From Bacteroidia bacterium (GTDB lineage: Bacteria > Bacteroidota > Bacteroidia > Bacteroidales > Azobacteroidaceae), in assembly GCA_025996865.1 (NCBI GenBank), contig BNTV01000005.1, positions 1-64,000 on the forward strand: a stretch of DNA of 64,000 bases, in the 5' to 3' direction. Shown here in pieces: positions 1 to 64,000 of this stretch (positions are counted from its first letter, which is position 1; each line of letters opens with the position of its first letter). Position numbers and translations under genes: made by a program. The notes beneath the pieces are model-generated. The model was not told the origin of the DNA, ran no database searches, and saw only the letters and a program-made list of their open reading frames with translations.

Positions 1-119
1 TTTTTACCCAAATTTCTTTGGCTTGTACTACGTAATTTCATGGAAATCTTTCAAAGATCGTGCGCTTTTGTTTTCTTACCCTCTCTACTTTGGGGAGGGT
101 GCTTCTGTCAAAAGCGGTG
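1..119 (-). other. Untranslated leader, probably of an rRNA operon beyond the left edge
   Basis: No reading frame is visible. Read leftward, a strong promoter (120-150) is followed by a small hairpin with arms at 78-83 and 95-100, and then a stretch containing GATCTTTGA and GTAGTACAAG. Sequences of that kind are what I recall from 16S rRNA leaders in Bacteroidales. The transcript leaves the window at base 1, so the rRNA gene itself is not seen. This is inference from resemblance; another leftward RNA or gene is possible. Confidence 0.4.
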
Positions 120-150
120 CAAAGGTAATGCCTTTTTTTAATATAGCAAA
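120..150 (-). promoter_or_regulatory. Bacteroidetes-type promoter facing left
   Basis: On the minus strand TACCTTTG (120-127) is the -7 element and TTTG (147-150) the -33 element, separated by 19 bases. Both match the Bacteroidota primary sigma consensus exactly. The surrounding sequence is very AT-rich. It drives the leader that leaves the window on the left. Confidence 0.7.
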
Positions 151-210
151 TATATTTTGAGAAAATATTTTGAGAAATATAATAAGACGTTGATTGTTAA
201 TAAAATATTT

Positions 211-1386
211 TTAATTTGCTGCTGCAATTTCATAAATCATTCGAGCATCGTTCATGTCAAGTTTGCGGAAATTTCCAAGCTGTCCGCCGGAATTGATTTT
301 TAGAGTTTCGACTAATTTGTCGATGTCTGAGGCTTTTGCTCCTAATTGTTCAAAATTGACCGGCAAACCGAGGGAAGAAAAGAAATCTTTTAGCGCCTTG
401 ATTCCTTTCAAAGCGGTTTCTTTTTTATCTCCGGTAAATTCAATATTCCAAACGCGGGTTGCAAACTGAACAAAACGGTCTATTCCGGAAGTATAGACAT
501 ATTGCATCCATGCGGGAAACATAACGGCTAAGCCGGCGCCATGTGCAACATCGTACAAAGCGCTCAACTCGTGTTCCAATCCATGGCTTGCCCAATCTTC
601 CTCGCGTCCTACGCCGCAAATACCGTTATGGGCAAGTGTTCCCGCCCACATGAGATTGGCGCGGACATTGTAATTTCCCGGTTCACGCATTACTACGGGG
701 GCGTCCTTTATGATGGCGAGTAAAATAGCTTCGCATAAACGATCGGTCAGTTCAACATTTGGAGTTTGAGTGAAATAACGTTCCATCACGTGCGCCATCA
801 TGTCGGCAATGCCGTAAGCTGTTTGATTAAGCGGCAAAGTGAATGTCAACGTTGGATCCATAATGGAAAATACCGGCCGGAGTAACGGATTGGAAACTCC
901 TCTTTTTAAACCTTCTTTACTCTTGGTAATTACAGAACTCATTGAGCCTTCGCTTCCGGCAGCTGCAATCGTTAAAATGGTTGCAACAGGCAGGACTTTG
1001 TTAATCGTAACCGTTTGTTCATAAAAATTCCAGAAATCACCTGCGTAGGAAACGCCGGCCGCAATGGCCTTTGCGGAATCAATCACGCTTCCTCCGCCTA
1101 CGGCCAAGATGAAATTCACGTTTTCTTTCCGGCAAAGTTCAATTCCTTCGTAAACCATTGTGTCCGTAGGATTCGGCTGTACGCCTCCTAATTTCACATA
1201 TTCGATAAATTCATTTTTGAGACTGTTTTCCACATTGGTCAACAGACCGCTTTTGACAGCGGATTGTCCACCGTAATGAACCAATATTTTGGTTCCACCG
1301 TATTTTTTTACTAATTGTCCCACTTTATCAACGGTATTTTTCCCGAAAATAAATTCGGTAGGACTCCAAAATCTAAAACTGTTCAT
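211..1386 (-). CDS. Iron-containing alcohol dehydrogenase, YqhD/butanol dehydrogenase type
   Basis: A 391-residue cytoplasmic group III (iron-dependent) alcohol dehydrogenase that probably reduces aldehydes with NAD(P)H. The nucleotide-binding GGGS motif is at residues 97-100 and is followed by VIDSAKA. The metal ligands fit the family: D195 and H199 in ADMMAH, H268, and H282 in AHGAG. The spacing is the same as in E. coli YqhD, and the length is normal for the family (about 385-390). The gene stands alone, ending 60 bases from the leftward promoter and lying just downstream of the radical-SAM gene on the same strand with a 21-base gap. It could therefore be cotranscribed with that unit. The physiological substrate cannot be told from sequence. 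Confidence 0.9.
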   Translation of the reverse strand: MNSFRFWSPTEFIFGKNTVDKVGQLVKKYGGTKILVHYGGQSAVKSGLLTNVENSLKNEFIEYVKLGGVQPNPTDTMVYEGIELCRKENVNFILAVGGGSVIDSAKAIAAGVSYAGDFWNFYEQTVTINKVLPVATILTIAAAGSEGSMSSVITKSKEGLKRGVSNPLLRPVFSIMDPTLTFTLPLNQTAYGIADMMAHVMERYFTQTPNVELTDRLCEAILLAIIKDAPVVMREPGNYNVRANLMWAGTLAHNGICGVGREEDWASHGLEHELSALYDVAHGAGLAVMFPAWMQYVYTSGIDRFVQFATRVWNIEFTGDKKETALKGIKALKDFFSSLGLPVNFEQLGAKASDIDKLVETLKINSGGQLGNFRKLDMNDARMIYEIAAAN

Positions 1387-1407
1387 AATTATCTGATTTA
1401 TTGTTGT

Positions 1408-2415
1408 TTAATTAATATCATAATTTAAATTCTTCTTGGTTTCCACTGCACTTTTTCCTTTTTGAAAAACTTTGGCTAATAATTTACGTCCCAAATGGTG
1501 TCGTTTGGCATACGAATTGTAAGTATCTTTTTGCAAATCGAAATCTTCTTGCCAACACGTTCTCGGAGAGATGTATATATAGGTGGAATCCGTCAGTGTA
1601 CTGTCCGGATTTTCCGTTTTAATTAAATCGTATTTGCTGGGCGCTATGAACGTAATTTGATTCCGAAAGCACTCGGCTTTCAGTTTTCCGATAACCGAAT
1701 CGTAATGTGCATAAATAGCATTCCACGAAAAATCGTTATAAGCTGTATTTCCCAATTGTTGAATCGGACGAATTTGAAGAACTTCAAACCGGTAGTTTCC
1801 AAATATTTCAAAGAAAGAGGACAATTCCTGCAAATTATCTTTATTAACTGTGTAATTAATGCGGAGTTTGAAACCGGGATATTCTTTCTTTAAATCGCTG
1901 AGTATGCGCAGAGAAGAATGAAAAGCTTCGTAAGATGCGCCTGTCATAAAATATTCGTATGTTTGTTTGGTTACTCCGTGCAGGGACAAGGTAATTTCGT
2001 CCAAACCGGCGGCTATCAATTTGCGCCACTCTTTTTCCTGATACAGATTGGCGTTGGTTGTCATGGAAATATAGGGAACTTTTTTCTCTTTTCCCAAACG
2101 GATTAATTCCATATTATATGGAAAAAGAGAAGGTTCCGCCCCACAACCAATCTGTAATTTTAATGCCCGGTAAAAAAATGCATCCGCCAAACGGGGAAGG
2201 TCTTCTTGTTTGAACCTCCCATGCGACAAGGCTTTGCGTTTTTCATCATCGCTGAAATAGCACATGCGGCAACGTAAGTTACAGGCATAAACCGGATCGA
2301 GGAAAATGCCAATGTAGCGTTTGCCCAATAAATGCAGGAAAAAAATACCGAGATTTTTTATCCGGACACTTTTGATGTACCGATTGATTTTCAATAAGAA
2401 ATAAACATTTATCAT
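1408..2415 (-). CDS. Radical SAM protein
   Basis: Radical S-adenosylmethionine enzyme of about 335 residues. The 4Fe-4S cluster motif CxxxCxxC (CNLRCRMC, at about residues 45-52) follows a short N-terminal helix. It is followed by a GAEPSLFP element and a TTNAN strand typical of the SPASM/MoaA-like half barrel. Near the C terminus a lone cysteine appears in SPRTCW, but no full SPASM cysteine set is obvious, so the peptide or substrate is unknown. I chose the ATG at 2415 because it overlaps the stop of the acetyltransferase gene as ATGA. A start 15 bases upstream (2430) is also open. It is the third gene of a translationally coupled unit with the GNAT and Gfo/Idh/MocA genes. Confidence 0.8.
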   Translation of the reverse strand: MINVYFLLKINRYIKSVRIKNLGIFFLHLLGKRYIGIFLDPVYACNLRCRMCYFSDDEKRKALSHGRFKQEDLPRLADAFFYRALKLQIGCGAEPSLFPYNMELIRLGKEKKVPYISMTTNANLYQEKEWRKLIAAGLDEITLSLHGVTKQTYEYFMTGASYEAFHSSLRILSDLKKEYPGFKLRINYTVNKDNLQELSSFFEIFGNYRFEVLQIRPIQQLGNTAYNDFSWNAIYAHYDSVIGKLKAECFRNQITFIAPSKYDLIKTENPDSTLTDSTYIYISPRTCWQEDFDLQKDTYNSYAKRHHLGRKLLAKVFQKGKSAVETKKNLNYDIN

Positions 2416-2897
2416 AAAAATTTCTGCCAAAATTCGACATCAATCAGCTTGTTGAATTTGATACCTGTTTCTTTGAAATTGCCGATTAATTGGAATCCGA
2501 AATTTTCGTGTAATTTCCGGCTACAATCGTTGGGTAAAGAAATGACGGCTATCAACGAATGAATGTTCCTCTCGCGGGATTTTTCGATTAATGCTTCGTA
2601 CAGCTTGGTTCCCAATCCTTTACCGGCGTGTTGCATATCCAGATAAATAGTTGTTTCCAAAGTAATATTGTAAGCCGAATGGGGACGCCATGTATTTATA
2701 TAAGCATATCCTATTAATTGTTCATTTTCTTCGTAAACGATGAAAGGGTAATTTTTGGCGCGAATATCCTCTATCTTTTGCCGGATTTTTTCCTCCGCAA
2801 CCGGATTTTCATCGAAAGTAACCGCTGTATTTTCAATGTAATAGTTATATATTTCGGCGATGCGTTCCGCGTCGGAAAGTTTTACGTTTCGAATCAT
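2412..2897 (-). CDS. GNAT N-acetyltransferase, phosphinothricin acetyltransferase-like
   Basis: A 161-residue acetyltransferase of the GNAT fold, close in pattern to the PAT/Bar family that acetylates amino groups of small amino-acid-like molecules. The acetyl-CoA pyrophosphate loop is visible as GKGLG at about residues 92-96. Family landmarks include the early YNYYI and the TWRPHSAY segment, and the late NDCSRKLHENFGF segment is the usual C-terminal GNAT strand. Start and stop codons overlap both neighbours by ATGA, so it is translated in the middle of a three-gene unit. The substrate is unknown; PAT-like proteins often turn out to be amino-acid or methionine-sulfone acetylases. Confidence 0.85.
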   Translation of the reverse strand: MIRNVKLSDAERIAEIYNYYIENTAVTFDENPVAEEKIRQKIEDIRAKNYPFIVYEENEQLIGYAYINTWRPHSAYNITLETTIYLDMQHAGKGLGTKLYEALIEKSRERNIHSLIAVISLPNDCSRKLHENFGFQLIGNFKETGIKFNKLIDVEFWQKFL

Positions 2898-3865
2898 CCG
2901 ATTTTTGCTTTTTCTACGATTTCGTCCAATACGCTCATTAACTCTAAAGAAAAAGCGAACGGCATGGCCGGGCTTTCAATCAGTCCTTTATCTAAACATT
3001 CCATCACTTCAGCCGCTTCGTAATTGTATCCGTTTCCTTCCATTTGCAAAGGAATGTCCGTTTCTTTTCCGTCGTTAGCCTTGAAAGAGAGGCGAACCGG
3101 CATGTGGAACATCCGGTGCAATTTTAAAGAACCGTTTTCTCCATACACGCGCGCTTCGTTTTCCAAAACCATTTCGAAAGAAGAAGTCAACATGCTGATT
3201 TTCTTATTTTTATGTTTGAAAAGAATGGATGTTGTCCAATCCGTACCGGTAGGCGCGGGAACGGAAGCCACTTGAATCGTTTCGGGTTTCCCGAACAAAT
3301 ACATAGCCGTAAAAACCGGATAAATGCCGATGTCGGGAATCGAGCCTCCACCCAATCCGGGATCATAAACCCGTTTGTAGGGGTCAAAGGGAGAGATAAA
3401 TCCAAAATCGCATTGAAATAAAAATGGTTTCCCGACAGCGCCGTTTTCCATTTGCGCTTTGAATTGCATCATACTGGGAATCAGTCGGCTCCACAAGGCT
3501 TCCATCAGGAAAACTTGCTTTTCGCGGGCTTTGTCAACCATTTGTTTCACTTGCAACAGATTGGAAGCAAAAGGTTTTTCACACAAGACTGCTTTTCCGG
3601 CTTCCAGACACATCATCGTGTGTTCGAAGTGTAAATTGTTGGTTGTTGCAATATAAACCACATCCAGAGCAGGGTCTTTCAACATTTCTTCGTAAGAATC
3701 AAATGCTTTTTCGAAACCGTATTTCGCTTTGAAAGCTTCGGCTTTTTCCAAGGAGCGAGAGGCTACGGCGTATCGTTCGGCTTTCGGTAATATTTGCAAG
3801 CCTTCGGCAAATTTATTGGCTATGTTTCCGGGTCCAATAATTCCCCACTTATACGTTTTTTCCAT
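2894..3865 (-). CDS. Gfo/Idh/MocA family NAD(P)-dependent oxidoreductase
   Basis: A 323-residue oxidoreductase with an N-terminal Rossmann fold (GIIGPGNIA at residues 8-16) and the family EKP motif at residues 96-98 in CEKPFA. The C-terminal alpha/beta domain carries the GGGSIPDIGIY element that lines the active site. Such enzymes oxidise or reduce sugars, inositols or dihydrodiols. The pattern is closest to dihydrodiol/trans-1,2-dehydrogenase-like members, but the substrate is not predictable. It is the first gene of the coupled unit with the GNAT and radical-SAM genes. A TACCTTTG element on the minus strand at 3893-3900 lies about 30 bases before the start and is the likely promoter. Confidence 0.88.
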   Translation of the reverse strand: MEKTYKWGIIGPGNIANKFAEGLQILPKAERYAVASRSLEKAEAFKAKYGFEKAFDSYEEMLKDPALDVVYIATTNNLHFEHTMMCLEAGKAVLCEKPFASNLLQVKQMVDKAREKQVFLMEALWSRLIPSMMQFKAQMENGAVGKPFLFQCDFGFISPFDPYKRVYDPGLGGGSIPDIGIYPVFTAMYLFGKPETIQVASVPAPTGTDWTTSILFKHKNKKISMLTSSFEMVLENEARVYGENGSLKLHRMFHMPVRLSFKANDGKETDIPLQMEGNGYNYEAAEVMECLDKGLIESPAMPFAFSLELMSVLDEIVEKAKIG

Positions 3866-3925
3866 CAGTGAATTTTTTTATAAAACATATCGCAAAGGTA
3901 ATAAATTATCACTATCTTTGCCCTT

Positions 3926-4231
3926 ATGAATGCGGAAATTTTAGAAAATATTCGTACATTAAAACGACAACTGTTGCCTGATGATCGTTTAATATTGTTT
4001 GGTTCGCAGGCGCGGGGTGATGCCCGTCCTGATTCGGATTGGGATTTGTTGCTGTTGCTGAATAAACCGATTAAGGAAGAAAGTGATGAGGATAAAACTT
4101 TCGAGTTTGTGTTGATGGGGTGGAAATATGGGACTTATTTAAGTATAAAAATTTTCACGGAGAAAGATTGGTATAGTCATCCATCATTATTACGTTATAA
4201 TATTGAAAACGAAGGAATTGAAATAATATGA
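3926..4231 (+). CDS. MNT-type minimal nucleotidyltransferase (MntA-like antitoxin)
   Basis: A 101-residue minimal nucleotidyltransferase. The polymerase-beta active-site signature GSx10DxD is complete: G26-S27 and D38, D40 (GSQARGD, then SDWDL). In MNT-HEPN toxin-antitoxin pairs the MNT protein neutralises the HEPN RNase by adding AMP groups near its active site. The next gene is a HEPN protein overlapping by ATGA, so the pair is translationally coupled. A TATCTTTG element at 3913-3920 sits so close to the ATG that the mRNA would have almost no leader. It overlaps the region that holds the divergent oxidoreductase promoter. Confidence 0.85.
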   Translation: MNAEILENIRTLKRQLLPDDRLILFGSQARGDARPDSDWDLLLLLNKPIKEESDEDKTFEFVLMGWKYGTYLSIKIFTEKDWYSHPSLLRYNIENEGIEII

Positions 4232-4518
4232 CATTGAACACAGAAGATAGAAATGAAATCGTTAAACTTCGCATGCAAAAAGCGAAAGAAACAATGCTCG
4301 AAGTGAACGATAATGTTGCACTCAAACATTGGCGTGTGGCTGCAAACAGATTGTATTATGCATGTCATTATGCAGTTGGAGCGCTGCTTATAAGCAATGG
4401 GCATACAGCTCATACTTATGATGATTGGGCGACAATAGAAGAAAACGATGTTGTACCATATCTCGAACCTGCCGAAAATTTTATTAAAACGATAGAGAAA
4501 TTAATTTTAACAAAATAA
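4228..4518 (+). CDS. HEPN-domain protein (HepT-like toxin), apparently internally deleted
   Basis: A 96-residue HEPN protein of the UPF0332/HepT type. The RNase motif R-x5-H is visible (R41 to H47, RLYYACH), embedded in the usual hydrophobic helix. Family members are usually near 130 residues. They carry a segment of about 30-35 residues with a HSG/HKG-type motif and a second helix between the GHTAHT part and the GDYDDW part. Here GHTAHT (58-63) runs straight into YDDW (64-67), and the rest is colinear with the normal C terminus. This looks like a clean in-frame deletion that removes part of the four-helix bundle. The catalytic motif remains, but folding and toxicity are doubtful. It is coupled to the MNT gene by ATGA. 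Confidence 0.8.
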   Translation: MTLNTEDRNEIVKLRMQKAKETMLEVNDNVALKHWRVAANRLYYACHYAVGALLISNGHTAHTYDDWATIEENDVVPYLEPAENFIKTIEKLILTK

Positions 4519-4554
4519 ATTAATGGTTTAAGCTGATTTTGGGGATTACTTTGA

Positions 4555-5205
4555 TTAGATGTAGTAATCCATTGTATCTATCAACCCTGAGCGCAGGGCG
4601 TATTTTGTCGCTTCGTGCACATTATTTACTTCCAATTTCCGGAAAATATTTTTCTTGTGCGTCATGATTGTATGCACACTTGAAAACCGTTCTTCGGCAA
4701 TTTCCTTGACCGATTTTCCTACTGCTATCAGCTTCAAAATTTCTTGTTCGGAAGAAGTCAGCGGCGTTTTTTCCGCATCTTTGGTCTCTTTTGAAACGGA
4801 AATAAATTGCATCACCCTCGGACAAATGTACCTGTTTTGCTTCTGAGATAAAACAAGCGCCTGTTTGATTTCGTCCAAAGTGGAATTTTTCAGCAGAATA
4901 CTAAATGTTTTTTCTATATAAATCCTTTTCAAAAAAGGAAGACTCAAGTCATCGGAAAAAAGTATCCAATCTGCCCTTGGAAAACGGCTGCCGACAACCA
5001 ATAAATCTTCTATATTGTTGAAATCCAAATTGGTATAATCCAACACTATTGTTGCATCATCGTTTTCGGACAAGCACTGAATCAATTCTTTTTTATTCAG
5101 GGCTTCGTATAATTTGCCGGATAAACCAATCTCTTTCAGTAAATAACGGATTCCCGCTTTACTGATGTCTTGATTATCTGCCAATATAAAAACCTGTGAT
5201 TTCAA
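4555..5205 (-). CDS. LuxR-family response-regulator-like transcription factor
   Basis: A 216-residue protein with an N-terminal receiver-like domain and a C-terminal LuxR/NarL helix-turn-helix. Receiver landmarks are D10 in the acidic pocket, D56 at the phosphorylation position (VLDYTN) and a lysine in LLKNS. The output domain begins with the LTSSEQEILKLIA pattern and contains the recognition helix SVHTIMTHKKNIFRKL. No histidine kinase lies nearby, so the input is unknown. It converges with the HEPN gene. A TATATTTG element (minus strand, about 5224-5231) precedes it directly, which would give a very short leader. Confidence 0.85.
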   Translation of the reverse strand: MKSQVFILADNQDISKAGIRYLLKEIGLSGKLYEALNKKELIQCLSENDDATIVLDYTNLDFNNIEDLLVVGSRFPRADWILFSDDLSLPFLKRIYIEKTFSILLKNSTLDEIKQALVLSQKQNRYICPRVMQFISVSKETKDAEKTPLTSSEQEILKLIAVGKSVKEIAEERFSSVHTIMTHKKNIFRKLEVNNVHEATKYALRSGLIDTMDYYI

Positions 5206-5337
5206 TGCTGTTGAATTAGTTTTGCAAATATACGGGATAAATATTAAAAAAAAAATACCTCAAATGAGGTATTGATGGAAGTGTTGAAGTGTATTATCTT
5301 TGTTGCAAAATAAAATCTCTAAAAAATTTGTATAAAA

Positions 5338-6285
5338 ATGGGAAAAATTGCAAAAAATCTAACAGAATTAATAGGAAATACTCCTTTATTGGAGTTCACT
5401 AATTTTAATAAGATTCATGGCTTGAATGCGCATGTAATCGGGAAAATCGAAGCTTTTAATCCGGCTTCCAGCGTAAAGGATCGCATCGCTTTGTCTATGA
5501 TTGAAGATGCTGAAGCAAAAGGTATCCTCAAAAAAGGGAATGAACTGATTGAGCCGACGAGTGGTAATACGGGTATTGGTTTGGCTTTTGTGAGCGCTTC
5601 CAAAGGATACAAACTGACTTTGACAATGCCTGAAACCATGAGTCTCGAACGGCGTAATTTGCTGAAAGCCTTGGGTGCCAACTTAGTGCTTACACCCGGC
5701 GCCGAAGGCATGAAAGGCGCAATTGCGAAAGCTATCGAATTGAAAAATGGCAATTCGAATGCAGTGCTCCTGCAACAATTTGAGAATCAGGCGAATCCGG
5801 AAATTCACAAGAAAACAACCGCTCAGGAAATTTTGAAAGATACGGATGGAAAAATTGATATTTTTGTTTCGGGGGTTGGTACCGGCGGAACAGTTAGCGG
5901 TGTGGGAGAAGTTTTGAAAGAACATAATCCCAACGTACAAATCATTGCCGTAGAACCGAAAGATTCTCCCGTACTTGCGGGCGGAAATCCGGGACCGCAT
6001 AAGATTCAAGGAATTGGAGCCGGTTTTGTTCCGAAAACGTATAATCCGGCGGTTGTGGATGAAATCATTCCCGTCAGCAATGACGATGCGATTCGCACGA
6101 GCCGCGAATTGGCCAAACAAGAAGGTTTGTTGGTTGGTATTTCTTCGGGGGCAGCCGCTTATGCAGCTGTGCAGGTAGCAAAACGTCCGGGTAATGAAGG
6201 TAAAAATATTGTAGTTATTCTTCCTGATACCGGAGAAAGGTATTTATCTACCGTTTTGTTTGCTTTTGATGAGTACCCGCTTTGA
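5338..6285 (+). CDS. cysK: Cysteine synthase A (O-acetylserine sulfhydrylase)
   Basis: A 315-residue PLP enzyme making L-cysteine from O-acetylserine and sulfide in the cytoplasm. The PLP-binding lysine is K47 in PASSVKDR, the substrate loop TSGNTG is at 74-79, and the phosphate-binding glycine loop [10 protein letters not shown] follows. The C-terminal SSGAA motif contributes to cofactor binding. Length and motif order are those of CysK rather than cystathionine beta-synthase, since no CBS or heme part is present. A TATCTTTG element at 5295-5302 gives a leader of about 30 bases. A strong terminator follows at 6315-6349, so the gene is monocistronic. Confidence 0.95.
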
Positions 6286-6314
6286 AAGTTAAGAGTTAAG
6301 AGTATTTTGGAATG

Positions 6315-6349
6315 CCCCCGGTTATTATTTAATCGGGGGTTGTTTTTTT
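6315..6349 (+). terminator. Rho-independent terminator of cysK
   Basis: A 10-bp stem (6315-6324 with 6330-6339, including one G-T pair) with a 5-base TTATT loop is followed by a T-rich run to 6349. It lies 30 bases after the cysK stop codon and before the glutathione peroxidase gene. Confidence 0.85.
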
Positions 6350-6393
6350 GCAAAAAAACTACTACCTTTACAAACTTAAAAAAATTTATTCTC

Positions 6394-7047
6394 ATGAAAC
6401 AATTTTTATTTTATTTAGCTTTTTTGTCAAGCGTTGGCTTATTAAACGCTCAAACGCCAGGCAATTACGATTTGTTGTTCCCTAAATACGAAAAAGGAAC
6501 GGCAATAATGAAAAACGGCACTCGTGTAGACTGCATGATGTTGCCTTTTTTAGCCGGCGCTTCGCATCAGTCGGATATTTACGGTTTTACGGTGGAAACG
6601 ATTGACGGAAAACGATTTCCGATGTCTAAACTGAAAGGAAAGAAAGTGATGATTGTGAATGTCGCTTCCAAATGCGGACTTACTCCTCAATATAAACAGT
6701 TACAAGAACTTTATGACCGTTATAAAGATAAAAATTTCGTCATTATCGGCTTTCCGGCCAATAACTTTGCCGGTCAAGAACCCGGAACAAATGAAGAAAT
6801 CAAAACGTTTTGTACGATGAATTATGGCGTTACTTTCCCGATGATGGCTAAGATATCCGTCAAAGGGGACGATATCGCCCCGCTTTATTTATGGCTGACC
6901 ACCCAAGCAGGCAATGGAGTGAGTGATGCCGAAGTGACATGGAACTTCCAGAAATTCCTGATTGACGAAGCCGGACATTGGGTAAAATCCATCGCTCCGA
7001 AAGAATTGCCTTTATCGGAAGAAATTGTAAACTGGATAGTAAAATAG
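6394..7047 (+). CDS. Exported glutathione-peroxidase-like (thioredoxin peroxidase) protein
   Basis: A 217-residue protein with a signal peptide (MKQFLFYLAFLSSVGLLNAQ) and a GPx domain from about residue 64. It reduces peroxides in the periplasm. The catalytic residues are present in cysteine form: C94 in ASKCGLT, Q128 in AGQEPG, and W183-N184 in TWNF. C140 is a plausible resolving cysteine, which suggests thioredoxin rather than glutathione as reductant, as in most bacterial members. I start at 6394 because the signal peptide begins there. The frame stays open upstream to 6307, but that part reads through the cysK terminator. A small stem with a T-run follows the gene. Confidence 0.9.
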   Translation: MKQFLFYLAFLSSVGLLNAQTPGNYDLLFPKYEKGTAIMKNGTRVDCMMLPFLAGASHQSDIYGFTVETIDGKRFPMSKLKGKKVMIVNVASKCGLTPQYKQLQELYDRYKDKNFVIIGFPANNFAGQEPGTNEEIKTFCTMNYGVTFPMMAKISVKGDDIAPLYLWLTTQAGNGVSDAEVTWNFQKFLIDEAGHWVKSIAPKELPLSEEIVNWIVK

Positions 7048-7075
7048 GTGGGGCTAACTAAAAAGTTTGGTTTCA

Positions 7076-7121
7076 TCATTGCGAGACCCCAATAAACACG
7101 TTTATTGGGGTCTCGCAATGA
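7076..7121. repeat. Perfect palindrome of the TCATTGCGAG family
   Basis: Two perfect 22-base arms (7076-7097 and 7100-7121) are separated by two bases. The ends read TCATTGCGAG and CTCGCAATGA, exactly like the ends of the longer inverted repeat at 40790-40865, although the middle differs. It lies between the convergent peroxidase and superoxide dismutase genes. It could be a non-autonomous mobile repeat and could also act as a terminator hairpin in both directions. Confidence 0.75.
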
Positions 7122-7122
7122 C

Positions 7123-7140
7123 GGGTAAAATACCCTTTTT
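7123..7140 (+). terminator. Short stem-loop with T-run after the peroxidase gene
   Basis: A 5-bp stem GGGTA/TACCC (7123-7127 with 7131-7135) is followed by five T residues. It directly abuts the palindrome at 7076-7121. It is weak on its own, but the position between convergent genes fits a terminator for the upstream peroxidase gene. Confidence 0.45.
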
Positions 7141-7162
7141 GATCAGATCCTCACAAAATTTA

Positions 7163-7738
7163 TTAATACCTCGCTTCAACCGCTTTCCAATCGACTATCT
7201 TCCACAATTCTTTCAGATGGTCGGCGCGACGATTCTGATAATCAAGATAATAGGAATGTTCCCAAACGTCAAAACCTAAAAGCGGTTTTAAACCTTTGGT
7301 TACCGGATTTCCGGCGTTGCCTTCTTTGGTGATGGATAATTTTCCATCTTTGTCTTTTGCAAGCCAAACCCATCCCGAACCGAACAAACCAACTCCTGCC
7401 GTTTCAAATTCTTTTTGGAAATTCTCGAACGAACCAAATGCGGCTTTGATTGCTTCCGCTAATTTTCCCGAAGGCTGTCCGCCACCGGCAGGAGAAAACT
7501 GCGTGAAATAGAGATTATGATTCAATACTTGTCCTGCGTTATTAAATATAGCGCCCTCCGATTCCCTTACAATCGTTTCGAGATCGGCGTTTTCGAACTT
7601 CGTTCCCTGAATCAGGTTGTTCAGGTTGTTTACGTAGGCCTGAAGATGTTTACCATGATGAAACTCAATGGTTTGTTTGCTGATTACCGGTTCCAGACCA
7701 TCTGTTGCATACGGTAATTTTACTAATTCAAATTTCAT
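7163..7738 (-). CDS. sodA: Superoxide dismutase, Fe/Mn family
   Basis: A 191-residue iron/manganese superoxide dismutase converting superoxide to peroxide and oxygen. Metal ligands are H27 (FHHGKH), H74 (LNHNLYF), D157 and H161 (DVWEHSYY). Q70 in the N-terminal half occupies the glutamine position typical of the iron form. Many Bacteroidales enzymes are cambialistic, so metal choice is not certain. I start at MKFELVKLPY (7738), where homologues begin. The frame is open further to an ATG at 7810 and would then add a hydrophobic segment. The likely promoter TACTTTTG is at 7840-7847 on the minus strand. Confidence 0.93.
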   Translation of the reverse strand: MKFELVKLPYATDGLEPVISKQTIEFHHGKHLQAYVNNLNNLIQGTKFENADLETIVRESEGAIFNNAGQVLNHNLYFTQFSPAGGGQPSGKLAEAIKAAFGSFENFQKEFETAGVGLFGSGWVWLAKDKDGKLSITKEGNAGNPVTKGLKPLLGFDVWEHSYYLDYQNRRADHLKELWKIVDWKAVEARY

Positions 7739-8224
7739 AACATTCTCATTTTTATCGGTCCATGGACCATTTGTAATAAATAAAATCAAACTCAAAACTA
7801 AACTTATCATAACACATTATTTTTTAATAATAACCGGAACAAAAGTAAGATAAATTTTATTGATAACCTAATAATTATCAATGATATTATCTATGTCGTC
7901 AATGATATTATCTATCACCTGATGTTTTTGTGAAATTTTCTATTGCATACAGGGGAACAACTTTAATTTTATCGTATTGAGCAAAATTTTCGAATAATAC
8001 AGTTGCTACCAAAGCCTGGTTTTTTCGGAAATAGTAATCGTATATCAATTTAATTTTGTATTTTTACGATGTCAAAGGTAGTGAGAATTTTTGGCGTAAA
8101 GGCAGTCCGCTCGTTTCTATATCGTTACCCATTTATACTTTCTTTTTGGGTAATTTTTTGTTTTTTAGAGGGTTGAAATGAAATTTTTTATACCTTTGCA
8201 ACTTCAAAACAATTGCAAAAGTCA
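7739..8224. other. Long non-coding region between sodA and the TonB receptor gene
   Basis: No convincing gene is present. The part next to sodA holds its leader (about 95 bases) and the -7 element TACTTTTG at 7840-7847. At 7878-7894 and 7899-7915 the same 17-mer TCAATGATATTATCTAT occurs twice, 21 bases apart, on one face of the helix, and may bind a regulator. At 8125-8159 a 6-bp stem TTACCC/GGGTAA is followed by six T residues and could end a short rightward RNA. The TonB receptor promoter (TACCTTTG at 8191-8198) lies at the right end. Confidence 0.5.
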
Positions 8225-10282
8225 ATGAAATATTATTTTTTCGTATTCTTCACGTTTTTCTTTCTTATTCCGTTAAATTCATTCGCTCAAACGCAGACGA
8301 ATCAGAAAACAACAACCGATTCTCTTATCCAGCTCAACCTGCAGGAAGTAATTATTACTTCCCAACGAAGTGACCGCAACATTACCAATCCCACGATGGG
8401 CGTGGAAAGCATGAAAATCGAAAAAATCCGGTTGCTTCCGGCGATTCTGGGCGAAGTGGATATTCTGAAAGCGATTCAGTTATTGCCCGGCGTACAATCA
8501 ATTTCCGAATCAAGCACCGGTTTCAGCGTGCGTGGCGGTTCACCCGACCAAAATCTGATTGTTTTGGACAATACAACGATTTACAATCCGGTTCACCAAA
8601 TGGGATTTTTCTCGGCGTTCAACAACGATGTGATTAGCGGAATCGAATTGTATAAAGGTAATTTTCCATTCCGGCACGGCGGACGCTTGTCTTCGCTACT
8701 GGAAGTAGCTACCCGCGACGAATCTCCCGATAAAATCAACGGAACCGGAGGGATTGGATTGATTTCCAGCCGGTTGATGATAGAAGGCCCCCTGGGCGAA
8801 AAAACAACTTGGGTAGTAGCCGGCCGCCGCACGTATGCCGATTTGTTTTTGGTTTTCGCCAAAGACAAAAACCTGCGGGACGCCACGCTCTATTTTTACG
8901 ATTTGAACGGAAAACTCACCCATCGTTTTTCCGGAAAAGATAAATTGGAACTGAATTTTTACAACGGATTGGATAACATGGGAATGTCCAATGACATGGG
9001 TGATTTTATGTATGGCAATACGGCTTCTTCGCTTACGTGGAATCACGTGTTCTCCCCTACTCTTTTCGGAAAATTCAGCGCACATTTCACAAATTATCAT
9101 TACGATTTGGCTTCCAATATCAATCACAGCGATGTCAGTTGGAAATCAGGCATTACCGATTGGGCGGTTCGTGCGGATTTTCATCAGCCTTTGAATAAAT
9201 TATGGGATTTATCTTATGGAATTTCAGGGATTTATCACTCTTTTAAACCCGGAGAAATACGCATGACCGGATTAAATTTGGTCGATTACCTTATTCCGAA
9301 TAATGAAGCCCTCGAATACGGCGCTTATGTGTCCGGAAAATCGGAATTAACCAATTATCTGACAATACAATACGGTGTACGTTTTTCCGCTTTTCAGAAT
9401 ACAGGGAAAACCAAACACGTTTATTCCGGTTGGGAACCGGGATTGGGCGCCGTCTGGCAATTAACGGAATCTTCGTCCGTCAAAGCCAATTATTCCCACA
9501 ATGTTCAGTACATACAATTGGCTAACAACTCGGCTTCCGGCTCACCTTTGGACGTCTGGTTTTCGGCAGGCCCGCAAATCAAGCCGCAGCAAGCGAATTT
9601 GTATTCCGCCGGTTATTTCCGCAATTTTAAAAACAACCAATACGAAGCCTCTGTGGAGTTGTATTACAAGGATTTGAAAAATGTCATCGACTTTAAGGAA
9701 CATTCCAATTTATTGATGAATCAACATTTGGAAAACGAAGTCCGCACCGGAAAAGGAAAAGCGTATGGAATCGAACTGATGATCAAAAAAAATACCGGCC
9801 GGTTGACCGGTTTTGCCAATTACACGCTTTCTCGCTCGGAACGTACCATTCCCGAAATCAACAAGGGAAAAACCTATTTGGCGCCTTACGACAAGACGCA
9901 CGTAATAAACACAACGGCCACCTACAATTTGTCCGACAAAGTCAATGTTTCGGCGATTTGGACGTTTTCCACCGGATTGCCGACGACTTATCCGACAGGA
10001 CGTTTTGCCGTCGGCGACGAATATTTCCCGATTTATTCGGGACGTAATGAATACCGCCGGCCCAATTACGACCGGCTGGATTTGTCGCTGAACTACATTC
10101 CGAATCCGGATTCCAAAAAATGGTGGAAAGGCGAATGGAATTTCTCCATTTACAATGTCTATAACCGAAAAAATCCGTGGACAATTGTTTACCGGCAAAA
10201 TGACGATACAGGAATCCCATACGCCGAAATGATGTATTTATTTGGGATTGTTCCGTCGGTCACTTATAATTTTAAGTTTTAA
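8225..10282 (+). CDS. TonB-dependent outer membrane receptor
   Basis: A 685-residue outer membrane receptor with a signal peptide ending in NSFAQ. The TonB box/plug region starts near residue 40 (LQEVIITSQRSDRN). The plug motif VRGGSPDQNLIVLDN lies at about residues 100-115, and a 22-strand barrel ends in the aromatic residue F (VTYNFKF). Unlike many Bacteroidota receptors it has no carboxypeptidase-regulatory-like domain in front of the plug. The frame is open to a TTG at 8213, but the ATG at 8225 fits the signal peptide. TACCTTTG at 8191-8198 is the -7 element. The next gene is a DUF4249 lipoprotein, a partner often seen beside such receptors. The ligand is unknown. Confidence 0.9.
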   Translation: MKYYFFVFFTFFFLIPLNSFAQTQTNQKTTTDSLIQLNLQEVIITSQRSDRNITNPTMGVESMKIEKIRLLPAILGEVDILKAIQLLPGVQSISESSTGFSVRGGSPDQNLIVLDNTTIYNPVHQMGFFSAFNNDVISGIELYKGNFPFRHGGRLSSLLEVATRDESPDKINGTGGIGLISSRLMIEGPLGEKTTWVVAGRRTYADLFLVFAKDKNLRDATLYFYDLNGKLTHRFSGKDKLELNFYNGLDNMGMSNDMGDFMYGNTASSLTWNHVFSPTLFGKFSAHFTNYHYDLASNINHSDVSWKSGITDWAVRADFHQPLNKLWDLSYGISGIYHSFKPGEIRMTGLNLVDYLIPNNEALEYGAYVSGKSELTNYLTIQYGVRFSAFQNTGKTKHVYSGWEPGLGAVWQLTESSSVKANYSHNVQYIQLANNSASGSPLDVWFSAGPQIKPQQANLYSAGYFRNFKNNQYEASVELYYKDLKNVIDFKEHSNLLMNQHLENEVRTGKGKAYGIELMIKKNTGRLTGFANYTLSRSERTIPEINKGKTYLAPYDKTHVINTTATYNLSDKVNVSAIWTFSTGLPTTYPTGRFAVGDEYFPIYSGRNEYRRPNYDRLDLSLNYIPNPDSKKWWKGEWNFSIYNVYNRKNPWTIVYRQNDDTGIPYAEMMYLFGIVPSVTYNFKF

Positions 10283-10287
10283 AGCAC

Positions 10288-10325
10288 TCCCAATCCTCTA
10301 AAGGGGACTTAGTGTAGCAAGATTT
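10288..10325. repeat. Short GC-rich repeat fragment (CCTCTAAAGGGGACTT family)
   Basis: The intergenic segment CCTCTAAAGGGGACTT matches, with small changes, the left half of the inverted repeat inside the GH43-GH16 gene (63151-63178). It lies between the TonB receptor and DUF4249 genes. It looks like half of a dispersed hairpin repeat. Confidence 0.45.
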
Positions 10326-10351
10326 TCAAAAGAGCAAAAATAATAACAATA

Positions 10352-11257
10352 ATGAAATCAAAAATGATAAAAAATATGTACTCGGCAAAGGAGTTCTTGA
10401 TGCTATTTGCCATGCTATTCGTAACGGCTTGTACCGCACCAATCGACTTAAAAACCAACGATTCCCCACCGGTCATTGTCATTTATGGCGAATTAACCGA
10501 TGAATTTAAACATCAACAGATAAATATCAGTCGTTCATCTCCTTATTTTGAAGACAAACCCAATGTGGGGGTTTCCGAAGCCGAAGTGCTTGTCCGTTCT
10601 TCCGAAGGTGAAACCTTCCGTTTTTTGGAAAGCAACAATATCCGGGGCGTATATCTGTCACAACGTCAATTCAGCGTCCGAAGCGGTATTGCCTATAATC
10701 TGTCGGTGATTGTTGATTTCAATCACGACGGCGTTCCGGACGAATATCAAGCTTCCACAGCCGTTTTACCGGCCGTTGTCCCGGATTCGTTGAGTTTGGA
10801 TTCGATTGAAATAATGGGACATAAGAATCATATATTGTACGCCTACTTCCAAGATCCTCCGGAAGAAAACTATTATTTATTTCATGTTATTCACAACGAT
10901 TCGCTGCTGACGCATAAAATATCTCAATACATCGTTTCCGACGATAAAATTTTCAATGGTCAATTTGTTCCGGCCGATGTCTATTTTTTCAATGACTCTA
11001 CGGAATGGGCAAAAGATTCGGAAGAAAACCGCAAAAGATCCGTTTATTTGCATTCCGGCGATGTGATCAATACGGAAATCAGCCTGATTTCCAAAGGCTA
11101 TTATGATTTTATTGTTCAATGCCAAAAAGAAAAAGGTGGAGAAAATCCCATGTTCGGCGGCCCTGCTTCCAATATCGCTACCAATATCAGCAACGGCGGC
11201 GCAGGCTATTTTACCGGCTACTGTGCAAAGCGCAAAACAATCATAGTAAAAAACTAA
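10352..11257 (+). CDS. DUF4249-family lipoprotein, receptor partner
   Basis: A 301-residue lipoprotein. The lipobox FVTAC lies at about residues 23-27, so the mature protein begins with CTAPIDL and is anchored in a membrane. The body resembles the DUF4249 family: an N-terminal beta-rich domain (PPVIVIYGELTDE, then SEAEVLVRSSEG) and a second half rich in YYLFHV and DVYFFNDS-type strands. DUF4249 proteins are regularly encoded beside TonB-dependent receptors in Bacteroidota, as here with a 69-base gap. A role as surface partner for ligand capture is inference. ATG codons at 10364 and 10376 would also keep the signal peptide. The P-type ATPase gene follows 20 bases downstream. Confidence 0.8.
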   Translation: MKSKMIKNMYSAKEFLMLFAMLFVTACTAPIDLKTNDSPPVIVIYGELTDEFKHQQINISRSSPYFEDKPNVGVSEAEVLVRSSEGETFRFLESNNIRGVYLSQRQFSVRSGIAYNLSVIVDFNHDGVPDEYQASTAVLPAVVPDSLSLDSIEIMGHKNHILYAYFQDPPEENYYLFHVIHNDSLLTHKISQYIVSDDKIFNGQFVPADVYFFNDSTEWAKDSEENRKRSVYLHSGDVINTEISLISKGYYDFIVQCQKEKGGENPMFGGPASNIATNISNGGAGYFTGYCAKRKTIIVKN

Positions 11258-11277
11258 TCCTCAATTCTCAATTCATT

Positions 11278-13164
11278 ATGAAACTGCCTTTCAACGATAA
11301 AAAATTTATTTTTCTCCTGCTTGCGGTATTCGTTGCGGTAAGCCTTGAAATCTTGTCCATCCTGGGAATAGACATTCCGATGCCTTATGCCCCTTTCATT
11401 TATGGAAGTATTATTTTAGGAATAGGTTACAAAGTGCTTTGGGAGGGCTTGCAATCTTTGTTCCGGTTGAAGGTTGGGAGTATCAACTTGCTGATGATGA
11501 TTGCCGTAGTCGCAGCTTTTTACCTTGGAGAATATTCGGAAGCAGCGGTAGTTATCGTGTTGTATATTTTGGGAGAGAAATTAGAAGACATTGGTATTGA
11601 AAGCAGTATGTCGGCTTTGGATCAATTGGTAAGCGAAGCGCCTCAAACGGCGTTTGTGAAAGGCAAACAGGAACTCGTTCCCATTGAAGAAATCCCTGTC
11701 GGAACCATTGTTCAGGTCAAGCCGCACGATAAAATCCCTTTGGATGGCGTTATCACGGAAGGGGAAACTTCGGTCGATGAATCGTCAATTACCGGCGAAC
11801 CGATTCCAAAAGAAAAATCCATCGGCGAAACTGTTTTTGCCGGAACGTTGAACAAACACGGATTTATAGAAATACGAACAACCAAAGTAGCCAAAGACAC
11901 CACTTTTGCCCAGATTATCGAGCTAACAACACAAGCGCAAAACAATAAATCGGATGCCCAGAAATTTATTCAGAAATTTGCAGCAATTTACACGCCGATT
12001 ATCATCTTGTTGGCATTTTTGTTGTTCGTTGTTCCCGTATTCATTTTGGGAAAAGATTTATCCGTTTGGTTAAATCAGGCCATTTCCCTTTTGGTTATTT
12101 CCTGCCCTTGCGCGTTGGTTATTTCCACGCCGGTCGCCGTCTATGCAGCTATCGGAAATGCCTCAAGCAAAGGCGTATTGGTAAAAGGCGGCAAATACCT
12201 CGAAGCGATGGCCGAAGTGAGAGCCATCGGTTTGGACAAAACGCGCACGATCACTTACGGAAAACCGGTCGTTTCCGATATTGTTCCGCTCAACGGCGCC
12301 TCGAAAGAAGAGTTGCTCGCTTGTGGAGCCGGTACGGAATTATTTTCAGAACATCCTTTGGCGCAAGCTATTGTCGATTGCAGTCTGAAAGAAGGATTTG
12401 AGCCGCACAAGATTCAGCAGTTCGAAAGTATAGTGGGGAAAGGAGCGAAAGCGCGTTGCATTACTTGTGGTGACAGCGCCGTATTTGTAGGCAAATGGAA
12501 TCTTGTTGCCGGTGAAAATCCGGAAGTAAACAGGGAAGTAGAAACGCTCATCAACCGTTTTTCGGCAGAAGGTAAAACCTGTGTCATAGTCAGTTGCGGT
12601 AATCACATCAGAGGTGTAATCGCATTAACCGATGAAATCAAACCCGAAAGCGCCAAAGCGATTCAAGCCATTCGAGCCTTAGGCGTTGAACCGGTAATGA
12701 TTACCGGCGACAGCCGGCAAGCAGCACAATACGTCGCCTCCCAAACGGGAATCAAACAGGTTTTTGCGGAATTACTTCCCGGAGGAAAAACAGAAATCGT
12801 GAAAAAATTACAAGCGGAATACCGGAAAGTAGCAATGGTCGGCGACGGCGTCAATGACGCTCCGGCGCTCGTGGAATCGGATGTTTCCATTGCAATGGCG
12901 GCGACAGGCAGCGACACCGCCATTGAAGTTTCGGACATTGCCCTGATGAATGATAAACTCTCGCTAATCCCCTATTTGATACGATTGAGCCGCAAAACGG
13001 TTGCAACCATCAAACAAAATACCATCGGTGCAATCGGCATAAAAATTCTTTTTATATTGCTTGCCTTCTTGGGTTATAGCAATTTAGTCATGGCAATTGC
13101 AGCCGATGTCGGGGTAATGCTGGTAGTTGTTTTGATTAGTTTGCGGATCGGTTCCGGGGAATAA
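11278..13164 (+). CDS. P1B-type heavy-metal ATPase (Zn/Cd/Pb class), DKTR variant
   Basis: A 628-residue inner-membrane metal-exporting ATPase without an N-terminal HMA domain. TGEP of the actuator domain is at 172-175, the transmembrane metal site CPC at 276-278 (SCPCALVIS), the SEHPLA nucleotide-binding motif at 357-362, and the hinge GDGVND at 522-527. The class with CPC and a late DVG membrane motif usually exports Zn, Cd or Pb. The phosphorylation motif reads DKTRT (D320-T324) instead of the nearly invariant DKTGT: codon 323 is CGC where GGC would give glycine. I start at the ATG at 11278; the frame extends upstream into the previous gene. The last codons and the stop lie in a segment matching part of the NagB-PIG-L gene. 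Confidence 0.88.
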   Translation: MKLPFNDKKFIFLLLAVFVAVSLEILSILGIDIPMPYAPFIYGSIILGIGYKVLWEGLQSLFRLKVGSINLLMMIAVVAAFYLGEYSEAAVVIVLYILGEKLEDIGIESSMSALDQLVSEAPQTAFVKGKQELVPIEEIPVGTIVQVKPHDKIPLDGVITEGETSVDESSITGEPIPKEKSIGETVFAGTLNKHGFIEIRTTKVAKDTTFAQIIELTTQAQNNKSDAQKFIQKFAAIYTPIIILLAFLLFVVPVFILGKDLSVWLNQAISLLVISCPCALVISTPVAVYAAIGNASSKGVLVKGGKYLEAMAEVRAIGLDKTRTITYGKPVVSDIVPLNGASKEELLACGAGTELFSEHPLAQAIVDCSLKEGFEPHKIQQFESIVGKGAKARCITCGDSAVFVGKWNLVAGENPEVNREVETLINRFSAEGKTCVIVSCGNHIRGVIALTDEIKPESAKAIQAIRALGVEPVMITGDSRQAAQYVASQTGIKQVFAELLPGGKTEIVKKLQAEYRKVAMVGDGVNDAPALVESDVSIAMAATGSDTAIEVSDIALMNDKLSLIPYLIRLSRKTVATIKQNTIGAIGIKILFILLAFLGYSNLVMAIAADVGVMLVVVLISLRIGSGE

Positions 13165-13200
13165 GGACCGGTCTTTCTGCGATTGGTGTGAAAATCGCCT
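13144..13200 (-). pseudogene. Decayed fragment of a NagB-PIG-L paralogue
   Basis: About 58 bases align with 14084-14143 inside the NagB-PIG-L gene, with seven substitutions and one 2-base gap. Read on the minus strand and allowing for the gap, it encodes HQSQKDRSLFPGTDP, against HQSQKDRPLFPGTDP in the intact gene. Most differences are in third codon positions, which points to a diverged paralogue that later broke, not a recent copy. The fragment overlaps the end of the P-type ATPase frame and supplies its stop codon region. Confidence 0.6.
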
Positions 13201-13366
13201 AAACATATTGCACCGGTCTCATTGCTGTTTTTCGAACAACAGTATATCTCCGGTTCTTCGCTTTATCAGTTTTGATATATTCGCTGATTGACTTATCTTC
13301 TTCCACTGTTAAAGGCTTACTTTTGATAATGAAATCTATTCCTTCAGGTTCTTTTATGTATCCCAT
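13199..13366 (-). CDS. Small conserved-looking protein, 55 residues
   Basis: A 55-residue frame starting MGYIKEPEGIDF and continuing with KPLTVEEDKSISEYI; it is charged and without a signal peptide. It begins two bases after the stop of the 176-residue gene upstream, so the two are almost certainly cotranscribed and coupled. The N-terminal MGYIKEP-x-G-x-DF pattern is one I recall from short Bacteroidota proteins of unknown function, but I cannot name a family. The C-terminal part (RRYTVVRKTAMRPVQYV) runs up to the decayed NagB-PIG-L fragment and may have been altered by it. Confidence 0.55.
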   Translation of the reverse strand: MGYIKEPEGIDFIIKSKPLTVEEDKSISEYIKTDKAKNRRYTVVRKTAMRPVQYV

Positions 13367-13368
13367 AA

Positions 13369-13899
13369 TTATGCGTTTTTAAAATATTTATCTATTAATT
13401 TGTTTGCTGCAAATGTATTAATAATCATTGTTTGCCCGCCAAATAACTGTGCATCTAATGTTTTTTTGTAATGTTCTATTAATTGTGTTTTAGCAGTAAA
13501 AGAAACATATCCATCAAAACAATGTTGAAAGGAAACCTTACAAGCGTATGCAACCAAATTACCCGCCACGCCTTCATACAATTTGTTCTTTCCTAAATTA
13601 AAAGGAGCGCTTTCCAATAGATTTATGAAAATATGGCCTGTCTTTATTGATAAACTTACAAGTCCCTGTATAATCATTGGATTATGGACAATTGTCAGCT
13701 TATAAATTTCTTTGCTGTTATCGTTCAACTCTGATTTCCAATCAAATAACCATTTATTTTTAGGGGTCACCTGTTTCAAATCCACTGTTGAAAGGCAACT
13801 GATTTCTGTTGCAAAACTGTCACCCGATATAACGTTTCGAATAGAATTAGTCAGGCAATCTATCTCAAAATCAAGCGCTATGTCGCTCTTTATTTTCAT
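13369..13899 (-). CDS. Hypothetical protein, possible GNAT-like fold
   Basis: A 176-residue soluble protein without clear family assignment. The C-terminal half (YEGVAGNLVAYACKVSF, then FDGYVSFTAKTQLIEHYKK, then an aspartate or asparagine-rich end) has the order of an acetyl-CoA-binding loop, helix and strand seen in GNAT enzymes. The usual Q/R-x-x-G-x-G/A loop is not clean, so this is a weak suggestion. A 55-residue gene follows two bases downstream. Such a two-gene arrangement could be an enzyme with a small partner or a toxin-antitoxin pair, but there is no proof. A TAACTTTG element at 13913-13920 on the minus strand is a plausible promoter. Confidence 0.5.
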   Translation of the reverse strand: MKIKSDIALDFEIDCLTNSIRNVISGDSFATEISCLSTVDLKQVTPKNKWLFDWKSELNDNSKEIYKLTIVHNPMIIQGLVSLSIKTGHIFINLLESAPFNLGKNKLYEGVAGNLVAYACKVSFQHCFDGYVSFTAKTQLIEHYKKTLDAQLFGGQTMIINTFAANKLIDKYFKNA

Positions 13900-13967
13900 G
13901 AAAATCAGTACACAAAGTTACTAAAAAAATTTAATTGGATAAAAGTTACAATTTTTTTATTTTTTTA

Positions 13968-15881
13968 TCACTCTTTTTCAAAATGATACCTAACAAACAA
14001 TTCTATCGCCTGATACTCCGCCATACCCAATTTATCATACTTCACAGCAGTAGCAATGTTGCGTTCTTCGGCGCGTTGCCAAAACTCGCGAGGGTCGGTT
14101 CCGGGAAATAAAGGCCGATCTTTCTGTGATTGGTGTTTGAAAATCGCCATCCGTTTAGTGCGATTTTCTTCCGGACTAAGCGGAACAGCCATATCTACTT
14201 CCGCAATATCCCATTCCTGCCATGCGCCGCGATACAGCCACAGACGACAATCTTTGAGCCAAGATTCGTGTTTCAATTCTTTCAAAGCTTCCAAAATGGC
14301 AATGAAGCAAACCCTGTGCGTTCCGTGGGGGTCGGATAAATCGCCGGCAGCAAAGATTTGTTGCGGTTGCACTTTCCGAAGTAAATCGACAATGATTTTA
14401 ACATCTTCAGTACCAATCGGTTTTTTCTTAACCGTACCGGTTTCATAGAAAGGCATGTCCAAGAAATGTACACGATCCTCCGGAATTCTCAAATAGCGGC
14501 AAGCCGAACGCGCTTCTCCCTGCCTGATAGCCGTTTTAGCAGCGGCAATTCGAGGAAGGTCTATTTGTCCCGGACGTTTGTTCTTGAAAAATTCAAGCGT
14601 TTCGAGATAAGCTCCCTGCGCTTTTTCCTTGTTGAACCCATAAGAAGGAGCGACATCCCGAACAAAATCCAGAAAACGGGCGACTTCATCGTCAAAAACA
14701 GCAATGTTTCCCGACACCTGATAAGCAACATGCACTTCATGACCATGTTCGGAAAGCCTTGCCAGCGTGCCGCCCATCGAAATCACATCATCATCGGGGT
14801 GCGGACTGAAAACAACTACCTGTTTTGGAAACGGCCTTGCCCGTTCGGGACGGGTGCTGTCGTCCGCATCGGGTTTTCCACCGGGCCAACCGGTGATGGT
14901 ATGTTGCAAATCATTGAATACTTTGATGTTGATTTTGTTTGCATGACCGCCTTCGGCAATCAACTCACCCAAACCGCTGTCGTTGTAATCCCGTTCGGTA
15001 AGTTTCAGAATCGGTTTATCTAATTTGCTGCTGAGCCAGAATACGGCTTTCCGGATCATCTTGTCCGACCAACGGACAGAACCGGTTAACCACGGTGTTT
15101 TTATCCGCGTCAAATCGGCAGCAGCAGCCGTATCGAAAATGAAAGAAGCATTCGGATGTTTTTGCAGAACGGAAGCCGGCATCATTTCCGTAATCGGTTC
15201 TTCCACCATTTTGTGGATTATTTTGGATTTACCTTCTCCCCAAGCCATCAGGATAATCTTTTTGGCTTCCATAATGGTTCCAAGCCCCATCGTAATGCAA
15301 TAATCGGGTACATTTTCTTCGCCGAAGAAATCGCTGGCCGCCCTCATTCGCGTCGAATAGTCCAAAGTAATCAGGCGGGTACGGGAATTAAACATGGAAC
15401 CGGGTTCATTGGCGCCGATTTGTCCGCGGCTATCCAAACCCAATAATTGTAAATCAATCCCTCCCACAGCTTTGATTTTATTTTCATAATCGCGGCAAAA
15501 ATCGGATATATTCTGTTTTTTCAAATCGCCCTGAATCAAGTGAATATTATCGGGTAAAATATCAATTTCATCCAATAAATATTCATGCAGGTATTTCTCC
15601 CTGCTTTGCAATTCGGACTTGGCAATCGGATAATATTCATCAATATTGAAAACAATTACATTTTTAAAACTAAGTCCTTCTGTTTTATGCAAAAGTGTTA
15701 ACTGCTCATAAACCCCTATGGCTGTAGAACCGGTAATCAATCCCAAAACACATTTTTCGTTTTTTCCTGCTTTTTCCCGAATAAGGGAAGCTACTTGCTT
15801 GGCTATCAATTCGGAAGCAATTTCTGCATCGGTAAAGATTGATACAGGTACTTTTTCGTATCTTTTTTCAAAGCTATTCAT
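13968..15881 (-). CDS. Glucosamine-6-phosphate deaminase-like protein fused to a PIG-L/LmbE deacetylase domain
   Basis: A 637-residue fusion. Residues 1 to about 270 form a NagB-type sugar-phosphate isomerase domain, and residues about 350-637 a PIG-L/LmbE zinc deacetylase domain with HPDDD at 361-365 and a late DPHGTH metal motif. Such fusions occur across Bacteroidota and would act on amino-sugar metabolites. In the NagB half D81 (NIDEYY) corresponds to catalytic D72 of E. coli NagB and E159 to E148. The segment holding catalytic D141 and H143 instead reads SRGQIGANEPG, so those positions are R152 and Q154. Canonical deaminase activity is therefore doubtful. TATCTTTG at 15909-15916 (minus strand) is the likely promoter. 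Confidence 0.85.
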   Translation of the reverse strand: MNSFEKRYEKVPVSIFTDAEIASELIAKQVASLIREKAGKNEKCVLGLITGSTAIGVYEQLTLLHKTEGLSFKNVIVFNIDEYYPIAKSELQSREKYLHEYLLDEIDILPDNIHLIQGDLKKQNISDFCRDYENKIKAVGGIDLQLLGLDSRGQIGANEPGSMFNSRTRLITLDYSTRMRAASDFFGEENVPDYCITMGLGTIMEAKKIILMAWGEGKSKIIHKMVEEPITEMMPASVLQKHPNASFIFDTAAAADLTRIKTPWLTGSVRWSDKMIRKAVFWLSSKLDKPILKLTERDYNDSGLGELIAEGGHANKINIKVFNDLQHTITGWPGGKPDADDSTRPERARPFPKQVVVFSPHPDDDVISMGGTLARLSEHGHEVHVAYQVSGNIAVFDDEVARFLDFVRDVAPSYGFNKEKAQGAYLETLEFFKNKRPGQIDLPRIAAAKTAIRQGEARSACRYLRIPEDRVHFLDMPFYETGTVKKKPIGTEDVKIIVDLLRKVQPQQIFAAGDLSDPHGTHRVCFIAILEALKELKHESWLKDCRLWLYRGAWQEWDIAEVDMAVPLSPEENRTKRMAIFKHQSQKDRPLFPGTDPREFWQRAEERNIATAVKYDKLGMAEYQAIELFVRYHFEKE

Positions 15882-15925
15882 AAATTAGAAAATATTAGTT
15901 ACTGCTTGCAAAGATAACAATTCTT

Positions 15926-15956
15926 TTTGTAAAAAATAGAAAAATCCATACCTTTG
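15926..15956 (+). promoter_or_regulatory. Consensus promoter of the AddB-like nuclease gene
   Basis: TTTG (15926-15929), a 19-base spacer and TACCTTTG (15949-15956) match the Bacteroidota consensus. It faces away from the NagB-PIG-L gene and places transcription start only about 15 bases before the TTG start codon at 15979, which supports that start. Confidence 0.75.
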
Positions 15957-15978
15957 TATTTCTTAAAATTTATAAAAA

Positions 15979-18900
15979 TTGACAGCTATCGAATCACAAT
16001 CTTTTCTCCGTCTTGTTGCTAAGGACTTGATAATCAGGTTTGGAAACCGTTTGGCCGATATTACGGTGGTTTTCCCAAGCCGGAGAGCGCGTTTATTTTT
16101 CAATAATTACTTATACCGGGAAGTCGGCAGTCCGCTTTGGGCGCCTCAATACACTACGATTGAAGAACTTTTCGAAAACCATTCCGCTTACCGGAATGCC
16201 GATCCCATTCAATTAACAGGCGATTTATACCAATCTTATATTGAGGTTTATAACGCCAAATCCGAAATCCCATCGACAGAAACGCTTGATGAGTTTTTCT
16301 TTTTCGGAGAAATTCTTTTGAACGATTTCGACGACATTGATAAAAATCTGGTAAATGCTCGCGCCTTATTTACGAATCTCAAAGACTTAGACCGGATGAA
16401 AGACGATTTCAGCCATTTGTCGGAAGCCCAATTGGAAAGCATCAGCCGGCATTTCGGAAAGATTTTTAAGGATGACAGCCCTTTGAAAACCGCTTTCTGG
16501 TCAATTTGGAATATTTTGGGAGATGTTTATCAAACTTTCAGAGAAAAGTTGAAAGAACGGGGAGTCGCTTATCAAGGCTTGTTAATGCGGGATGTCATTG
16601 AAAATAAGACGATTGAATTTTCCGGAGAACAATATGTTTTTGTAGGATTCAACGTTTTGAACAAATGCGAAGAAAGTTTATTCAAATGGTTGAAAAACAA
16701 AGCTTTATTTTATTGGGATTACGACATATACTATCTGAATCATGAAGCCGGCAGGTATATTGCCGAAAATATCCGCAAATTCGGCTCCGCTTTGGATGAT
16801 GCTCCTGTCATTGCGAGGGCAAAACCCGAAGTAATTCATCCTGAATTTAGCGCTTTCCTGAACAAAGAAAAAGAAATCACTTTTCTGGCGTCCTCTTCCG
16901 AGAGCGGACAATCAGGCGTTATTCCTTCCTGGATTGATTCGTTGAACCATTCGCCGGATTATGCGACTCCCGATTCAGCCATTGTGCTTTGCAACGAAGA
17001 TATTTTACCGGTCGTTATGCACACAATTTCTCCGGAAAAGGTTGAAAATGTGAATATTACCATGGGTTTCCCGATTGCCCGGACGCCGATTGCAGACTTC
17101 CTGCAAATTTTGGCGGAGTTGCAGACCAAAGGAATTGTAAATCCCAATGCTTTTCATTATAAATATGTTTTGCAAACACTTCGCCACCCTTACACTCAAA
17201 TTATTTTTCCGGAAGCAAAAGAAATAGAAAAAAACATTCAGCAGAACAATATATTTTTCCCTGACAATCAATTTCTTAACAACAATTTGTTTTTTACGCA
17301 TACACGTGACGCAACCGATTTGGGAAAATATCTTTTGAACATTGTCGAAAGTTTGGGAAAAGCCTATAAAGCCGAAGCTTCTTTTCAGGACATTTACGAC
17401 GGTTTGTACCAGGAATCCATTTTCAGGGCGTATCAGGTTTTGAATCGTTTGTATGGCTTGCTATCGTCCGGTGAATGGACGCTTGAAAAATCGACTTTCC
17501 TGCGTTTGTTGAGGAGATTGTTATCCGCCACACAAGTCCCTTTTCACGGGGAACCGGTGAAAGGATTGCAAATTATGGGCGTACTCGAAACCCGGACGCT
17601 TGATTTCAAAAACTTATTGATATTGAGCGCTAATGAGGGATTTATGCCGGGAAGCAGCAATGAAAACACGTTTATTCCGCAGTTCCTCCGCTCGCATTTA
17701 GGATTAAGCACCATCGAACATCAGGATTCGATTTATGCCTATTATTTTTACCGTTTGTTGCAGCGAGCCGAAAAAATCACTTTGGTTTACAGTACGGATA
17801 AAACGCAAACCGGCAAAGCCGAAATGAGCCGTTTCCTGCTGCAAATGCTTGTCGATCCCCGCTTGAATATCCGGAGATATACCTTGCAATCGACAGTGAA
17901 ACCGATGGAAGTTCAGCCGGTTATCATTCCGAAAACGGACGAAATAATCCGCTTGATCAAAGAAAAATACGATTTCAATACGAATCCCGAAGCCAAGCCG
18001 CTAACCCCATCTAATCTGAATACTTTTATTGATTGTTCCCTTCGTTTTTATTTACAAAAAATAAAAGGTTACGAAACGCCCGACGAATTATCCGATGAGC
18101 TGGATTCTTCGGTTTTCGGAACGATATTCCACCGCGCCGCTGAATTTTTATACCGGGAAATATCCGGTACACAGGATAAAACGCCTGTATCACCTTTTGT
18201 GGTGGAAAAGGAACGCTTAGACATTTATTTGCAACCCGGTTTGGATTATAAGATCCGAAAATTGGTATCAAAAGCTTTTGAAGAAGTCTATTTCAAAGGG
18301 AAACCGGTTGACGAATCCCGGTACAACGGCGAACAACTGATTAATTTCCGGGTAATTTGCAAAATGCTCGAACGTTTGATTGCGTTTGACCGGCGAAGGA
18401 CGCCTTTCACGATTTTCGGCCTGGAATGGAAAAATTACGATTTTATCGAATTACCGGATGAATCCGTCAGACTCAAAATCGGCGGAATCATCGACCGTTT
18501 GGAAGAGCAAAACGGAAAACTCCTGATTATGGACTATAAAACAGGCAGTTCGGGCAAAACTTACAAAACGTTGGAAGACTTGATTACGGAAAAAGACAAA
18601 CGGGCTTCTCACATTTTTCAGACTTTTGTTTACGCTTCGGTTTTAATCCGGAAAAAAGCATTTGAACTTCCCGTCGTTCCGGCTTTGCTGTATATGCAGG
18701 ACGCGGGCAGGGAAAATTTTTCTCCGGTGGTTGAGCATGAAAAAGAACCGATTGAAGATTTCAGGAATTTGAATGAAGCATTTGAAACACTGTATATTCA
18801 AAAAATAAGTGATCTGTTTAATCGGGATATCCCTTTCAGACAGACCACTTTTGAAAGTAATTGCGTTTACTGTGAATTCAGAGAATTGTGTAATCGCTAA
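15979..18900 (+). CDS. AddB-like PD-(D/E)XK nuclease
   Basis: A 973-residue protein related to AddB/RecB-type nucleases of double-strand break repair. The N-terminal part (VVFPSRRARLFFNNYL) resembles the degenerate helicase half of AddB. The C-terminal nuclease carries MDYKTG with D852 and K854. Four cysteines placed as in AddB and Cas4 iron-sulfur nucleases are present: C686, then C962, C965 and C971 at the very end. The start is a TTG: no ATG lies near, the conserved N terminus begins there, and the promoter is just upstream. An AddA/UvrD helicase partner normally works with such a protein, but none is encoded in this window. Confidence 0.8.
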   Translation: MTAIESQSFLRLVAKDLIIRFGNRLADITVVFPSRRARLFFNNYLYREVGSPLWAPQYTTIEELFENHSAYRNADPIQLTGDLYQSYIEVYNAKSEIPSTETLDEFFFFGEILLNDFDDIDKNLVNARALFTNLKDLDRMKDDFSHLSEAQLESISRHFGKIFKDDSPLKTAFWSIWNILGDVYQTFREKLKERGVAYQGLLMRDVIENKTIEFSGEQYVFVGFNVLNKCEESLFKWLKNKALFYWDYDIYYLNHEAGRYIAENIRKFGSALDDAPVIARAKPEVIHPEFSAFLNKEKEITFLASSSESGQSGVIPSWIDSLNHSPDYATPDSAIVLCNEDILPVVMHTISPEKVENVNITMGFPIARTPIADFLQILAELQTKGIVNPNAFHYKYVLQTLRHPYTQIIFPEAKEIEKNIQQNNIFFPDNQFLNNNLFFTHTRDATDLGKYLLNIVESLGKAYKAEASFQDIYDGLYQESIFRAYQVLNRLYGLLSSGEWTLEKSTFLRLLRRLLSATQVPFHGEPVKGLQIMGVLETRTLDFKNLLILSANEGFMPGSSNENTFIPQFLRSHLGLSTIEHQDSIYAYYFYRLLQRAEKITLVYSTDKTQTGKAEMSRFLLQMLVDPRLNIRRYTLQSTVKPMEVQPVIIPKTDEIIRLIKEKYDFNTNPEAKPLTPSNLNTFIDCSLRFYLQKIKGYETPDELSDELDSSVFGTIFHRAAEFLYREISGTQDKTPVSPFVVEKERLDIYLQPGLDYKIRKLVSKAFEEVYFKGKPVDESRYNGEQLINFRVICKMLERLIAFDRRRTPFTIFGLEWKNYDFIELPDESVRLKIGGIIDRLEEQNGKLLIMDYKTGSSGKTYKTLEDLITEKDKRASHIFQTFVYASVLIRKKAFELPVVPALLYMQDAGRENFSPVVEHEKEPIEDFRNLNEAFETLYIQKISDLFNRDIPFRQTTFESNCVYCEFRELCNR

Positions 18901-18909
18901 GAAACCCTA

Positions 18910-19197
18910 TCATTTCTTTTTTCCGCAGGATTTTGTTTCCGTAGCGGCAGTTTCTTTATTAGCAGAAGATTTTGCTTTTCCTTCTTCTTTACAACAATCT
19001 TTTTCCTTTTTATCGGCTTTATCGGCGCAACAAGCCTTGTCCTTTTTTTCAGCGCAACAAGCTTTTGCTTCTCCTGATTTCTTTTCAGCTTGTTCGGTTT
19101 TCGCCTTAGCGCCTTCTTTTTTATTAGCTTGAGCGGAGGTCGATAATGATACCGTCAACGCTGCCACCATAAACAATGCGATACAAATTTTCTTCAT
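18910..19197 (-). CDS. Small exported Cys/Lys-rich protein
   Basis: A 95-residue protein with a clear signal peptide (cleavage after STSAQA). The mature part is nearly half lysine, glutamate and alanine, and holds three CC pairs (47-48, 56-57, 68-69) set in repeated KACCAEKKDK-like units, plus C91. It has no recognisable fold. The regularly spaced vicinal cysteines in a charged, low-complexity chain suggest metal binding or a redox buffer in the periplasm; this is inference. The gene converges with the nuclease gene, with nine bases between stops. A TAACTTTG element at 19234-19241 (minus strand) gives a leader of about 30 bases. Confidence 0.65.
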   Translation of the reverse strand: MKKICIALFMVAALTVSLSTSAQANKKEGAKAKTEQAEKKSGEAKACCAEKKDKACCADKADKKEKDCCKEEGKAKSSANKETAATETKSCGKKK

Positions 19198-19323
19198 AAA
19201 CGAACTGTATTTAAATAATTAAAAATAACGGTGCAAAGTTATAGGTATTTTTTCGATTTATCCTACATAAATATGCTAAATAACCCAAAAACTTCTAAAC
19301 AATATCCCTTTTTATGTTAAGAA

Positions 19324-21222
19324 TTACAAAGATTCCATATTAAACGGATTGAGAATGTTCTTCCCTTCCGATTTAAACAAATATTCCAAGCGGCTTTTGT
19401 AATGCGTTTCAATTTTCGAACGAACCATTTTCAAAGAAGAATTCAACAGTTGATTCTGTTCCGTAAACGGCTCCGGAAGAACAGCAATCGCAGCCGGTAA
19501 CCAACGATCAGGGTATTCTCCCGCGTAAATACCTCCGGTTTTGTATTGATTGATAACGTCTTGTATCTTCAGTAAAGCCAATTCCTTCGCTTCCGGCGAA
19601 TTCCAATCCAAATGGGGTTGGGTTTCCTTGACATATCTTTTCAACTGTTCTTTATCGGGAACGATAAAAGCCACTGTGTAAGAATCTTGATTATTATGGA
19701 GCATCATTTGTTCAATGAATTTGTTTTTGTCGCAAATACCTTCCTCAATCCCTTCGGGACTATATTTTTCACCGTCGCTGCCAATCAAAAGACTTTTGAA
19801 ACGGCCTAATACATAAAGGAATCCATCTTTGTCCATGTAACCCATGTCGCCGGTGTGCAACCATCCGTCGATGATTGTTTTTTGAGTCGCTTCCGGATTT
19901 TTCCAATAACCCAGCATCACATTTTCTCCTTTTATTACGATTTCTCCTTTTTCTCCAACGGGTAATTCATTACCATCCGAATCAAGGATCTTGAGTTCAA
20001 GATTAGCAACCAAGGCGCCCGACGAACCTAATTTGTGCTTTTTCGGCGAATTGGAAGAAATGACGGGAGTCGCTTCCGAAAGCCCGTAACCTTGAAACAT
20101 CGGAATGCCGATGGCATAAAAGAAACGTTGCAATTCAATGTCCAAAAGCGCACCGCCGCCAACGAAAAACTTCATTTTTCCGCCCATGGCCAGCCGGACT
20201 TTGGAAAAAATCAGTTTATCATAAATGGCTAATAAAAATTTATTCAATAACTGACTTGCACCACCTTTGTTGTAACCTTCTTTGTTATAAGCGTATGCCG
20301 TTTTAAGCGCATGATTGAAAAGTTTTTCCATCATTTTTCCCTTCTTGCGGACGTTGCTTTCGATGTTTTTCCGGAAATTTTTTGCCAAAGCAGGTACACT
20401 CAGGATAATCGCCGGTTTAAACTCATTGATATTCAATGGAATATTTTTAAGCGATTCGATGGGCGTCTTGCCGGTTTGCACGGTAGCCACATTGGCGCCA
20501 TAAGCCATAAAAGAATAAAAACCTGCCACGTGTCCGAAACAATGGTCTAATGGAATGATAATCAAGTTACTATCCTGGGGAGTAATCGTGATAAGCGACA
20601 TCACTTGTTCGACATTGGCCGTATAGTTACGGTGCGAAAGCATAATGCCTTTGGGATCGGCTGTCGTTCCGGAAGTATAACTGATATTCGCCATGTCGTT
20701 GTCTTGAATCGAACGGCTTCGCTCAATCAAATCATCCCTGTTGGTTTCCAGAAATTTATCGCCTGCGGAGAGAACATCACCCAAAAAGATTTCGTTGTAC
20801 GCATACTTCTCCTGCGGATCAAGAATTATAATTTTTCTTATAAAAAGAAGGGAAGAAATAATCGCCCGGATTTTTTTTAATTGATTTCCGGATACGATAA
20901 TGTACTTGGTTTCCGAATGTTTTAACCTGAAAATCAAATCATTACTCTCTTCCAATTTTACAGATAACGGGACATTAACCGCACCTGCATAAAAAATACC
21001 CAATTCGCTGATAATCCATTCGTTCCGACCTTCCGACAACAAAGCGATTTTATCTCCTTGCTTTATTCTCATCTGCATTAATCCAGCAGCCAGACGGTAA
21101 ACCTGTTCTTTCGTTTGATTGTAGGTAATAGGTTCAAAATCAGTAGTTTTCTTTTCCCATAAAAAAGTACTGTCTCCGAATTTCTCAACGCTCTTTTCAA
21201 ATAAATTAATAATCGTATTCAT
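19324..21222 (-). CDS. Long-chain acyl-CoA synthetase (AMP-forming)
   Basis: A 632-residue adenylate-forming enzyme activating fatty acids to acyl-CoA by way of acyl-AMP. The ATP-binding loop SYTSGTTADPKG is at about 181-192. The GYGLSEATP motif follows in the middle, then WLHTGDMGYMDKDGFLYV, and the hinge GRFKSLLIGSDGEKYSPE leads to the C-terminal lid. A long tail after the lid fits bacterial FadD15/LC-FACS-like members. The frame is open to a TTG six bases upstream; the ATG at 21222 is preferred. The gene stands alone between the small Cys-rich gene and the SusC gene, which is transcribed away from it. Confidence 0.9.
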   Translation of the reverse strand: MNTIINLFEKSVEKFGDSTFLWEKKTTDFEPITYNQTKEQVYRLAAGLMQMRIKQGDKIALLSEGRNEWIISELGIFYAGAVNVPLSVKLEESNDLIFRLKHSETKYIIVSGNQLKKIRAIISSLLFIRKIIILDPQEKYAYNEIFLGDVLSAGDKFLETNRDDLIERSRSIQDNDMANISYTSGTTADPKGIMLSHRNYTANVEQVMSLITITPQDSNLIIIPLDHCFGHVAGFYSFMAYGANVATVQTGKTPIESLKNIPLNINEFKPAIILSVPALAKNFRKNIESNVRKKGKMMEKLFNHALKTAYAYNKEGYNKGGASQLLNKFLLAIYDKLIFSKVRLAMGGKMKFFVGGGALLDIELQRFFYAIGIPMFQGYGLSEATPVISSNSPKKHKLGSSGALVANLELKILDSDGNELPVGEKGEIVIKGENVMLGYWKNPEATQKTIIDGWLHTGDMGYMDKDGFLYVLGRFKSLLIGSDGEKYSPEGIEEGICDKNKFIEQMMLHNNQDSYTVAFIVPDKEQLKRYVKETQPHLDWNSPEAKELALLKIQDVINQYKTGGIYAGEYPDRWLPAAIAVLPEPFTEQNQLLNSSLKMVRSKIETHYKSRLEYLFKSEGKNILNPFNMESL

Positions 21223-21429
21223 GTGCAACTTATTTAGGTTTATAAATCATAGCAAATAGAGGACAAATAGGGGACAAATATACAAAAATAAATTACAAGT
21301 TACACCAACAACAATCTTTGTAACATTTTTAGCGGTATGTTTATTTCCAAAAGCATACCTTTGCCTATCATATTTGGATTGAGAGATACATATTATACAT
21401 AATTTATGAATTAAACTGTTTTTATTATT

Positions 21430-24400
21430 ATGGAAAACTTTTTTAACAAACTCTCGAAACCGGTTCGGTTTCTATTATTGTTTCTTATTATTCCTTTTAG
21501 CTTGTTTGCACAGGATATTTCTGTGTCGGGTACGGTAGTGGATAATAATGGTGAAGCCTTAATTGGCGTAAGTGTTGTACAAAAAGGTACAACGAAAGGA
21601 ATTTCAACGGATGTTGACGGGAGATACACGCTTACGGTTTCCCGCGACGCCGTTTTGGATTTTTCGTATATGGGATATGTTACACAATCGATTCCCGTAC
21701 AAGGACGGAACCGGATTGATGTAATATTATCGGAAGATACCAAAGCGCTGCAAGAAGTAGTGGTTATCGGTTATGGTACGCAACGGCGGGAGGCGGTGAC
21801 AGGTTCGGTGGCTTCCATGAACGGAGACAATATCCGTGCTGTTGCATCCACCAACGTTGCACAAGCCTTACAAGGTCGTATTGCCGGTGTGGAAATGTCG
21901 CAAACATCTTCTAAACCGGGCGCTGAAATGCAAATTCGTATTCGTGGTACACGTTCGCTGAATGCAGAAAATGATCCGTTGATCGTTTTGGACGGTATTC
22001 CTTTCAGTGGAAACCTCAGTGACATCAACCCGAATGAGATCAAGAGTATGGATATCCTAAAGGATGCTTCTGCAACCGCTATTTACGGTTCACGTGGCGC
22101 AAATGGAGTGCTCTTGATAACCACTAATAGAGGACAAAGCGGTCAAAAAGCGAGAATATCGTACAATGGTTATTTCGGTACAAGAGAGATTTTCTCCAAA
22201 TTTGACATGATGGATGGTCCGAAATATGCTGAGATGCGTAAATATGCTAATTTGCCGGCGTATGTAAATAATACAGCCGATGAAGATGCCGTAAATACGG
22301 ATTGGCAAGATTTATTTTTCAAATCAGGTAGCGTACAAAGCCATGATGTAGGTGTTTCTGGTGGTACCGAACATGGTTCGTATAATTTCGGCATTGGTTA
22401 TTATAAAGACCAAGGTGTAGTGCCTTTGGAAGGCTACAATCGTATTTCTTTGCGTGGTAGTTTGGATCAGGAAGTAGGTATCTTTAAACTTGGATTCACT
22501 ACTAACACGAACTACAACGTGATCGAAAATATCAGCTCCGGAGGCATCTATCAAGTATTGCAGATGTCGCCGCTTCTCAATCCGTATAATGCAGACGGTA
22601 CTTGGAAAAGAACGGTAGATATGCCGGCAGATAAAGGCGCATGGGTCTATACAAGAGATGTGATAGAAACAAATAGAGATAATATGCTCAGCCAAACCAG
22701 AGGATTAGGTACTTATAATAACGTCTATGGCGAGGTGAAAATACCTTACGTAGAAGGTTTGAAATATCGTATCAATGTAGGTTTGAACTTACGTATGACA
22801 ACGGGCGGTTCCTATACAGGACAAGGAATCAATAACGCCTCTGCGACCAACCCTTCCTCTGCCTCTGTCAGCAACTCAATAAATACCAACTGGGCGGTAG
22901 AAAACCTGTTGACCTACGACCGCACGTTTGCTGATGTACATCAAATCAATGCTGTAGCAATGTATTCCGCCGAGGAAACCCAGTACAACCGGTCGCGGAT
23001 GACTGCAAGAGGTGTACCTGCTAATTTCCAATGGTATAATTTAGGACGGACGGATGGCGAAAGAGCTATTAATCCTGATGATCAACAATATAGAAAGACC
23101 GGATTGGAATCTTATATGGCTCGTATCATGTATTCGTATGATAGCCGCTATATGATTTCGGCTACCGTCCGCAATGATAAATCTTCCAGATTGGCGCCCG
23201 GACATCAAGGTCATACTTATCCTGCCATCTCCGCGGGATGGAATCTCAAAAGAGAAAGCTTTATGAATAATGTCAATTGGATCGACAACCTGAAATTAAG
23301 GGTAGGTTATGGCGAAACCTCCAATCAGGCAATTGCACCCTACCAGACACGGGGAAGTTTGGCTACCCGACCTTATAACTTCGGTGATGCAACTTCCGGT
23401 TTTATAACAGGTACTTATGTAAGTACATCTCCAAATGACCGATTGGGTTGGGAATATTCTACTACTTGGAACTATGGTGTGGACTTCTCTCTATTCAACA
23501 ATCGTTTATCCGGTACGGCAGAGTATTATATAACTGACACCAAAGATGTTTTGTTGCCGATAAGCTTACCCGTTACTTCAGGCGTAAGCAGCTATATGGC
23601 AAATGCCGGAAATACTCAAAACAAAGGTTTTGAACTTTCACTAAATGGAATTATCTTAAAAAATGTCAATGGTTGGACATGGGAAGCTGGTGTCAATTTC
23701 TATACGAACAAAAACAAAATTGTTTCCCTTGCATCAGGAGAACTTCAAAACATAGATAATGCATGGTTTGTCGGCAGCCCCATCAATGTAATCTATGCCC
23801 CCAAATATGCCGGACTTTGGCAAGAAGGCGATCCCTACATGAACATTTTGGAGCCGCAAGCACACCCGGGAGATATTAAGATAGAATATCTCGGTGAATA
23901 CAATGCCGATGGTACACCCAAAAGAGCATTGGATGGTGGAGGTGCAGACCGCCAAGTGATAAAAGTAGATCCGAGCTTTCAAGGTGGATTCAATACACGT
24001 GTAGGATACAAAGGATTTGATTTTACCGTGATCGGCGCTTTCAAGAGTGGCGGTCAGCTCATCAGTTCTCTCTATGCTGCCAACGGTTACCTCAATATGT
24101 TGACCGGACGTCGCGGTCAGGTAAATGTGGATTATTGGACTCCTGAAAATACCGGCGCAAGATACCCGAAACCCGGTGGTTTGTTGAGCGGTGATAATCC
24201 TAAATATGGTAATACGCTTGCCTTATTCGATGCTTCCTATTTGAAAATACGCACGATCACTTTGGGTTATACCTTCAATCAATCGGCAGTTAAGAATTTG
24301 GGTATTCAAAATTTGAGACTGTATGCAAGTGTACTGAATCCGTTTGTATTGTTCTCCCCCTACACAAAACAATCAGGTATGGATCCGGAAACGAACTCCT

Positions 24401-24525
24401 ATGGTTCCGGAGATAATGCAAATTCGGCGGTAACCACAGGTTTGGTTACCGAACGTATTTTGACTATCGGTACCAACACTCCGTCCACACGCAGTTACTT
24501 GGTCGGTATTAATTTAACATTTTAA
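21430..24525 (+). CDS. SusC/RagA-type TonB-linked outer membrane transporter
   Basis: A 1031-residue SusC-family transporter that imports oligosaccharides or peptides with its SusD partner. A signal peptide ends at SLFAQ. A carboxypeptidase-regulatory-like domain follows (ISVSGTVVDNNGEALIGVSV, about 27-105), then the TonB box region VVVIGYGTQ, the plug with IRIRGTRSL and DGIPF, and the 22-strand barrel ending SYLVGINLTF. Length and domain order are normal. A TACCTTTG element at 21356-21363 gives a leader of about 60 bases. The SusD gene follows after 19 bases. No glycoside hydrolase, regulator or sigma factor is coupled to the pair. Confidence 0.95.
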   Translation: MENFFNKLSKPVRFLLLFLIIPFSLFAQDISVSGTVVDNNGEALIGVSVVQKGTTKGISTDVDGRYTLTVSRDAVLDFSYMGYVTQSIPVQGRNRIDVILSEDTKALQEVVVIGYGTQRREAVTGSVASMNGDNIRAVASTNVAQALQGRIAGVEMSQTSSKPGAEMQIRIRGTRSLNAENDPLIVLDGIPFSGNLSDINPNEIKSMDILKDASATAIYGSRGANGVLLITTNRGQSGQKARISYNGYFGTREIFSKFDMMDGPKYAEMRKYANLPAYVNNTADEDAVNTDWQDLFFKSGSVQSHDVGVSGGTEHGSYNFGIGYYKDQGVVPLEGYNRISLRGSLDQEVGIFKLGFTTNTNYNVIENISSGGIYQVLQMSPLLNPYNADGTWKRTVDMPADKGAWVYTRDVIETNRDNMLSQTRGLGTYNNVYGEVKIPYVEGLKYRINVGLNLRMTTGGSYTGQGINNASATNPSSASVSNSINTNWAVENLLTYDRTFADVHQINAVAMYSAEETQYNRSRMTARGVPANFQWYNLGRTDGERAINPDDQQYRKTGLESYMARIMYSYDSRYMISATVRNDKSSRLAPGHQGHTYPAISAGWNLKRESFMNNVNWIDNLKLRVGYGETSNQAIAPYQTRGSLATRPYNFGDATSGFITGTYVSTSPNDRLGWEYSTTWNYGVDFSLFNNRLSGTAEYYITDTKDVLLPISLPVTSGVSSYMANAGNTQNKGFELSLNGIILKNVNGWTWEAGVNFYTNKNKIVSLASGELQNIDNAWFVGSPINVIYAPKYAGLWQEGDPYMNILEPQAHPGDIKIEYLGEYNADGTPKRALDGGGADRQVIKVDPSFQGGFNTRVGYKGFDFTVIGAFKSGGQLISSLYAANGYLNMLTGRRGQVNVDYWTPENTGARYPKPGGLLSGDNPKYGNTLALFDASYLKIRTITLGYTFNQSAVKNLGIQNLRLYASVLNPFVLFSPYTKQSGMDPETNSYGSGDNANSAVTTGLVTERILTIGTNTPSTRSYLVGINLTF

Positions 24526-24544
24526 TAAATCTAATATATCAATA

Positions 24545-26533
24545 ATGATGAAAAAGATAAATATAAAAGTAATGATGGGAGCATTGATGTTATTGCTCCT
24601 GTCGATGGCATGCTCCGATATTTTGAAAGAAGAGCCGAAAGCTACTTACGACCCCGGATTTTTTACCACCAAGGAAGGCGTTGAGAGTGGATTGACTTCT
24701 ATGTATGCGCACTTGCGCTACATTTTTGGTCAAGGTTATTACTACAACATTACCCTGACCGGTACCGACGAATATACTTGGGCAGCCAGCGCCGATGCAA
24801 ACTTTAAGGATGCCGATATGACCAGCGGTGGAACGATGACACCGGCTTCTTCTCGTGCGGATGTGCTTTGGAATGCAGCATTCCCTAATATCAACACCGC
24901 AAGTGGAGTAATAGAAAATGCAGAAGCCGTAGGATTGGCTCCGTCATTGATAGCAGAAGCCCGTTTCTTCCGTGCATTTGACTATTTCTATCTGGTACAA
25001 ACGTTTGGCGGTGTACCTCTGGATTTGGGAGCAGGTAACTTAAAATTCAACACATCTACTGTAAGAACATCCAAGCGCAACACGGTGCCTGAAGTTTATA
25101 CGACAGGTATATTTCCCGATTTGAAACAAGCGGTAACAGACCTTCCCGACAATCCTCGCCTGATAGGTACTGCCACAAAAACAGCAGCTCGTCTTTATTT
25201 GGCTAAGGCTTATCTGACTTACGGATGGTGGTTGCAAAATCCAAATAGTGTTCCTACTTATCCCGAAGCTCCACGTACCGATCCTGATGGACATGATGCT
25301 GCCTGGTATTTCCAACAAGCTTACGATGTAGCTACCGAAGCGATTGCGAATCCCGGACCTTTCAAATTGCAGGAAACTTATTACCAAGTGCACTTGGCAT
25401 CAAACGACCGCAATAGCGAAATCTTGCTGTTTGCCGATCATACCAATGCAAGCGCACAATATAACGGCGGAATAGATTTTGGTTATGCAAACGGAGAAGC
25501 GCCGGATAACTTTGCCTGTTGGATGGTAACGCCTCAGATGGAGAATTTAAGAAGTAACACAAAAAATGATGGAACCGGAACCCAAGTAAGTTCTGTTCCC
25601 CGTGAAGCTGCTCAATGGGGAGGTCGTCCATGGACACGTATGGCTCCTCCTATCGGTGTCTTTACGAATACGTTTGCCGACAAGACCAACGATTCTCGTT
25701 ACGATGGTACTTTTACAAGCGTTTACCATGCCAATTGGCAAAAAAATAATAGCGCATCTGTTTTGTATAATGCTAACGGCTTGCCTGTATATCCGGGTAA
25801 AAATACCGGTATTCAAGGTGTAAATTACGGTCTTGGCGATGCTATACTCACATTCTTGCCGGATGAATCAGCAGGTAGTATTACTTATCCTTCCGAATTA
25901 GGAAATAGTAACATTGGCGCCGGTGAATTACCGGGAAGAGCCGACTGGGTAATTTCTCCGCAAGGTATTAACAGACAGTTTTATCCGGGACTTTGGAAGA
26001 TTGGAACCTATCGTACCGATAACGGCAACGGGTTAGGAACACCGAATGGCAGTACTTGTCGTCCGTTCGACATCGCTAAATTTTCTGAAATCTACTTGGT
26101 AGCTGCCGAAGCCGCTGTAAAGGGAGCAACCGCCAAAGCAGGTCAAAGTGCCGGAGATTTGGTCAATGTGCTTCGTGCAAGAGCCGGAAAATGGAGTTTT
26201 AGCAATGCTGAAAATGCAACTAAAGTAGAAGACCATAGCGCTGAAATGGTGGCTGCCACTCCCGCTACAATAGACATCAATTATATCTTGGCTGAACGTT
26301 CACGCGAGTTTTTCGGCGAAGGTTATCGTTGGTTCGATTTAGTACGCACACAAAAATGGGAAGAAATTGCCGGTACTTATCAAATTGCTGATGCCGGAAC
26401 TCATACGCCCAAAACATTTACCCGCACCATCAACAAAACAGTTCATTATCTGCGTCCTGTTCCACAAGGACAAATGGATAGATTGGATATGCCCGAGGCA
26501 GAAAAGAAAGCCTATCAAAATCCAGGCTATTAA
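24545..26533 (+). CDS. SusD/RagB-type surface lipoprotein
   Basis: A 662-residue lipoprotein of the SusD/RagB family, the lid and ligand-binding partner of the SusC transporter just upstream. The lipobox LLSMAC lies at about residues 19-24. The N-terminal TPR-like part contains the family pattern EGVESGLTSMYAHLR and AEARFFRAFDYF, and the C-terminal RagB domain ends with ILAERSREFFGEGYRWFDLVR. The mid-part is longer than in classical SusD (about 550), as is common for members with peptide or uncharacterised ligands. A strong hairpin 40 bases after the stop ends the unit. Confidence 0.95.
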   Translation: MMKKINIKVMMGALMLLLLSMACSDILKEEPKATYDPGFFTTKEGVESGLTSMYAHLRYIFGQGYYYNITLTGTDEYTWAASADANFKDADMTSGGTMTPASSRADVLWNAAFPNINTASGVIENAEAVGLAPSLIAEARFFRAFDYFYLVQTFGGVPLDLGAGNLKFNTSTVRTSKRNTVPEVYTTGIFPDLKQAVTDLPDNPRLIGTATKTAARLYLAKAYLTYGWWLQNPNSVPTYPEAPRTDPDGHDAAWYFQQAYDVATEAIANPGPFKLQETYYQVHLASNDRNSEILLFADHTNASAQYNGGIDFGYANGEAPDNFACWMVTPQMENLRSNTKNDGTGTQVSSVPREAAQWGGRPWTRMAPPIGVFTNTFADKTNDSRYDGTFTSVYHANWQKNNSASVLYNANGLPVYPGKNTGIQGVNYGLGDAILTFLPDESAGSITYPSELGNSNIGAGELPGRADWVISPQGINRQFYPGLWKIGTYRTDNGNGLGTPNGSTCRPFDIAKFSEIYLVAAEAAVKGATAKAGQSAGDLVNVLRARAGKWSFSNAENATKVEDHSAEMVAATPATIDINYILAERSREFFGEGYRWFDLVRTQKWEEIAGTYQIADAGTHTPKTFTRTINKTVHYLRPVPQGQMDRLDMPEAEKKAYQNPGY

Positions 26534-26572
26534 TTGAATTAATAATTAATTGAATCTATTATTATTTCTATT

Positions 26573-26617
26573 CCAAGGTTTTCCGGCAGGATAAAAAATC
26601 CCGCCGGAAAACCTTGG
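26573..26617. terminator. Long hairpin after the SusC/SusD unit
   Basis: A 15-bp perfect stem (26573-26587 with 26603-26617) is extended inward by GGAT/ATCC after one mismatch, closing on a five-A loop. It follows the SusD stop by 40 bases. There is no T-run on the plus strand, so it may act as an mRNA-stabilising or attenuating hairpin rather than a simple terminator. Confidence 0.65.
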
Positions 26618-26727
26618 AGTGGAAGTTATTGTCTAACAATTTAAATTAAATTCTATGAAACATTTTTTGACTTGGGTGCACAACAAACTATTTTCTTAGC
26701 AAATTAAACTATTATTTATATAGTTTA

Positions 26728-28008
26728 TTACTTAACTAAAATTTTCCGGGTAATTATTTTATTGTCAACAATATATCGGATAAGATAAACGCCGGTTGTC
26801 AAATGAACGGAATATTGATAATTTCCGCTACTCAAATAACGGTCTTTCAACAGAGAGGCCGCTTCTTTTCCCTGCAAATCGAATACTGAAAGCGATACTT
26901 TGCCGGCAGCGGTCAACAGGAAATTAACGGACACTTTTGAATCAGTACTGCGAATAAGAAAATTCTCATTCTCGCCTGAAACCGTTTCTATGGAGGTCGG
27001 ACTTTGTGAAATACGCAGGAAACTTCTTTGTGCCGGTATGAACTTGAATAACCCACTCAATTTTGTGCCTAACCAGATATTGTCGCGCTCATCTAATTCC
27101 AAACACAAAATGAAGTCTCTTTCGTTTTTTTCCAGAAGCAACGGGTTTGTATAACTGGTAAATTCGTGTCCGTCGAATCGAACCAAATATTTATTGCATG
27201 CCAACCATAAATTACCCGAAGCATCTTGCTTGATATCATATATATCATTAGCGGGAAGACCGGAGTTTTCAGTATTCCATGTAACACAGTGCGTACCATC
27301 ATACTTAATTAAACCTTGTAAACTTGCCAGCCATTTGTTATTATCCTGGTCAATTAAAATTCTGGAAACCGCTTGCGTTATTTCGGGAACAGGTTGAATC
27401 TCCTGTCCGGTAAATCTCGCCAAACGCCATTCCGGAGAATCTCCACTCATCCATAAATCGCCATTGCGTTCAAATTTTAAATCAGAAATAAACCAATTGT
27501 TAGCGACAGCGCCTCGGGGGGTAGTCCATGCTTGCCATGCGTTTCCGTCAAACCGGTTCAGGTACGACAAAGAACTGATCCATATATTGTTACTTGCGTC
27601 AATGGCAATAGATGTGCAATATTGGTCGGTGGCAAGGGAAAAATTAGATTTGTCATAATGTTCCAATAATCTTTGGCCGTCATATTTGACAACTCCACTG
27701 CGTTGTGTCGTTATCCACAAGTTTCCCTCCTTGTCTTTCACCAGGTTCCGGAGGCGGGGCAAATCGGAAATACCCAAATCGTGGAAAGTAACTGATTCCG
27801 TTTCCGTATCTAATTGCAAAAGACCTGAATTGGCTGCAATCCAAAGGTTTTTGCCGTCTTTCAGTATTTTGGAAATCATTTCTTTGCCATCATAACTTAC
27901 CCACTCTCCTGACTGTGGATAGGCTATTATCTTTTCTTGAGAAAACAATGATGTTGACAAGAAAGAAACAATAAGACAAATACTTAAAAATGTAATTTTT
28001 CGTTTCAT
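26728..28008 (-). CDS. Secreted propeller protein with T9SS C-terminal sorting domain
   Basis: A 426-residue protein with a signal peptide (ending SLFSQ). Repeats of the two-component-regulator propeller type follow (patterns such as DKEGNLWITTQRSGVVKYDG, DASNNIWI, DASGNLWLACN and DERDNIWLGTKLSGL), about seven in all. The last 80 residues form a beta-sandwich ending in YLIRYIVDNKIITRKILVK. This is the pattern of a type A sorting domain recognised by the type IX secretion system, so the protein should reach the cell surface or medium. It is the last gene of the sigma/anti-sigma/receptor/lipoprotein run, 35 bases after the lipoprotein gene. Its ligand is unknown. Confidence 0.82.
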   Translation of the reverse strand: MKRKITFLSICLIVSFLSTSLFSQEKIIAYPQSGEWVSYDGKEMISKILKDGKNLWIAANSGLLQLDTETESVTFHDLGISDLPRLRNLVKDKEGNLWITTQRSGVVKYDGQRLLEHYDKSNFSLATDQYCTSIAIDASNNIWISSLSYLNRFDGNAWQAWTTPRGAVANNWFISDLKFERNGDLWMSGDSPEWRLARFTGQEIQPVPEITQAVSRILIDQDNNKWLASLQGLIKYDGTHCVTWNTENSGLPANDIYDIKQDASGNLWLACNKYLVRFDGHEFTSYTNPLLLEKNERDFILCLELDERDNIWLGTKLSGLFKFIPAQRSFLRISQSPTSIETVSGENENFLIRSTDSKVSVNFLLTAAGKVSLSVFDLQGKEAASLLKDRYLSSGNYQYSVHLTTGVYLIRYIVDNKIITRKILVK

Positions 28009-28043
28009 CTTTTTCGTTTTTAAAATTATTATTAAATGTTAAA

Positions 28044-28586
28044 TTAGTTATTATTCAATTTGCTTTCTGCTTTCATTTGCTCAATGAACTTATTCCACTC
28101 ATTTGCTATCTCCCTCATATTTTCATCTCTCTTTTTTTGCGCTTCCTGAGGCTTAGGCAGTACAGATACATTCACAGGATAGCCATCTGCAAGATAAAAT
28201 TTGTTTTCCATGATACTGTAATAAAAAACAAGACTATTGTAAATACTTGAGCTTAAATCTGAAACAAAAATCATCGACGAAAAGAGATATTCATCACTGA
28301 CATAAAATTTGACAGTACGCCAAATACGTATATCATTACTAATCAACATATTATCCCTAAATCGAATTTCCCTTGTAGTTTCATTAAACCACAGTATATC
28401 GTTTCCGGTAAAGATAACAACTTCCGAATTATTCGAATCGCTTGAACTTCTTGTCGCAATTTCTCCATTTGAGGCTCTTGCTACTAATTTTGACGTTTGA
28501 TTTGTTATTTCCTCGTCCGCATCCGGAGTGCATCCTCCTGACAATATGAATATTGCCACTGTAAACATTAAAACCAAGTTTCTCAT
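28044..28586 (-). CDS. Lipoprotein of unknown function in the ECF sigma unit
   Basis: A 180-residue lipoprotein with lipobox LSGGC at about residues 15-19. The mature part contains a beta-rich core (VVIFTGNDILWFNETTREIRF, then RTVKFYVSDEYLFSSMIF) and the segment KFYLADGYP, followed by a charged C-terminal helix. I recall similar Bacteroidales proteins of unknown function. The frame is open to an ATG at 28616, but that codon lies inside the bipartite motif at 28608-28647, which resembles a promoter shared with the sigma gene. The ATG at 28586 is therefore the better start. It lies between the receptor gene and the secreted propeller gene. Confidence 0.65.
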   Translation of the reverse strand: MRNLVLMFTVAIFILSGGCTPDADEEITNQTSKLVARASNGEIATRSSSDSNNSEVVIFTGNDILWFNETTREIRFRDNMLISNDIRIWRTVKFYVSDEYLFSSMIFVSDLSSSIYNSLVFYYSIMENKFYLADGYPVNVSVLPKPQEAQKKRDENMREIANEWNKFIEQMKAESKLNNN

Positions 28587-28607
28587 TTTTATTTTGTTTA
28601 TATCTAT

Positions 28608-28647
28608 AAACCGCATAAATTCTATGATACCCTACCATAAATTGGAA
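28608..28647 (-). promoter_or_regulatory. Putative ECF-sigma promoter before the lipoprotein gene
   Basis: On the minus strand a block ATTTATGGTAGGGTA, eight unconserved bases, and TTTATGCGG occur in the same order and spacing as at 32503-32542 in front of the sigma gene itself. Of 27 positions in the two conserved blocks, 26 are identical. The position, about 20-60 bases before the lipoprotein start, suits a promoter. It lies in the gap after the receptor gene, so it would give extra expression of the last two genes. Confidence 0.6.
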
Positions 28648-28669
28648 AAAATAATTTACTTTATTCCCA

Positions 28670-31225
28670 TTATCTGTTTCTCACGTTCTTCGTTGATTTT
28701 TGCATTTTTCTCAACAGGCTTGCGCTACCATGCTCTAAATGAAAATTAACGTTTAGAAGCAACATTTGTTTTTGAGAGGCCATATCTATGATTGTTTTTT
28801 CGTGAAACAGAGGTGTTTCCATCGCTTTTGTTCGCTCATGCCTGATTCCTAAAGAAACAGGTGGAATATAGGACAACATGACAGAAATCCGATTGTGCCA
28901 CAATTCTTTTTGTACCGTAACACTCCAATAATCTCTGTTTTGCATCTGATAACCTTGCCACAGGATATTTTTCCTCATATTACGGTAATATCCCACTTGT
29001 ACACCAAAATACGCCGGTTGATTATAGTAATTTATTTCTGATTGGAGTATCCATCCATTTAACGAGTTAAAGACCTCATTATGATGTGCCTCGTCATAAT
29101 AAAATAAAACTGCGTTTTTCAACCGAAAACGGTCATTCAGTGCTTGGTCATAAGTCGCCTGTACGCTATATTCACGAAATTGAATATTTCCGAATATACG
29201 GAACAGTTTAAACTCCCTTCTCTCATATACTTCGCTAATACCATCGTTCACGAAAACAAATTGAGGTATTATTTTTATTTTGTTCCGGAGAGTAAATTCC
29301 GCAAAAACCTGATGTCTAAGCGCTGATTTTAGAGCGGGATTCCCAACTTGCGTCAGGAAGGTATCAATTACCAAACTCATTGGACTGAGTTGGTAGATAG
29401 AGGGATAGGACTGATTTGTAGAGTAATTTACCTGAACATTTATTTTTTTGTTAAAATTATAACACACTTGTAAATAGGGTAACATCCGCAAATAGTTATT
29501 GTGGCTATATTTACCTCGTGTTTTGATATGCTCGATAGCAAGACCCGATTTCATCCAAATCCTGTCGGAGGGAAAGAATGACAGGTAAAGAAATGCTTTA
29601 TTTCGGAATTCCGTATAATCCAAGAATCCACGCCCCAGACTACTTTCCGAACCGTACATTCGCCAGACATTGGAATATCCTGACTCAAGCGACAAGAAGG
29701 AAGAAATCGCGTATTGGTTTTCGATGTTAAATACAGTATGGTTCTTATATTCATTGTACAGGTTTTCGCTTTTATAATTCTTGAAATCATTTTGATTGTA
29801 ATTATTTACGATGTCGTTATAATAATAATTGTAGGAAAAATTGCCATACAGATGCATGCGATTATTCAGCTGCCCTTTATATGACAATGCGCTTGTAATC
29901 ATATTGTATTTCGTTCCGATTTCTGTAGTATTTTCAAAGATTCGGCTATTGTTTTGTGTTTTGTCTGCTGATTTCATGGTATATTTTTGATGCGTATTGG
30001 CATTACCGTATGAATAATCAATATGAGCGCCTATAAATTGCCGGGGCGTTACCTGATAATTGATTCCTCCGGTTAGAATATTGCTTTCATAGGCCGACAA
30101 ATCATTCGGGTTCTTCTCCGGAAAGGACACAAATTCGGATGAATTATAAGTTAATTCTTTCGTTGAGTACATCTTCCATTTTTCATGGCTGTAAGAATAC
30201 GTTCCGAAAAAGTTGAATTTATTGGTAGTATAAATAATCCCCAAGTCGGGGCTGTTTTCTGTCAAATAATTGTTAGTCTCACTTAAATTCAAAGAAGTTC
30301 TGTTTGAGAAGTTAATATCAAATCCTGTGTAATCTTTCTTGAGGCTAAGTTGAATGATTGCATCGTAATCGTCTGATACAAAACGTCCGGACAAGGCGCG
30401 AACAACTTCGACCGCATGAATACGGTTTGGGGAAAGATGCTTTAGAAAATGCTGTGAATATTGAACGCCATCTATAAGTAAAAGTATGTTATTTTGCTGA
30501 TTTACAATTATTTTATCTGATAATTTATCATAATGCAATTCAGGTATTTTTCCTAACAGTTCCAACGCATTGGCGGAACCATTACACATTTGAGGCGTCA
30601 CATCGTACTTCACAGAGTTCGGTTTAGTCTGAGTATTTGCCGTTACAATTATTTCCGAAAGTAGAATTTCTGTAATAGACAGGGAAAATTCGCCCCATTC
30701 TTCGTTCAAATTGGGAATTTCATCAATCAGCGTTTTATATCCAAAGCAACTGATTTTTATCAAATGAGGAATTGTTTTCGTTTCAATACGGAACCGTCCT
30801 TTGTTATTGGTTATTCCGGTTGTAATAGTTACCATATCGGTACTTAATAAAGATATGGTAGCATATTCAAGCGTTTGGCGACTCAGGCTGTCTATAACCG
30901 CTCCATTGAATACAAATCGCTCATTTATTGTCGTTTGTTGGCTGCTGTTATTTACAGGAACAATCACAAATACATTTCCGATTTTTTCTATCGCAAAAGG
31001 TTTATCGCGAAGCAGCCAATACAAAGCATTTTCGGAATTTTTAAATGATTTTGAAACTGTTACGCTGTAAGTTGACAAAGCCTTGTCATCAAAAGAGATT
31101 TCCAAATCAAGTGTACTCAACACCCTGTTCAATGGTTTTCTGTTAACATCCAACCGAACATTTTGCGAAAAACCTGCCGCAACAGCAATAAACAGCAATA
31201 AAAAAGTTATCCGGATGCCTTTCAC
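28670..31225 (-). CDS. STN-domain TonB-dependent outer membrane signalling receptor
   Basis: An 851-residue outer membrane protein with a signal peptide ending GFSQ. Residues about 22-95 form an STN (secretin/TonB short N-terminal) domain (LDVNRKPLNRVLSTLDLEIS to FVIVPV), which contacts a FecR-type anti-sigma factor. A carboxypeptidase-regulatory-like domain (about 105-190) is followed by a plug region (SEIIVTANTQT, then LLLIDGVQYSQHFLK) and a barrel. It overlaps the FecR gene by ATGA. With the sigma factor further upstream this is the full set for cell-surface signalling: ligand binding outside would free the sigma factor inside. The ligand is unknown, and transport is not proven. Confidence 0.85.
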   Translation of the reverse strand: MKGIRITFLLLFIAVAAGFSQNVRLDVNRKPLNRVLSTLDLEISFDDKALSTYSVTVSKSFKNSENALYWLLRDKPFAIEKIGNVFVIVPVNNSSQQTTINERFVFNGAVIDSLSRQTLEYATISLLSTDMVTITTGITNNKGRFRIETKTIPHLIKISCFGYKTLIDEIPNLNEEWGEFSLSITEILLSEIIVTANTQTKPNSVKYDVTPQMCNGSANALELLGKIPELHYDKLSDKIIVNQQNNILLLIDGVQYSQHFLKHLSPNRIHAVEVVRALSGRFVSDDYDAIIQLSLKKDYTGFDINFSNRTSLNLSETNNYLTENSPDLGIIYTTNKFNFFGTYSYSHEKWKMYSTKELTYNSSEFVSFPEKNPNDLSAYESNILTGGINYQVTPRQFIGAHIDYSYGNANTHQKYTMKSADKTQNNSRIFENTTEIGTKYNMITSALSYKGQLNNRMHLYGNFSYNYYYNDIVNNYNQNDFKNYKSENLYNEYKNHTVFNIENQYAISSFLSLESGYSNVWRMYGSESSLGRGFLDYTEFRNKAFLYLSFFPSDRIWMKSGLAIEHIKTRGKYSHNNYLRMLPYLQVCYNFNKKINVQVNYSTNQSYPSIYQLSPMSLVIDTFLTQVGNPALKSALRHQVFAEFTLRNKIKIIPQFVFVNDGISEVYERREFKLFRIFGNIQFREYSVQATYDQALNDRFRLKNAVLFYYDEAHHNEVFNSLNGWILQSEINYYNQPAYFGVQVGYYRNMRKNILWQGYQMQNRDYWSVTVQKELWHNRISVMLSYIPPVSLGIRHERTKAMETPLFHEKTIIDMASQKQMLLLNVNFHLEHGSASLLRKMQKSTKNVRNR

Positions 31226-31989
31226 CTTTCTATCTTAAATGTTATTCCGAATGGTTTGCCAATGATTTCAAGTGCGTCTTCCGGGTGTTCCGTTTTTAAA
31301 AAGTAACCCGTATAAAGTTGATTCATAGCTTTGTCTGCCGTAACGCGAATGTTGTATTGCCGCTCAATTTCAGCAACAACTTCGGGAAGAGGAATTTCCG
31401 TAAAAACAAATTTTTCACTCATCCAACCCATAGCGCATATCATATTTTTCTCTATTTGTGGCTTTTGTGAACGTAATGTTACTTGCATGCCTTGTTCCAA
31501 AGAAAATGTTTCATTATTGATATGAACTCCCACTCGTCCTGTCAGGCAGGTTACGCGGTACATTTCAGGGCGGGTAAAAACATTAAAAGTCGTGCCATGT
31601 ACATATACTTGATTTTGTCCTGATATGACACTGAACCTGCAACCTTGCTTTACCTCAAAAAAGGCTTCTCCTTCCAGTTTAACACTACGGAAAGCGAACC
31701 ACAGATATGGTCTGTATGTTATTTTACTCCCCGCATTTAGAATAACTCGTGAGCTATCCGGAAGATATATGGTTAGATGCTGTCCGAAAGCTGTTTTATT
31801 TTCAATTTTGTACAAACTGCCAAACAAAAGAACTGCAATAATAAGGATAGCTGCATATTTCAGGTATGAAACCCATTTTTTTGCGGGCTTTATGCTGTCA
31901 TCACCCGCTATGCATTCAAACATTTCATCCCAAATTTCTTTTTTGTTTTTACTCCATTGAGGAGTGATTTTAATTTTTCTTATATCCAT
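31222..31989 (-). CDS. FecR-family anti-sigma factor
   Basis: A 255-residue inner-membrane anti-sigma factor. A short cytoplasmic N terminus is followed by one membrane segment (YLKYAAILIIAVLLFGSLY, about 42-60). The periplasmic part starts with the FecR domain (TIYLPDSSRVILNAGSKITY, then LEGEAFFEVK, then VHGTTFNVFTRPE) and ends in the DUF4974-type part (FTEIPLPEVVAEIERQYNI). It overlaps the sigma gene by ten bases and the receptor gene by ATGA. Its role is to hold the ECF sigma factor until the STN receptor signals. Confidence 0.92.
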   Translation of the reverse strand: MDIRKIKITPQWSKNKKEIWDEMFECIAGDDSIKPAKKWVSYLKYAAILIIAVLLFGSLYKIENKTAFGQHLTIYLPDSSRVILNAGSKITYRPYLWFAFRSVKLEGEAFFEVKQGCRFSVISGQNQVYVHGTTFNVFTRPEMYRVTCLTGRVGVHINNETFSLEQGMQVTLRSQKPQIEKNMICAMGWMSEKFVFTEIPLPEVVAEIERQYNIRVTADKAMNQLYTGYFLKTEHPEDALEIIGKPFGITFKIER

Positions 31990-32477
31990 TGTAAAAGATT
32001 TTTTTTAATAAATTTTAACGCAGAAGTCATCCGCTTTTCAACCGCTTTGACACTGATGTGAAGACATTCGGCAATATCCCTGTATTTCATCCCGTCTTCA
32101 CGGCTCATTAGAAATACAACTCGTTGATTTTCAGGAATTTTTGAAAGAACCAATGCATAATCGGCTACCATCTGCTTAAATTGCATTTCATCTTCAGGCG
32201 AAACCTCGCAATCATTTTGTAACGTCATAGCCTGCTCAAAATTCATCCTGCACAAATTATGTCTGTAATTGCTTGTACAAAAGTCTTTTGCCATTTTATA
32301 AAGTAGAACATTTATTTTACTTGTGTTTAAATCTTGACGTTTTTCCCATACTCGCAAAAAAACATCCTGCGCAATATCAGATGCTGTTTCCATATCTCCA
32401 CACCTATAAAACGCAAAACTGCGAATAGCATCAAAATACCGGTTGAATAGTATTTCAAACTCTGTTTTATTCAACAT
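31980..32477 (-). CDS. ECF sigma-70 factor, FecI-like
   Basis: A 165-residue extracytoplasmic-function sigma factor. Region 2 (FEILFNRYFDAIRSFAFYRC, then ASDIAQDVFLRVWEKR) binds core polymerase and the -10 element. Region 4 (LSKIPENQRVVFLMSREDGM, then YRDIAECLHISVKAVEKRM) reads the -35 element. It is the first gene of an overlapping sigma/FecR/STN-receptor unit. The bipartite motif just upstream at 32503-32542 recurs before the lipoprotein gene, which suggests autoregulation and a small regulon inside the locus. Confidence 0.95.
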   Translation of the reverse strand: MLNKTEFEILFNRYFDAIRSFAFYRCGDMETASDIAQDVFLRVWEKRQDLNTSKINVLLYKMAKDFCTSNYRHNLCRMNFEQAMTLQNDCEVSPEDEMQFKQMVADYALVLSKIPENQRVVFLMSREDGMKYRDIAECLHISVKAVEKRMTSALKFIKKNLLQWI

Positions 32478-32502
32478 GTCTTAACCTTTGTAATATATAA
32501 TA

Positions 32503-32542
32503 AAACCGCATAAAACCCGCTTTACCCTACCATAAATCGGAA
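32503..32542 (-). promoter_or_regulatory. Putative autoregulated ECF-sigma promoter
   Basis: This is the copy of the bipartite motif in front of the sigma gene: on the minus strand ATTTATGGTAGGGTA, eight bases, then TTTATGCGG, 26 bases before the start codon. It matches 28608-28647 in both blocks and spacing. It does not fit the TTTG/TAnnTTTG housekeeping consensus, which points to an alternative sigma factor. Confidence 0.6.
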
Positions 32543-32574
32543 TAATTTTTATCACGTTGAAAACAAAATTAGTA

Positions 32575-33795
32575 TTACTCATACCTTAGCGCCGTAATCG
32601 GGTCGAGCGCTGCCGCTTTTTTGGCGGGATACCACCCGAAAAAGATGCCGATTGTTGCGCATACTATAAACGAGACCACAATAGCGGTAATGCTGACCAT
32701 AAAGCCCATGTCAAACGCAAATAATACCAAAGCGGATAACAAAAGCCCTACAATGATGCCGATGATGCCGCCGGCTAAACTCAATATCGCGCTCTCGAAC
32801 AGGAATTGGCGGAGAATATCTTTGTTTTTTGCGCCTAACGAACGCCTCAGCCCGATTTCGCGTGTCCGTTCGGTAACGGTCACATACATGATGTTCATGA
32901 TGCCGATGCCGCCGACAATTAACGATATGGCGGCTATGGCAACCAAAAACGCCGAGAGAACACCCATAATAGAGTTCATCATATCCAGCATTTGCGTGAG
33001 AGAAGTCACTTCAAAATCAGCATCTTCATCGGATTTGATTTTGTGCATTTGCGTCATGATGGATTGTACTTCCTTAACCGCAACTTCGGAATCTTCTTCT
33101 GAGGTTGTTGTGGCCATAATCATGTGGATATAATCAATATTCAGTAAACGTTTCTGTACGGTTGTATAGGGTGCAATGATAATGTCATCGTAATCATCGC
33201 CCGTAAAGTTTTTCCCTTTTTCAGCGATAGTCCCGATAACAACCATAGGCATTTTGCCGAAACGGACTTCTTTTCCCACCGGATTTTCGCCATTGGGGAA
33301 AAGACTTTTTATCACCGTTTGTCCGAGGATACACACTTTGGCGGCAGTTTCCTCTTCTTGCAGGGTAAACGCGCGTCCTTTGTCAATCTTGGAGTTGGAA
33401 ATAGCCAAATAGTCCACATTCGCTCCCATCATCACACCGGGACAGTTGTGCGAGCCGCACACCATTTGTTCCATGGCTGTTACACAGGGCGTTACCTGGG
33501 TAATATGACGCGCCCGTTTGCGAATGGCTTCCACATCTTTCAGTTTCATGTTTTTCATATTTTCCGTGCCCACCACAACACCCATCACGTCTTTCCGAAC
33601 ATTGCTGACCATAATCAGATTGGTGCCAAAGCCGGAGACTTGATTCCGGATGAGTGTCGTAGAACTTTGCCCAAGACTGACCATAAGCACCACCGACGAG
33701 ATGCCTATGATGATACCCAGCATCGTCAGCACAGCACGTTTTTTGTTCAGCAACAAGGCTTCCCACGCTATTTTTAGTAGATTCTTTATTTTCAT
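32575..33795 (-). CDS. MacB-type ABC transporter permease
   Basis: A 406-residue permease with the MacB/FtsX layout. One membrane helix lies near the N terminus (about 20-42), a large periplasmic MacB_PCD domain spans about 43-270, and three more helices are at the C terminus within the FtsX domain (SLIVGGIGIMNIMYVTVTERTREIGLRRSLGA). It lacks its own ATPase domain, which is encoded separately at 34758-35561. Such transporters use ATP to push peptides, lipoproteins or drugs from the periplasm through a TolC-like channel. I start at the ATG at 33795; the frame reaches a TTG nine bases upstream. A kinase-like gene separates it from its ATPase partner. Confidence 0.88.
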   Translation of the reverse strand: MKIKNLLKIAWEALLLNKKRAVLTMLGIIIGISSVVLMVSLGQSSTTLIRNQVSGFGTNLIMVSNVRKDVMGVVVGTENMKNMKLKDVEAIRKRARHITQVTPCVTAMEQMVCGSHNCPGVMMGANVDYLAISNSKIDKGRAFTLQEEETAAKVCILGQTVIKSLFPNGENPVGKEVRFGKMPMVVIGTIAEKGKNFTGDDYDDIIIAPYTTVQKRLLNIDYIHMIMATTTSEEDSEVAVKEVQSIMTQMHKIKSDEDADFEVTSLTQMLDMMNSIMGVLSAFLVAIAAISLIVGGIGIMNIMYVTVTERTREIGLRRSLGAKNKDILRQFLFESAILSLAGGIIGIIVGLLLSALVLFAFDMGFMVSITAIVVSFIVCATIGIFFGWYPAKKAAALDPITALRYE

Positions 33796-34061
33796 TGTTT
33801 GCAATTTTATAAATTTTCGTTCTGCATTTTTAATGATTTCTATTCATGAAGACAAATGAGGATGGAAAATATTTTATGGTCAAATTGTACTCTACTCTGA
33901 GAATCTGAGTAGTGATAGAGTTAATCAGATCGTCGAATCAAAGGGAGGTAAAATAATTGAACAACAGCCGCTTACGAAATGTGTTCTGCTATGCAGGGCA
34001 AATAATATCTACTTGTCGGCAGATAGATGCAGTTTGAAGCCTGTACTATTTGGAATATTAG

Positions 34062-34670
34062 TTATACCGGATAAAATACGGTATCAATAAAATACAGTAT
34101 TCCGTTGCTTGTCAGTACATTTTCATCATGCAAATCTTCAAGAATAATGCCCAATTCGGGATTGAAATAATCGTTGTTTCGTGTTTTTTGAAAACCGTTT
34201 GCTTTCATAAACTGTTCAACAAGTGCCAAATTCGTTATTTCGGTAGCATTTACAAAACTTTGTTCCACAACTGCATACACAATAAACTCATTCTCGAAAA
34301 ATCCTAATAAATTGTATGCGGTATCTGGGAAAAAGTAATTGTGCAACAATAGATTAACAAAATAATCTATCCACGAAAGGTAATAGACAGCATCATTCAA
34401 TTTTATAACAGAACGACTATCTTTCATATACACTTTCTGTTCTGCACCTTCTGAAATAAAATTACTTAAATCAATATTCTTTATCCAAAGATTTTGATTT
34501 TCAATATAGTGTTTTAATTTCTCCGTTTCTTTGTGTTTGAAGTGCTTGTCTGCTTTATCCAAAGTGCCTGAGTTCTCGCTTGCTGTAAGGTAACCGGCTG
34601 CTGCTTGGATATTTGCTCCATACCTAACTTGGCTCTTTCCTGAAATGATACATTGTAATTCATCATTCAT
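34062..34670 (-). CDS. Kinase-fold protein resembling the polyvalent-protein kinase domain
   Basis: About 202 residues. The C-terminal two-thirds show protein-kinase-like landmarks: a lysine in SVIKLN (about K90), a hinge-like YAVVEQSF, a catalytic loop EDLHDENVL (H181, N184) and a metal-binding D196 in FIDTVF. The order fits the kinase domain found in polyvalent proteins of phages and conjugative elements. It lies between the ATPase and permease genes of a MacB-type transporter. It has its own consensus promoter (34695-34725), whose -7 element covers the upstream codon at 34697, so I start at 34670. It is probably a passenger gene brought in by a mobile element. Confidence 0.6.
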   Translation of the reverse strand: MNDELQCIISGKSQVRYGANIQAAAGYLTASENSGTLDKADKHFKHKETEKLKHYIENQNLWIKNIDLSNFISEGAEQKVYMKDSRSVIKLNDAVYYLSWIDYFVNLLLHNYFFPDTAYNLLGFFENEFIVYAVVEQSFVNATEITNLALVEQFMKANGFQKTRNNDYFNPELGIILEDLHDENVLTSNGILYFIDTVFYPV

Positions 34671-34694
34671 TTTTTTATTATAAATTTGCAGATA

Positions 34695-34725
34695 CAAAGT
34701 TACTGCTTTTTACCGAAACTGCAAA
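34695..34725 (-). promoter_or_regulatory. Promoter of the kinase-like gene
   Basis: Minus-strand TAACTTTG (34695-34702) and TTTG (34722-34725) are separated by 19 bases. It gives the inserted gene transcription independent of the surrounding transporter operon. Confidence 0.65.
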
Positions 34726-34757
34726 TTTGTACAAAATTTGGGCTAAATCTTTGCCAC

Positions 34758-35561
34758 TTATGCCGAACGTTGTTTCATAATTGCCTCCAGCATTTGCCGA
34801 GCCGATTGGGTTTCAACCTTTCCATCTTTCACAATGTTCCCGTCATTCAACAGGATTGTACGTTCCGTAAACATGGCAATATCCGGCTCGTGCGTGACAA
34901 AGACGATGCTTTTTCCCTTGTCGTGAAGTTCCTGAAACAGACACATTATCTCGTAAGAAGTTCGTGTATCGAGGTTTCCGGTGGCTTCGTCGGCGAGCAG
35001 CATGACAGGGTCGCCGGCAAGGGCGCGGGCAATAGCGGTCCGTTGTTGCTGACCTCCGGACATTTGGTTGGGCGTATGTTTCATGCGGTCTTTCAATCCC
35101 ACTTGTTCCAATGCCTGTTCGGCGCGTTCGCGGCGCTGTTTGTCGGAGACCGTGTTATTGTAAAGTAATGGAAGTTCCACCTGTTCCAGCGCCGATGTAC
35201 GGGGAAGAAGGCTGTAATTTTGGAAAACAAAGCCTATTTTACGGTTGCGGATGGTCGATAGTTCGTCTTCCGAAAGGTCTTTTACCGAAATATCGTCAAT
35301 CCGGTATTCGCCTACAGTGGGACGGTCGAGGCAGCCGAGTATGTTCAATAGCGTCGATTTGCCACTACCGCTCGTCCCCATGATGCTGATAAACTCACCT
35401 TTGTTCACTTCAAACGAAATACCTTTCAGTGCATGGACTGTTTCGTCACCGACTTCAAAAGTTCTTTGAAGATTTTCTATTTTTATAATTGCCGTAGGCT
35501 GAAGCGCTACGGTTAATAAAGTATCGTCCCTGCGGGACTTTATGGAATTTTTCATTTTCAT
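34758..35561 (-). CDS. MacB/LolD-type ABC transporter ATPase
   Basis: An ATP-binding subunit of about 267 residues. Walker A is GTSGSGKST, the signature is MSGGQQQRTAIARAL, and Walker B with the catalytic glutamate is VMLLADEATGNLD; a switch histidine follows in FVTHEPD. It pairs with the MacB-type permease at 32575-33795 and the adaptor just upstream. The first 23 or so residues (MKMKNSIKSRRDD to QPTA) have no counterpart in the family: they are encoded by a dispersed repeat also present before lacZ. The family proper starts at IIKIENLQRTF. ATG codons at 35561 and 35555 are both possible; a TTG at 35567 extends the frame. Confidence 0.9.
   Translation of the reverse strand: MKMKNSIKSRRDDTLLTVALQPTAIIKIENLQRTFEVGDETVHALKGISFEVNKGEFISIMGTSGSGKSTLLNILGCLDRPTVGEYRIDDISVKDLSEDELSTIRNRKIGFVFQNYSLLPRTSALEQVELPLLYNNTVSDKQRRERAEQALEQVGLKDRMKHTPNQMSGGQQQRTAIARALAGDPVMLLADEATGNLDTRTSYEIMCLFQELHDKGKSIVFVTHEPDIAMFTERTILLNDGNIVKDGKVETQSARQMLEAIMKQRSA
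35494..35557. repeat. Dispersed repeat (GTCCCTGCGGGAC hairpin), copy 1
   Basis: About 60 bases containing GGTTAATAAAGT and a GTCCC-TGC-GGGAC hairpin, almost the same as 59914-59973. Here it forms the 5' end of the ABC ATPase frame and adds about 20 codons. Both copies end in TTTTTCAT, where a start codon of the neighbouring gene lies on the minus strand. Confidence 0.7.
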
Positions 35562-35570
35562 TTTCAATCA

Positions 35571-36599
35571 TTAATCATTCACAATAATTTCCTCTCCTTC
35601 TTTCACTCCCGTTCGGGCAACAATGGAAACTCCGTCGTTAATTCCGGTTTGAACAGTGCGTTCTTCCATTTTTCCGTTCGATTTCACCCGCAACGTTTTC
35701 TCCTTCGACAAGGCTTCTACCGGAACCAGAATCCCTTCTTCCGACTGTATGTTGATGCGGATACTTGCCGTCATTCCGGGGAATAACTTTTCATCGGGAT
35801 TGGGTGCGTTCACTATGACAGTGTAAGTGACCACATTATTGGTAACTTTGGGGCTAATTCGTATTTGGCTTACCGTTCCCATAAAGGTTTCGCCGGGATA
35901 GGCATCCACCGTGAAGGTAACATGCTGACCGAGTTTCACCTGACCCAAGTCGGCTTCATCCACATCGGCTTCCACCTGCATTTTGGTGAGGTCTTCGGCA
36001 ATGGTAAAAAATGTGGGCGTACTGAACATGGCAGCCACCGTTTGCCCGATATTAACAGCGCGTTTGAGCACGACTCCGTCGATGGGGGAATAGATATAGG
36101 CGTATGAAAGATCGACTTTCGCCTGGTTGAGATTGGCTTTCGCATCTTTCAAAGTCATTTCGGCCTGTTCCTTGCGATTGACCGCTTCTTCCAATGCTAC
36201 TTCCGTCGCAGCTTTGGACGCATACAATTGCGTTACCCGGTCATATTGCCGGTTTGCCAAGTTCAATTCGCTTTGCGCTCTGCTCAGTTGAGCCGTCGCC
36301 TGATTGAGTTTTTCCTGAAGCGTCAATTTGTCTAATTCGGCAAGTAACTGTCCTTTTTTCACGTGCGAATTGTAATCCACATAAATTTTTTCAATCACTC
36401 CCGATACTTGTGTGCCGACTTCTACCTCTTCTACCGGTTGAATATATCCCGTAGCCATCACGGTGATAGACAGGTTCCCTTTGATGGCGGTTTCCGTTTG
36501 ATATTGCACTTCCTTATTGCCCTTCAATATAAATACAAGCAAAACCGCAACAGCGATAACGGCTGTTATAATTATTGTTTTTACAATTTTCTTTTTCAT
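35571..36599 (-). CDS. MacA/HlyD-type periplasmic adaptor
   Basis: A 342-residue membrane-fusion protein. One N-terminal membrane helix (about 7-25) is followed by the barrel-sandwich lipoyl half (VEEVEVGTQVSGVIEKIYV), a coiled-coil hairpin (LNQATAQLSRAQSELNLANR to AEMTLKDAKANLNQAK), the second lipoyl half with the SPIDGVVL motif, and a beta-barrel and membrane-proximal domain. It links the inner-membrane MacB-type transporter to an outer-membrane channel. The ATPase gene follows three bases after its stop. No TolC-like gene lies in the window. An IS remnant sits about 110 bases upstream, close to where its promoter should be. Confidence 0.9.
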   Translation of the reverse strand: MKKKIVKTIIITAVIAVAVLLVFILKGNKEVQYQTETAIKGNLSITVMATGYIQPVEEVEVGTQVSGVIEKIYVDYNSHVKKGQLLAELDKLTLQEKLNQATAQLSRAQSELNLANRQYDRVTQLYASKAATEVALEEAVNRKEQAEMTLKDAKANLNQAKVDLSYAYIYSPIDGVVLKRAVNIGQTVAAMFSTPTFFTIAEDLTKMQVEADVDEADLGQVKLGQHVTFTVDAYPGETFMGTVSQIRISPKVTNNVVTYTVIVNAPNPDEKLFPGMTASIRINIQSEEGILVPVEALSKEKTLRVKSNGKMEERTVQTGINDGVSIVARTGVKEGEEIIVND

Positions 36600-36707
36600 T
36601 TTTTATTGATTTTATTGATTTGTTGTTGTCTTCTATTGTTGAAAACAATTAGCCGCCAGAAATATTTTAGGAAACAGAAAAATTATTATTTTCGGTGCCA
36701 TAAATAA

Positions 36708-36990
36708 TGCGAATCAAGGGTTGAAGCCCTCATTCATTTTTAATTTGTTAATACTCTAATTATCAATAAAATAAGTGTTAAAATATTTTGAAAAGTCATT
36801 GGAACTCAAATATCATTGCCAACGATACAGTAATAATAACGAACCTGAGTTCACAGATCAAGAAATTATGACTGTTTATCTTTTCACTACAGACCAACAG
36901 CGGTACTTCTCCTGTAAAGAGATACATACCTTTTGTTTGGTAAAATTGCCGCCGCTTTCATATATCTTATTTTTTAACCCTTGATTCGCA
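36708..36990. mobile_element. Decayed insertion sequence remnant with 15-bp inverted ends
   Basis: TGCGAATCAAGGGTT at 36708-36722 and its exact inverse at 36976-36990 bracket 283 bases. Inside is a short frame resembling the first part of a DDE transposase. An intact IS would be about 1 kb, so most of the element has been deleted. I see no clear target duplication. It lies in front of the MacA-type gene. Confidence 0.55.
36775..36984 (+). pseudogene. Transposase N-terminal fragment
   Basis: A 69-codon frame starting with GTG. The part SNNNEPEFTDQEIMTVYLF followed by RYFSCKEIHTF resembles the N-terminal region of IS982/IS4-like transposases found in Bacteroidota. After that the frame runs into short hydrophobic sequence and stops at the right inverted repeat. 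No DDE catalytic residues remain. Family assignment is from memory of the pattern and is tentative. Confidence 0.5.
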
Positions 36991-37011
36991 CAATTAAATT
37001 AAAAGTTCAAT

Positions 37012-37110
37012 TGAAAAAAGTTTTTAAAAAAGTGGCGATTGTGGCAATCGCGTTAGTAACAATGAGTGTGGCAGCCAGCGACCAGTGGAACAGGCTGCTA
37101 CTCTCGACAG
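37012..37110 (+). pseudogene. Broken 5' end of an exported protein gene
   Basis: Right after the IS remnant a frame encodes KKVFKKVAIVAIALVTMSVA, a typical Bacteroidota signal peptide of an outer membrane protein, beginning at a TTG. Directly behind the expected cleavage site the sequence (SDQWNRLLLSTGL) does not continue as any family I recognise. It runs into the antisense of the DUF2141 gene. It appears to be the leftover start of a gene lost by rearrangement. Confidence 0.4.
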
Positions 37111-37154
37111 GGCTGGCCTATAAGTTTTTATCAACCTATACTTATCCCAACCCC

Positions 37155-37562
37155 TTACATCAAAGTAATATAAATCACAGTATCTTCCTCTTCCACTTTA
37201 ATCATACAATCCTTGAAAGCCGGAGGTCCCATCTTCCCTCTGGCATTGTTGCTGAATCCGTATTTTTCCGTAGGAATACCGAATGTACCGGTATCCAATT
37301 GGTTGTTACTGTTTTCATCATGGAAAGCCGACAGGGCGTACTTCCCCGGGGGAATACTGTCGAAAACGATGGTAATCGTTTCATTTTCAACTTTTTTAAT
37401 TTGAAAATCAATCGGTTTTTTCCTGAAATTTTCTTCGTTATAAACCGCAATAAATAACTGGCCTTTGATTTTTTCAATACCGTCGATAACGACCGTTAAT
37501 TGATTCTGTGCGCTGAGCGTGCTTGCTGCAAACAGCATCAGCAAAAATAATTTTGTTTTCAT
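37155..37562 (-). CDS. Exported DUF2141-family protein
   Basis: A 135-residue protein with a signal peptide (ending STLSAQ) and a single beta-sandwich domain of the DUF2141 type. Landmarks are LTVVIDGIEKIKGQLFIAVYN, then FDSIPPGKYALSAFHDENSN, then the conserved DTGTFGIPTEKYGFSNNARG. The domain is periplasmic or surface-exposed, with unknown function. It follows the TonB receptor gene after only four bases, so the two form one unit that is probably governed by the palindrome at 39712-39726. Confidence 0.88.
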   Translation of the reverse strand: MKTKLFLLMLFAASTLSAQNQLTVVIDGIEKIKGQLFIAVYNEENFRKKPIDFQIKKVENETITIVFDSIPPGKYALSAFHDENSNNQLDTGTFGIPTEKYGFSNNARGKMGPPAFKDCMIKVEEEDTVIYITLM

Positions 37563-37566
37563 ATAA

Positions 37567-39702
37567 TTATAAATTCTTGATTTGATTCAGTTTCTTGTCT
37601 TTACTAAGCGTTATAAATACGCCGAGGAAGAAAAAGCGCCGGCTGGGATTCACGATTTCTTTTTGTAATCCGGAATGTTTTTCCGAAAATTCATATCCAT
37701 ATATGTTTTTGTATCCCAATACGTTTTGACAACCGACATTGATGATTATCCATTTTTTCGGAAGATACGACCAAGAAACGGATAAATTATTCCGGAAAGG
37801 CGTCGTTCCCAAATGACTGAAAGGATATGCTGCACTGTAATAAGGCGTTCCGGATGAAATTCCGTAATTGGCGCTTAAAACCGACATCGGAGAATTCAAC
37901 CAGTATTTCAGGGTAATCGAACCTACATGCTTGGCCATATAATCCGGAGCGACTTTTTCCTGAAACCAATCATATTGTTTTTCGGCATTGTTGTAAGAAT
38001 ACATCAACCAGTATTCCAGATTTTTATAATTATTTCGCCAAAAAACGCTTGTACCATAAGCAAAACCTTTTCCTTCATTGGCCAACGGATGCGGCTGATT
38101 CCGGCTGTATGTCACGGCCTTGTCGTATTCTTTGTAATAAACGTCCCATTGAAATTTACTTTGTTTTTTAGCATAAGCATACGAAACGGTTACCTTGTCA
38201 ACCGAAGTAAAATCAATGTATTTATCTGATTTCAGGTAAGTTATTTCAGGCAATTGAAAATACCTGCCCAGAGATAGCGAAAAAATATGTTCCGGTTTCG
38301 CGGCATATCCCAAATAAAAGCGCGGCGCCAGATTAAACCGGTTGAGATACAAAGAATATTCGCCCCGCAAACCGATATTTGCCGACAATTTATTGTTAAT
38401 GTACCACTTCGTATCGTTGAAAATACTTGCCCATTCGTTTTGAAAACGTGTAGTGTATTCTCTGTCAAGCGTATAAGTTTCCCGATAAGGATTGTGGATA
38501 TATTCCGCTCCTGCCCGGTTGATAATTTTCCCATTCATGTACTGGATAATGAGTTTGTTATGATTCCATGTATTCGTGTTTTTGTAAGTATCACCGAAAG
38601 TTTGAGCATCCGTTGCCGACAAGCCGTCCGTAATCCAATTGCTTGCTAATGAGACATTCCATTTCGCATTAAATTTGTGATAGAGATTGGCTTGGACATA
38701 CAAATACTTGTTGGACATATCTTTATTAAATCGTACACTGTCCACATTATCAAGCGCATAGCTTATTCCTGCGGTACTGAGATTTGCTTGCGCAGTCATT
38801 TTGGTATTCGGGTTAAATTCCTTAGTCAGAAATAAATCGGCAGCTACTTCCCAATAGGGACGCTTCCATTGGTACGCATTGGGAACCAATTGATAATAAG
38901 GATTTAAATCGGAATACATAACATCCGCCCGATACGCATACGAAGGTTTTTGATCAATATGCGTGAGGCCTGCATATACCGATGATACGGCGATGTCCGT
39001 TTTGGCTTCCATCGCCGAATGATCTTTGGTGTTCAGATTGACAATTCCCGATAAAGCTTGTCCGAACTCGGCATTATAACCTCCTGATTGCAGGATAATT
39101 CCGTCGAATAAATCGGAGGTAAACCGGCTGTGGACGCCCATATTTTTTGCAGAAGCCCGATAAGGATTTACTACCAACAAATCATTGATGTAAATCTTTG
39201 ATTCTTCCGGACTTCCACCTTGAATAATCAACCGCCCGTCATTATCGTTTGCCTGAACGCCCGGCAATACACGCATATTGCTCAACATGTCGGCCATCGC
39301 TGCCGGATTCGTTACAATATCGAGGCTCGACATTTTAACGGTTTGCGCCGAATAGTCGCTGAACCGCCCGTACTTAGGCCGTGCAATAACCACATTGTTC
39401 AATGTAAACAGACTATCCAACAGAATGACTTTTACGGATTGTTGTCCCCTGTTAATAATCATATTTTTGTTTTTATAACTCAATGAATGAAAACGGATAT
39501 TCCGGTTTTTAAGCGTATCGGAATAAGTAAAAGAAAATTTACCCGCATAATCCGAAACTGTTTTGACTAAACCTTCGGAAAAATCAATCTGTACGCCGGC
39601 AACCGGACTCCCGTTTTTATCGACAATCTCCCCCGAAAACTTCGTTTGTGCTTGCATTAATCCCCAAAAACAAATAAAAGACAATAATAATCTAATCTTC
39701 AT
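37567..39702 (-). CDS. TonB-dependent receptor with carboxypeptidase-regulatory-like domain
   Basis: A 711-residue outer membrane receptor with a signal peptide ending LMQAQ. Residues about 20-95 form a carboxypeptidase-regulatory-like domain (FSGEIVDKNGSPVAGVQIDF). The plug follows (VLPGVQANDNDGRLIIQGGSPEESKIYIND), then the barrel. It is cotranscribed with the DUF2141 gene. The palindrome GTTTATATTATAAAC lies nine bases before the ATG, and the same sequence controls the neighbouring regulator unit. The receptor is therefore probably under that regulator. The ligand is unknown. Confidence 0.9.
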   Translation of the reverse strand: MKIRLLLSFICFWGLMQAQTKFSGEIVDKNGSPVAGVQIDFSEGLVKTVSDYAGKFSFTYSDTLKNRNIRFHSLSYKNKNMIINRGQQSVKVILLDSLFTLNNVVIARPKYGRFSDYSAQTVKMSSLDIVTNPAAMADMLSNMRVLPGVQANDNDGRLIIQGGSPEESKIYINDLLVVNPYRASAKNMGVHSRFTSDLFDGIILQSGGYNAEFGQALSGIVNLNTKDHSAMEAKTDIAVSSVYAGLTHIDQKPSYAYRADVMYSDLNPYYQLVPNAYQWKRPYWEVAADLFLTKEFNPNTKMTAQANLSTAGISYALDNVDSVRFNKDMSNKYLYVQANLYHKFNAKWNVSLASNWITDGLSATDAQTFGDTYKNTNTWNHNKLIIQYMNGKIINRAGAEYIHNPYRETYTLDREYTTRFQNEWASIFNDTKWYINNKLSANIGLRGEYSLYLNRFNLAPRFYLGYAAKPEHIFSLSLGRYFQLPEITYLKSDKYIDFTSVDKVTVSYAYAKKQSKFQWDVYYKEYDKAVTYSRNQPHPLANEGKGFAYGTSVFWRNNYKNLEYWLMYSYNNAEKQYDWFQEKVAPDYMAKHVGSITLKYWLNSPMSVLSANYGISSGTPYYSAAYPFSHLGTTPFRNNLSVSWSYLPKKWIIINVGCQNVLGYKNIYGYEFSEKHSGLQKEIVNPSRRFFFLGVFITLSKDKKLNQIKNL

Positions 39703-39711
39703 AATAAATTA

Positions 39712-39726
39712 GTTTATATTATAAAC
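39712..39726. promoter_or_regulatory. Palindromic operator GTTTATATTATAAAC, copy 1
   Basis: A perfect 7-1-7 palindrome, nine bases before the TonB receptor start. The same 15 bases plus flanks (AGTTTATATTATAAACCAAA) occur at 40720-40739 before the regulator unit. It is the likely binding site of the winged-helix regulator encoded between the two sites. Confidence 0.6.
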
Positions 39727-39767
39727 CAAATAAAATAAAAAAAAATCCAACTCTTCACTCTCAACTC

Positions 39768-40052
39768 TTAACTCCTAAAATAAGTCTTCAAATCCCTCAC
39801 ATAAGTATCGAAAGCCTTTACGCCTTTATCTGTTATTTTACAGATAGTTCGAGGCATTTTTCCGCGGAAGGTTTTTGCCACTTCGATATAACCCGCTTCG
39901 TTCAGTTTGTCTATTTGTACGCTCAGATTTCCCGAAGTAGCTCCGGTCTCTTCTTTCAGATAGACAAAATCGGCTTCTTCTACGCTGATTAACAGCGACA
40001 TGATAGCCAAACGCAGTTGGGAATGTAATAATGGGTCTAAGTCTTTAAACAT
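39768..40052 (-). CDS. Winged-helix transcriptional regulator (HTH_34/MarR-like)
   Basis: A 94-residue DNA-binding protein made of one winged helix. LRLAIMSLLISVEEADFVYLKEETGATSGNLSVQIDKLNEAGYI is the helix-turn-helix with the recognition helix near SGNLSVQIDKL, and KTFRGKMPRTICKITDKG is the wing. The size and pattern fit the small HTH_34 family in the MarR/ArsR clan. It overlaps the upstream membrane-protein gene by eight bases. A palindrome lies in that unit's promoter and another before the adjacent TonB receptor gene, so this is the natural candidate repressor for both. Confidence 0.85.
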   Translation of the reverse strand: MFKDLDPLLHSQLRLAIMSLLISVEEADFVYLKEETGATSGNLSVQIDKLNEAGYIEVAKTFRGKMPRTICKITDKGVKAFDTYVRDLKTYFRS

Positions 40053-40677
40053 GGGCTTTTTTTGCTAAACTATTCAATTGATAACCCGGTATAACAAATC
40101 CGATAATCATGCAAACCGCCAGAATAAGAAAATGCAAATCGCCGCGTTTGAGTATGCAATACGAAAATAGGCACAACAAAATACCGGCCCAAAAACAAAC
40201 AGCACCCCAAAAGAACGGTTTATAATTGCAGATTTTTGCCATCACAAACTCGGCAATCGCGACCATAAGCATCATCACAGGGGTTATAAGTAAGCAATAT
40301 CGCCAATGGCCAAATGCATAAGACACTCCAAATATCAGAACAAGAAATATTACCACTGAAATAGAGAATCCTCTCCAAAGTTGGGTCAAGATACCGTCAA
40401 TCTGCGTTCTTACAATAGCCGAACGATTAAGCTTCTTTTTTATGCAATAGTCGATAAAAGCAGAAGGCAACATCAACCACCAAACCGAAAACGACCAATT
40501 GAGTGCATCTTCAGGCAATAGTTGCAATAAAATAAAATTTAAAACGGCGACAAACGCTACGGCGTAACCATTGTAAATCATGTTGTTTGCAGCCCCTTTT
40601 TGCACGTTGTTCCGTGCACGGGCAATCATTTCGTTGATTACCGCCAAACTTTCCTGTTCTGTAAATTTTGTTTCCAT
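40045..40677 (-). CDS. Integral membrane protein partnered with the HTH regulator
   Basis: About 210 residues. A cytoplasmic N terminus (METKFTEQESLAVINEMIARARNN) is followed by about six membrane segments, including YAVAFVAVLNFILLQLL, GFSISVVIFLVLIFGVSYAF and the pair near the C terminus. I recall similar proteins in Bacteroidota that precede small HTH_34 regulators; the function is unknown, perhaps sensing at the membrane. The frame is open to 40710, but the -7 element lies at 40708-40715, so translation must begin at the ATG at 40677. It overlaps the regulator gene. Confidence 0.75.
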   Translation of the reverse strand: METKFTEQESLAVINEMIARARNNVQKGAANNMIYNGYAVAFVAVLNFILLQLLPEDALNWSFSVWWLMLPSAFIDYCIKKKLNRSAIVRTQIDGILTQLWRGFSISVVIFLVLIFGVSYAFGHWRYCLLITPVMMLMVAIAEFVMAKICNYKPFFWGAVCFWAGILLCLFSYCILKRGDLHFLILAVCMIIGFVIPGYQLNSLAKKAHV

Positions 40678-40707
40678 ATAAAATGATTTGTTTAATAAAT
40701 TATGGTG

Positions 40708-40739
40708 CAAATGTAAACAAGTTTATATTATAAACCAAA
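40708..40739 (-). promoter_or_regulatory. Promoter with operator filling the spacer
   Basis: Minus-strand TACATTTG (40708-40715) and TTTG (40736-40739) are 20 bases apart. The palindrome GTTTATATTATAAAC occupies 40721-40735, directly beside the -33 element. A protein bound there would block polymerase, so repression, probably by the regulator in the same unit, is expected. Confidence 0.7.
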
Positions 40740-40789
40740 ATTAAATGGATATTTTTTTGTTAAAAATTTCAAGCAGGGTATTTTGCTCA

Positions 40790-40865
40790 TCATTGCGAGC
40801 CGTTAGGCGAAGCAATCCAATAAATTGATTATCACTGGATTGCTTCGCCTAACGGCTCGCAATGA
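40790..40865. repeat. Inverted repeat of the TCATTGCGAG family
   Basis: Two perfect 30-base arms (40790-40819 and 40836-40865) are separated by 16 bases. The outer ten bases are identical to those of the palindrome at 7076-7121. The inner part (GCCGTTAGGCGAAGCAATCC) is of the kind seen in dispersed CATTGCGAG repeats of many environmental bacteria. It lies between two units and carries no frame. Confidence 0.8.
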
Positions 40866-40947
40866 CAAATCCGGACTTTTGAAACAGCCTCTTAATTTTA
40901 TTCCGGAAGATTAGAGTTCTTCTTTAATACTGAGTACTATATTCCTG

Positions 40948-41394
40948 TCACTCAATCGTTCCCTTAATCTTAACAATGAACGTTTCCGTTTTTTCTCCTT
41001 CAGAAACATTAATCGTCACCGTTTTTTCAAACGGACCTGTACCACTCGGATTATAAGTAGCAGTAACGGTTCCTGTTTTTCCCGCTTCTATCGGTCCTTT
41101 CGTCCAATCCGGAGTCGTGCAACCGCAAGAAGCTCTTACTTCACTTAATATAATGGGAGCTTTCGTGTTATTCTTAACGGTAAAAACAGCGCTAACGCTA
41201 CCGCCCTCTTTTTTTATCGTACCAAAATCATGTACGGTTTTGTCCACTTCAACTTTTCCTTCCTCTGCAGCAACTACAACCACAGGGGTTTTATTCTTCG
41301 ATTTAACGGAAAAGTCAGGTGTACTTGCCATCACACATAAACCTGCCATGGCAGGAATTATCAAAGCAAATTTTAATAAATCTTTTCTTAACAT
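40948..41394 (-). CDS. Exported DUF1573-family protein
   Basis: About 148 residues with an N-terminal hydrophobic signal (LLKFALIIPAMAGLCVMAS) and one immunoglobulin-like DUF1573 domain. Family landmarks are VHDFGTIKKEGGSVSAVFTVKN, the cysteine motif RASCGCTTPDW and the ending TETFIVKIKGTIE. Such proteins are periplasmic and of unknown function. The frame extends to 41451, but a TAACTTTG -7 element at 41449-41456 covers that point, so the ATG at 41394 is the start. The gene follows gcvP on the same strand after 140 bases with its own promoter. Confidence 0.88.
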   Translation of the reverse strand: MLRKDLLKFALIIPAMAGLCVMASTPDFSVKSKNKTPVVVVAAEEGKVEVDKTVHDFGTIKKEGGSVSAVFTVKNNTKAPIILSEVRASCGCTTPDWTKGPIEAGKTGTVTATYNPSGTGPFEKTVTINVSEGEKTETFIVKIKGTIE

Positions 41395-41534
41395 GACAAT
41401 CCTTAATTTTTTAATTATAAAATATAAATTATTAATCACTTTTGCGTGCAAAGTTAAAATAAAAAAACAGATATAATGCAGTTTTTATGTTATTTTAACG
41501 CAATATGGCACAATAAACTATTTTTTAAACAAAA

Positions 41535-44372
41535 TTACAGTAATTTACAAACTAAGTTCCTGTCTCCAAAAGCATTATCTACACGAGCAACATCAATCCA
41601 GAATTTGTTCTCCCGAATCCATTCCAAAGGAAAAGCCGCTTTACTTCTCGAATAGCTGTGATTCCACCCGTCAGCGCAGACTTCGTACTGCGGATGCGGG
41701 GCATTCAGCAAGACATTATCCGTTTTATCCGCTTTTCCATTCGCAATTTCTTCAATTTCTTCACGGATGGTCAACATGACTTCGACGAAACGGTCTAATT
41801 CGCTAAGACTTTCACTTTCAGTCGGTTCAATCATCAACGTCCCATGAACCGGAAAGGATAATGTCGGAGCGTGAAATCCGAAGTCAATCAAGCGTTTGGC
41901 AACATCTGTTTCGGTCACTCCCGCGTAATCTTTGATGTTACGGCAATCTAATATTAATTCGTGTCCGACTTTGCCTTGTACGCCTTTATAAACAATACCG
42001 TAGGCTTTATCTAATTTTACGGCTAAATAATTGGCACTCAAGATCGCAATTTGGGTTGCCTTGGTCAATCCTTCGGTACCCATCATGCGGATATATCCGT
42101 AGGTAATGGGCAAAATGCCTGCACTTCCGAAAGGCGAAGCAGCAACGGTATTCTGGAAAGAATCGTCCGCAACCGGATGGAAAGGAAGGAAGGGAATCAA
42201 ATGCCGCGCCACGCAAATCGGGCCTTCTCCCGGACCGCCCCCACCGTGAGGAATTGCAAATGTTTTGTGCAAATTCAAATGACAGACGTCTGCGCCGATA
42301 AAACCGGGATTGGTCAGTCCGACTTGAGCGTTCATATTCGCGCCGTCCATATAGACTTGTCCGCCGTTGGCGTGGATGATTTGACACATTTCCACAATAT
42401 TCGTTTCGAAAATACCATGCGTAGAGGGATAAGTAATCATCAAAGCAGCCAGCGAGTCCTTGTTTTCTTCGGCTTTTGCCCACAAATCCTTGATGTCGGT
42501 ATTTCCCAATTCATCGGTCTTGACGGTAATTGTACGGAAACCTGCCTGAACGGCGCTTGCCGGATTGGTTCCGTGAGCGGAAGCCGGTATCAAAACGATG
42601 TTCCGCTGTGCTTGTCCGTTGTATTCGTGGAATTTACGGATAGTTACCAAGCCTGCATATTCGCCGGCTGCACCGGAATTGGGTTGAAAACTAATTCCCG
42701 GCAAACCGGTAATGGTAGTCAGATAATCCGATAAATTTTCAATAAGTTCCTGATAACCTTCCGTTTGTTCTTTGGGTGCATACGGGTGCATGTTGGCGAG
42801 ACCGGACAGATTGAGCGGCAACAATTCCGCAGCTGCATTCAGTTTCATGGTGCAGGAACCCAAGGAAATCATCGAATGTGTCAAGGATATATCCTTGCGT
42901 TCCAATCGCTTGATATACCGCATCAATTCGGTTTCCGTACGGTAAGAATTGAATACCGGATGTGTCAGGTAAGCGCTTGTACGCAGAAAACGATTGTCAA
43001 AATACATTTTGCCGGGAATTTCCTTGTCTAATGTTTTTTCCGATTGGATAGCGGTTGCAAAAATATACAGAAGTACACCAATATCCTCAGACAAAGTTGT
43101 TTCGTCGATACTGACACCGACGCAATGATTGTCGTAGTAACGAAGATTGACTTTACAGTCAAGCGCTGTTTCCCGCAAAACTTTCAGGGAAGCTTTTTTC
43201 GGCAAACGAATTTTCAGCGTATCGAAGAAATTCTCATTTTCTTGCGTATAACCTAAATTATTCAATTCTTCAGCCAGGAATCCCGCATGGGCATGTACCC
43301 TTTCCGCAATTTCTTTCAGACCGTCCGGACCATGGTAAACAGCATAAAATGAAGCCATTGTGGCTAACAAAGCCTGAGCGGTACAAATATTGGAAGTCGC
43401 CTTTTCGCGTTTGATATGTTGTTCACGGGTTTGCAACGCCATACGGTAAGCCGTTTTTCCATAAGCGTCTTTGGAAATGCCGATAATTCTTCCGGGGATA
43501 ATCCGTTTGTAATCATCCTTGACAGCCAAGTATGCAGCCGAAGGTCCGCCATAAAACATGGGGATTCCGAAACGTTGGGAACTTCCAAACACGATGTCGG
43601 CGCCCCATTCGCCGGGAGGCGTTAAGATACAAAGGCTTAACAAGTCGGCGGCAACAGCTGTTCCGGCTCCGGCAGCGGCTGCACGGGCAGTAAATTCCGC
43701 GTAATCTTCTATCGAACCTTCCGAATTGGGATATTGCACAATCGCTCCGAATACTTTGTCGGTAAATGTGTATGTTTTATAATCACCTTTTTGCAGTTCG
43801 ATTCCATGAGGAGCTGTCCTGGTTTGTATCACAGCGAATGTCGAGTCGAAGATTTTTTCGTCAACGAACAGGATATTGGCATTGTTCGCCACTTGTTCAC
43901 GGCTTCTGGAGCCGAAAAGTATATGAGCTGCTTCAGCGGCTGCGGTTGCTTCGTCGAGCAGAGAACAATTCGCTAATGGCAAAGCCGTTAAGTCGGAAAT
44001 CAAGGTTTGAAAATTAAGAAGCGCTTCCAATCTTCCCTGAGAAATTTCAGCCTGATAAGGCGTATAAGACGTGTACCAAACCGGATTTTCAAATACATTG
44101 CGGACAATCACCGCGGGCGTAGCCGTGTCATACCAACCCATACCGATATAGGAAGTGAAAACTTCGTTTTGCGAAGCGAGTTCGGTAATGTGTTCCGAAT
44201 ATTCGCGTTCGGTCATGGCTTCCGGGAGTTCCAAGGGCTGTTTTAGCCTGATATTTTGGGGAATCGTTTCATCAATAAGTTGTTCCAAACTTGAAACACC
44301 TATAGCGGTTAACATTTTTTCCGCTTCTTTTTTATTTACGCCGATGTGGCGGTTTACAAAATCGTTTGTCAT
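41535..44372 (-). CDS. gcvP: Glycine dehydrogenase (decarboxylating), P-protein
   Basis: A 945-residue single-chain P-protein of the glycine cleavage system. It decarboxylates glycine on PLP and hands the aminomethyl group to the lipoyl H-protein. Both halves are present: the N-terminal half starting NDFVNRHIGVNKKEAEKML, and the C-terminal half with the PLP lysine K703 in HLNLHKTFAIPHGGGGPG (K706-like in E. coli). No gcvT or gcvH gene is adjacent. A metallo-hydrolase gene lies 47 bases upstream on the same strand. I see no glycine-riboswitch-like structure in the 47-base gap. Confidence 0.96.
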   Translation of the reverse strand: MTNDFVNRHIGVNKKEAEKMLTAIGVSSLEQLIDETIPQNIRLKQPLELPEAMTEREYSEHITELASQNEVFTSYIGMGWYDTATPAVIVRNVFENPVWYTSYTPYQAEISQGRLEALLNFQTLISDLTALPLANCSLLDEATAAAEAAHILFGSRSREQVANNANILFVDEKIFDSTFAVIQTRTAPHGIELQKGDYKTYTFTDKVFGAIVQYPNSEGSIEDYAEFTARAAAAGAGTAVAADLLSLCILTPPGEWGADIVFGSSQRFGIPMFYGGPSAAYLAVKDDYKRIIPGRIIGISKDAYGKTAYRMALQTREQHIKREKATSNICTAQALLATMASFYAVYHGPDGLKEIAERVHAHAGFLAEELNNLGYTQENENFFDTLKIRLPKKASLKVLRETALDCKVNLRYYDNHCVGVSIDETTLSEDIGVLLYIFATAIQSEKTLDKEIPGKMYFDNRFLRTSAYLTHPVFNSYRTETELMRYIKRLERKDISLTHSMISLGSCTMKLNAAAELLPLNLSGLANMHPYAPKEQTEGYQELIENLSDYLTTITGLPGISFQPNSGAAGEYAGLVTIRKFHEYNGQAQRNIVLIPASAHGTNPASAVQAGFRTITVKTDELGNTDIKDLWAKAEENKDSLAALMITYPSTHGIFETNIVEMCQIIHANGGQVYMDGANMNAQVGLTNPGFIGADVCHLNLHKTFAIPHGGGGPGEGPICVARHLIPFLPFHPVADDSFQNTVAASPFGSAGILPITYGYIRMMGTEGLTKATQIAILSANYLAVKLDKAYGIVYKGVQGKVGHELILDCRNIKDYAGVTETDVAKRLIDFGFHAPTLSFPVHGTLMIEPTESESLSELDRFVEVMLTIREEIEEIANGKADKTDNVLLNAPHPQYEVCADGWNHSYSRSKAAFPLEWIRENKFWIDVARVDNAFGDRNLVCKLL

Positions 44373-44419
44373 AATTATTAATAGTTATTAAATGCAGGTG
44401 AAAGGTAGATTTTTGCCTT

Positions 44420-45061
44420 TTACCTGATGTATGGATTGCATTTTTTTTCTTCACCGATGGTTGATATTTCCGCGTGTCCGGGATAAACAACCGTTTCACC
44501 GGGAAGTGTAAATAGTTTATTTTTAATGGATTGCAATAATTCTTCAGAATTGCCGCCCCACAAATCCGTTCGTCCGATGTCGAACCTGAACAGGGTGTCG
44601 CCGGTGAAGACACAAGCGTCTTTTTCCGAATAGAACGAAAGACTTCCGGGAGAATGTCCGGGCGTTGCCAAGGCTTGTAAACGGGTGTTCCCAAAAGTGA
44701 TAATATCCTTATCTTCAATGTATTGTTCGGCAAGAACAAGATCGTATTTAAAAGTAGAAAATCCGAATCTGATTAATCCTTCCTTGAAACCGGGTATGGC
44801 TTCGTCTGCCGGATTGTATTCGGGTTTTAATCCGTATGTTTCATAAAGAAAACCGTTTCCTAAAATATGGTCGAAATGGAGATGCGTGTTTAAAACATGT
44901 TTTAACGTAAGCTTTTTTTCACGGATAAAATCCGACAGCTGTTTCTTTTCGTCGTTGGAGTAAGCGCCGCAATCTATGATAACCGCTTTTGTTGTTTCGT
45001 CATACAAAAGGTAGGTGTTTTCCTGAACAGGATTGAAAACAAAAATTTTTATTTTTAGCAT
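44420..45061 (-). CDS. MBL-fold hydrolase, glyoxalase II-like
   Basis: A 213-residue metallo-beta-lactamase-fold hydrolase. The metal motif HxHxDH is THLHFDH, followed by a distal H in ATPGHSPGSL, D in FTGDTLF and H in VYPGHAE. The form resembles glyoxalase II-type thioester hydrolases of bacteria (YcbL-like), which are shorter than the classical enzyme. It is cytoplasmic, without a signal. It follows rsmG by 35 bases and precedes gcvP by 47 bases, so cotranscription of DUF3298 protein, rsmG, this gene and gcvP is possible but not proven. Confidence 0.88.
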   Translation of the reverse strand: MLKIKIFVFNPVQENTYLLYDETTKAVIIDCGAYSNDEKKQLSDFIREKKLTLKHVLNTHLHFDHILGNGFLYETYGLKPEYNPADEAIPGFKEGLIRFGFSTFKYDLVLAEQYIEDKDIITFGNTRLQALATPGHSPGSLSFYSEKDACVFTGDTLFRFDIGRTDLWGGNSEELLQSIKNKLFTLPGETVVYPGHAEISTIGEEKKCNPYIR

Positions 45062-45096
45062 ATTAGTTATTTTATGATGGCTTTTATGGCAATATT

Positions 45097-45717
45097 TTAT
45101 ATAGGTAAATATACGACTTTCTTCGTTCGAAAAAATTCTTCCGTAAAATAGTCTTTCAATTCATATATAACAACTTTATATTTAAATGGTTTTAACTCTT
45201 CTTGCAAATCTCCACCTTTTAAACACAAAAAACCGTTAGGTATTGCATTTTGCTGGTCTTTGACAATGTTTTTTTTTGCCGCTTTCAGCAAATCCGGTAA
45301 AGGCATCACCGCGCGACTGACAACAAAATCAAATTTCTGCTTTTCGTCCTCTACCCTCTCCTGTTTACATTCCACGTTTTCCAAACCAATCCGGCCCGCA
45401 ATGTCTTCCGCTACCCTGATTTTTTTTCCGATACTGTCTATCAAAAGAAACCGGACTTTGGGAAACATTATCGCCAGAGGAATTCCGGGAAAGCCGCCTC
45501 CCGTACCTATATCCAAAACAGCGGAATGATCGGAAAACCGAATGGCTTTCGCAATTCCCAATGAATGAAGGATATGCTTTTCGTACAAATTTTCAATATC
45601 TTTTCTCGAAATCAAATTGATTTTTGAATTCCAATCGGTGTATAAATCGTATAACGAAACGAATTGGAACTTCTGTTTCTCTGTTAATCCGGGAAAATAT
45701 TTTTCAATGATCTCCAT
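45097..45717 (-). CDS. rsmG: 16S rRNA (guanine-527-N7) methyltransferase
   Basis: A 206-residue Rossmann-fold methyltransferase that modifies G527 of 16S rRNA using S-adenosylmethionine. The SAM-binding glycine motif is VLDIGTGGGFPGIPLAIMFP, and the upstream part has the family pattern WNSKINLISRKDIENLYEKHILHSL. The late VSRAVMPLPDLL is the catalytic region. The length is normal. It starts three bases after the stop of the lipoprotein gene upstream. Confidence 0.95.
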   Translation of the reverse strand: MEIIEKYFPGLTEKQKFQFVSLYDLYTDWNSKINLISRKDIENLYEKHILHSLGIAKAIRFSDHSAVLDIGTGGGFPGIPLAIMFPKVRFLLIDSIGKKIRVAEDIAGRIGLENVECKQERVEDEKQKFDFVVSRAVMPLPDLLKAAKKNIVKDQQNAIPNGFLCLKGGDLQEELKPFKYKVVIYELKDYFTEEFFRTKKVVYLPI

Positions 45718-45720
45718 TTT

Positions 45721-46575
45721 TTATGACTTTGCCAAAGGAATAATCGGATTGTCTTCCGTAATAAAAACTTTCAACTCTTCGTAAGGAATAAATACTTTTA
45801 TGATTCCGATGAAATAGGCAGCTATCTCATACTCATTGAAATAATAGGTGATTCCTTTTTCGTCAACAGTGAAATTTCCATTGGGAACAATATCGGCGAT
45901 ATTGTTATAACCCTTGTCTTCCAATTGTTTGGGATCGCTGATTTTATTGGCTTCGGTAATTTTTTTTACGATAATTTCCGATAAATTTTTTTTATAATCA
46001 GTTCCGGCAAAAGAGTCTTCGGAAATATATTCGCCTGTATTCAAATCAATTACATACCCAAAAATGCTGTGTGATCCATGAGCGCCACCTTCAAAATTTT
46101 CGTTTTCAACCAGAAAAGAAACTAAATTATTTCCGTTGTAAGTAATTATATTCTTCAGATCCAAGTGATACTGGAAACCGCTTTCGTCCTCCAGATTGTA
46201 GTCTTCATCGGAAAATTTTTCACATTGAAAATCCTTGAAATATTGTGTCTTAAAGCTATCCACCGCTTGCCGAGGCGATAAACCGGCGTATTTCATAGAA
46301 AACATCCGTTCGGCAAAAGCGGACTGTAGCTTATGCAGGATGTCGGCATCTTTGTAAGAATCCGGATAAATAAATGTAATGTTCAAATGACTGCTAATGT
46401 TGACATTCGGATTGACATTTTCCGAAGGTTGCGTTTCATCTACCCGGATGGTGTCGAAAGAAATCATATCGTCTGTGGTTTTTGTCTTGTTGTTGCAGGA
46501 TATGCAAATAAATAAAACCATGATACTCAATACGATATATCCGTTAATTGCTTTTTTTATTAAAGTACAAGTCAT
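45721..46575 (-). CDS. DUF3298/DUF4163-type lipoprotein
   Basis: About 284 residues. The lipobox FICISC lies at about residues 23-28, so it is an anchored exported protein. The N-terminal half resembles the DUF4163 part (NVNPNVNISSHLNITFIYPD), and the C-terminal half the DUF3298 part with VENENFEGGAHGSHSIFGYVIDLNTGE and the closing FNEYEIAAYFIGIIKVFIPYEEL. These domains are also found in RsiV-type proteins, but their role here is unknown. The frame is open to 46614, but the -7 element TATATTTG at 46604-46611 makes the ATG at 46575 the start. rsmG follows after three bases. Confidence 0.85.
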   Translation of the reverse strand: MTCTLIKKAINGYIVLSIMVLFICISCNNKTKTTDDMISFDTIRVDETQPSENVNPNVNISSHLNITFIYPDSYKDADILHKLQSAFAERMFSMKYAGLSPRQAVDSFKTQYFKDFQCEKFSDEDYNLEDESGFQYHLDLKNIITYNGNNLVSFLVENENFEGGAHGSHSIFGYVIDLNTGEYISEDSFAGTDYKKNLSEIIVKKITEANKISDPKQLEDKGYNNIADIVPNGNFTVDEKGITYYFNEYEIAAYFIGIIKVFIPYEELKVFITEDNPIIPLAKS

Positions 46576-46599
46576 AATAATTATTATAGTTAATTTTAG

Positions 46600-48279
<1,680 letters not shown>

Positions 48280-48280
48280 T

Positions 48281-48514
48281 ATGAATCTGAAAATCATATC
48301 CCCCGAAAAAATCATTTATAGCGGTAAAGCAGATTCCGTTACTTTGCCCGGTGTGGTTGGTTTGTTCACCATTTTAGCGCATCATGCTCCGATTATTTCG
48401 GTATTGAAAAAAGGCATACTGACATATAAGCTTGGCGAGAACGAAAAGAAAATAGAAATAAACAGCGGGTTTGTCGAAGCTAAACAAAATGTTGTTTCGG
48501 TTTGTATAGAATGA
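48281..48514 (+). CDS. atpC: F1 ATP synthase subunit epsilon (short form)
   Basis: A 77-residue epsilon subunit consisting only of the N-terminal beta-sandwich (MNLKIISPEKIIYSGKADSV, then TILAHHAPIISVLKKG). The two C-terminal helices that inhibit ATP hydrolysis in most bacteria are missing. Short epsilon subunits are normal in Bacteroidota, so this is not a truncation by mutation. It lies between atpD and a small membrane-protein gene. Confidence 0.93.
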   Translation: MNLKIISPEKIIYSGKADSVTLPGVVGLFTILAHHAPIISVLKKGILTYKLGENEKKIEINSGFVEAKQNVVSVCIE

Positions 48515-48517
48515 TTT

Positions 48518-48919
48518 ATGAATTCATTAAGAAATAAATATATTTTGGGATTAGTAGCTGTGACGATAGCCTTAGTTATTGTATTCATACTATTTCCAAA
48601 TATAGTATCTTGCGGATGGGCAATCAGTGCTATTGTTTTCTTTTTTCTTTACGAATTGATGACTATTTTGATTACTGAAAAAAAAGGAGACACAATTTCA
48701 GCCAGGCAATCCGTCAATCTTTTAATGGGATTGAAAGTAGGGAAAATTTTATTGTCCCTGTTTTTTATTCTGATTTATTCGGTTGTGGTAAAAATAGAAA
48801 TGAAACGTTTTATATTGGTTTTTCTTGCGCTTTATCTGATATATTTGTTATTTGGTACACTTTATTTGACGAGCCGGGAAAAAGAAGCAAAAAAGAAGAA
48901 ATTATTAACGAAAGAATAA
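48518..48919 (+). CDS. Small membrane protein of the ATP synthase operon
   Basis: A 133-residue protein with four membrane segments (about 10-28, 33-51, 70-90 and 97-115) and a lysine-rich C terminus. It sits where AtpI-like assembly factors lie in other phyla, and Bacteroidota operons usually have an unnamed membrane protein here. A role in Fo assembly, for example of the c-ring, is inference from position. It starts three bases after atpC and ends directly before the atpB start codon. Confidence 0.8.
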   Translation: MNSLRNKYILGLVAVTIALVIVFILFPNIVSCGWAISAIVFFFLYELMTILITEKKGDTISARQSVNLLMGLKVGKILLSLFFILIYSVVVKIEMKRFILVFLALYLIYLLFGTLYLTSREKEAKKKKLLTKE

Positions 48920-50005
48920 ATGAAGTTTTTTAAACATATCATCTTGTTTACGGCATTGTTTTTTGCATCTGTCGTAATTGTCAATGCGCAAGATACCGAA
49001 CAACATCCGGCAAAAAAATCGGATTTGAACGTGACCGAACTGATTCTCGACCACGTAGGCGATGCATACGATTGGCACATTACAACGATTGACGGACATC
49101 CGGTTTCGATTCCGTTGCCTGTGATTGTGCGAGGAAGCAACGGCGTCTGGCATCTTTTTTCCTCCTCGCGTTTCGAACACGGACATGCCGAATATGCCGG
49201 ATTTTCTATTGCTCACGAAGGAAAATACAAAGGAAAAATTGTCGAACGGAATGCCGCAGGCGAAGAAGTGCGTCCCTTGGACTTTTCGCTTACTAAAAAT
49301 GCTTTTTCCTTAGTAATGAGCAGCATCGTTTTGATTATTCTGATTATGTCGTGCGCAGCCTGGTACAAAAAACGAAAAGTAGAAGAAGCCTCTCCCAAAG
49401 GTTTTATCGCAATGATAGAGATGTTGATCATGAGCATCGTTGATGATGTTGTAAAGCCTTGTATCGGAAAGAATTATGCACGTTATACGCCTTATTTGCT
49501 GACGGTTTTCTTCTTTATTTTTTTCAATAATTTGTTAGGAATTATCCCGATATTTCCCGGTGGAGCCAATGTAACGGGAAACATAGCCATTACTTGTGTT
49601 CTGGCAATATGCACCTTCATCATCGTCAATAGTTTCGGGACAAAAGAATATTGGAAAGAAATTTTTTGGCCCGACGTGCCGATGTGGTTGAAAGTGCCCA
49701 TTCCCATCATGCCTGCTATTGAGTTGGTTGGCGTGTTCACGAAACCTTTCGCCTTGATGATTCGTTTGTTTGCGAATATCTTGGCAGGTCACGCCATCGT
49801 TTTGGGATTGACTTGTATGATTTTCCTGACAGTCAGCCTGGGGGCGGCAATGAATACCGGAATGAGTGTCTTGTCGGTAGTGATGACGATTTTCATTGAC
49901 TTTGTGGAGTTGTTGGTAGCGTTCATACAAGCGTATGTGTTTACGATGCTGTCGGCGGTTTTTATCGGGCTTTCTCAGATAGAGGCGCATCATGGGAAGA
50001 GTTAA
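48920..50005 (+). CDS. atpB: Fo ATP synthase subunit a
   Basis: A 361-residue subunit a with a signal-peptide-like start (ending VVIVNAQ) and a long periplasmic N-terminal region, a known feature of Bacteroidota. The conserved membrane core includes PYLLTVFFFIFFNNLLGIIP and the essential arginine R282 in MIRLFANILAGH, which faces the c-ring carboxylate. The start codon directly follows the preceding stop. A 59-base gap with a GAGTTAAGAGTGAAG-type repeat precedes atpE. Confidence 0.96.
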   Translation: MKFFKHIILFTALFFASVVIVNAQDTEQHPAKKSDLNVTELILDHVGDAYDWHITTIDGHPVSIPLPVIVRGSNGVWHLFSSSRFEHGHAEYAGFSIAHEGKYKGKIVERNAAGEEVRPLDFSLTKNAFSLVMSSIVLIILIMSCAAWYKKRKVEEASPKGFIAMIEMLIMSIVDDVVKPCIGKNYARYTPYLLTVFFFIFFNNLLGIIPIFPGGANVTGNIAITCVLAICTFIIVNSFGTKEYWKEIFWPDVPMWLKVPIPIMPAIELVGVFTKPFALMIRLFANILAGHAIVLGLTCMIFLTVSLGAAMNTGMSVLSVVMTIFIDFVELLVAFIQAYVFTMLSAVFIGLSQIEAHHGKS

Positions 50006-50040
50006 GAGTGAAGAACTAAGAGTGAAGAGTTAGAAATAGA
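50006..50040. repeat. GAGTTAAGAGTGAAG-type intergenic repeat in the atp operon
   Basis: Several imperfect units of GAGTTAAGAGTGAAGA follow the atpB stop. The same kind of sequence stands after cysK (6285-6302) and, inverted, at 39747-39776 before the small regulator's stop. These are short, AT-rich, strand-biased direct repeats without a frame. Confidence 0.55.
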
Positions 50041-50061
50041 TATAAATTTTAAAATTAATAG

Positions 50062-50319
<258 letters not shown>

Positions 50320-50321
50320 TC

Positions 50322-50816
50322 ATGTCTCTTTTAACGCCAGATCTCGGTTTATTGTTTTGGATGCTTTTCTCCTTCGGAGTCGTTTTCTTCATCCTTGCCA
50401 AATTCGGTTTTCCGATCATCGTAAAGATGGTGGAAGAACGGAAAGCCTTTATTGACAAGTCGTTGGAAGCGGCCAAACAGGCGAACGAACGTCTTGCCGG
50501 GATTCAACAAGAAGGGGAAAGAATCCTGAAACATGCCCGCGAAGAAGAAATGCGTATCCTGAAGGAAGCCGAGGAAATACGGAATAAAGTTATTGACGAA
50601 GCGAAAGGCCAAGCCGGAATTGAAGCCGGAAAACTGATTGAGGAAGCCAAAAGTGCAATCCGGAAAGAAAAAGAAATGGCTTTGCGTGATCTCCGCAATC
50701 AGATGGCAATCCTTTCGATAGGAATAGCAGAAAAAGTCCTTCGTAAGAGTTTGGACAATCAACCCGCTCAACGTGAATTGGTTAATCAATTGGTCGAAGA
50801 AGCGCAGAAAAATTAA
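50322..50816 (+). CDS. atpF: Fo ATP synthase subunit b
   Basis: A 164-residue stator subunit with one N-terminal membrane helix (LLFWMLFSFGVVFFILAKF) and a long charged helix forming a right-handed coiled coil with its dimer partner. The region NERLAGIQQEGERILKHARE and onwards is almost entirely helical. It starts two bases after atpE and ends four bases before atpH. Confidence 0.95.
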   Translation: MSLLTPDLGLLFWMLFSFGVVFFILAKFGFPIIVKMVEERKAFIDKSLEAAKQANERLAGIQQEGERILKHAREEEMRILKEAEEIRNKVIDEAKGQAGIEAGKLIEEAKSAIRKEKEMALRDLRNQMAILSIGIAEKVLRKSLDNQPAQRELVNQLVEEAQKN

Positions 50817-50820
50817 GACG

Positions 50821-51357
50821 ATGGAAGTAGGAACAATTTCAACCCGTTATGCCAAAGCAATTTACCGATTTGCTGCCGGTCTGGGTGAAGAAACACGCTT
50901 AAATGAAGAAATGAGCATGCTTTCCGAGCAATTCGTTGCTTTGCCCGGCTTGGATAAAGTATTGGAAGACCCCACTATTTCTTCCGGAAAGAAAATCAAA
51001 TTGCTCGCTACCGCGGTAGGGGGAACGCTGAGTGAAACATGCAAAAATGTTTTACGGGTAATTGTTGAAAACGGACGCGCTTCTTACATGCAGCATATCG
51101 CTTTGGTTTACAATCTGGTTTACCGGAAAGAAAAGAACATCGTACTCGTTAAATTGACGACCGTTGTGCCGACTACCGAAGAAGAGAAGAAATCCATGGT
51201 CAAACTGATTTCCAACGAAAAAACAGTGCAGGTTGATTTTGCAGTAAAGACCGATGCGGAGATTATCGGCGGATTTATTCTTGAAGTGGAAGACCTCCGT
51301 CTGGATGCCAGCGTCAGGAATCAGTTAAACGAAATAAAATTGGAACTAATTAAGTAA
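50821..51357 (+). CDS. atpH: F1 ATP synthase subunit delta
   Basis: A 178-residue stator subunit linking F1 to subunit b. The N-terminal helical domain starts [20 protein letters not shown], and the C-terminal domain ends with the family pattern [20 protein letters not shown]. The ATG at 50821 is chosen because the conserved N terminus begins there. The frame is open to 50773, inside atpF. A 55-base gap of repeated AATTTTCAATTTTC precedes atpA. Confidence 0.95.
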
Positions 51358-51412
51358 TTACGAATTACGAGATCGTTTTCAATTTTTAATTTTCAATTTT
51401 CAATTTAAAATT

Positions 51413-52993
51413 ATGCCAAATATAAAAGCAAGTGAAGTTTCGGAAGTGCTGAAAATGCAACTCGAAGGCGTTGATACCCGCGTGAAATTCGAAGAAGTGG
51501 GCGTCGTACTTCAAGTGAGCGACGGAGTGGTTCGTATTTTCGGTTTGAGTAAAGCCGAATCGGGTGAACTCCTTCAGTTTGAAAACGGTGAAATGGCCGT
51601 GGTAATGAATTTGGAAGAAGACAATGTCGGCGCCGTTTTGATGGGACGAACGGATTCGGTAAGAGAAGGCGACACCGTAAAACGGACCGGCCGTATTGCT
51701 TCCATCATGACCGGAGAAGGTCTTTTGGGCCGCGTAATCAATCCTTTGGGACAACCGATTGACGGCAAAGGGCCTATCGACGGCGAATTGATAGAAATGC
51801 CCTTGGAACGCAAAGCGCCCGGCGTTATTTTCCGCCAAAAAGTAAGTGAACCTTTGCAAACGGGTATTATCGCCATCGACGCCATGATTCCCATCGGACG
51901 CGGACAGCGCGAATTGATTATCGGCGACCGCTCGACCGGAAAAACGGCTATCGGTATTGATACCATTCTCAATCAACGCGACAATTATTTGGCCGGAAAA
52001 CCGGTTTATTGTATTTACGTCGCTATCGGACAAAAGGGTTCAACTATTGCGAATATCGTGAATACTTTGTACGAAAAAGGCGCTCTCGAATACACCGTCA
52101 TTATCGGCGCTTTGGCTTCCGATCCGGCAGCTTTGCGGTTCTACGCTCCGTTTGCGGGCGCTGCTATCGGTGAATATTTCCGTGACACGGGACGCCATGC
52201 GCTCGTGATTTACGATGACTTGTCGAAACAAGCGGTTTCTTATCGCGAAGTTTCCCTGATTCTTCGTCGCCCTTCGGGACGGGAAGCCTATCCGGGCGAT
52301 ATTTTCTATCTCCATTCCCGTTTGTTGGAACGCGCTGCGAAAATTATCGACAACGACAGTATTGCCGCACAAATGAACGATTTACCCGAAGTTCTGAAAG
52401 ATAAAGTAAAAGGCGGCGGTTCGCTGACGGCTTTGCCGATTATCGAAACCCAAGCGGGTGACGTTTCTGCGTATATCCCGACCAATGTGATTTCAATTAC
52501 CGACGGACAAATTTTCTTGGAAAGCGGTCTGTTTAATGCAGGTATCCGTCCCGCAATCAATGTGGGAATCTCGGTTTCCCGCGTGGGCGGTAACGCTCAG
52601 ATCAAGGCGATGAAGAAAATTGCCGGGACATTGAAAACCGATCAGGCGCAATATCGGGAATTGGAAGCTTTTTCGAAATTCGGCGGCGACATGGACATTG
52701 TTACGCGAAGAACTTTGGACAAAGGCAAGAAAAATTCGGCTTTGCTGATTCAGCCGCAATATTCGCCGTTTCCGGTCGAAAAACAAATTGCGATTATTTA
52801 TGCCGGTACCAAAGGGCTTTTGTTTGATCTGCCGGTCGAAAAAGTAAATAGTTTTGAAAAGGAATACCTTAAAATACTGGAACTGAAATACCAAAAAGAA
52901 GTGTTGGACGTTCTCAAACAAGGCATTCTGAATGAGGAAGTTGAAAAAATATTAACGCAAACTGCTGCGGAAGTAGTCAAAGGACTCAAATAA
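51413..52993 (+). CDS. atpA: F1 ATP synthase subunit alpha
   Basis: A 526-residue non-catalytic nucleotide-binding subunit. The Walker A loop GDRSTGKT ends at K177-T178, the Walker B region is [13 protein letters not shown], and the arginine-finger segment [21 protein letters not shown] is present. The length is slightly above the E. coli form (513), as usual in this phylum. atpG starts one base after the stop. Confidence 0.97.
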
Positions 52994-52994
52994 T

Positions 52995-53870
52995 ATGCCT
53001 TCTTTAAAAGAAATAAAAGGGCGCATTGCCTCGGTCGATTCTACCCGGAAAATCACTTCGGCGATGAAGATGGTGTCTTCCGCCAAGTTGCGGAAGGCGC
53101 AATCTCACGTTGAGCAGTTTTTGCCATACCAAAAGCAATTGATGGACATTCTTGGCCGGTACCTTTCGACTGATATAGAGGATTTTTCCTCGCCTTTGGC
53201 GGAAAACCGGGAAGTGAAACGGGTCGCAATTGTCGCCGTTTCCTCCAATTCCAGTTTTTGTGGAGCATTTAATTCGAACGTCATTCGTTTGTTAGGGGAA
53301 ACGATACGAAAATATCACGCTTTGAAATACGAGATAGAGGTTTATCCCATCGGGAAAAAAGTGGAAGAAGCAGTTAAAAAAGGTATCGTTTCGGTCGAAC
53401 AGAAAGGGAGTTATATTTCCTTGATGGACAAACCGAATTACGAAGGAGCCAGAGATATCGCCGATGTTTTGGTTGCTGATTTCTTATCCAAAAAAATCGA
53501 CAAAGTGGAGTTGATTTATAATCATTTCAAAAGCATGGGCGTGCAAATTCCAACGGATGATCCGTTTTTGCCGATCATTTTACCGAAAAATGGAACCCAA
53601 ACGACGACAGCAACGGATTATATCGTTGAACCGGATCGAAAAACCTTGTTGGACACTTTGCTTCCCAAATCACTACGAGCAAAAATTTTCGCTGTTCTCT
53701 TAGATTCTGCCGCAGCTGAACAAGCGGCGCGAACCGTTGCCATGCAAATTGCAACCGACAATGCCAATGATCTGATAGACGAATTAACACTTCAATACAA
53801 CAAACAGCGGCAACAAGCAATTACCAGTGAATTGTTGGATATTCTCGGCGGTTCGGAAGCTTTGAAGTAG
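52995..53870 (+). CDS. atpG: F1 ATP synthase subunit gamma
   Basis: A 291-residue rotor shaft subunit. The N-terminal helix PSLKEIKGRIASVDSTRKIT and C-terminal helix LIDELTLQYNKQRQQAITSELLDI form the central coiled coil, with the Rossmann-like globular part between (VAVSSNSSFCGAFNSNV). It is the last gene of the operon. No strong terminator is seen directly behind it; the next hairpin with a T-run is after the small gene at 53980-54369. Confidence 0.96.
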   Translation: MPSLKEIKGRIASVDSTRKITSAMKMVSSAKLRKAQSHVEQFLPYQKQLMDILGRYLSTDIEDFSSPLAENREVKRVAIVAVSSNSSFCGAFNSNVIRLLGETIRKYHALKYEIEVYPIGKKVEEAVKKGIVSVEQKGSYISLMDKPNYEGARDIADVLVADFLSKKIDKVELIYNHFKSMGVQIPTDDPFLPIILPKNGTQTTTATDYIVEPDRKTLLDTLLPKSLRAKIFAVLLDSAAAEQAARTVAMQIATDNANDLIDELTLQYNKQRQQAITSELLDILGGSEALK

Positions 53871-53979
53871 TTTGGGCGATTTTTTTCGAGTTAATTAAAC
53901 TTAATTCATTTAAACCATCGTCGAAATCATTTGTCAATAATGATGTTAAATAATTTATTTTAATTAATTTGGAAATTAT

Positions 53980-54369
53980 ATGAAAAAAATTGCTTTTTTA
54001 GCATTTCTACTGCTAACAACCTCGTTTGTTTTTGCACAACGCCCAGAAGGGGGTGGAATGAGAGGCAGAAATTTTTCTGCTGAAGAAATTGCCAAGCGCA
54101 ATACCGACTGGATGAAGAAGGATTTGAATTTAAAGGAAGCACAGATTGCTCCGGTTGATTCTATTAATCTGCTCTATGCCAAGGCTCAATTGGCTTTGTT
54201 CCAATCAGCCAACGGAGATCGTGAAAAAATCCGGGAGGCGATGACGAAATTAGGAGTCAAGAAAGAAGAATCTTTAACTCCGGTTTTGACGAAGGAACAA
54301 CTGAATTTGTACAAGAAAAGGGTGAGTGAACGGGGTAATTCCAACAGGCCTCGGAGAAATGCGGGATAA
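53980..54369 (+). CDS. Small exported helical protein, DUF4890-like
   Basis: A 129-residue protein with a signal peptide (MKKIAFLAFLLLTTSFVFAQ) and a mature part that is mostly helical and charged. RNTDWMKKDLNLKEAQIAPVDSINL followed by LTPVLTKEQLNLYKKR resembles the Spy/CpxP-like or DUF4890 group of periplasmic proteins, which are often chaperone-like. The glycine- and arginine-rich segment after the signal (RPEGGGMRGR) and the tail RPRRNAG fit that group. It lies 109 bases after atpG and ends at a strong terminator. Confidence 0.7.
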   Translation: MKKIAFLAFLLLTTSFVFAQRPEGGGMRGRNFSAEEIAKRNTDWMKKDLNLKEAQIAPVDSINLLYAKAQLALFQSANGDREKIREAMTKLGVKKEESLTPVLTKEQLNLYKKRVSERGNSNRPRRNAG

Positions 54370-54385
54370 ATTCCGGTAAAGAGAT

Positions 54386-54449
54386 AATAACTAAAAATCG
54401 AAAGCAAAAAACATTTTGTGATTTGCTTTCGATTTTTAGTTATTTTTTT
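54386..54449 (+). terminator. Strong terminator hairpin
   Basis: Two perfect 23-base arms (54386-54408 and 54422-54444), a 13-base loop and a following T-run to 54449. The left side also carries A residues, so it could work in both directions. It ends the small exported-protein gene and probably residual ATP synthase transcription. Confidence 0.9.
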
Positions 54450-54710
54450 AGCTACCATCCTTTGTCGGGGTAGCCGGTACCATTGACGCAGAATATCCGG
54501 CTTCAACACGGAAAATACACGATTGAAGGTATATTCTTATTTCAAAATATGATAGGATATAGAAACAACTGTAAAAACAATTATCAATTATTATTGTATG
54601 TATTTTCTATAATACCCATTATCATTTATTGCTTCGCTAAATAGTGGGGCTTTTTTTATTTTCCATTTAAATGTTAAATCTTTCGATTCAGATAAATAAT
54701 TGCTAAAATA
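54450..54710. other. Gene-free region between two terminators and a promoter
   Basis: No gene is recognised. The first 160 bases hold nothing beyond short inverted words (GGTAGCCGGTACC) and, on the minus strand, a short open stretch ending NGTGYPDKGW that may be the tail of a lost gene. A second hairpin follows at 54615-54657. After it the sequence is AT-rich up to the promoter at 54711. Confidence 0.4.
54615..54657 (+). terminator. Terminator-like hairpin in the gene-free region
   Basis: An 8-bp stem (CCCATTAT at 54615-54622 with ATAGTGGG at 54641-54648, one G-T pair), then GC and seven T residues. No gene ends directly before it, so it may belong to a small RNA or to a lost gene. Confidence 0.5.
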
Positions 54711-54742
54711 TTTGCACAATAATAAAAAGATTATTATTTTTG
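54711..54742 (+). promoter_or_regulatory. Promoter of the DUF5053-type gene pair
   Basis: TTTG (54711-54714), 20 bases, then TATTTTTG (54735-54742). Transcription would start near 54749, beyond the ATG at 54745, which moves the likely start of the first gene to 54769. Confidence 0.7.
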
Positions 54743-54768
54743 TAATGTCAATTAATAATAACAAAAAG

Positions 54769-54969
54769 ATGGAAGATGATTTAAGAGAAGTTTTAAGCCT
54801 GATTATTCACAGAAGAATGACTTTAAAGGCAGAGTTGGAAGTTCTAAGGTCGGCAGAAACATTTGATTTGAAAAAGAGTTACAAAGGTGAAATCGACCAG
54901 GTTTTAGACGAAATGAACGAACTCGAAAAAATTTACAAGAGATTAACAAATAGTAAAACAACCGGTTAA
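54769..54969 (+). CDS. Small helical protein, 66 residues
   Basis: A 66-residue charged protein, almost entirely helical by composition (DDLREVLSLIIHRRMTLKAELEVL, then DQVLDEMNELEKIYKRL), with coiled-coil character. The frame extends to 54700, but the promoter elements make starts at 54700 and 54745 unlikely. The ATG at 54769 is preceded by AACAAAAAG, the same context as the next gene. The DUF5053-type gene follows 14 bases downstream, so they form a pair. Function unknown. Confidence 0.6.
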   Translation: MEDDLREVLSLIIHRRMTLKAELEVLRSAETFDLKKSYKGEIDQVLDEMNELEKIYKRLTNSKTTG

Positions 54970-54983
54970 AAACAACAAAAAAG

Positions 54984-55403
54984 ATGGAACTGAAAAATGA
55001 ATTGGAAAAATTAGCATCTTACTTCGCAACCACAAACGAAGGTGATGTGCAACGGTTTAAGGAACAATTTGCTTTGATACGCAAAAACTTCACAACTGAA
55101 GTGGATAAAAAAAACATTGAGGATTTTTTTGAAAGTATGGTTGCTAAAAGCAGACAGCAATCGGAAAAGGATATGGAATACATTCGATTCCGGGCAAGCC
55201 TGTTGGAAAACAAGGATATTATCCCGATGTCGTTTATTGCGCAACATTATTTTAAAAAATCAAAATCGTGGATATATCAGAGAATTAACGAAAACCGTGT
55301 CAATGGGAAGTCGGCGAAATTTTCGGCAGAAGAAATCAATATTTTTAATTTTGCATTAAAAGATATCAGTAAAAAAATCGGCTCAATTTCTATGCCCGCA
55401 TAG
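54984..55403 (+). CDS. DUF5053-family protein
   Basis: A 139-residue protein. The N-terminal half is helical and acidic. The C-terminal half (IPMSFIAQHYFKKSKSWIYQRINENRVNGKSAKFSAEEINIFNFAL) looks like a helix-turn-helix-type segment in which a residue run is followed by the phrase SWIYQRINENRVNGK. I recall this pattern from DUF5053 proteins in Bacteroidales, often near mobile elements. DNA binding is possible but not shown. It is paired with the 66-residue gene and followed by a terminator at 55425-55456. Confidence 0.65.
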   Translation: MELKNELEKLASYFATTNEGDVQRFKEQFALIRKNFTTEVDKKNIEDFFESMVAKSRQQSEKDMEYIRFRASLLENKDIIPMSFIAQHYFKKSKSWIYQRINENRVNGKSAKFSAEEINIFNFALKDISKKIGSISMPA

Positions 55404-55424
55404 TTATTATTTAATTGACACCCG

Positions 55425-55456
55425 AATCCCGCTATGAGCCTTGGCGGGATTTTTTT
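55425..55456 (+). terminator. Terminator after the DUF5053-type gene
   Basis: An 8-bp stem AATCCCGC/GCGGGATT (55425-55432 with 55444-55451), an 11-base loop and a T-run to 55456. It lies 22 bases after the stop codon. Confidence 0.85.
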
Positions 55457-55524
55457 GTCATCGACACCCTCAAAAGCAAACGGATAATTTTTACCGGCGC
55501 GAACTTGAGTGCTTTCATCAATAT

Positions 55525-55608
55525 CTAAAATTCGATTCCCATAAAGAAAGAAAAATTAGTACTCGAATATCCCTGTCCCGATACTGTCCCGGCTGACAGG
55601 CTGCGACC
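55525..55608 (-). pseudogene. 3' remnant of an outer membrane protein gene
   Basis: On the minus strand a frame ends GYSSTNFSFFMGIEF and then TAG. A final beta-strand with alternating hydrophobic residues and a terminal phenylalanine is the signal for outer membrane insertion. The frame is closed by a stop less than 30 codons upstream, so only the tail of the gene is left. It lies between the DUF5053-type gene and tRNA-Pro, a site where insertions are common. Confidence 0.4.
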
Positions 55609-55650
55609 TTACTTAACTACGTGTGTATTAAATAATTAAACATAACAAAG

Positions 55651-55725
55651 TCGGGGTAGCGGGATTCGAACCCACGACCCCCTGCTCCCAAAGCAGGTGC
55701 GCTAACCGGACTGCGCTACACCCCG
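55651..55725 (-). tRNA. tRNA-Pro (anticodon TGG)
   Basis: On the minus strand a complete cloverleaf: acceptor stem CGGGGTG pairing with TACCCCG, D-arm with GCGC stems, anticodon stem CCTGC/GCAGG with loop TTTGGGA (anticodon TGG), and T-arm with GGTTCGAATCC. Discriminator base A is at 55651; CCA is not encoded. The promoter elements TACCTTTG (55740-55747) and TTTG (55766-55769) stand just upstream. Confidence 0.97.
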
Positions 55726-55739
55726 AACTTTTGCGGCTG

Positions 55740-55769
55740 CAAAGGTAATGGATTTTTTTTATTTTCAAA
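55740..55769 (-). promoter_or_regulatory. tRNA-Pro promoter
   Basis: Minus-strand TACCTTTG (55740-55747) and TTTG (55766-55769), 18 bases apart. The -7 element and following bases TTACCTTTGCA resemble those of the leftward promoter at 120-150. Confidence 0.75.
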
Positions 55770-55821
55770 AGGAAATCACAAAAAATATTTTTGGCATTTT
55801 AGGTTGAAAAGATTTGTCGCT

Positions 55822-56325
55822 TCATAAAATTTTTTCATACGCCCTACGTTGATTCTTGTCATAAAAGATTTCTCCGCAATAGGTAAAACCCAAAGCAGAC
55901 AGGATTTTCTGCATAAACAAGTTATCAAAATTCGTGTCCACCCGGAAACTGCCGATTTCCTTTTGCTTCCCTAATTCCCCTACTTTTTGCATAAATAAAG
56001 TAGCAATACCCCGGTTTTTTACTTCATCGGCTACAGCCAAACGATGAACAACCACATAAGATAAACCGGTCAACCATTTACCCTGAATATCGTTATAGGC
56101 AGGTTCACCGTCAAAAATAACCGCACCATAAGCAATTACGCCGCTATCTCCACACAAAACATAACCATAACCGTTTGCAATATCGTTTGCAATATTCTCA
56201 ATAGCCGGATAGCCATCCTGCCATTGATGGCTATTCATCCGGCGCATTTGCGCTTTGGCTTGCAGGATTATTTGCCAAATACGTTCTGTATCTGTTTGTT
56301 TTGCTTTTCTGAATATGAAATCCAT
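55822..56325 (-). CDS. GNAT N-acetyltransferase
   Basis: A 167-residue acetyltransferase of the GNAT superfamily. The acetyl-CoA-binding region is LAVADEVKNRGIATLFMQKV (R/Q-x-x-G-x-A type, NRGIA), preceded by the beta-4 strand LSYVVVHR and followed by FRVDTNFDNLFMQKILSALGFTYCG, the usual C-terminal end. The substrate is unknown. It lies 11 bases after the VOC-domain gene and is probably cotranscribed with it. Confidence 0.85.
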   Translation of the reverse strand: MDFIFRKAKQTDTERIWQIILQAKAQMRRMNSHQWQDGYPAIENIANDIANGYGYVLCGDSGVIAYGAVIFDGEPAYNDIQGKWLTGLSYVVVHRLAVADEVKNRGIATLFMQKVGELGKQKEIGSFRVDTNFDNLFMQKILSALGFTYCGEIFYDKNQRRAYEKIL

Positions 56326-56336
56326 ACATTTTGTAT

Positions 56337-56708
56337 CTATGGCAAAATTTCTATCCAGTACCCATCCGGATCTTCAATAAAATACAAGCCCATATCGTGA
56401 TTTTCATAACAAACCCAACCGTTTTCCTTGTGGAACTTGCGGATTTCATCGTAATCACCGGCTACGCGGACACATAAATGTTGTTCGTTATCGCCCATAT
56501 CATAAGGCTTTTCCCAATCGCGAAGCCAGGTAAGTTCCAATAGGAATTGGGAGGAATTATCTGTCAGGAAAGTAATTAAGAAAGAGCCATCTGCTGCTTT
56601 TTGTTGATGGTGGATTTTGAATCCCAAGGCTTTTTCATAAAAAGCCAGACTTTTTTCCAAGTCCAATACATTACAATTGTAATGGTCGAATCGTGCTTTA
56701 ATATCCAT
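56337..56708 (-). CDS. VOC-family protein, lactoylglutathione lyase-like
   Basis: A 123-residue protein with two beta-alpha-beta-beta-beta modules of the vicinal oxygen chelate fold. The four metal ligands match glyoxalase I: H9 (FDHYN), E58 (LLELTW), H77 (EQHLCV) and E120 (YWIEILP). Glyoxalase I detoxifies methylglyoxal as a thiol adduct. Since Bacteroidota mostly lack glutathione, the thiol cofactor is uncertain. TATCTTTG on the minus strand at 56739-56746 is the likely promoter. Confidence 0.85.
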   Translation of the reverse strand: MDIKARFDHYNCNVLDLEKSLAFYEKALGFKIHHQQKAADGSFLITFLTDNSSQFLLELTWLRDWEKPYDMGDNEQHLCVRVAGDYDEIRKFHKENGWVCYENHDMGLYFIEDPDGYWIEILP

Positions 56709-56789
56709 AAATTTTTATCGTTATTTCAAAATTATCCACAAAGATACAAATTTTAATTTTTATCTTTGCCCTAAATTTATATAAACCAA

Positions 56790-62373
<5,584 letters not shown>

Positions 62374-62380
62374 GTTATTA

Positions 62381-64000
62381 TTATTTTTGATATACCCTCA
62401 CATAATCAATTTCATATTTCAACGGGAAAGCCGCATCATCGGGTGTTCCGCCGTTTTGTCCGCCAATCGCCAGATTCAGCAACAGGTAATGCGGTTGTTT
62501 AAACGGATTGGTATAATTACCAAGCGAACCATTTTGCGTATCTTTCAATAATGTTTCGTTTAACAATTCATCATCTAAATATAACCGGATGGCTTCTTCG
62601 TCCCAATCCATGCGCCAGACATGAAATTTATCCGCCCAATTCGGGTCTTTGTCCGTAAATTTGGAAAAAGGCACGGTTTGCGTGTCCCATTTACCAACCG
62701 AGGGTGTATCCGTTCCCCAAGCCACATTCGCCAAAATATGCGGAATATCTTTGATTCGATAATATTCCATAATGTCAATTTCGCCGTTTGAAGGCCAAGG
62801 CATGGATTTTCCCAAAGTCCAGATAGCCGGCCATGAACCGGAAGCGGTAGGTATTTTTGCCCGGACTTCAAAACGTCCGTATAGAAATTCTTTTTTGCCA
62901 ACCGTTTTAATGGAACTTGCCGAATATTCCGCAAATTTACGATTTTTTTTCCAATCCCTATTTCCTTCCACATAATTGGGATTGGGTATTTGTTCTTTTT
63001 TTCCTTCAATAGTAAGGATGCCGTTGTGAATATTGGCATTGTCGGACTGATACCATTGCAATTCATTGTTGCGGACAAATCCCTGTTCATACGACCAAAA
63101 TTCGGGATTGGGTTTGCCTTCGTTGTCAAATTCGTCAGACCAAACAAGCGCTCCTAAATCCCCTGAAGGGGACTTTGCTGAGCGGGTATTAGAATTATTC
63201 TCGAAAATCTCACTGTCTAAAGCCCCATTTTGGGGGTTTGGGGGTGAAAAAATACTTAAATCCCATTTATCGAACCATTTCAAAACAGGCAATCCGTTTT
63301 CAAACAGAATGGGCAACCAGATATAGCGGGCATCAATCGGTTTTTTGGGCGTCCAACGGTCGGCCATAAAAATGAAAGCGTCTTTTTTGCCAATTACTTG
63401 TTGAATATAAGTGCTTTGCGAATGAAAAGTAAGGTCGGCGTCTGCACCGACAGCGGGGTTGGGATGTTCCGTCCAAGGCCCCCAGATATTATCGGCTGTG
63501 AATAAACGGGCGGCGTTTGGATCCCATCCGGTACAGCCGGAAGTAATCAGAAAATATCGTCCGTCTTTTTTGAAAATAGCGGGCGCTTCGTTGTGTCCGG
63601 CAGGAGCGATGCGGATGTATTTTCCGGAATGGCTGAGATAATCGCCGGATAATTCCGCCAAGTTCAAAGTCAGATTTTCTTCCGAAGAATAAATATGGTA
63701 GGCTTTACCGTCATCATCGACATAAAGCGTCATATCGCGTGACATCTGTCCGCCAGCAAAATCGCGGCGGGTAAACATGCCGTCTTCTGTGGCTTTCCTC
63801 CATTCGGGCGTCCACCATTTGGGGAAACTTGCAAGTGTAGTAGTATCCTTGCGTTGCGTTTCCGTGAGGTTGACAGGCCAAAAGCCTGCATTCGGCCGGT
63901 AGGATTTCAGATAGGTGTAAGGGCCGGCCGCTTTATCGCTGACAGCAATTCCTACTCTTGCCGCTTCATAGCCCTTTCCTTTTAATTCCAAATGAAAATA
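62381..64000 (-). CDS. GH43-GH16 two-domain glycoside hydrolase (5' end outside the window)
   Basis: At least 539 residues; the frame is open at the window end, so the N terminus is missing. The first part is a GH43-type five-bladed propeller (YEAARVGIAVSDKAAGPYTYL, then GQMSRDMTLYVDDDGKAYHIY, then SGCTGWDPNAARLF). The second part is a GH16 jelly roll with the catalytic signature EIDIME (62765-62782) and the ending YEIDYVRVYQK, as in laminarinase/beta-glucanase-type enzymes. Between them about 32 residues (GALVW back to NPQNGALDS) are encoded by a GC-rich inverted repeat (63151-63245). It heads a run with two GH2 enzymes, so a galactose- or glucose-containing polysaccharide is the likely target. 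Confidence 0.88.
   Translation of the reverse strand, partial: YFHLELKGKGYEAARVGIAVSDKAAGPYTYLKSYRPNAGFWPVNLTETQRKDTTTLASFPKWWTPEWRKATEDGMFTRRDFAGGQMSRDMTLYVDDDGKAYHIYSSEENLTLNLAELSGDYLSHSGKYIRIAPAGHNEAPAIFKKDGRYFLITSGCTGWDPNAARLFTADNIWGPWTEHPNPAVGADADLTFHSQSTYIQQVIGKKDAFIFMADRWTPKKPIDARYIWLPILFENGLPVLKWFDKWDLSIFSPPNPQNGALDSEIFENNSNTRSAKSPSGDLGALVWSDEFDNEGKPNPEFWSYEQGFVRNNELQWYQSDNANIHNGILTIEGKKEQIPNPNYVEGNRDWKKNRKFAEYSASSIKTVGKKEFLYGRFEVRAKIPTASGSWPAIWTLGKSMPWPSNGEIDIMEYYRIKDIPHILANVAWGTDTPSVGKWDTQTVPFSKFTDKDPNWADKFHVWRMDWDEEAIRLYLDDELLNETLLKDTQNGSLGNYTNPFKQPHYLLLNLAIGGQNGGTPDDAAFPLKYEIDYVRVYQK
63151..63245. repeat. Inverted repeat inside the GH43-GH16 linker
   Basis: Left arm CTCCTAAATCCCCTGAAGGG (from 63151) and right arm CCCATTTTGGGGGTTTGGGG (to about 63241) are imperfect inverse copies flanking about 40 bases. 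Each arm is itself a small hairpin. The element keeps the frame open and encodes most of the linker between the two catalytic domains. A related half-copy lies at 10288-10325. Confidence 0.65.

Follow-up and report, generated by a model that had tools for sequence, protein, structure and literature searches.

The window analysed here is a 64,000-nt stretch of DNA from a genome (G000) that comprises 5,423,893 bases in 421 contigs and is 88% complete. On the minus strand it carries, in this order, genes for an ECF sigma factor, a FecR-type anti-sigma protein, an outer-membrane barrel protein, a lipoprotein and a propeller protein (Table 1). The sigma protein holds, according to Pfam, regions 2 and 4 only, as an ECF sigma factor should, and its gene adjoins that of a predicted anti-sigma protein with FecR and FecR_C domains, the kind of neighbour expected of an ECF sigma gene. 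The nearest NCBIfam model for the sigma protein is TIGR02985, scoring 125.6 bits against a cut-off of 126.4, and solved structures gave only weak matches to it, the best with an E value of 9.5e-06. The barrel protein has a weak carboxypeptidase-regulatory-like match; Pfam called neither a Plug nor an STN (N-terminal signalling) domain in it, and its N-terminus is one that we take, by eye, to resemble a signalling domain. The lipoprotein matched nothing in Pfam or NCBIfam. Going by the gap of 35 nt between the two genes, the propeller gene possibly belongs to the transcription unit of the lipoprotein, and would then perhaps share in any extra expression of it. The inverted repeat beyond the propeller gene is a possible end of the transcription unit, and it was not among the terminators returned by a consensus terminator scan.

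Table 1. Genes and predicted elements of the sigma locus, with positions in the window.
Feature	Position	Strand	Remarks
ECF sigma factor, 165 aa	31980..32477	-	Pfam Sigma70_r2 + Sigma70_r4_2
FecR-type anti-sigma protein, 255 aa	31222..31989	-	FecR + FecR_C domains
Outer-membrane beta-barrel protein, 851 aa	28670..31225	-	OMP_b-brl_3
Lipoprotein, family unassigned, 180 aa	28044..28586	-	Putative target of the second copy
Secreted propeller protein, 426 aa	26728..28008	-	Type IX secretion sorting domain
Inverted repeat	26561..26629	.	Between the ends of the propeller gene and a convergent SusD-like gene
Predicted promoter copy before sigma	32506..32530	-	GTAGGGTA 32523-32530, CGG 32506-32508
Predicted promoter copy before lipoprotein	28611..28635	-	GTAGGGTA 28628-28635, CGG 28611-28613

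An earlier note on this DNA had described a motif of two blocks, present before the sigma gene and again before the lipoprotein gene, and had proposed a genome-wide search and a comparison of orthologous upstream regions as checks. The pattern ATTTATGGTAGGGTA-N8-TTTATGCGG matches exactly in two places on the minus strand of the window, the coding strand of the sigma locus, namely 28611-28642 and 32506-32537; the coordinates and strand given in that note therefore stand, and 100 dinucleotide shuffles of the window gave 0 matches. Written out, the shared blocks are TTCCRATTTATGGTAGGGTA and TTTATGCGGTTT, near-identical as had been said, but somewhat longer than the 27 positions (26 of them in agreement) counted there, with 31 of 32 positions alike. 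The 8-nt spacers, said to differ completely, do so largely, agreeing at 1 of 8 positions. The sigma-side copy lies 28 nt before the sigma ATG at 32477, where 97 nt separate the sigma gene from a MacB-type gene; the lipoprotein-side copy lies in the 83-nt gap between the barrel and lipoprotein genes, 24 nt before the likely lipoprotein ATG at 28586, the list of open reading frames placing that start at 28616, inside the motif. In both copies the distance from GGG to CGG is fixed at 16 nt. The ATTTAT part is common to the two window copies and was not seen in those sites of relatives that were written out; the core found elsewhere is GTAGGGTA-N14-CGGT.

A repeat finder gives one pair of 52 nt with 75% identity here, and the flank TTCCRATTTAT is found in the two window copies only, as might be expected if they were duplicated DNA without function. 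Such a duplication sits badly with flanks that are almost unchanged beside spacers that have hardly a position in common, and with the recurrence of the core in other genomes with unrelated spacers (see below), and we regard it as extremely improbable.

The motif also lies outside the housekeeping promoter consensus of Bacteroidota (TTTG at -33 and TAnnTTTG at -7), as previously stated: TTTG-N17..24-TAnnTTTG has 13 matches in the window, none of them at either site. The ECF hallmarks of AAC at -35 and CGT at -10 are absent from the window copies, which have GTAGGGTA and CGG.

In the whole genome, the full form GGTAGGGTA-N6..10-TTTATGCGG was found only at the two window places, and the reversed full pattern gave 0 matches. 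The shorter core GTAGGGTA-N14-CGG is less specific, having a third match in this genome at C128:12626-12650, in a 25-mer that is present in two other genomes (G004 and G034) too, and 59 matches in 33 of 97 related genomes. This short core is not specific by itself.

In order to compare the upstream regions of orthologous loci, we collected relatives of the sigma factor. At a score of at least 100 bits, a relative was present in 10 of the 97 related genomes, the window's included, and in none of 37 other genomes of the genus, many of which are incomplete. A profile built from ten sigma proteins was run against 393 genomes of the order, scoring at most nine candidates per genome, such that paralogs may be missing, and gave 64 rows of at least 164 bits, followed by a gap down to 134.7. 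The 64 loci analysed are 63 of these rows together with G039, one row at a contig end (G370:C964) being left out; all were chosen by the sigma protein sequence alone, with the DNA disregarded. Four distant sigma relatives from a scan of named genomes were kept out of the analysis.

These loci (586,696 bases) contain 65 exact copies of GTAGGGTA on the sigma strand and four on the opposite strand, and 42 of the 64 loci have an exact copy with CGG, CGA, CGT or TGT. In a leave-one-out matrix scan, with the threshold set at the 99th percentile of opposite-strand and wrong-spacing controls, 46 loci scored above threshold and 18 of the 64 had no significant copy. Within 150 nt before the sigma gene, the exact 8-mer is present in 22 of 63 loci and a match of at least 7 of 8 in 28 (L205, with no upstream DNA, was left out of this count); such matches are present in 0.25% and 4.1% of resampled sequences, respectively. 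The motif recurs at the loci of sigma relatives with unrelated spacers.

The genome has 37 matches to the region-4 family PF08281, so that, besides the sigma factor of the locus, 36 others might be supposed to read these sites as their own promoters. As a control we took 50 loci of other sigma matches, namely those of 20 distant relatives and 30 out of the 37 within the window's genome, the window's own among them; besides the window's copy, these loci contained a single match at 7 of 8 positions, with TGT. At the sigma loci of the genome that were examined (30 of 37), the motif was seen nowhere but at the window's own, and from genome to genome it accompanies this sigma family; a promoter belonging to another ECF sigma factor of the cell is thus very unlikely.

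Copies precede the sigma gene itself, a gene directly upstream of it that encodes a lipoprotein of some 300 aa, the barrel gene, or the gene that follows the barrel. For 56 of the 61 copies having a listed next ORF, the distance from GTAGGGTA to that ORF is 21-140 nt; the remaining five lie 275-627 nt away and include the second copy of the window, a case in which the listed ORF begins within the motif. Sorted by sequence, the 38 non-sigma ORFs downstream of copies form groups of 10, 9, 5, 4, 3, 2 and 2 members and three singletons. Judged by eye, the groups comprise a lipoprotein family, FecR-like proteins, barrel proteins, Gln-rich secreted proteins, DUF2202 proteins (Pfam was run on one of three members), the window lipoprotein with a relative in G392, and His-rich lipoproteins; 14 of the 38 have a lipobox-like pattern. 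At the G392 relative of the window lipoprotein (53% identical), the core is present with another spacer. No motif precedes the genes of three weaker lipoprotein homologs (35-36%), one more from G392 and the others from G397 and G312, two genomes that the profile search did not list among its sigma matches.

The second half of the motif follows the sigma lineage. The window's clade (clade A) comprises 37 loci and the rest of the 64 (group B) comprises 27. At 14 nt after GTAGGGTA, the 39 copies of clade A carry CGG (35), CGA (one), CGT (one) or another trinucleotide (two), and 25 of the 26 copies of group B carry TGT, the last one having another; CGT therefore accounts for 1 of the 65 exact copies, and no exact copy has the -10 type of the other group. 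The 7-of-8 copies that have either CGG or TGT number 11 in clade A (nine CGG and two TGT, one of the latter 9.1 kb from the window's sigma gene and the other in L164) and ten in group B, all TGT. A single branch of the sigma tree, supported at 100/99, separates the loci labelled CGG from those labelled TGT. These labels were assigned by eye from the sigma-proximal sites of 28 loci (18 CGG, one CGA and one CGT included, and 10 TGT), and the A/B division of the remaining loci was read off the tree; an allowed -10 type is present in 62 exact copies, 22 of them sigma-proximal, and the remaining 40, which played no part in the labelling, all fit the division. Three genomes (G219, G372 and G304) hold one sigma factor of each type, and in these each locus keeps its own -10 type.

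The same tendency was looked for over whole genomes, using reversed patterns as controls. Those with an A-type sigma factor only (34 genomes) have 49 CGGT and 8 TGTA matches (controls 22 and 16), those with a B-type only (23 genomes) have 6 and 44 (controls 17 and 8), and for the three in which both types occur the counts are 3 and 8 (controls 5 and 0). We note that the CGGT control in the 34 A-only genomes is not low. Only a minority of the distant matches was inspected, and of these several in A genomes precede genes for lipoproteins or secreted proteins, others no evident gene.

Conservation and a tie to the locus would be expected equally of an operator for a separate transcription factor, with the sigma factor reading some other sequence. 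The motif is, however, made of two asymmetric halves at a fixed spacing and keeps to the direction of transcription (65 against four), and its second half follows the sigma clade, also in the three genomes with two sigma factors; moreover, an unsystematic look at the loci showed no regulator gene common to them. We therefore consider an operator unlikely.

The motif is also found beyond the order. In a search of 395 genomes from across the phylum, 32 (counting the window's) had a sigma match at 1e-44. There were 34 further sigma matches outside the order, of which 29 came with loci and five were left out; 26 of the 29 make up clade C, with L289, L290 and L300 kept out, and 24 of the 26 are from one family. 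Within about 1.5 kb, on either strand, the clade C loci have 40 exact copies of GTAGGGTA, 37 of them with TGT at the same offset, in 22 of the 26 loci. The fourth base gives TGTT in 31 and TGTC in six, compared with TGTA in 25 of 25 in group B. A copy matching at 7 of 8 positions, with TGT, is present in both G750 and G477. Clade C loci often have one copy before the FecR gene and another, pointing away, before a divergent gene with a lipoprotein-like start. On the larger tree, clade A is again one clade (100/99), now with one row from outside the order (G775), clade C has support of 87/82 and B is not a single clade. Neither -10 site type was found in the 14 kb at G775.

Positions 142-150 of the sigma protein, in the region-4 helix, are almost constant across A, B and C, and positions 61, 65, 69 and 73, which presumably face the -10 element in ECF sigma factors, are mostly K, D, S and K/R in A and mostly T, N, N and H in B and C. 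This pattern would agree with a shared -35 and a changed -10 element; the agreement is not proof, because the -10 type changed between A and B only once on the tree. Between A and B, the mean residue overlap is 0.90 in the helix, 0.50 in region 2.3-2.4 and 0.46 in the linker, and as the linker is not exceeded we dropped the idea that region 2.3-2.4 as a whole is more diverged than the other regions. When the region-4 helix was read off roughly for 30 sigma loci of the window's own genome, a string resulted for 12, not all of them helices; KAVEKR came only from the window's sigma factor, an observation which says little.

The motif is very probably the promoter of its own sigma factor. The view of the earlier note that both sites are promoters read by this factor gains support from the fixed spacing, the orientation, the position before genes, the recurrence with unrelated spacers and the second half following the sigma clade. 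Judging from these sequence features, it is highly likely that the two copies serve as promoters for RNA polymerase bound to the locus's own ECF sigma factor, which would give autoregulation of the sigma-FecR-barrel operon and extra expression of the lipoprotein. We infer promoter activity, autoregulation, release by FecR and the signal itself. In the mechanism that we propose, a signal, presumably passed on by the outer-membrane barrel protein, would cause the FecR-type anti-sigma protein to let the sigma factor go. The freed sigma factor would then read GTAGGGTA as a -35 element through region 4 and, after the 14-nt gap, CGGT (TGTA or TGTY in relatives) as a -10 element through region 2, raising transcription of its own operon and, from the second copy, that of the lipoprotein and perhaps the propeller gene.

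More broadly, we think it probable that an ECF group spread through the phylum reads the uncommon -35 element GTAGGGTA, and that the -10 element has changed with the sigma lineage, being CGGT in the window's clade, TGTA in its sister and TGTT or TGTC in the third. With region 4 constant and a few region-2 residues changed, this would be a natural switch of -10 specificity. What goes beyond the earlier note is that the predicted promoter holds far outside the window's order, with its -10 element following the sigma lineage. Such a code, if true, would allow target genes to be listed from sequence, and with a motif this specific that would extend to the targets of a sigma family not yet characterised. 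The division into CGG and TGT beside a constant -35 would offer a natural test of which region-2 residues set the choice of -10, and the sigma-promoter pairs could be of use for laboratory circuits.

According to excerpts of a review on ECF sigma factors (PMC8103513), the early hallmarks of their promoters, AAC at -35 and CGT at -10, no longer define them. The motif resembles the ECF promoters described there in having two short elements, with cores about 16 nt apart, before the sigma gene and its targets, and differs in its putative -35 element GTAGGGTA, without AAC, and its -10 of CGG or TGT. The locus resembles FecI-FecR-FecA systems in that an ECF sigma factor, a FecR anti-sigma protein and an outer-membrane barrel are encoded together. 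FecI-like systems are, in the same excerpts (PMC8103513), exceptions to positive autoregulation, whereas here the sigma gene has the motif, and the Plug and N-terminal signalling domains were not called by Pfam in the window's barrel. The locus, as far as its sequence can tell, combines FecI-FecR-like parts with an unusual predicted -35 element and the marks of autoregulation.

Two-element promoters have been proposed for ECF sigma factors in Bacteroidota before. Excerpts of PMC7366714 and PMC12596196 describe motif 2 of B. thetaiotaomicron as near-palindromic, its boxes lying at -30 and -10, and SM6 of F. psychrophilum has a CGT box in an excerpt of PMC9723704; GTAGGGTA is not in the excerpted text descriptions of either, the comparison being by description rather than letter by letter. 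B. thetaiotaomicron alone has 50 ECF sigma factors (excerpt of PMC12596196), and in 2020 a promoter motif was known for none of them (excerpt of PMC7366714). Among the literature matches listed, there was no paper on the GTAGGGTA motif; a large ECF classification with predicted motifs lay outside their scope and may list one. In two Bacteroidota papers among the matches listed, the letters TAGGGTA occur in primers only.

The Das/Dma system of B. thetaiotaomicron, as excerpted from PMC13088901, consists of an ECF21 sigma factor and a dual membrane-spanning anti-sigma factor, and the genes of its locus rise once the anti-sigma factor is removed. It shares with the present locus a sigma factor beside an anti-sigma factor that is tied to an outer-membrane barrel (PMC13088901, excerpt). 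In that system, as described there, one protein comprises the anti-sigma domain, a membrane helix, a tether and the barrel, whereas here two genes are involved. Two of the relatives, L168 and L173, have no barrel gene and a FecR protein with a long tail.

The lipoprotein encoded in the window has 40 homologs, itself excluded, five of which are labelled as coming from Tannerella sp. or Tannerellaceae metagenome genomes, and no Pfam domain was found in any of the 40. At 5.4 Mb, the genome carrying the window exceeds in size all 37 other genomes of the same genus with which it was compared (1.0–4.2 Mb), and none of these 37 encodes a relative of the sigma factor at 100 bits; a recent gain may lie behind this, or the assembly may contain foreign contigs.

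In the related locus L087, the barrel gene is set apart from the second motif copy by two ORFs, one of which looks by eye like a DNA adenine methylase; this copy still lies upstream of a His-rich lipoprotein gene. In two loci, L168 and L173, the gene following that of the sigma factor encodes a FecR-type protein whose long Gln/Lys-rich tail takes the place of a separate barrel gene. With the low-complexity filter off, this tail shows similarities of 44% over 229 aa and of 38% over 214 aa to the secreted protein encoded behind the second motif copy, and the secreted target protein might compete with the anti-sigma tail.

Distant CGGT copies in two further genomes lie upstream of a gene of 83–84 aa, followed by one of 348 aa. 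A third genome, G376, has four CGGT-type copies in tandem, spaced by ~345 nt and distant from its sigma gene, each ~116 nt upstream of a tiny Cys-rich ORF (31–54 aa) starting with MLCCCFKS. In the window itself, where the propeller gene and the SusD-like gene converge, their ends flank a strong inverted repeat, the 32-nt arms of which are 84% complementary.

Positions of the features in the window and in related genomes
Feature	Locus	Position
Lipoprotein gene	window	28044-28586
Inverted repeat	window	26561-26629
Region with the two intervening ORFs	L087	1397-3144
Distant CGGT copy	L223	G199:C2:32958
Distant CGGT copy	L226	G430:C159:1396
Tandem CGGT-type array	L268 (G376:C1:469500-473500)	G376:C1:470584-471648
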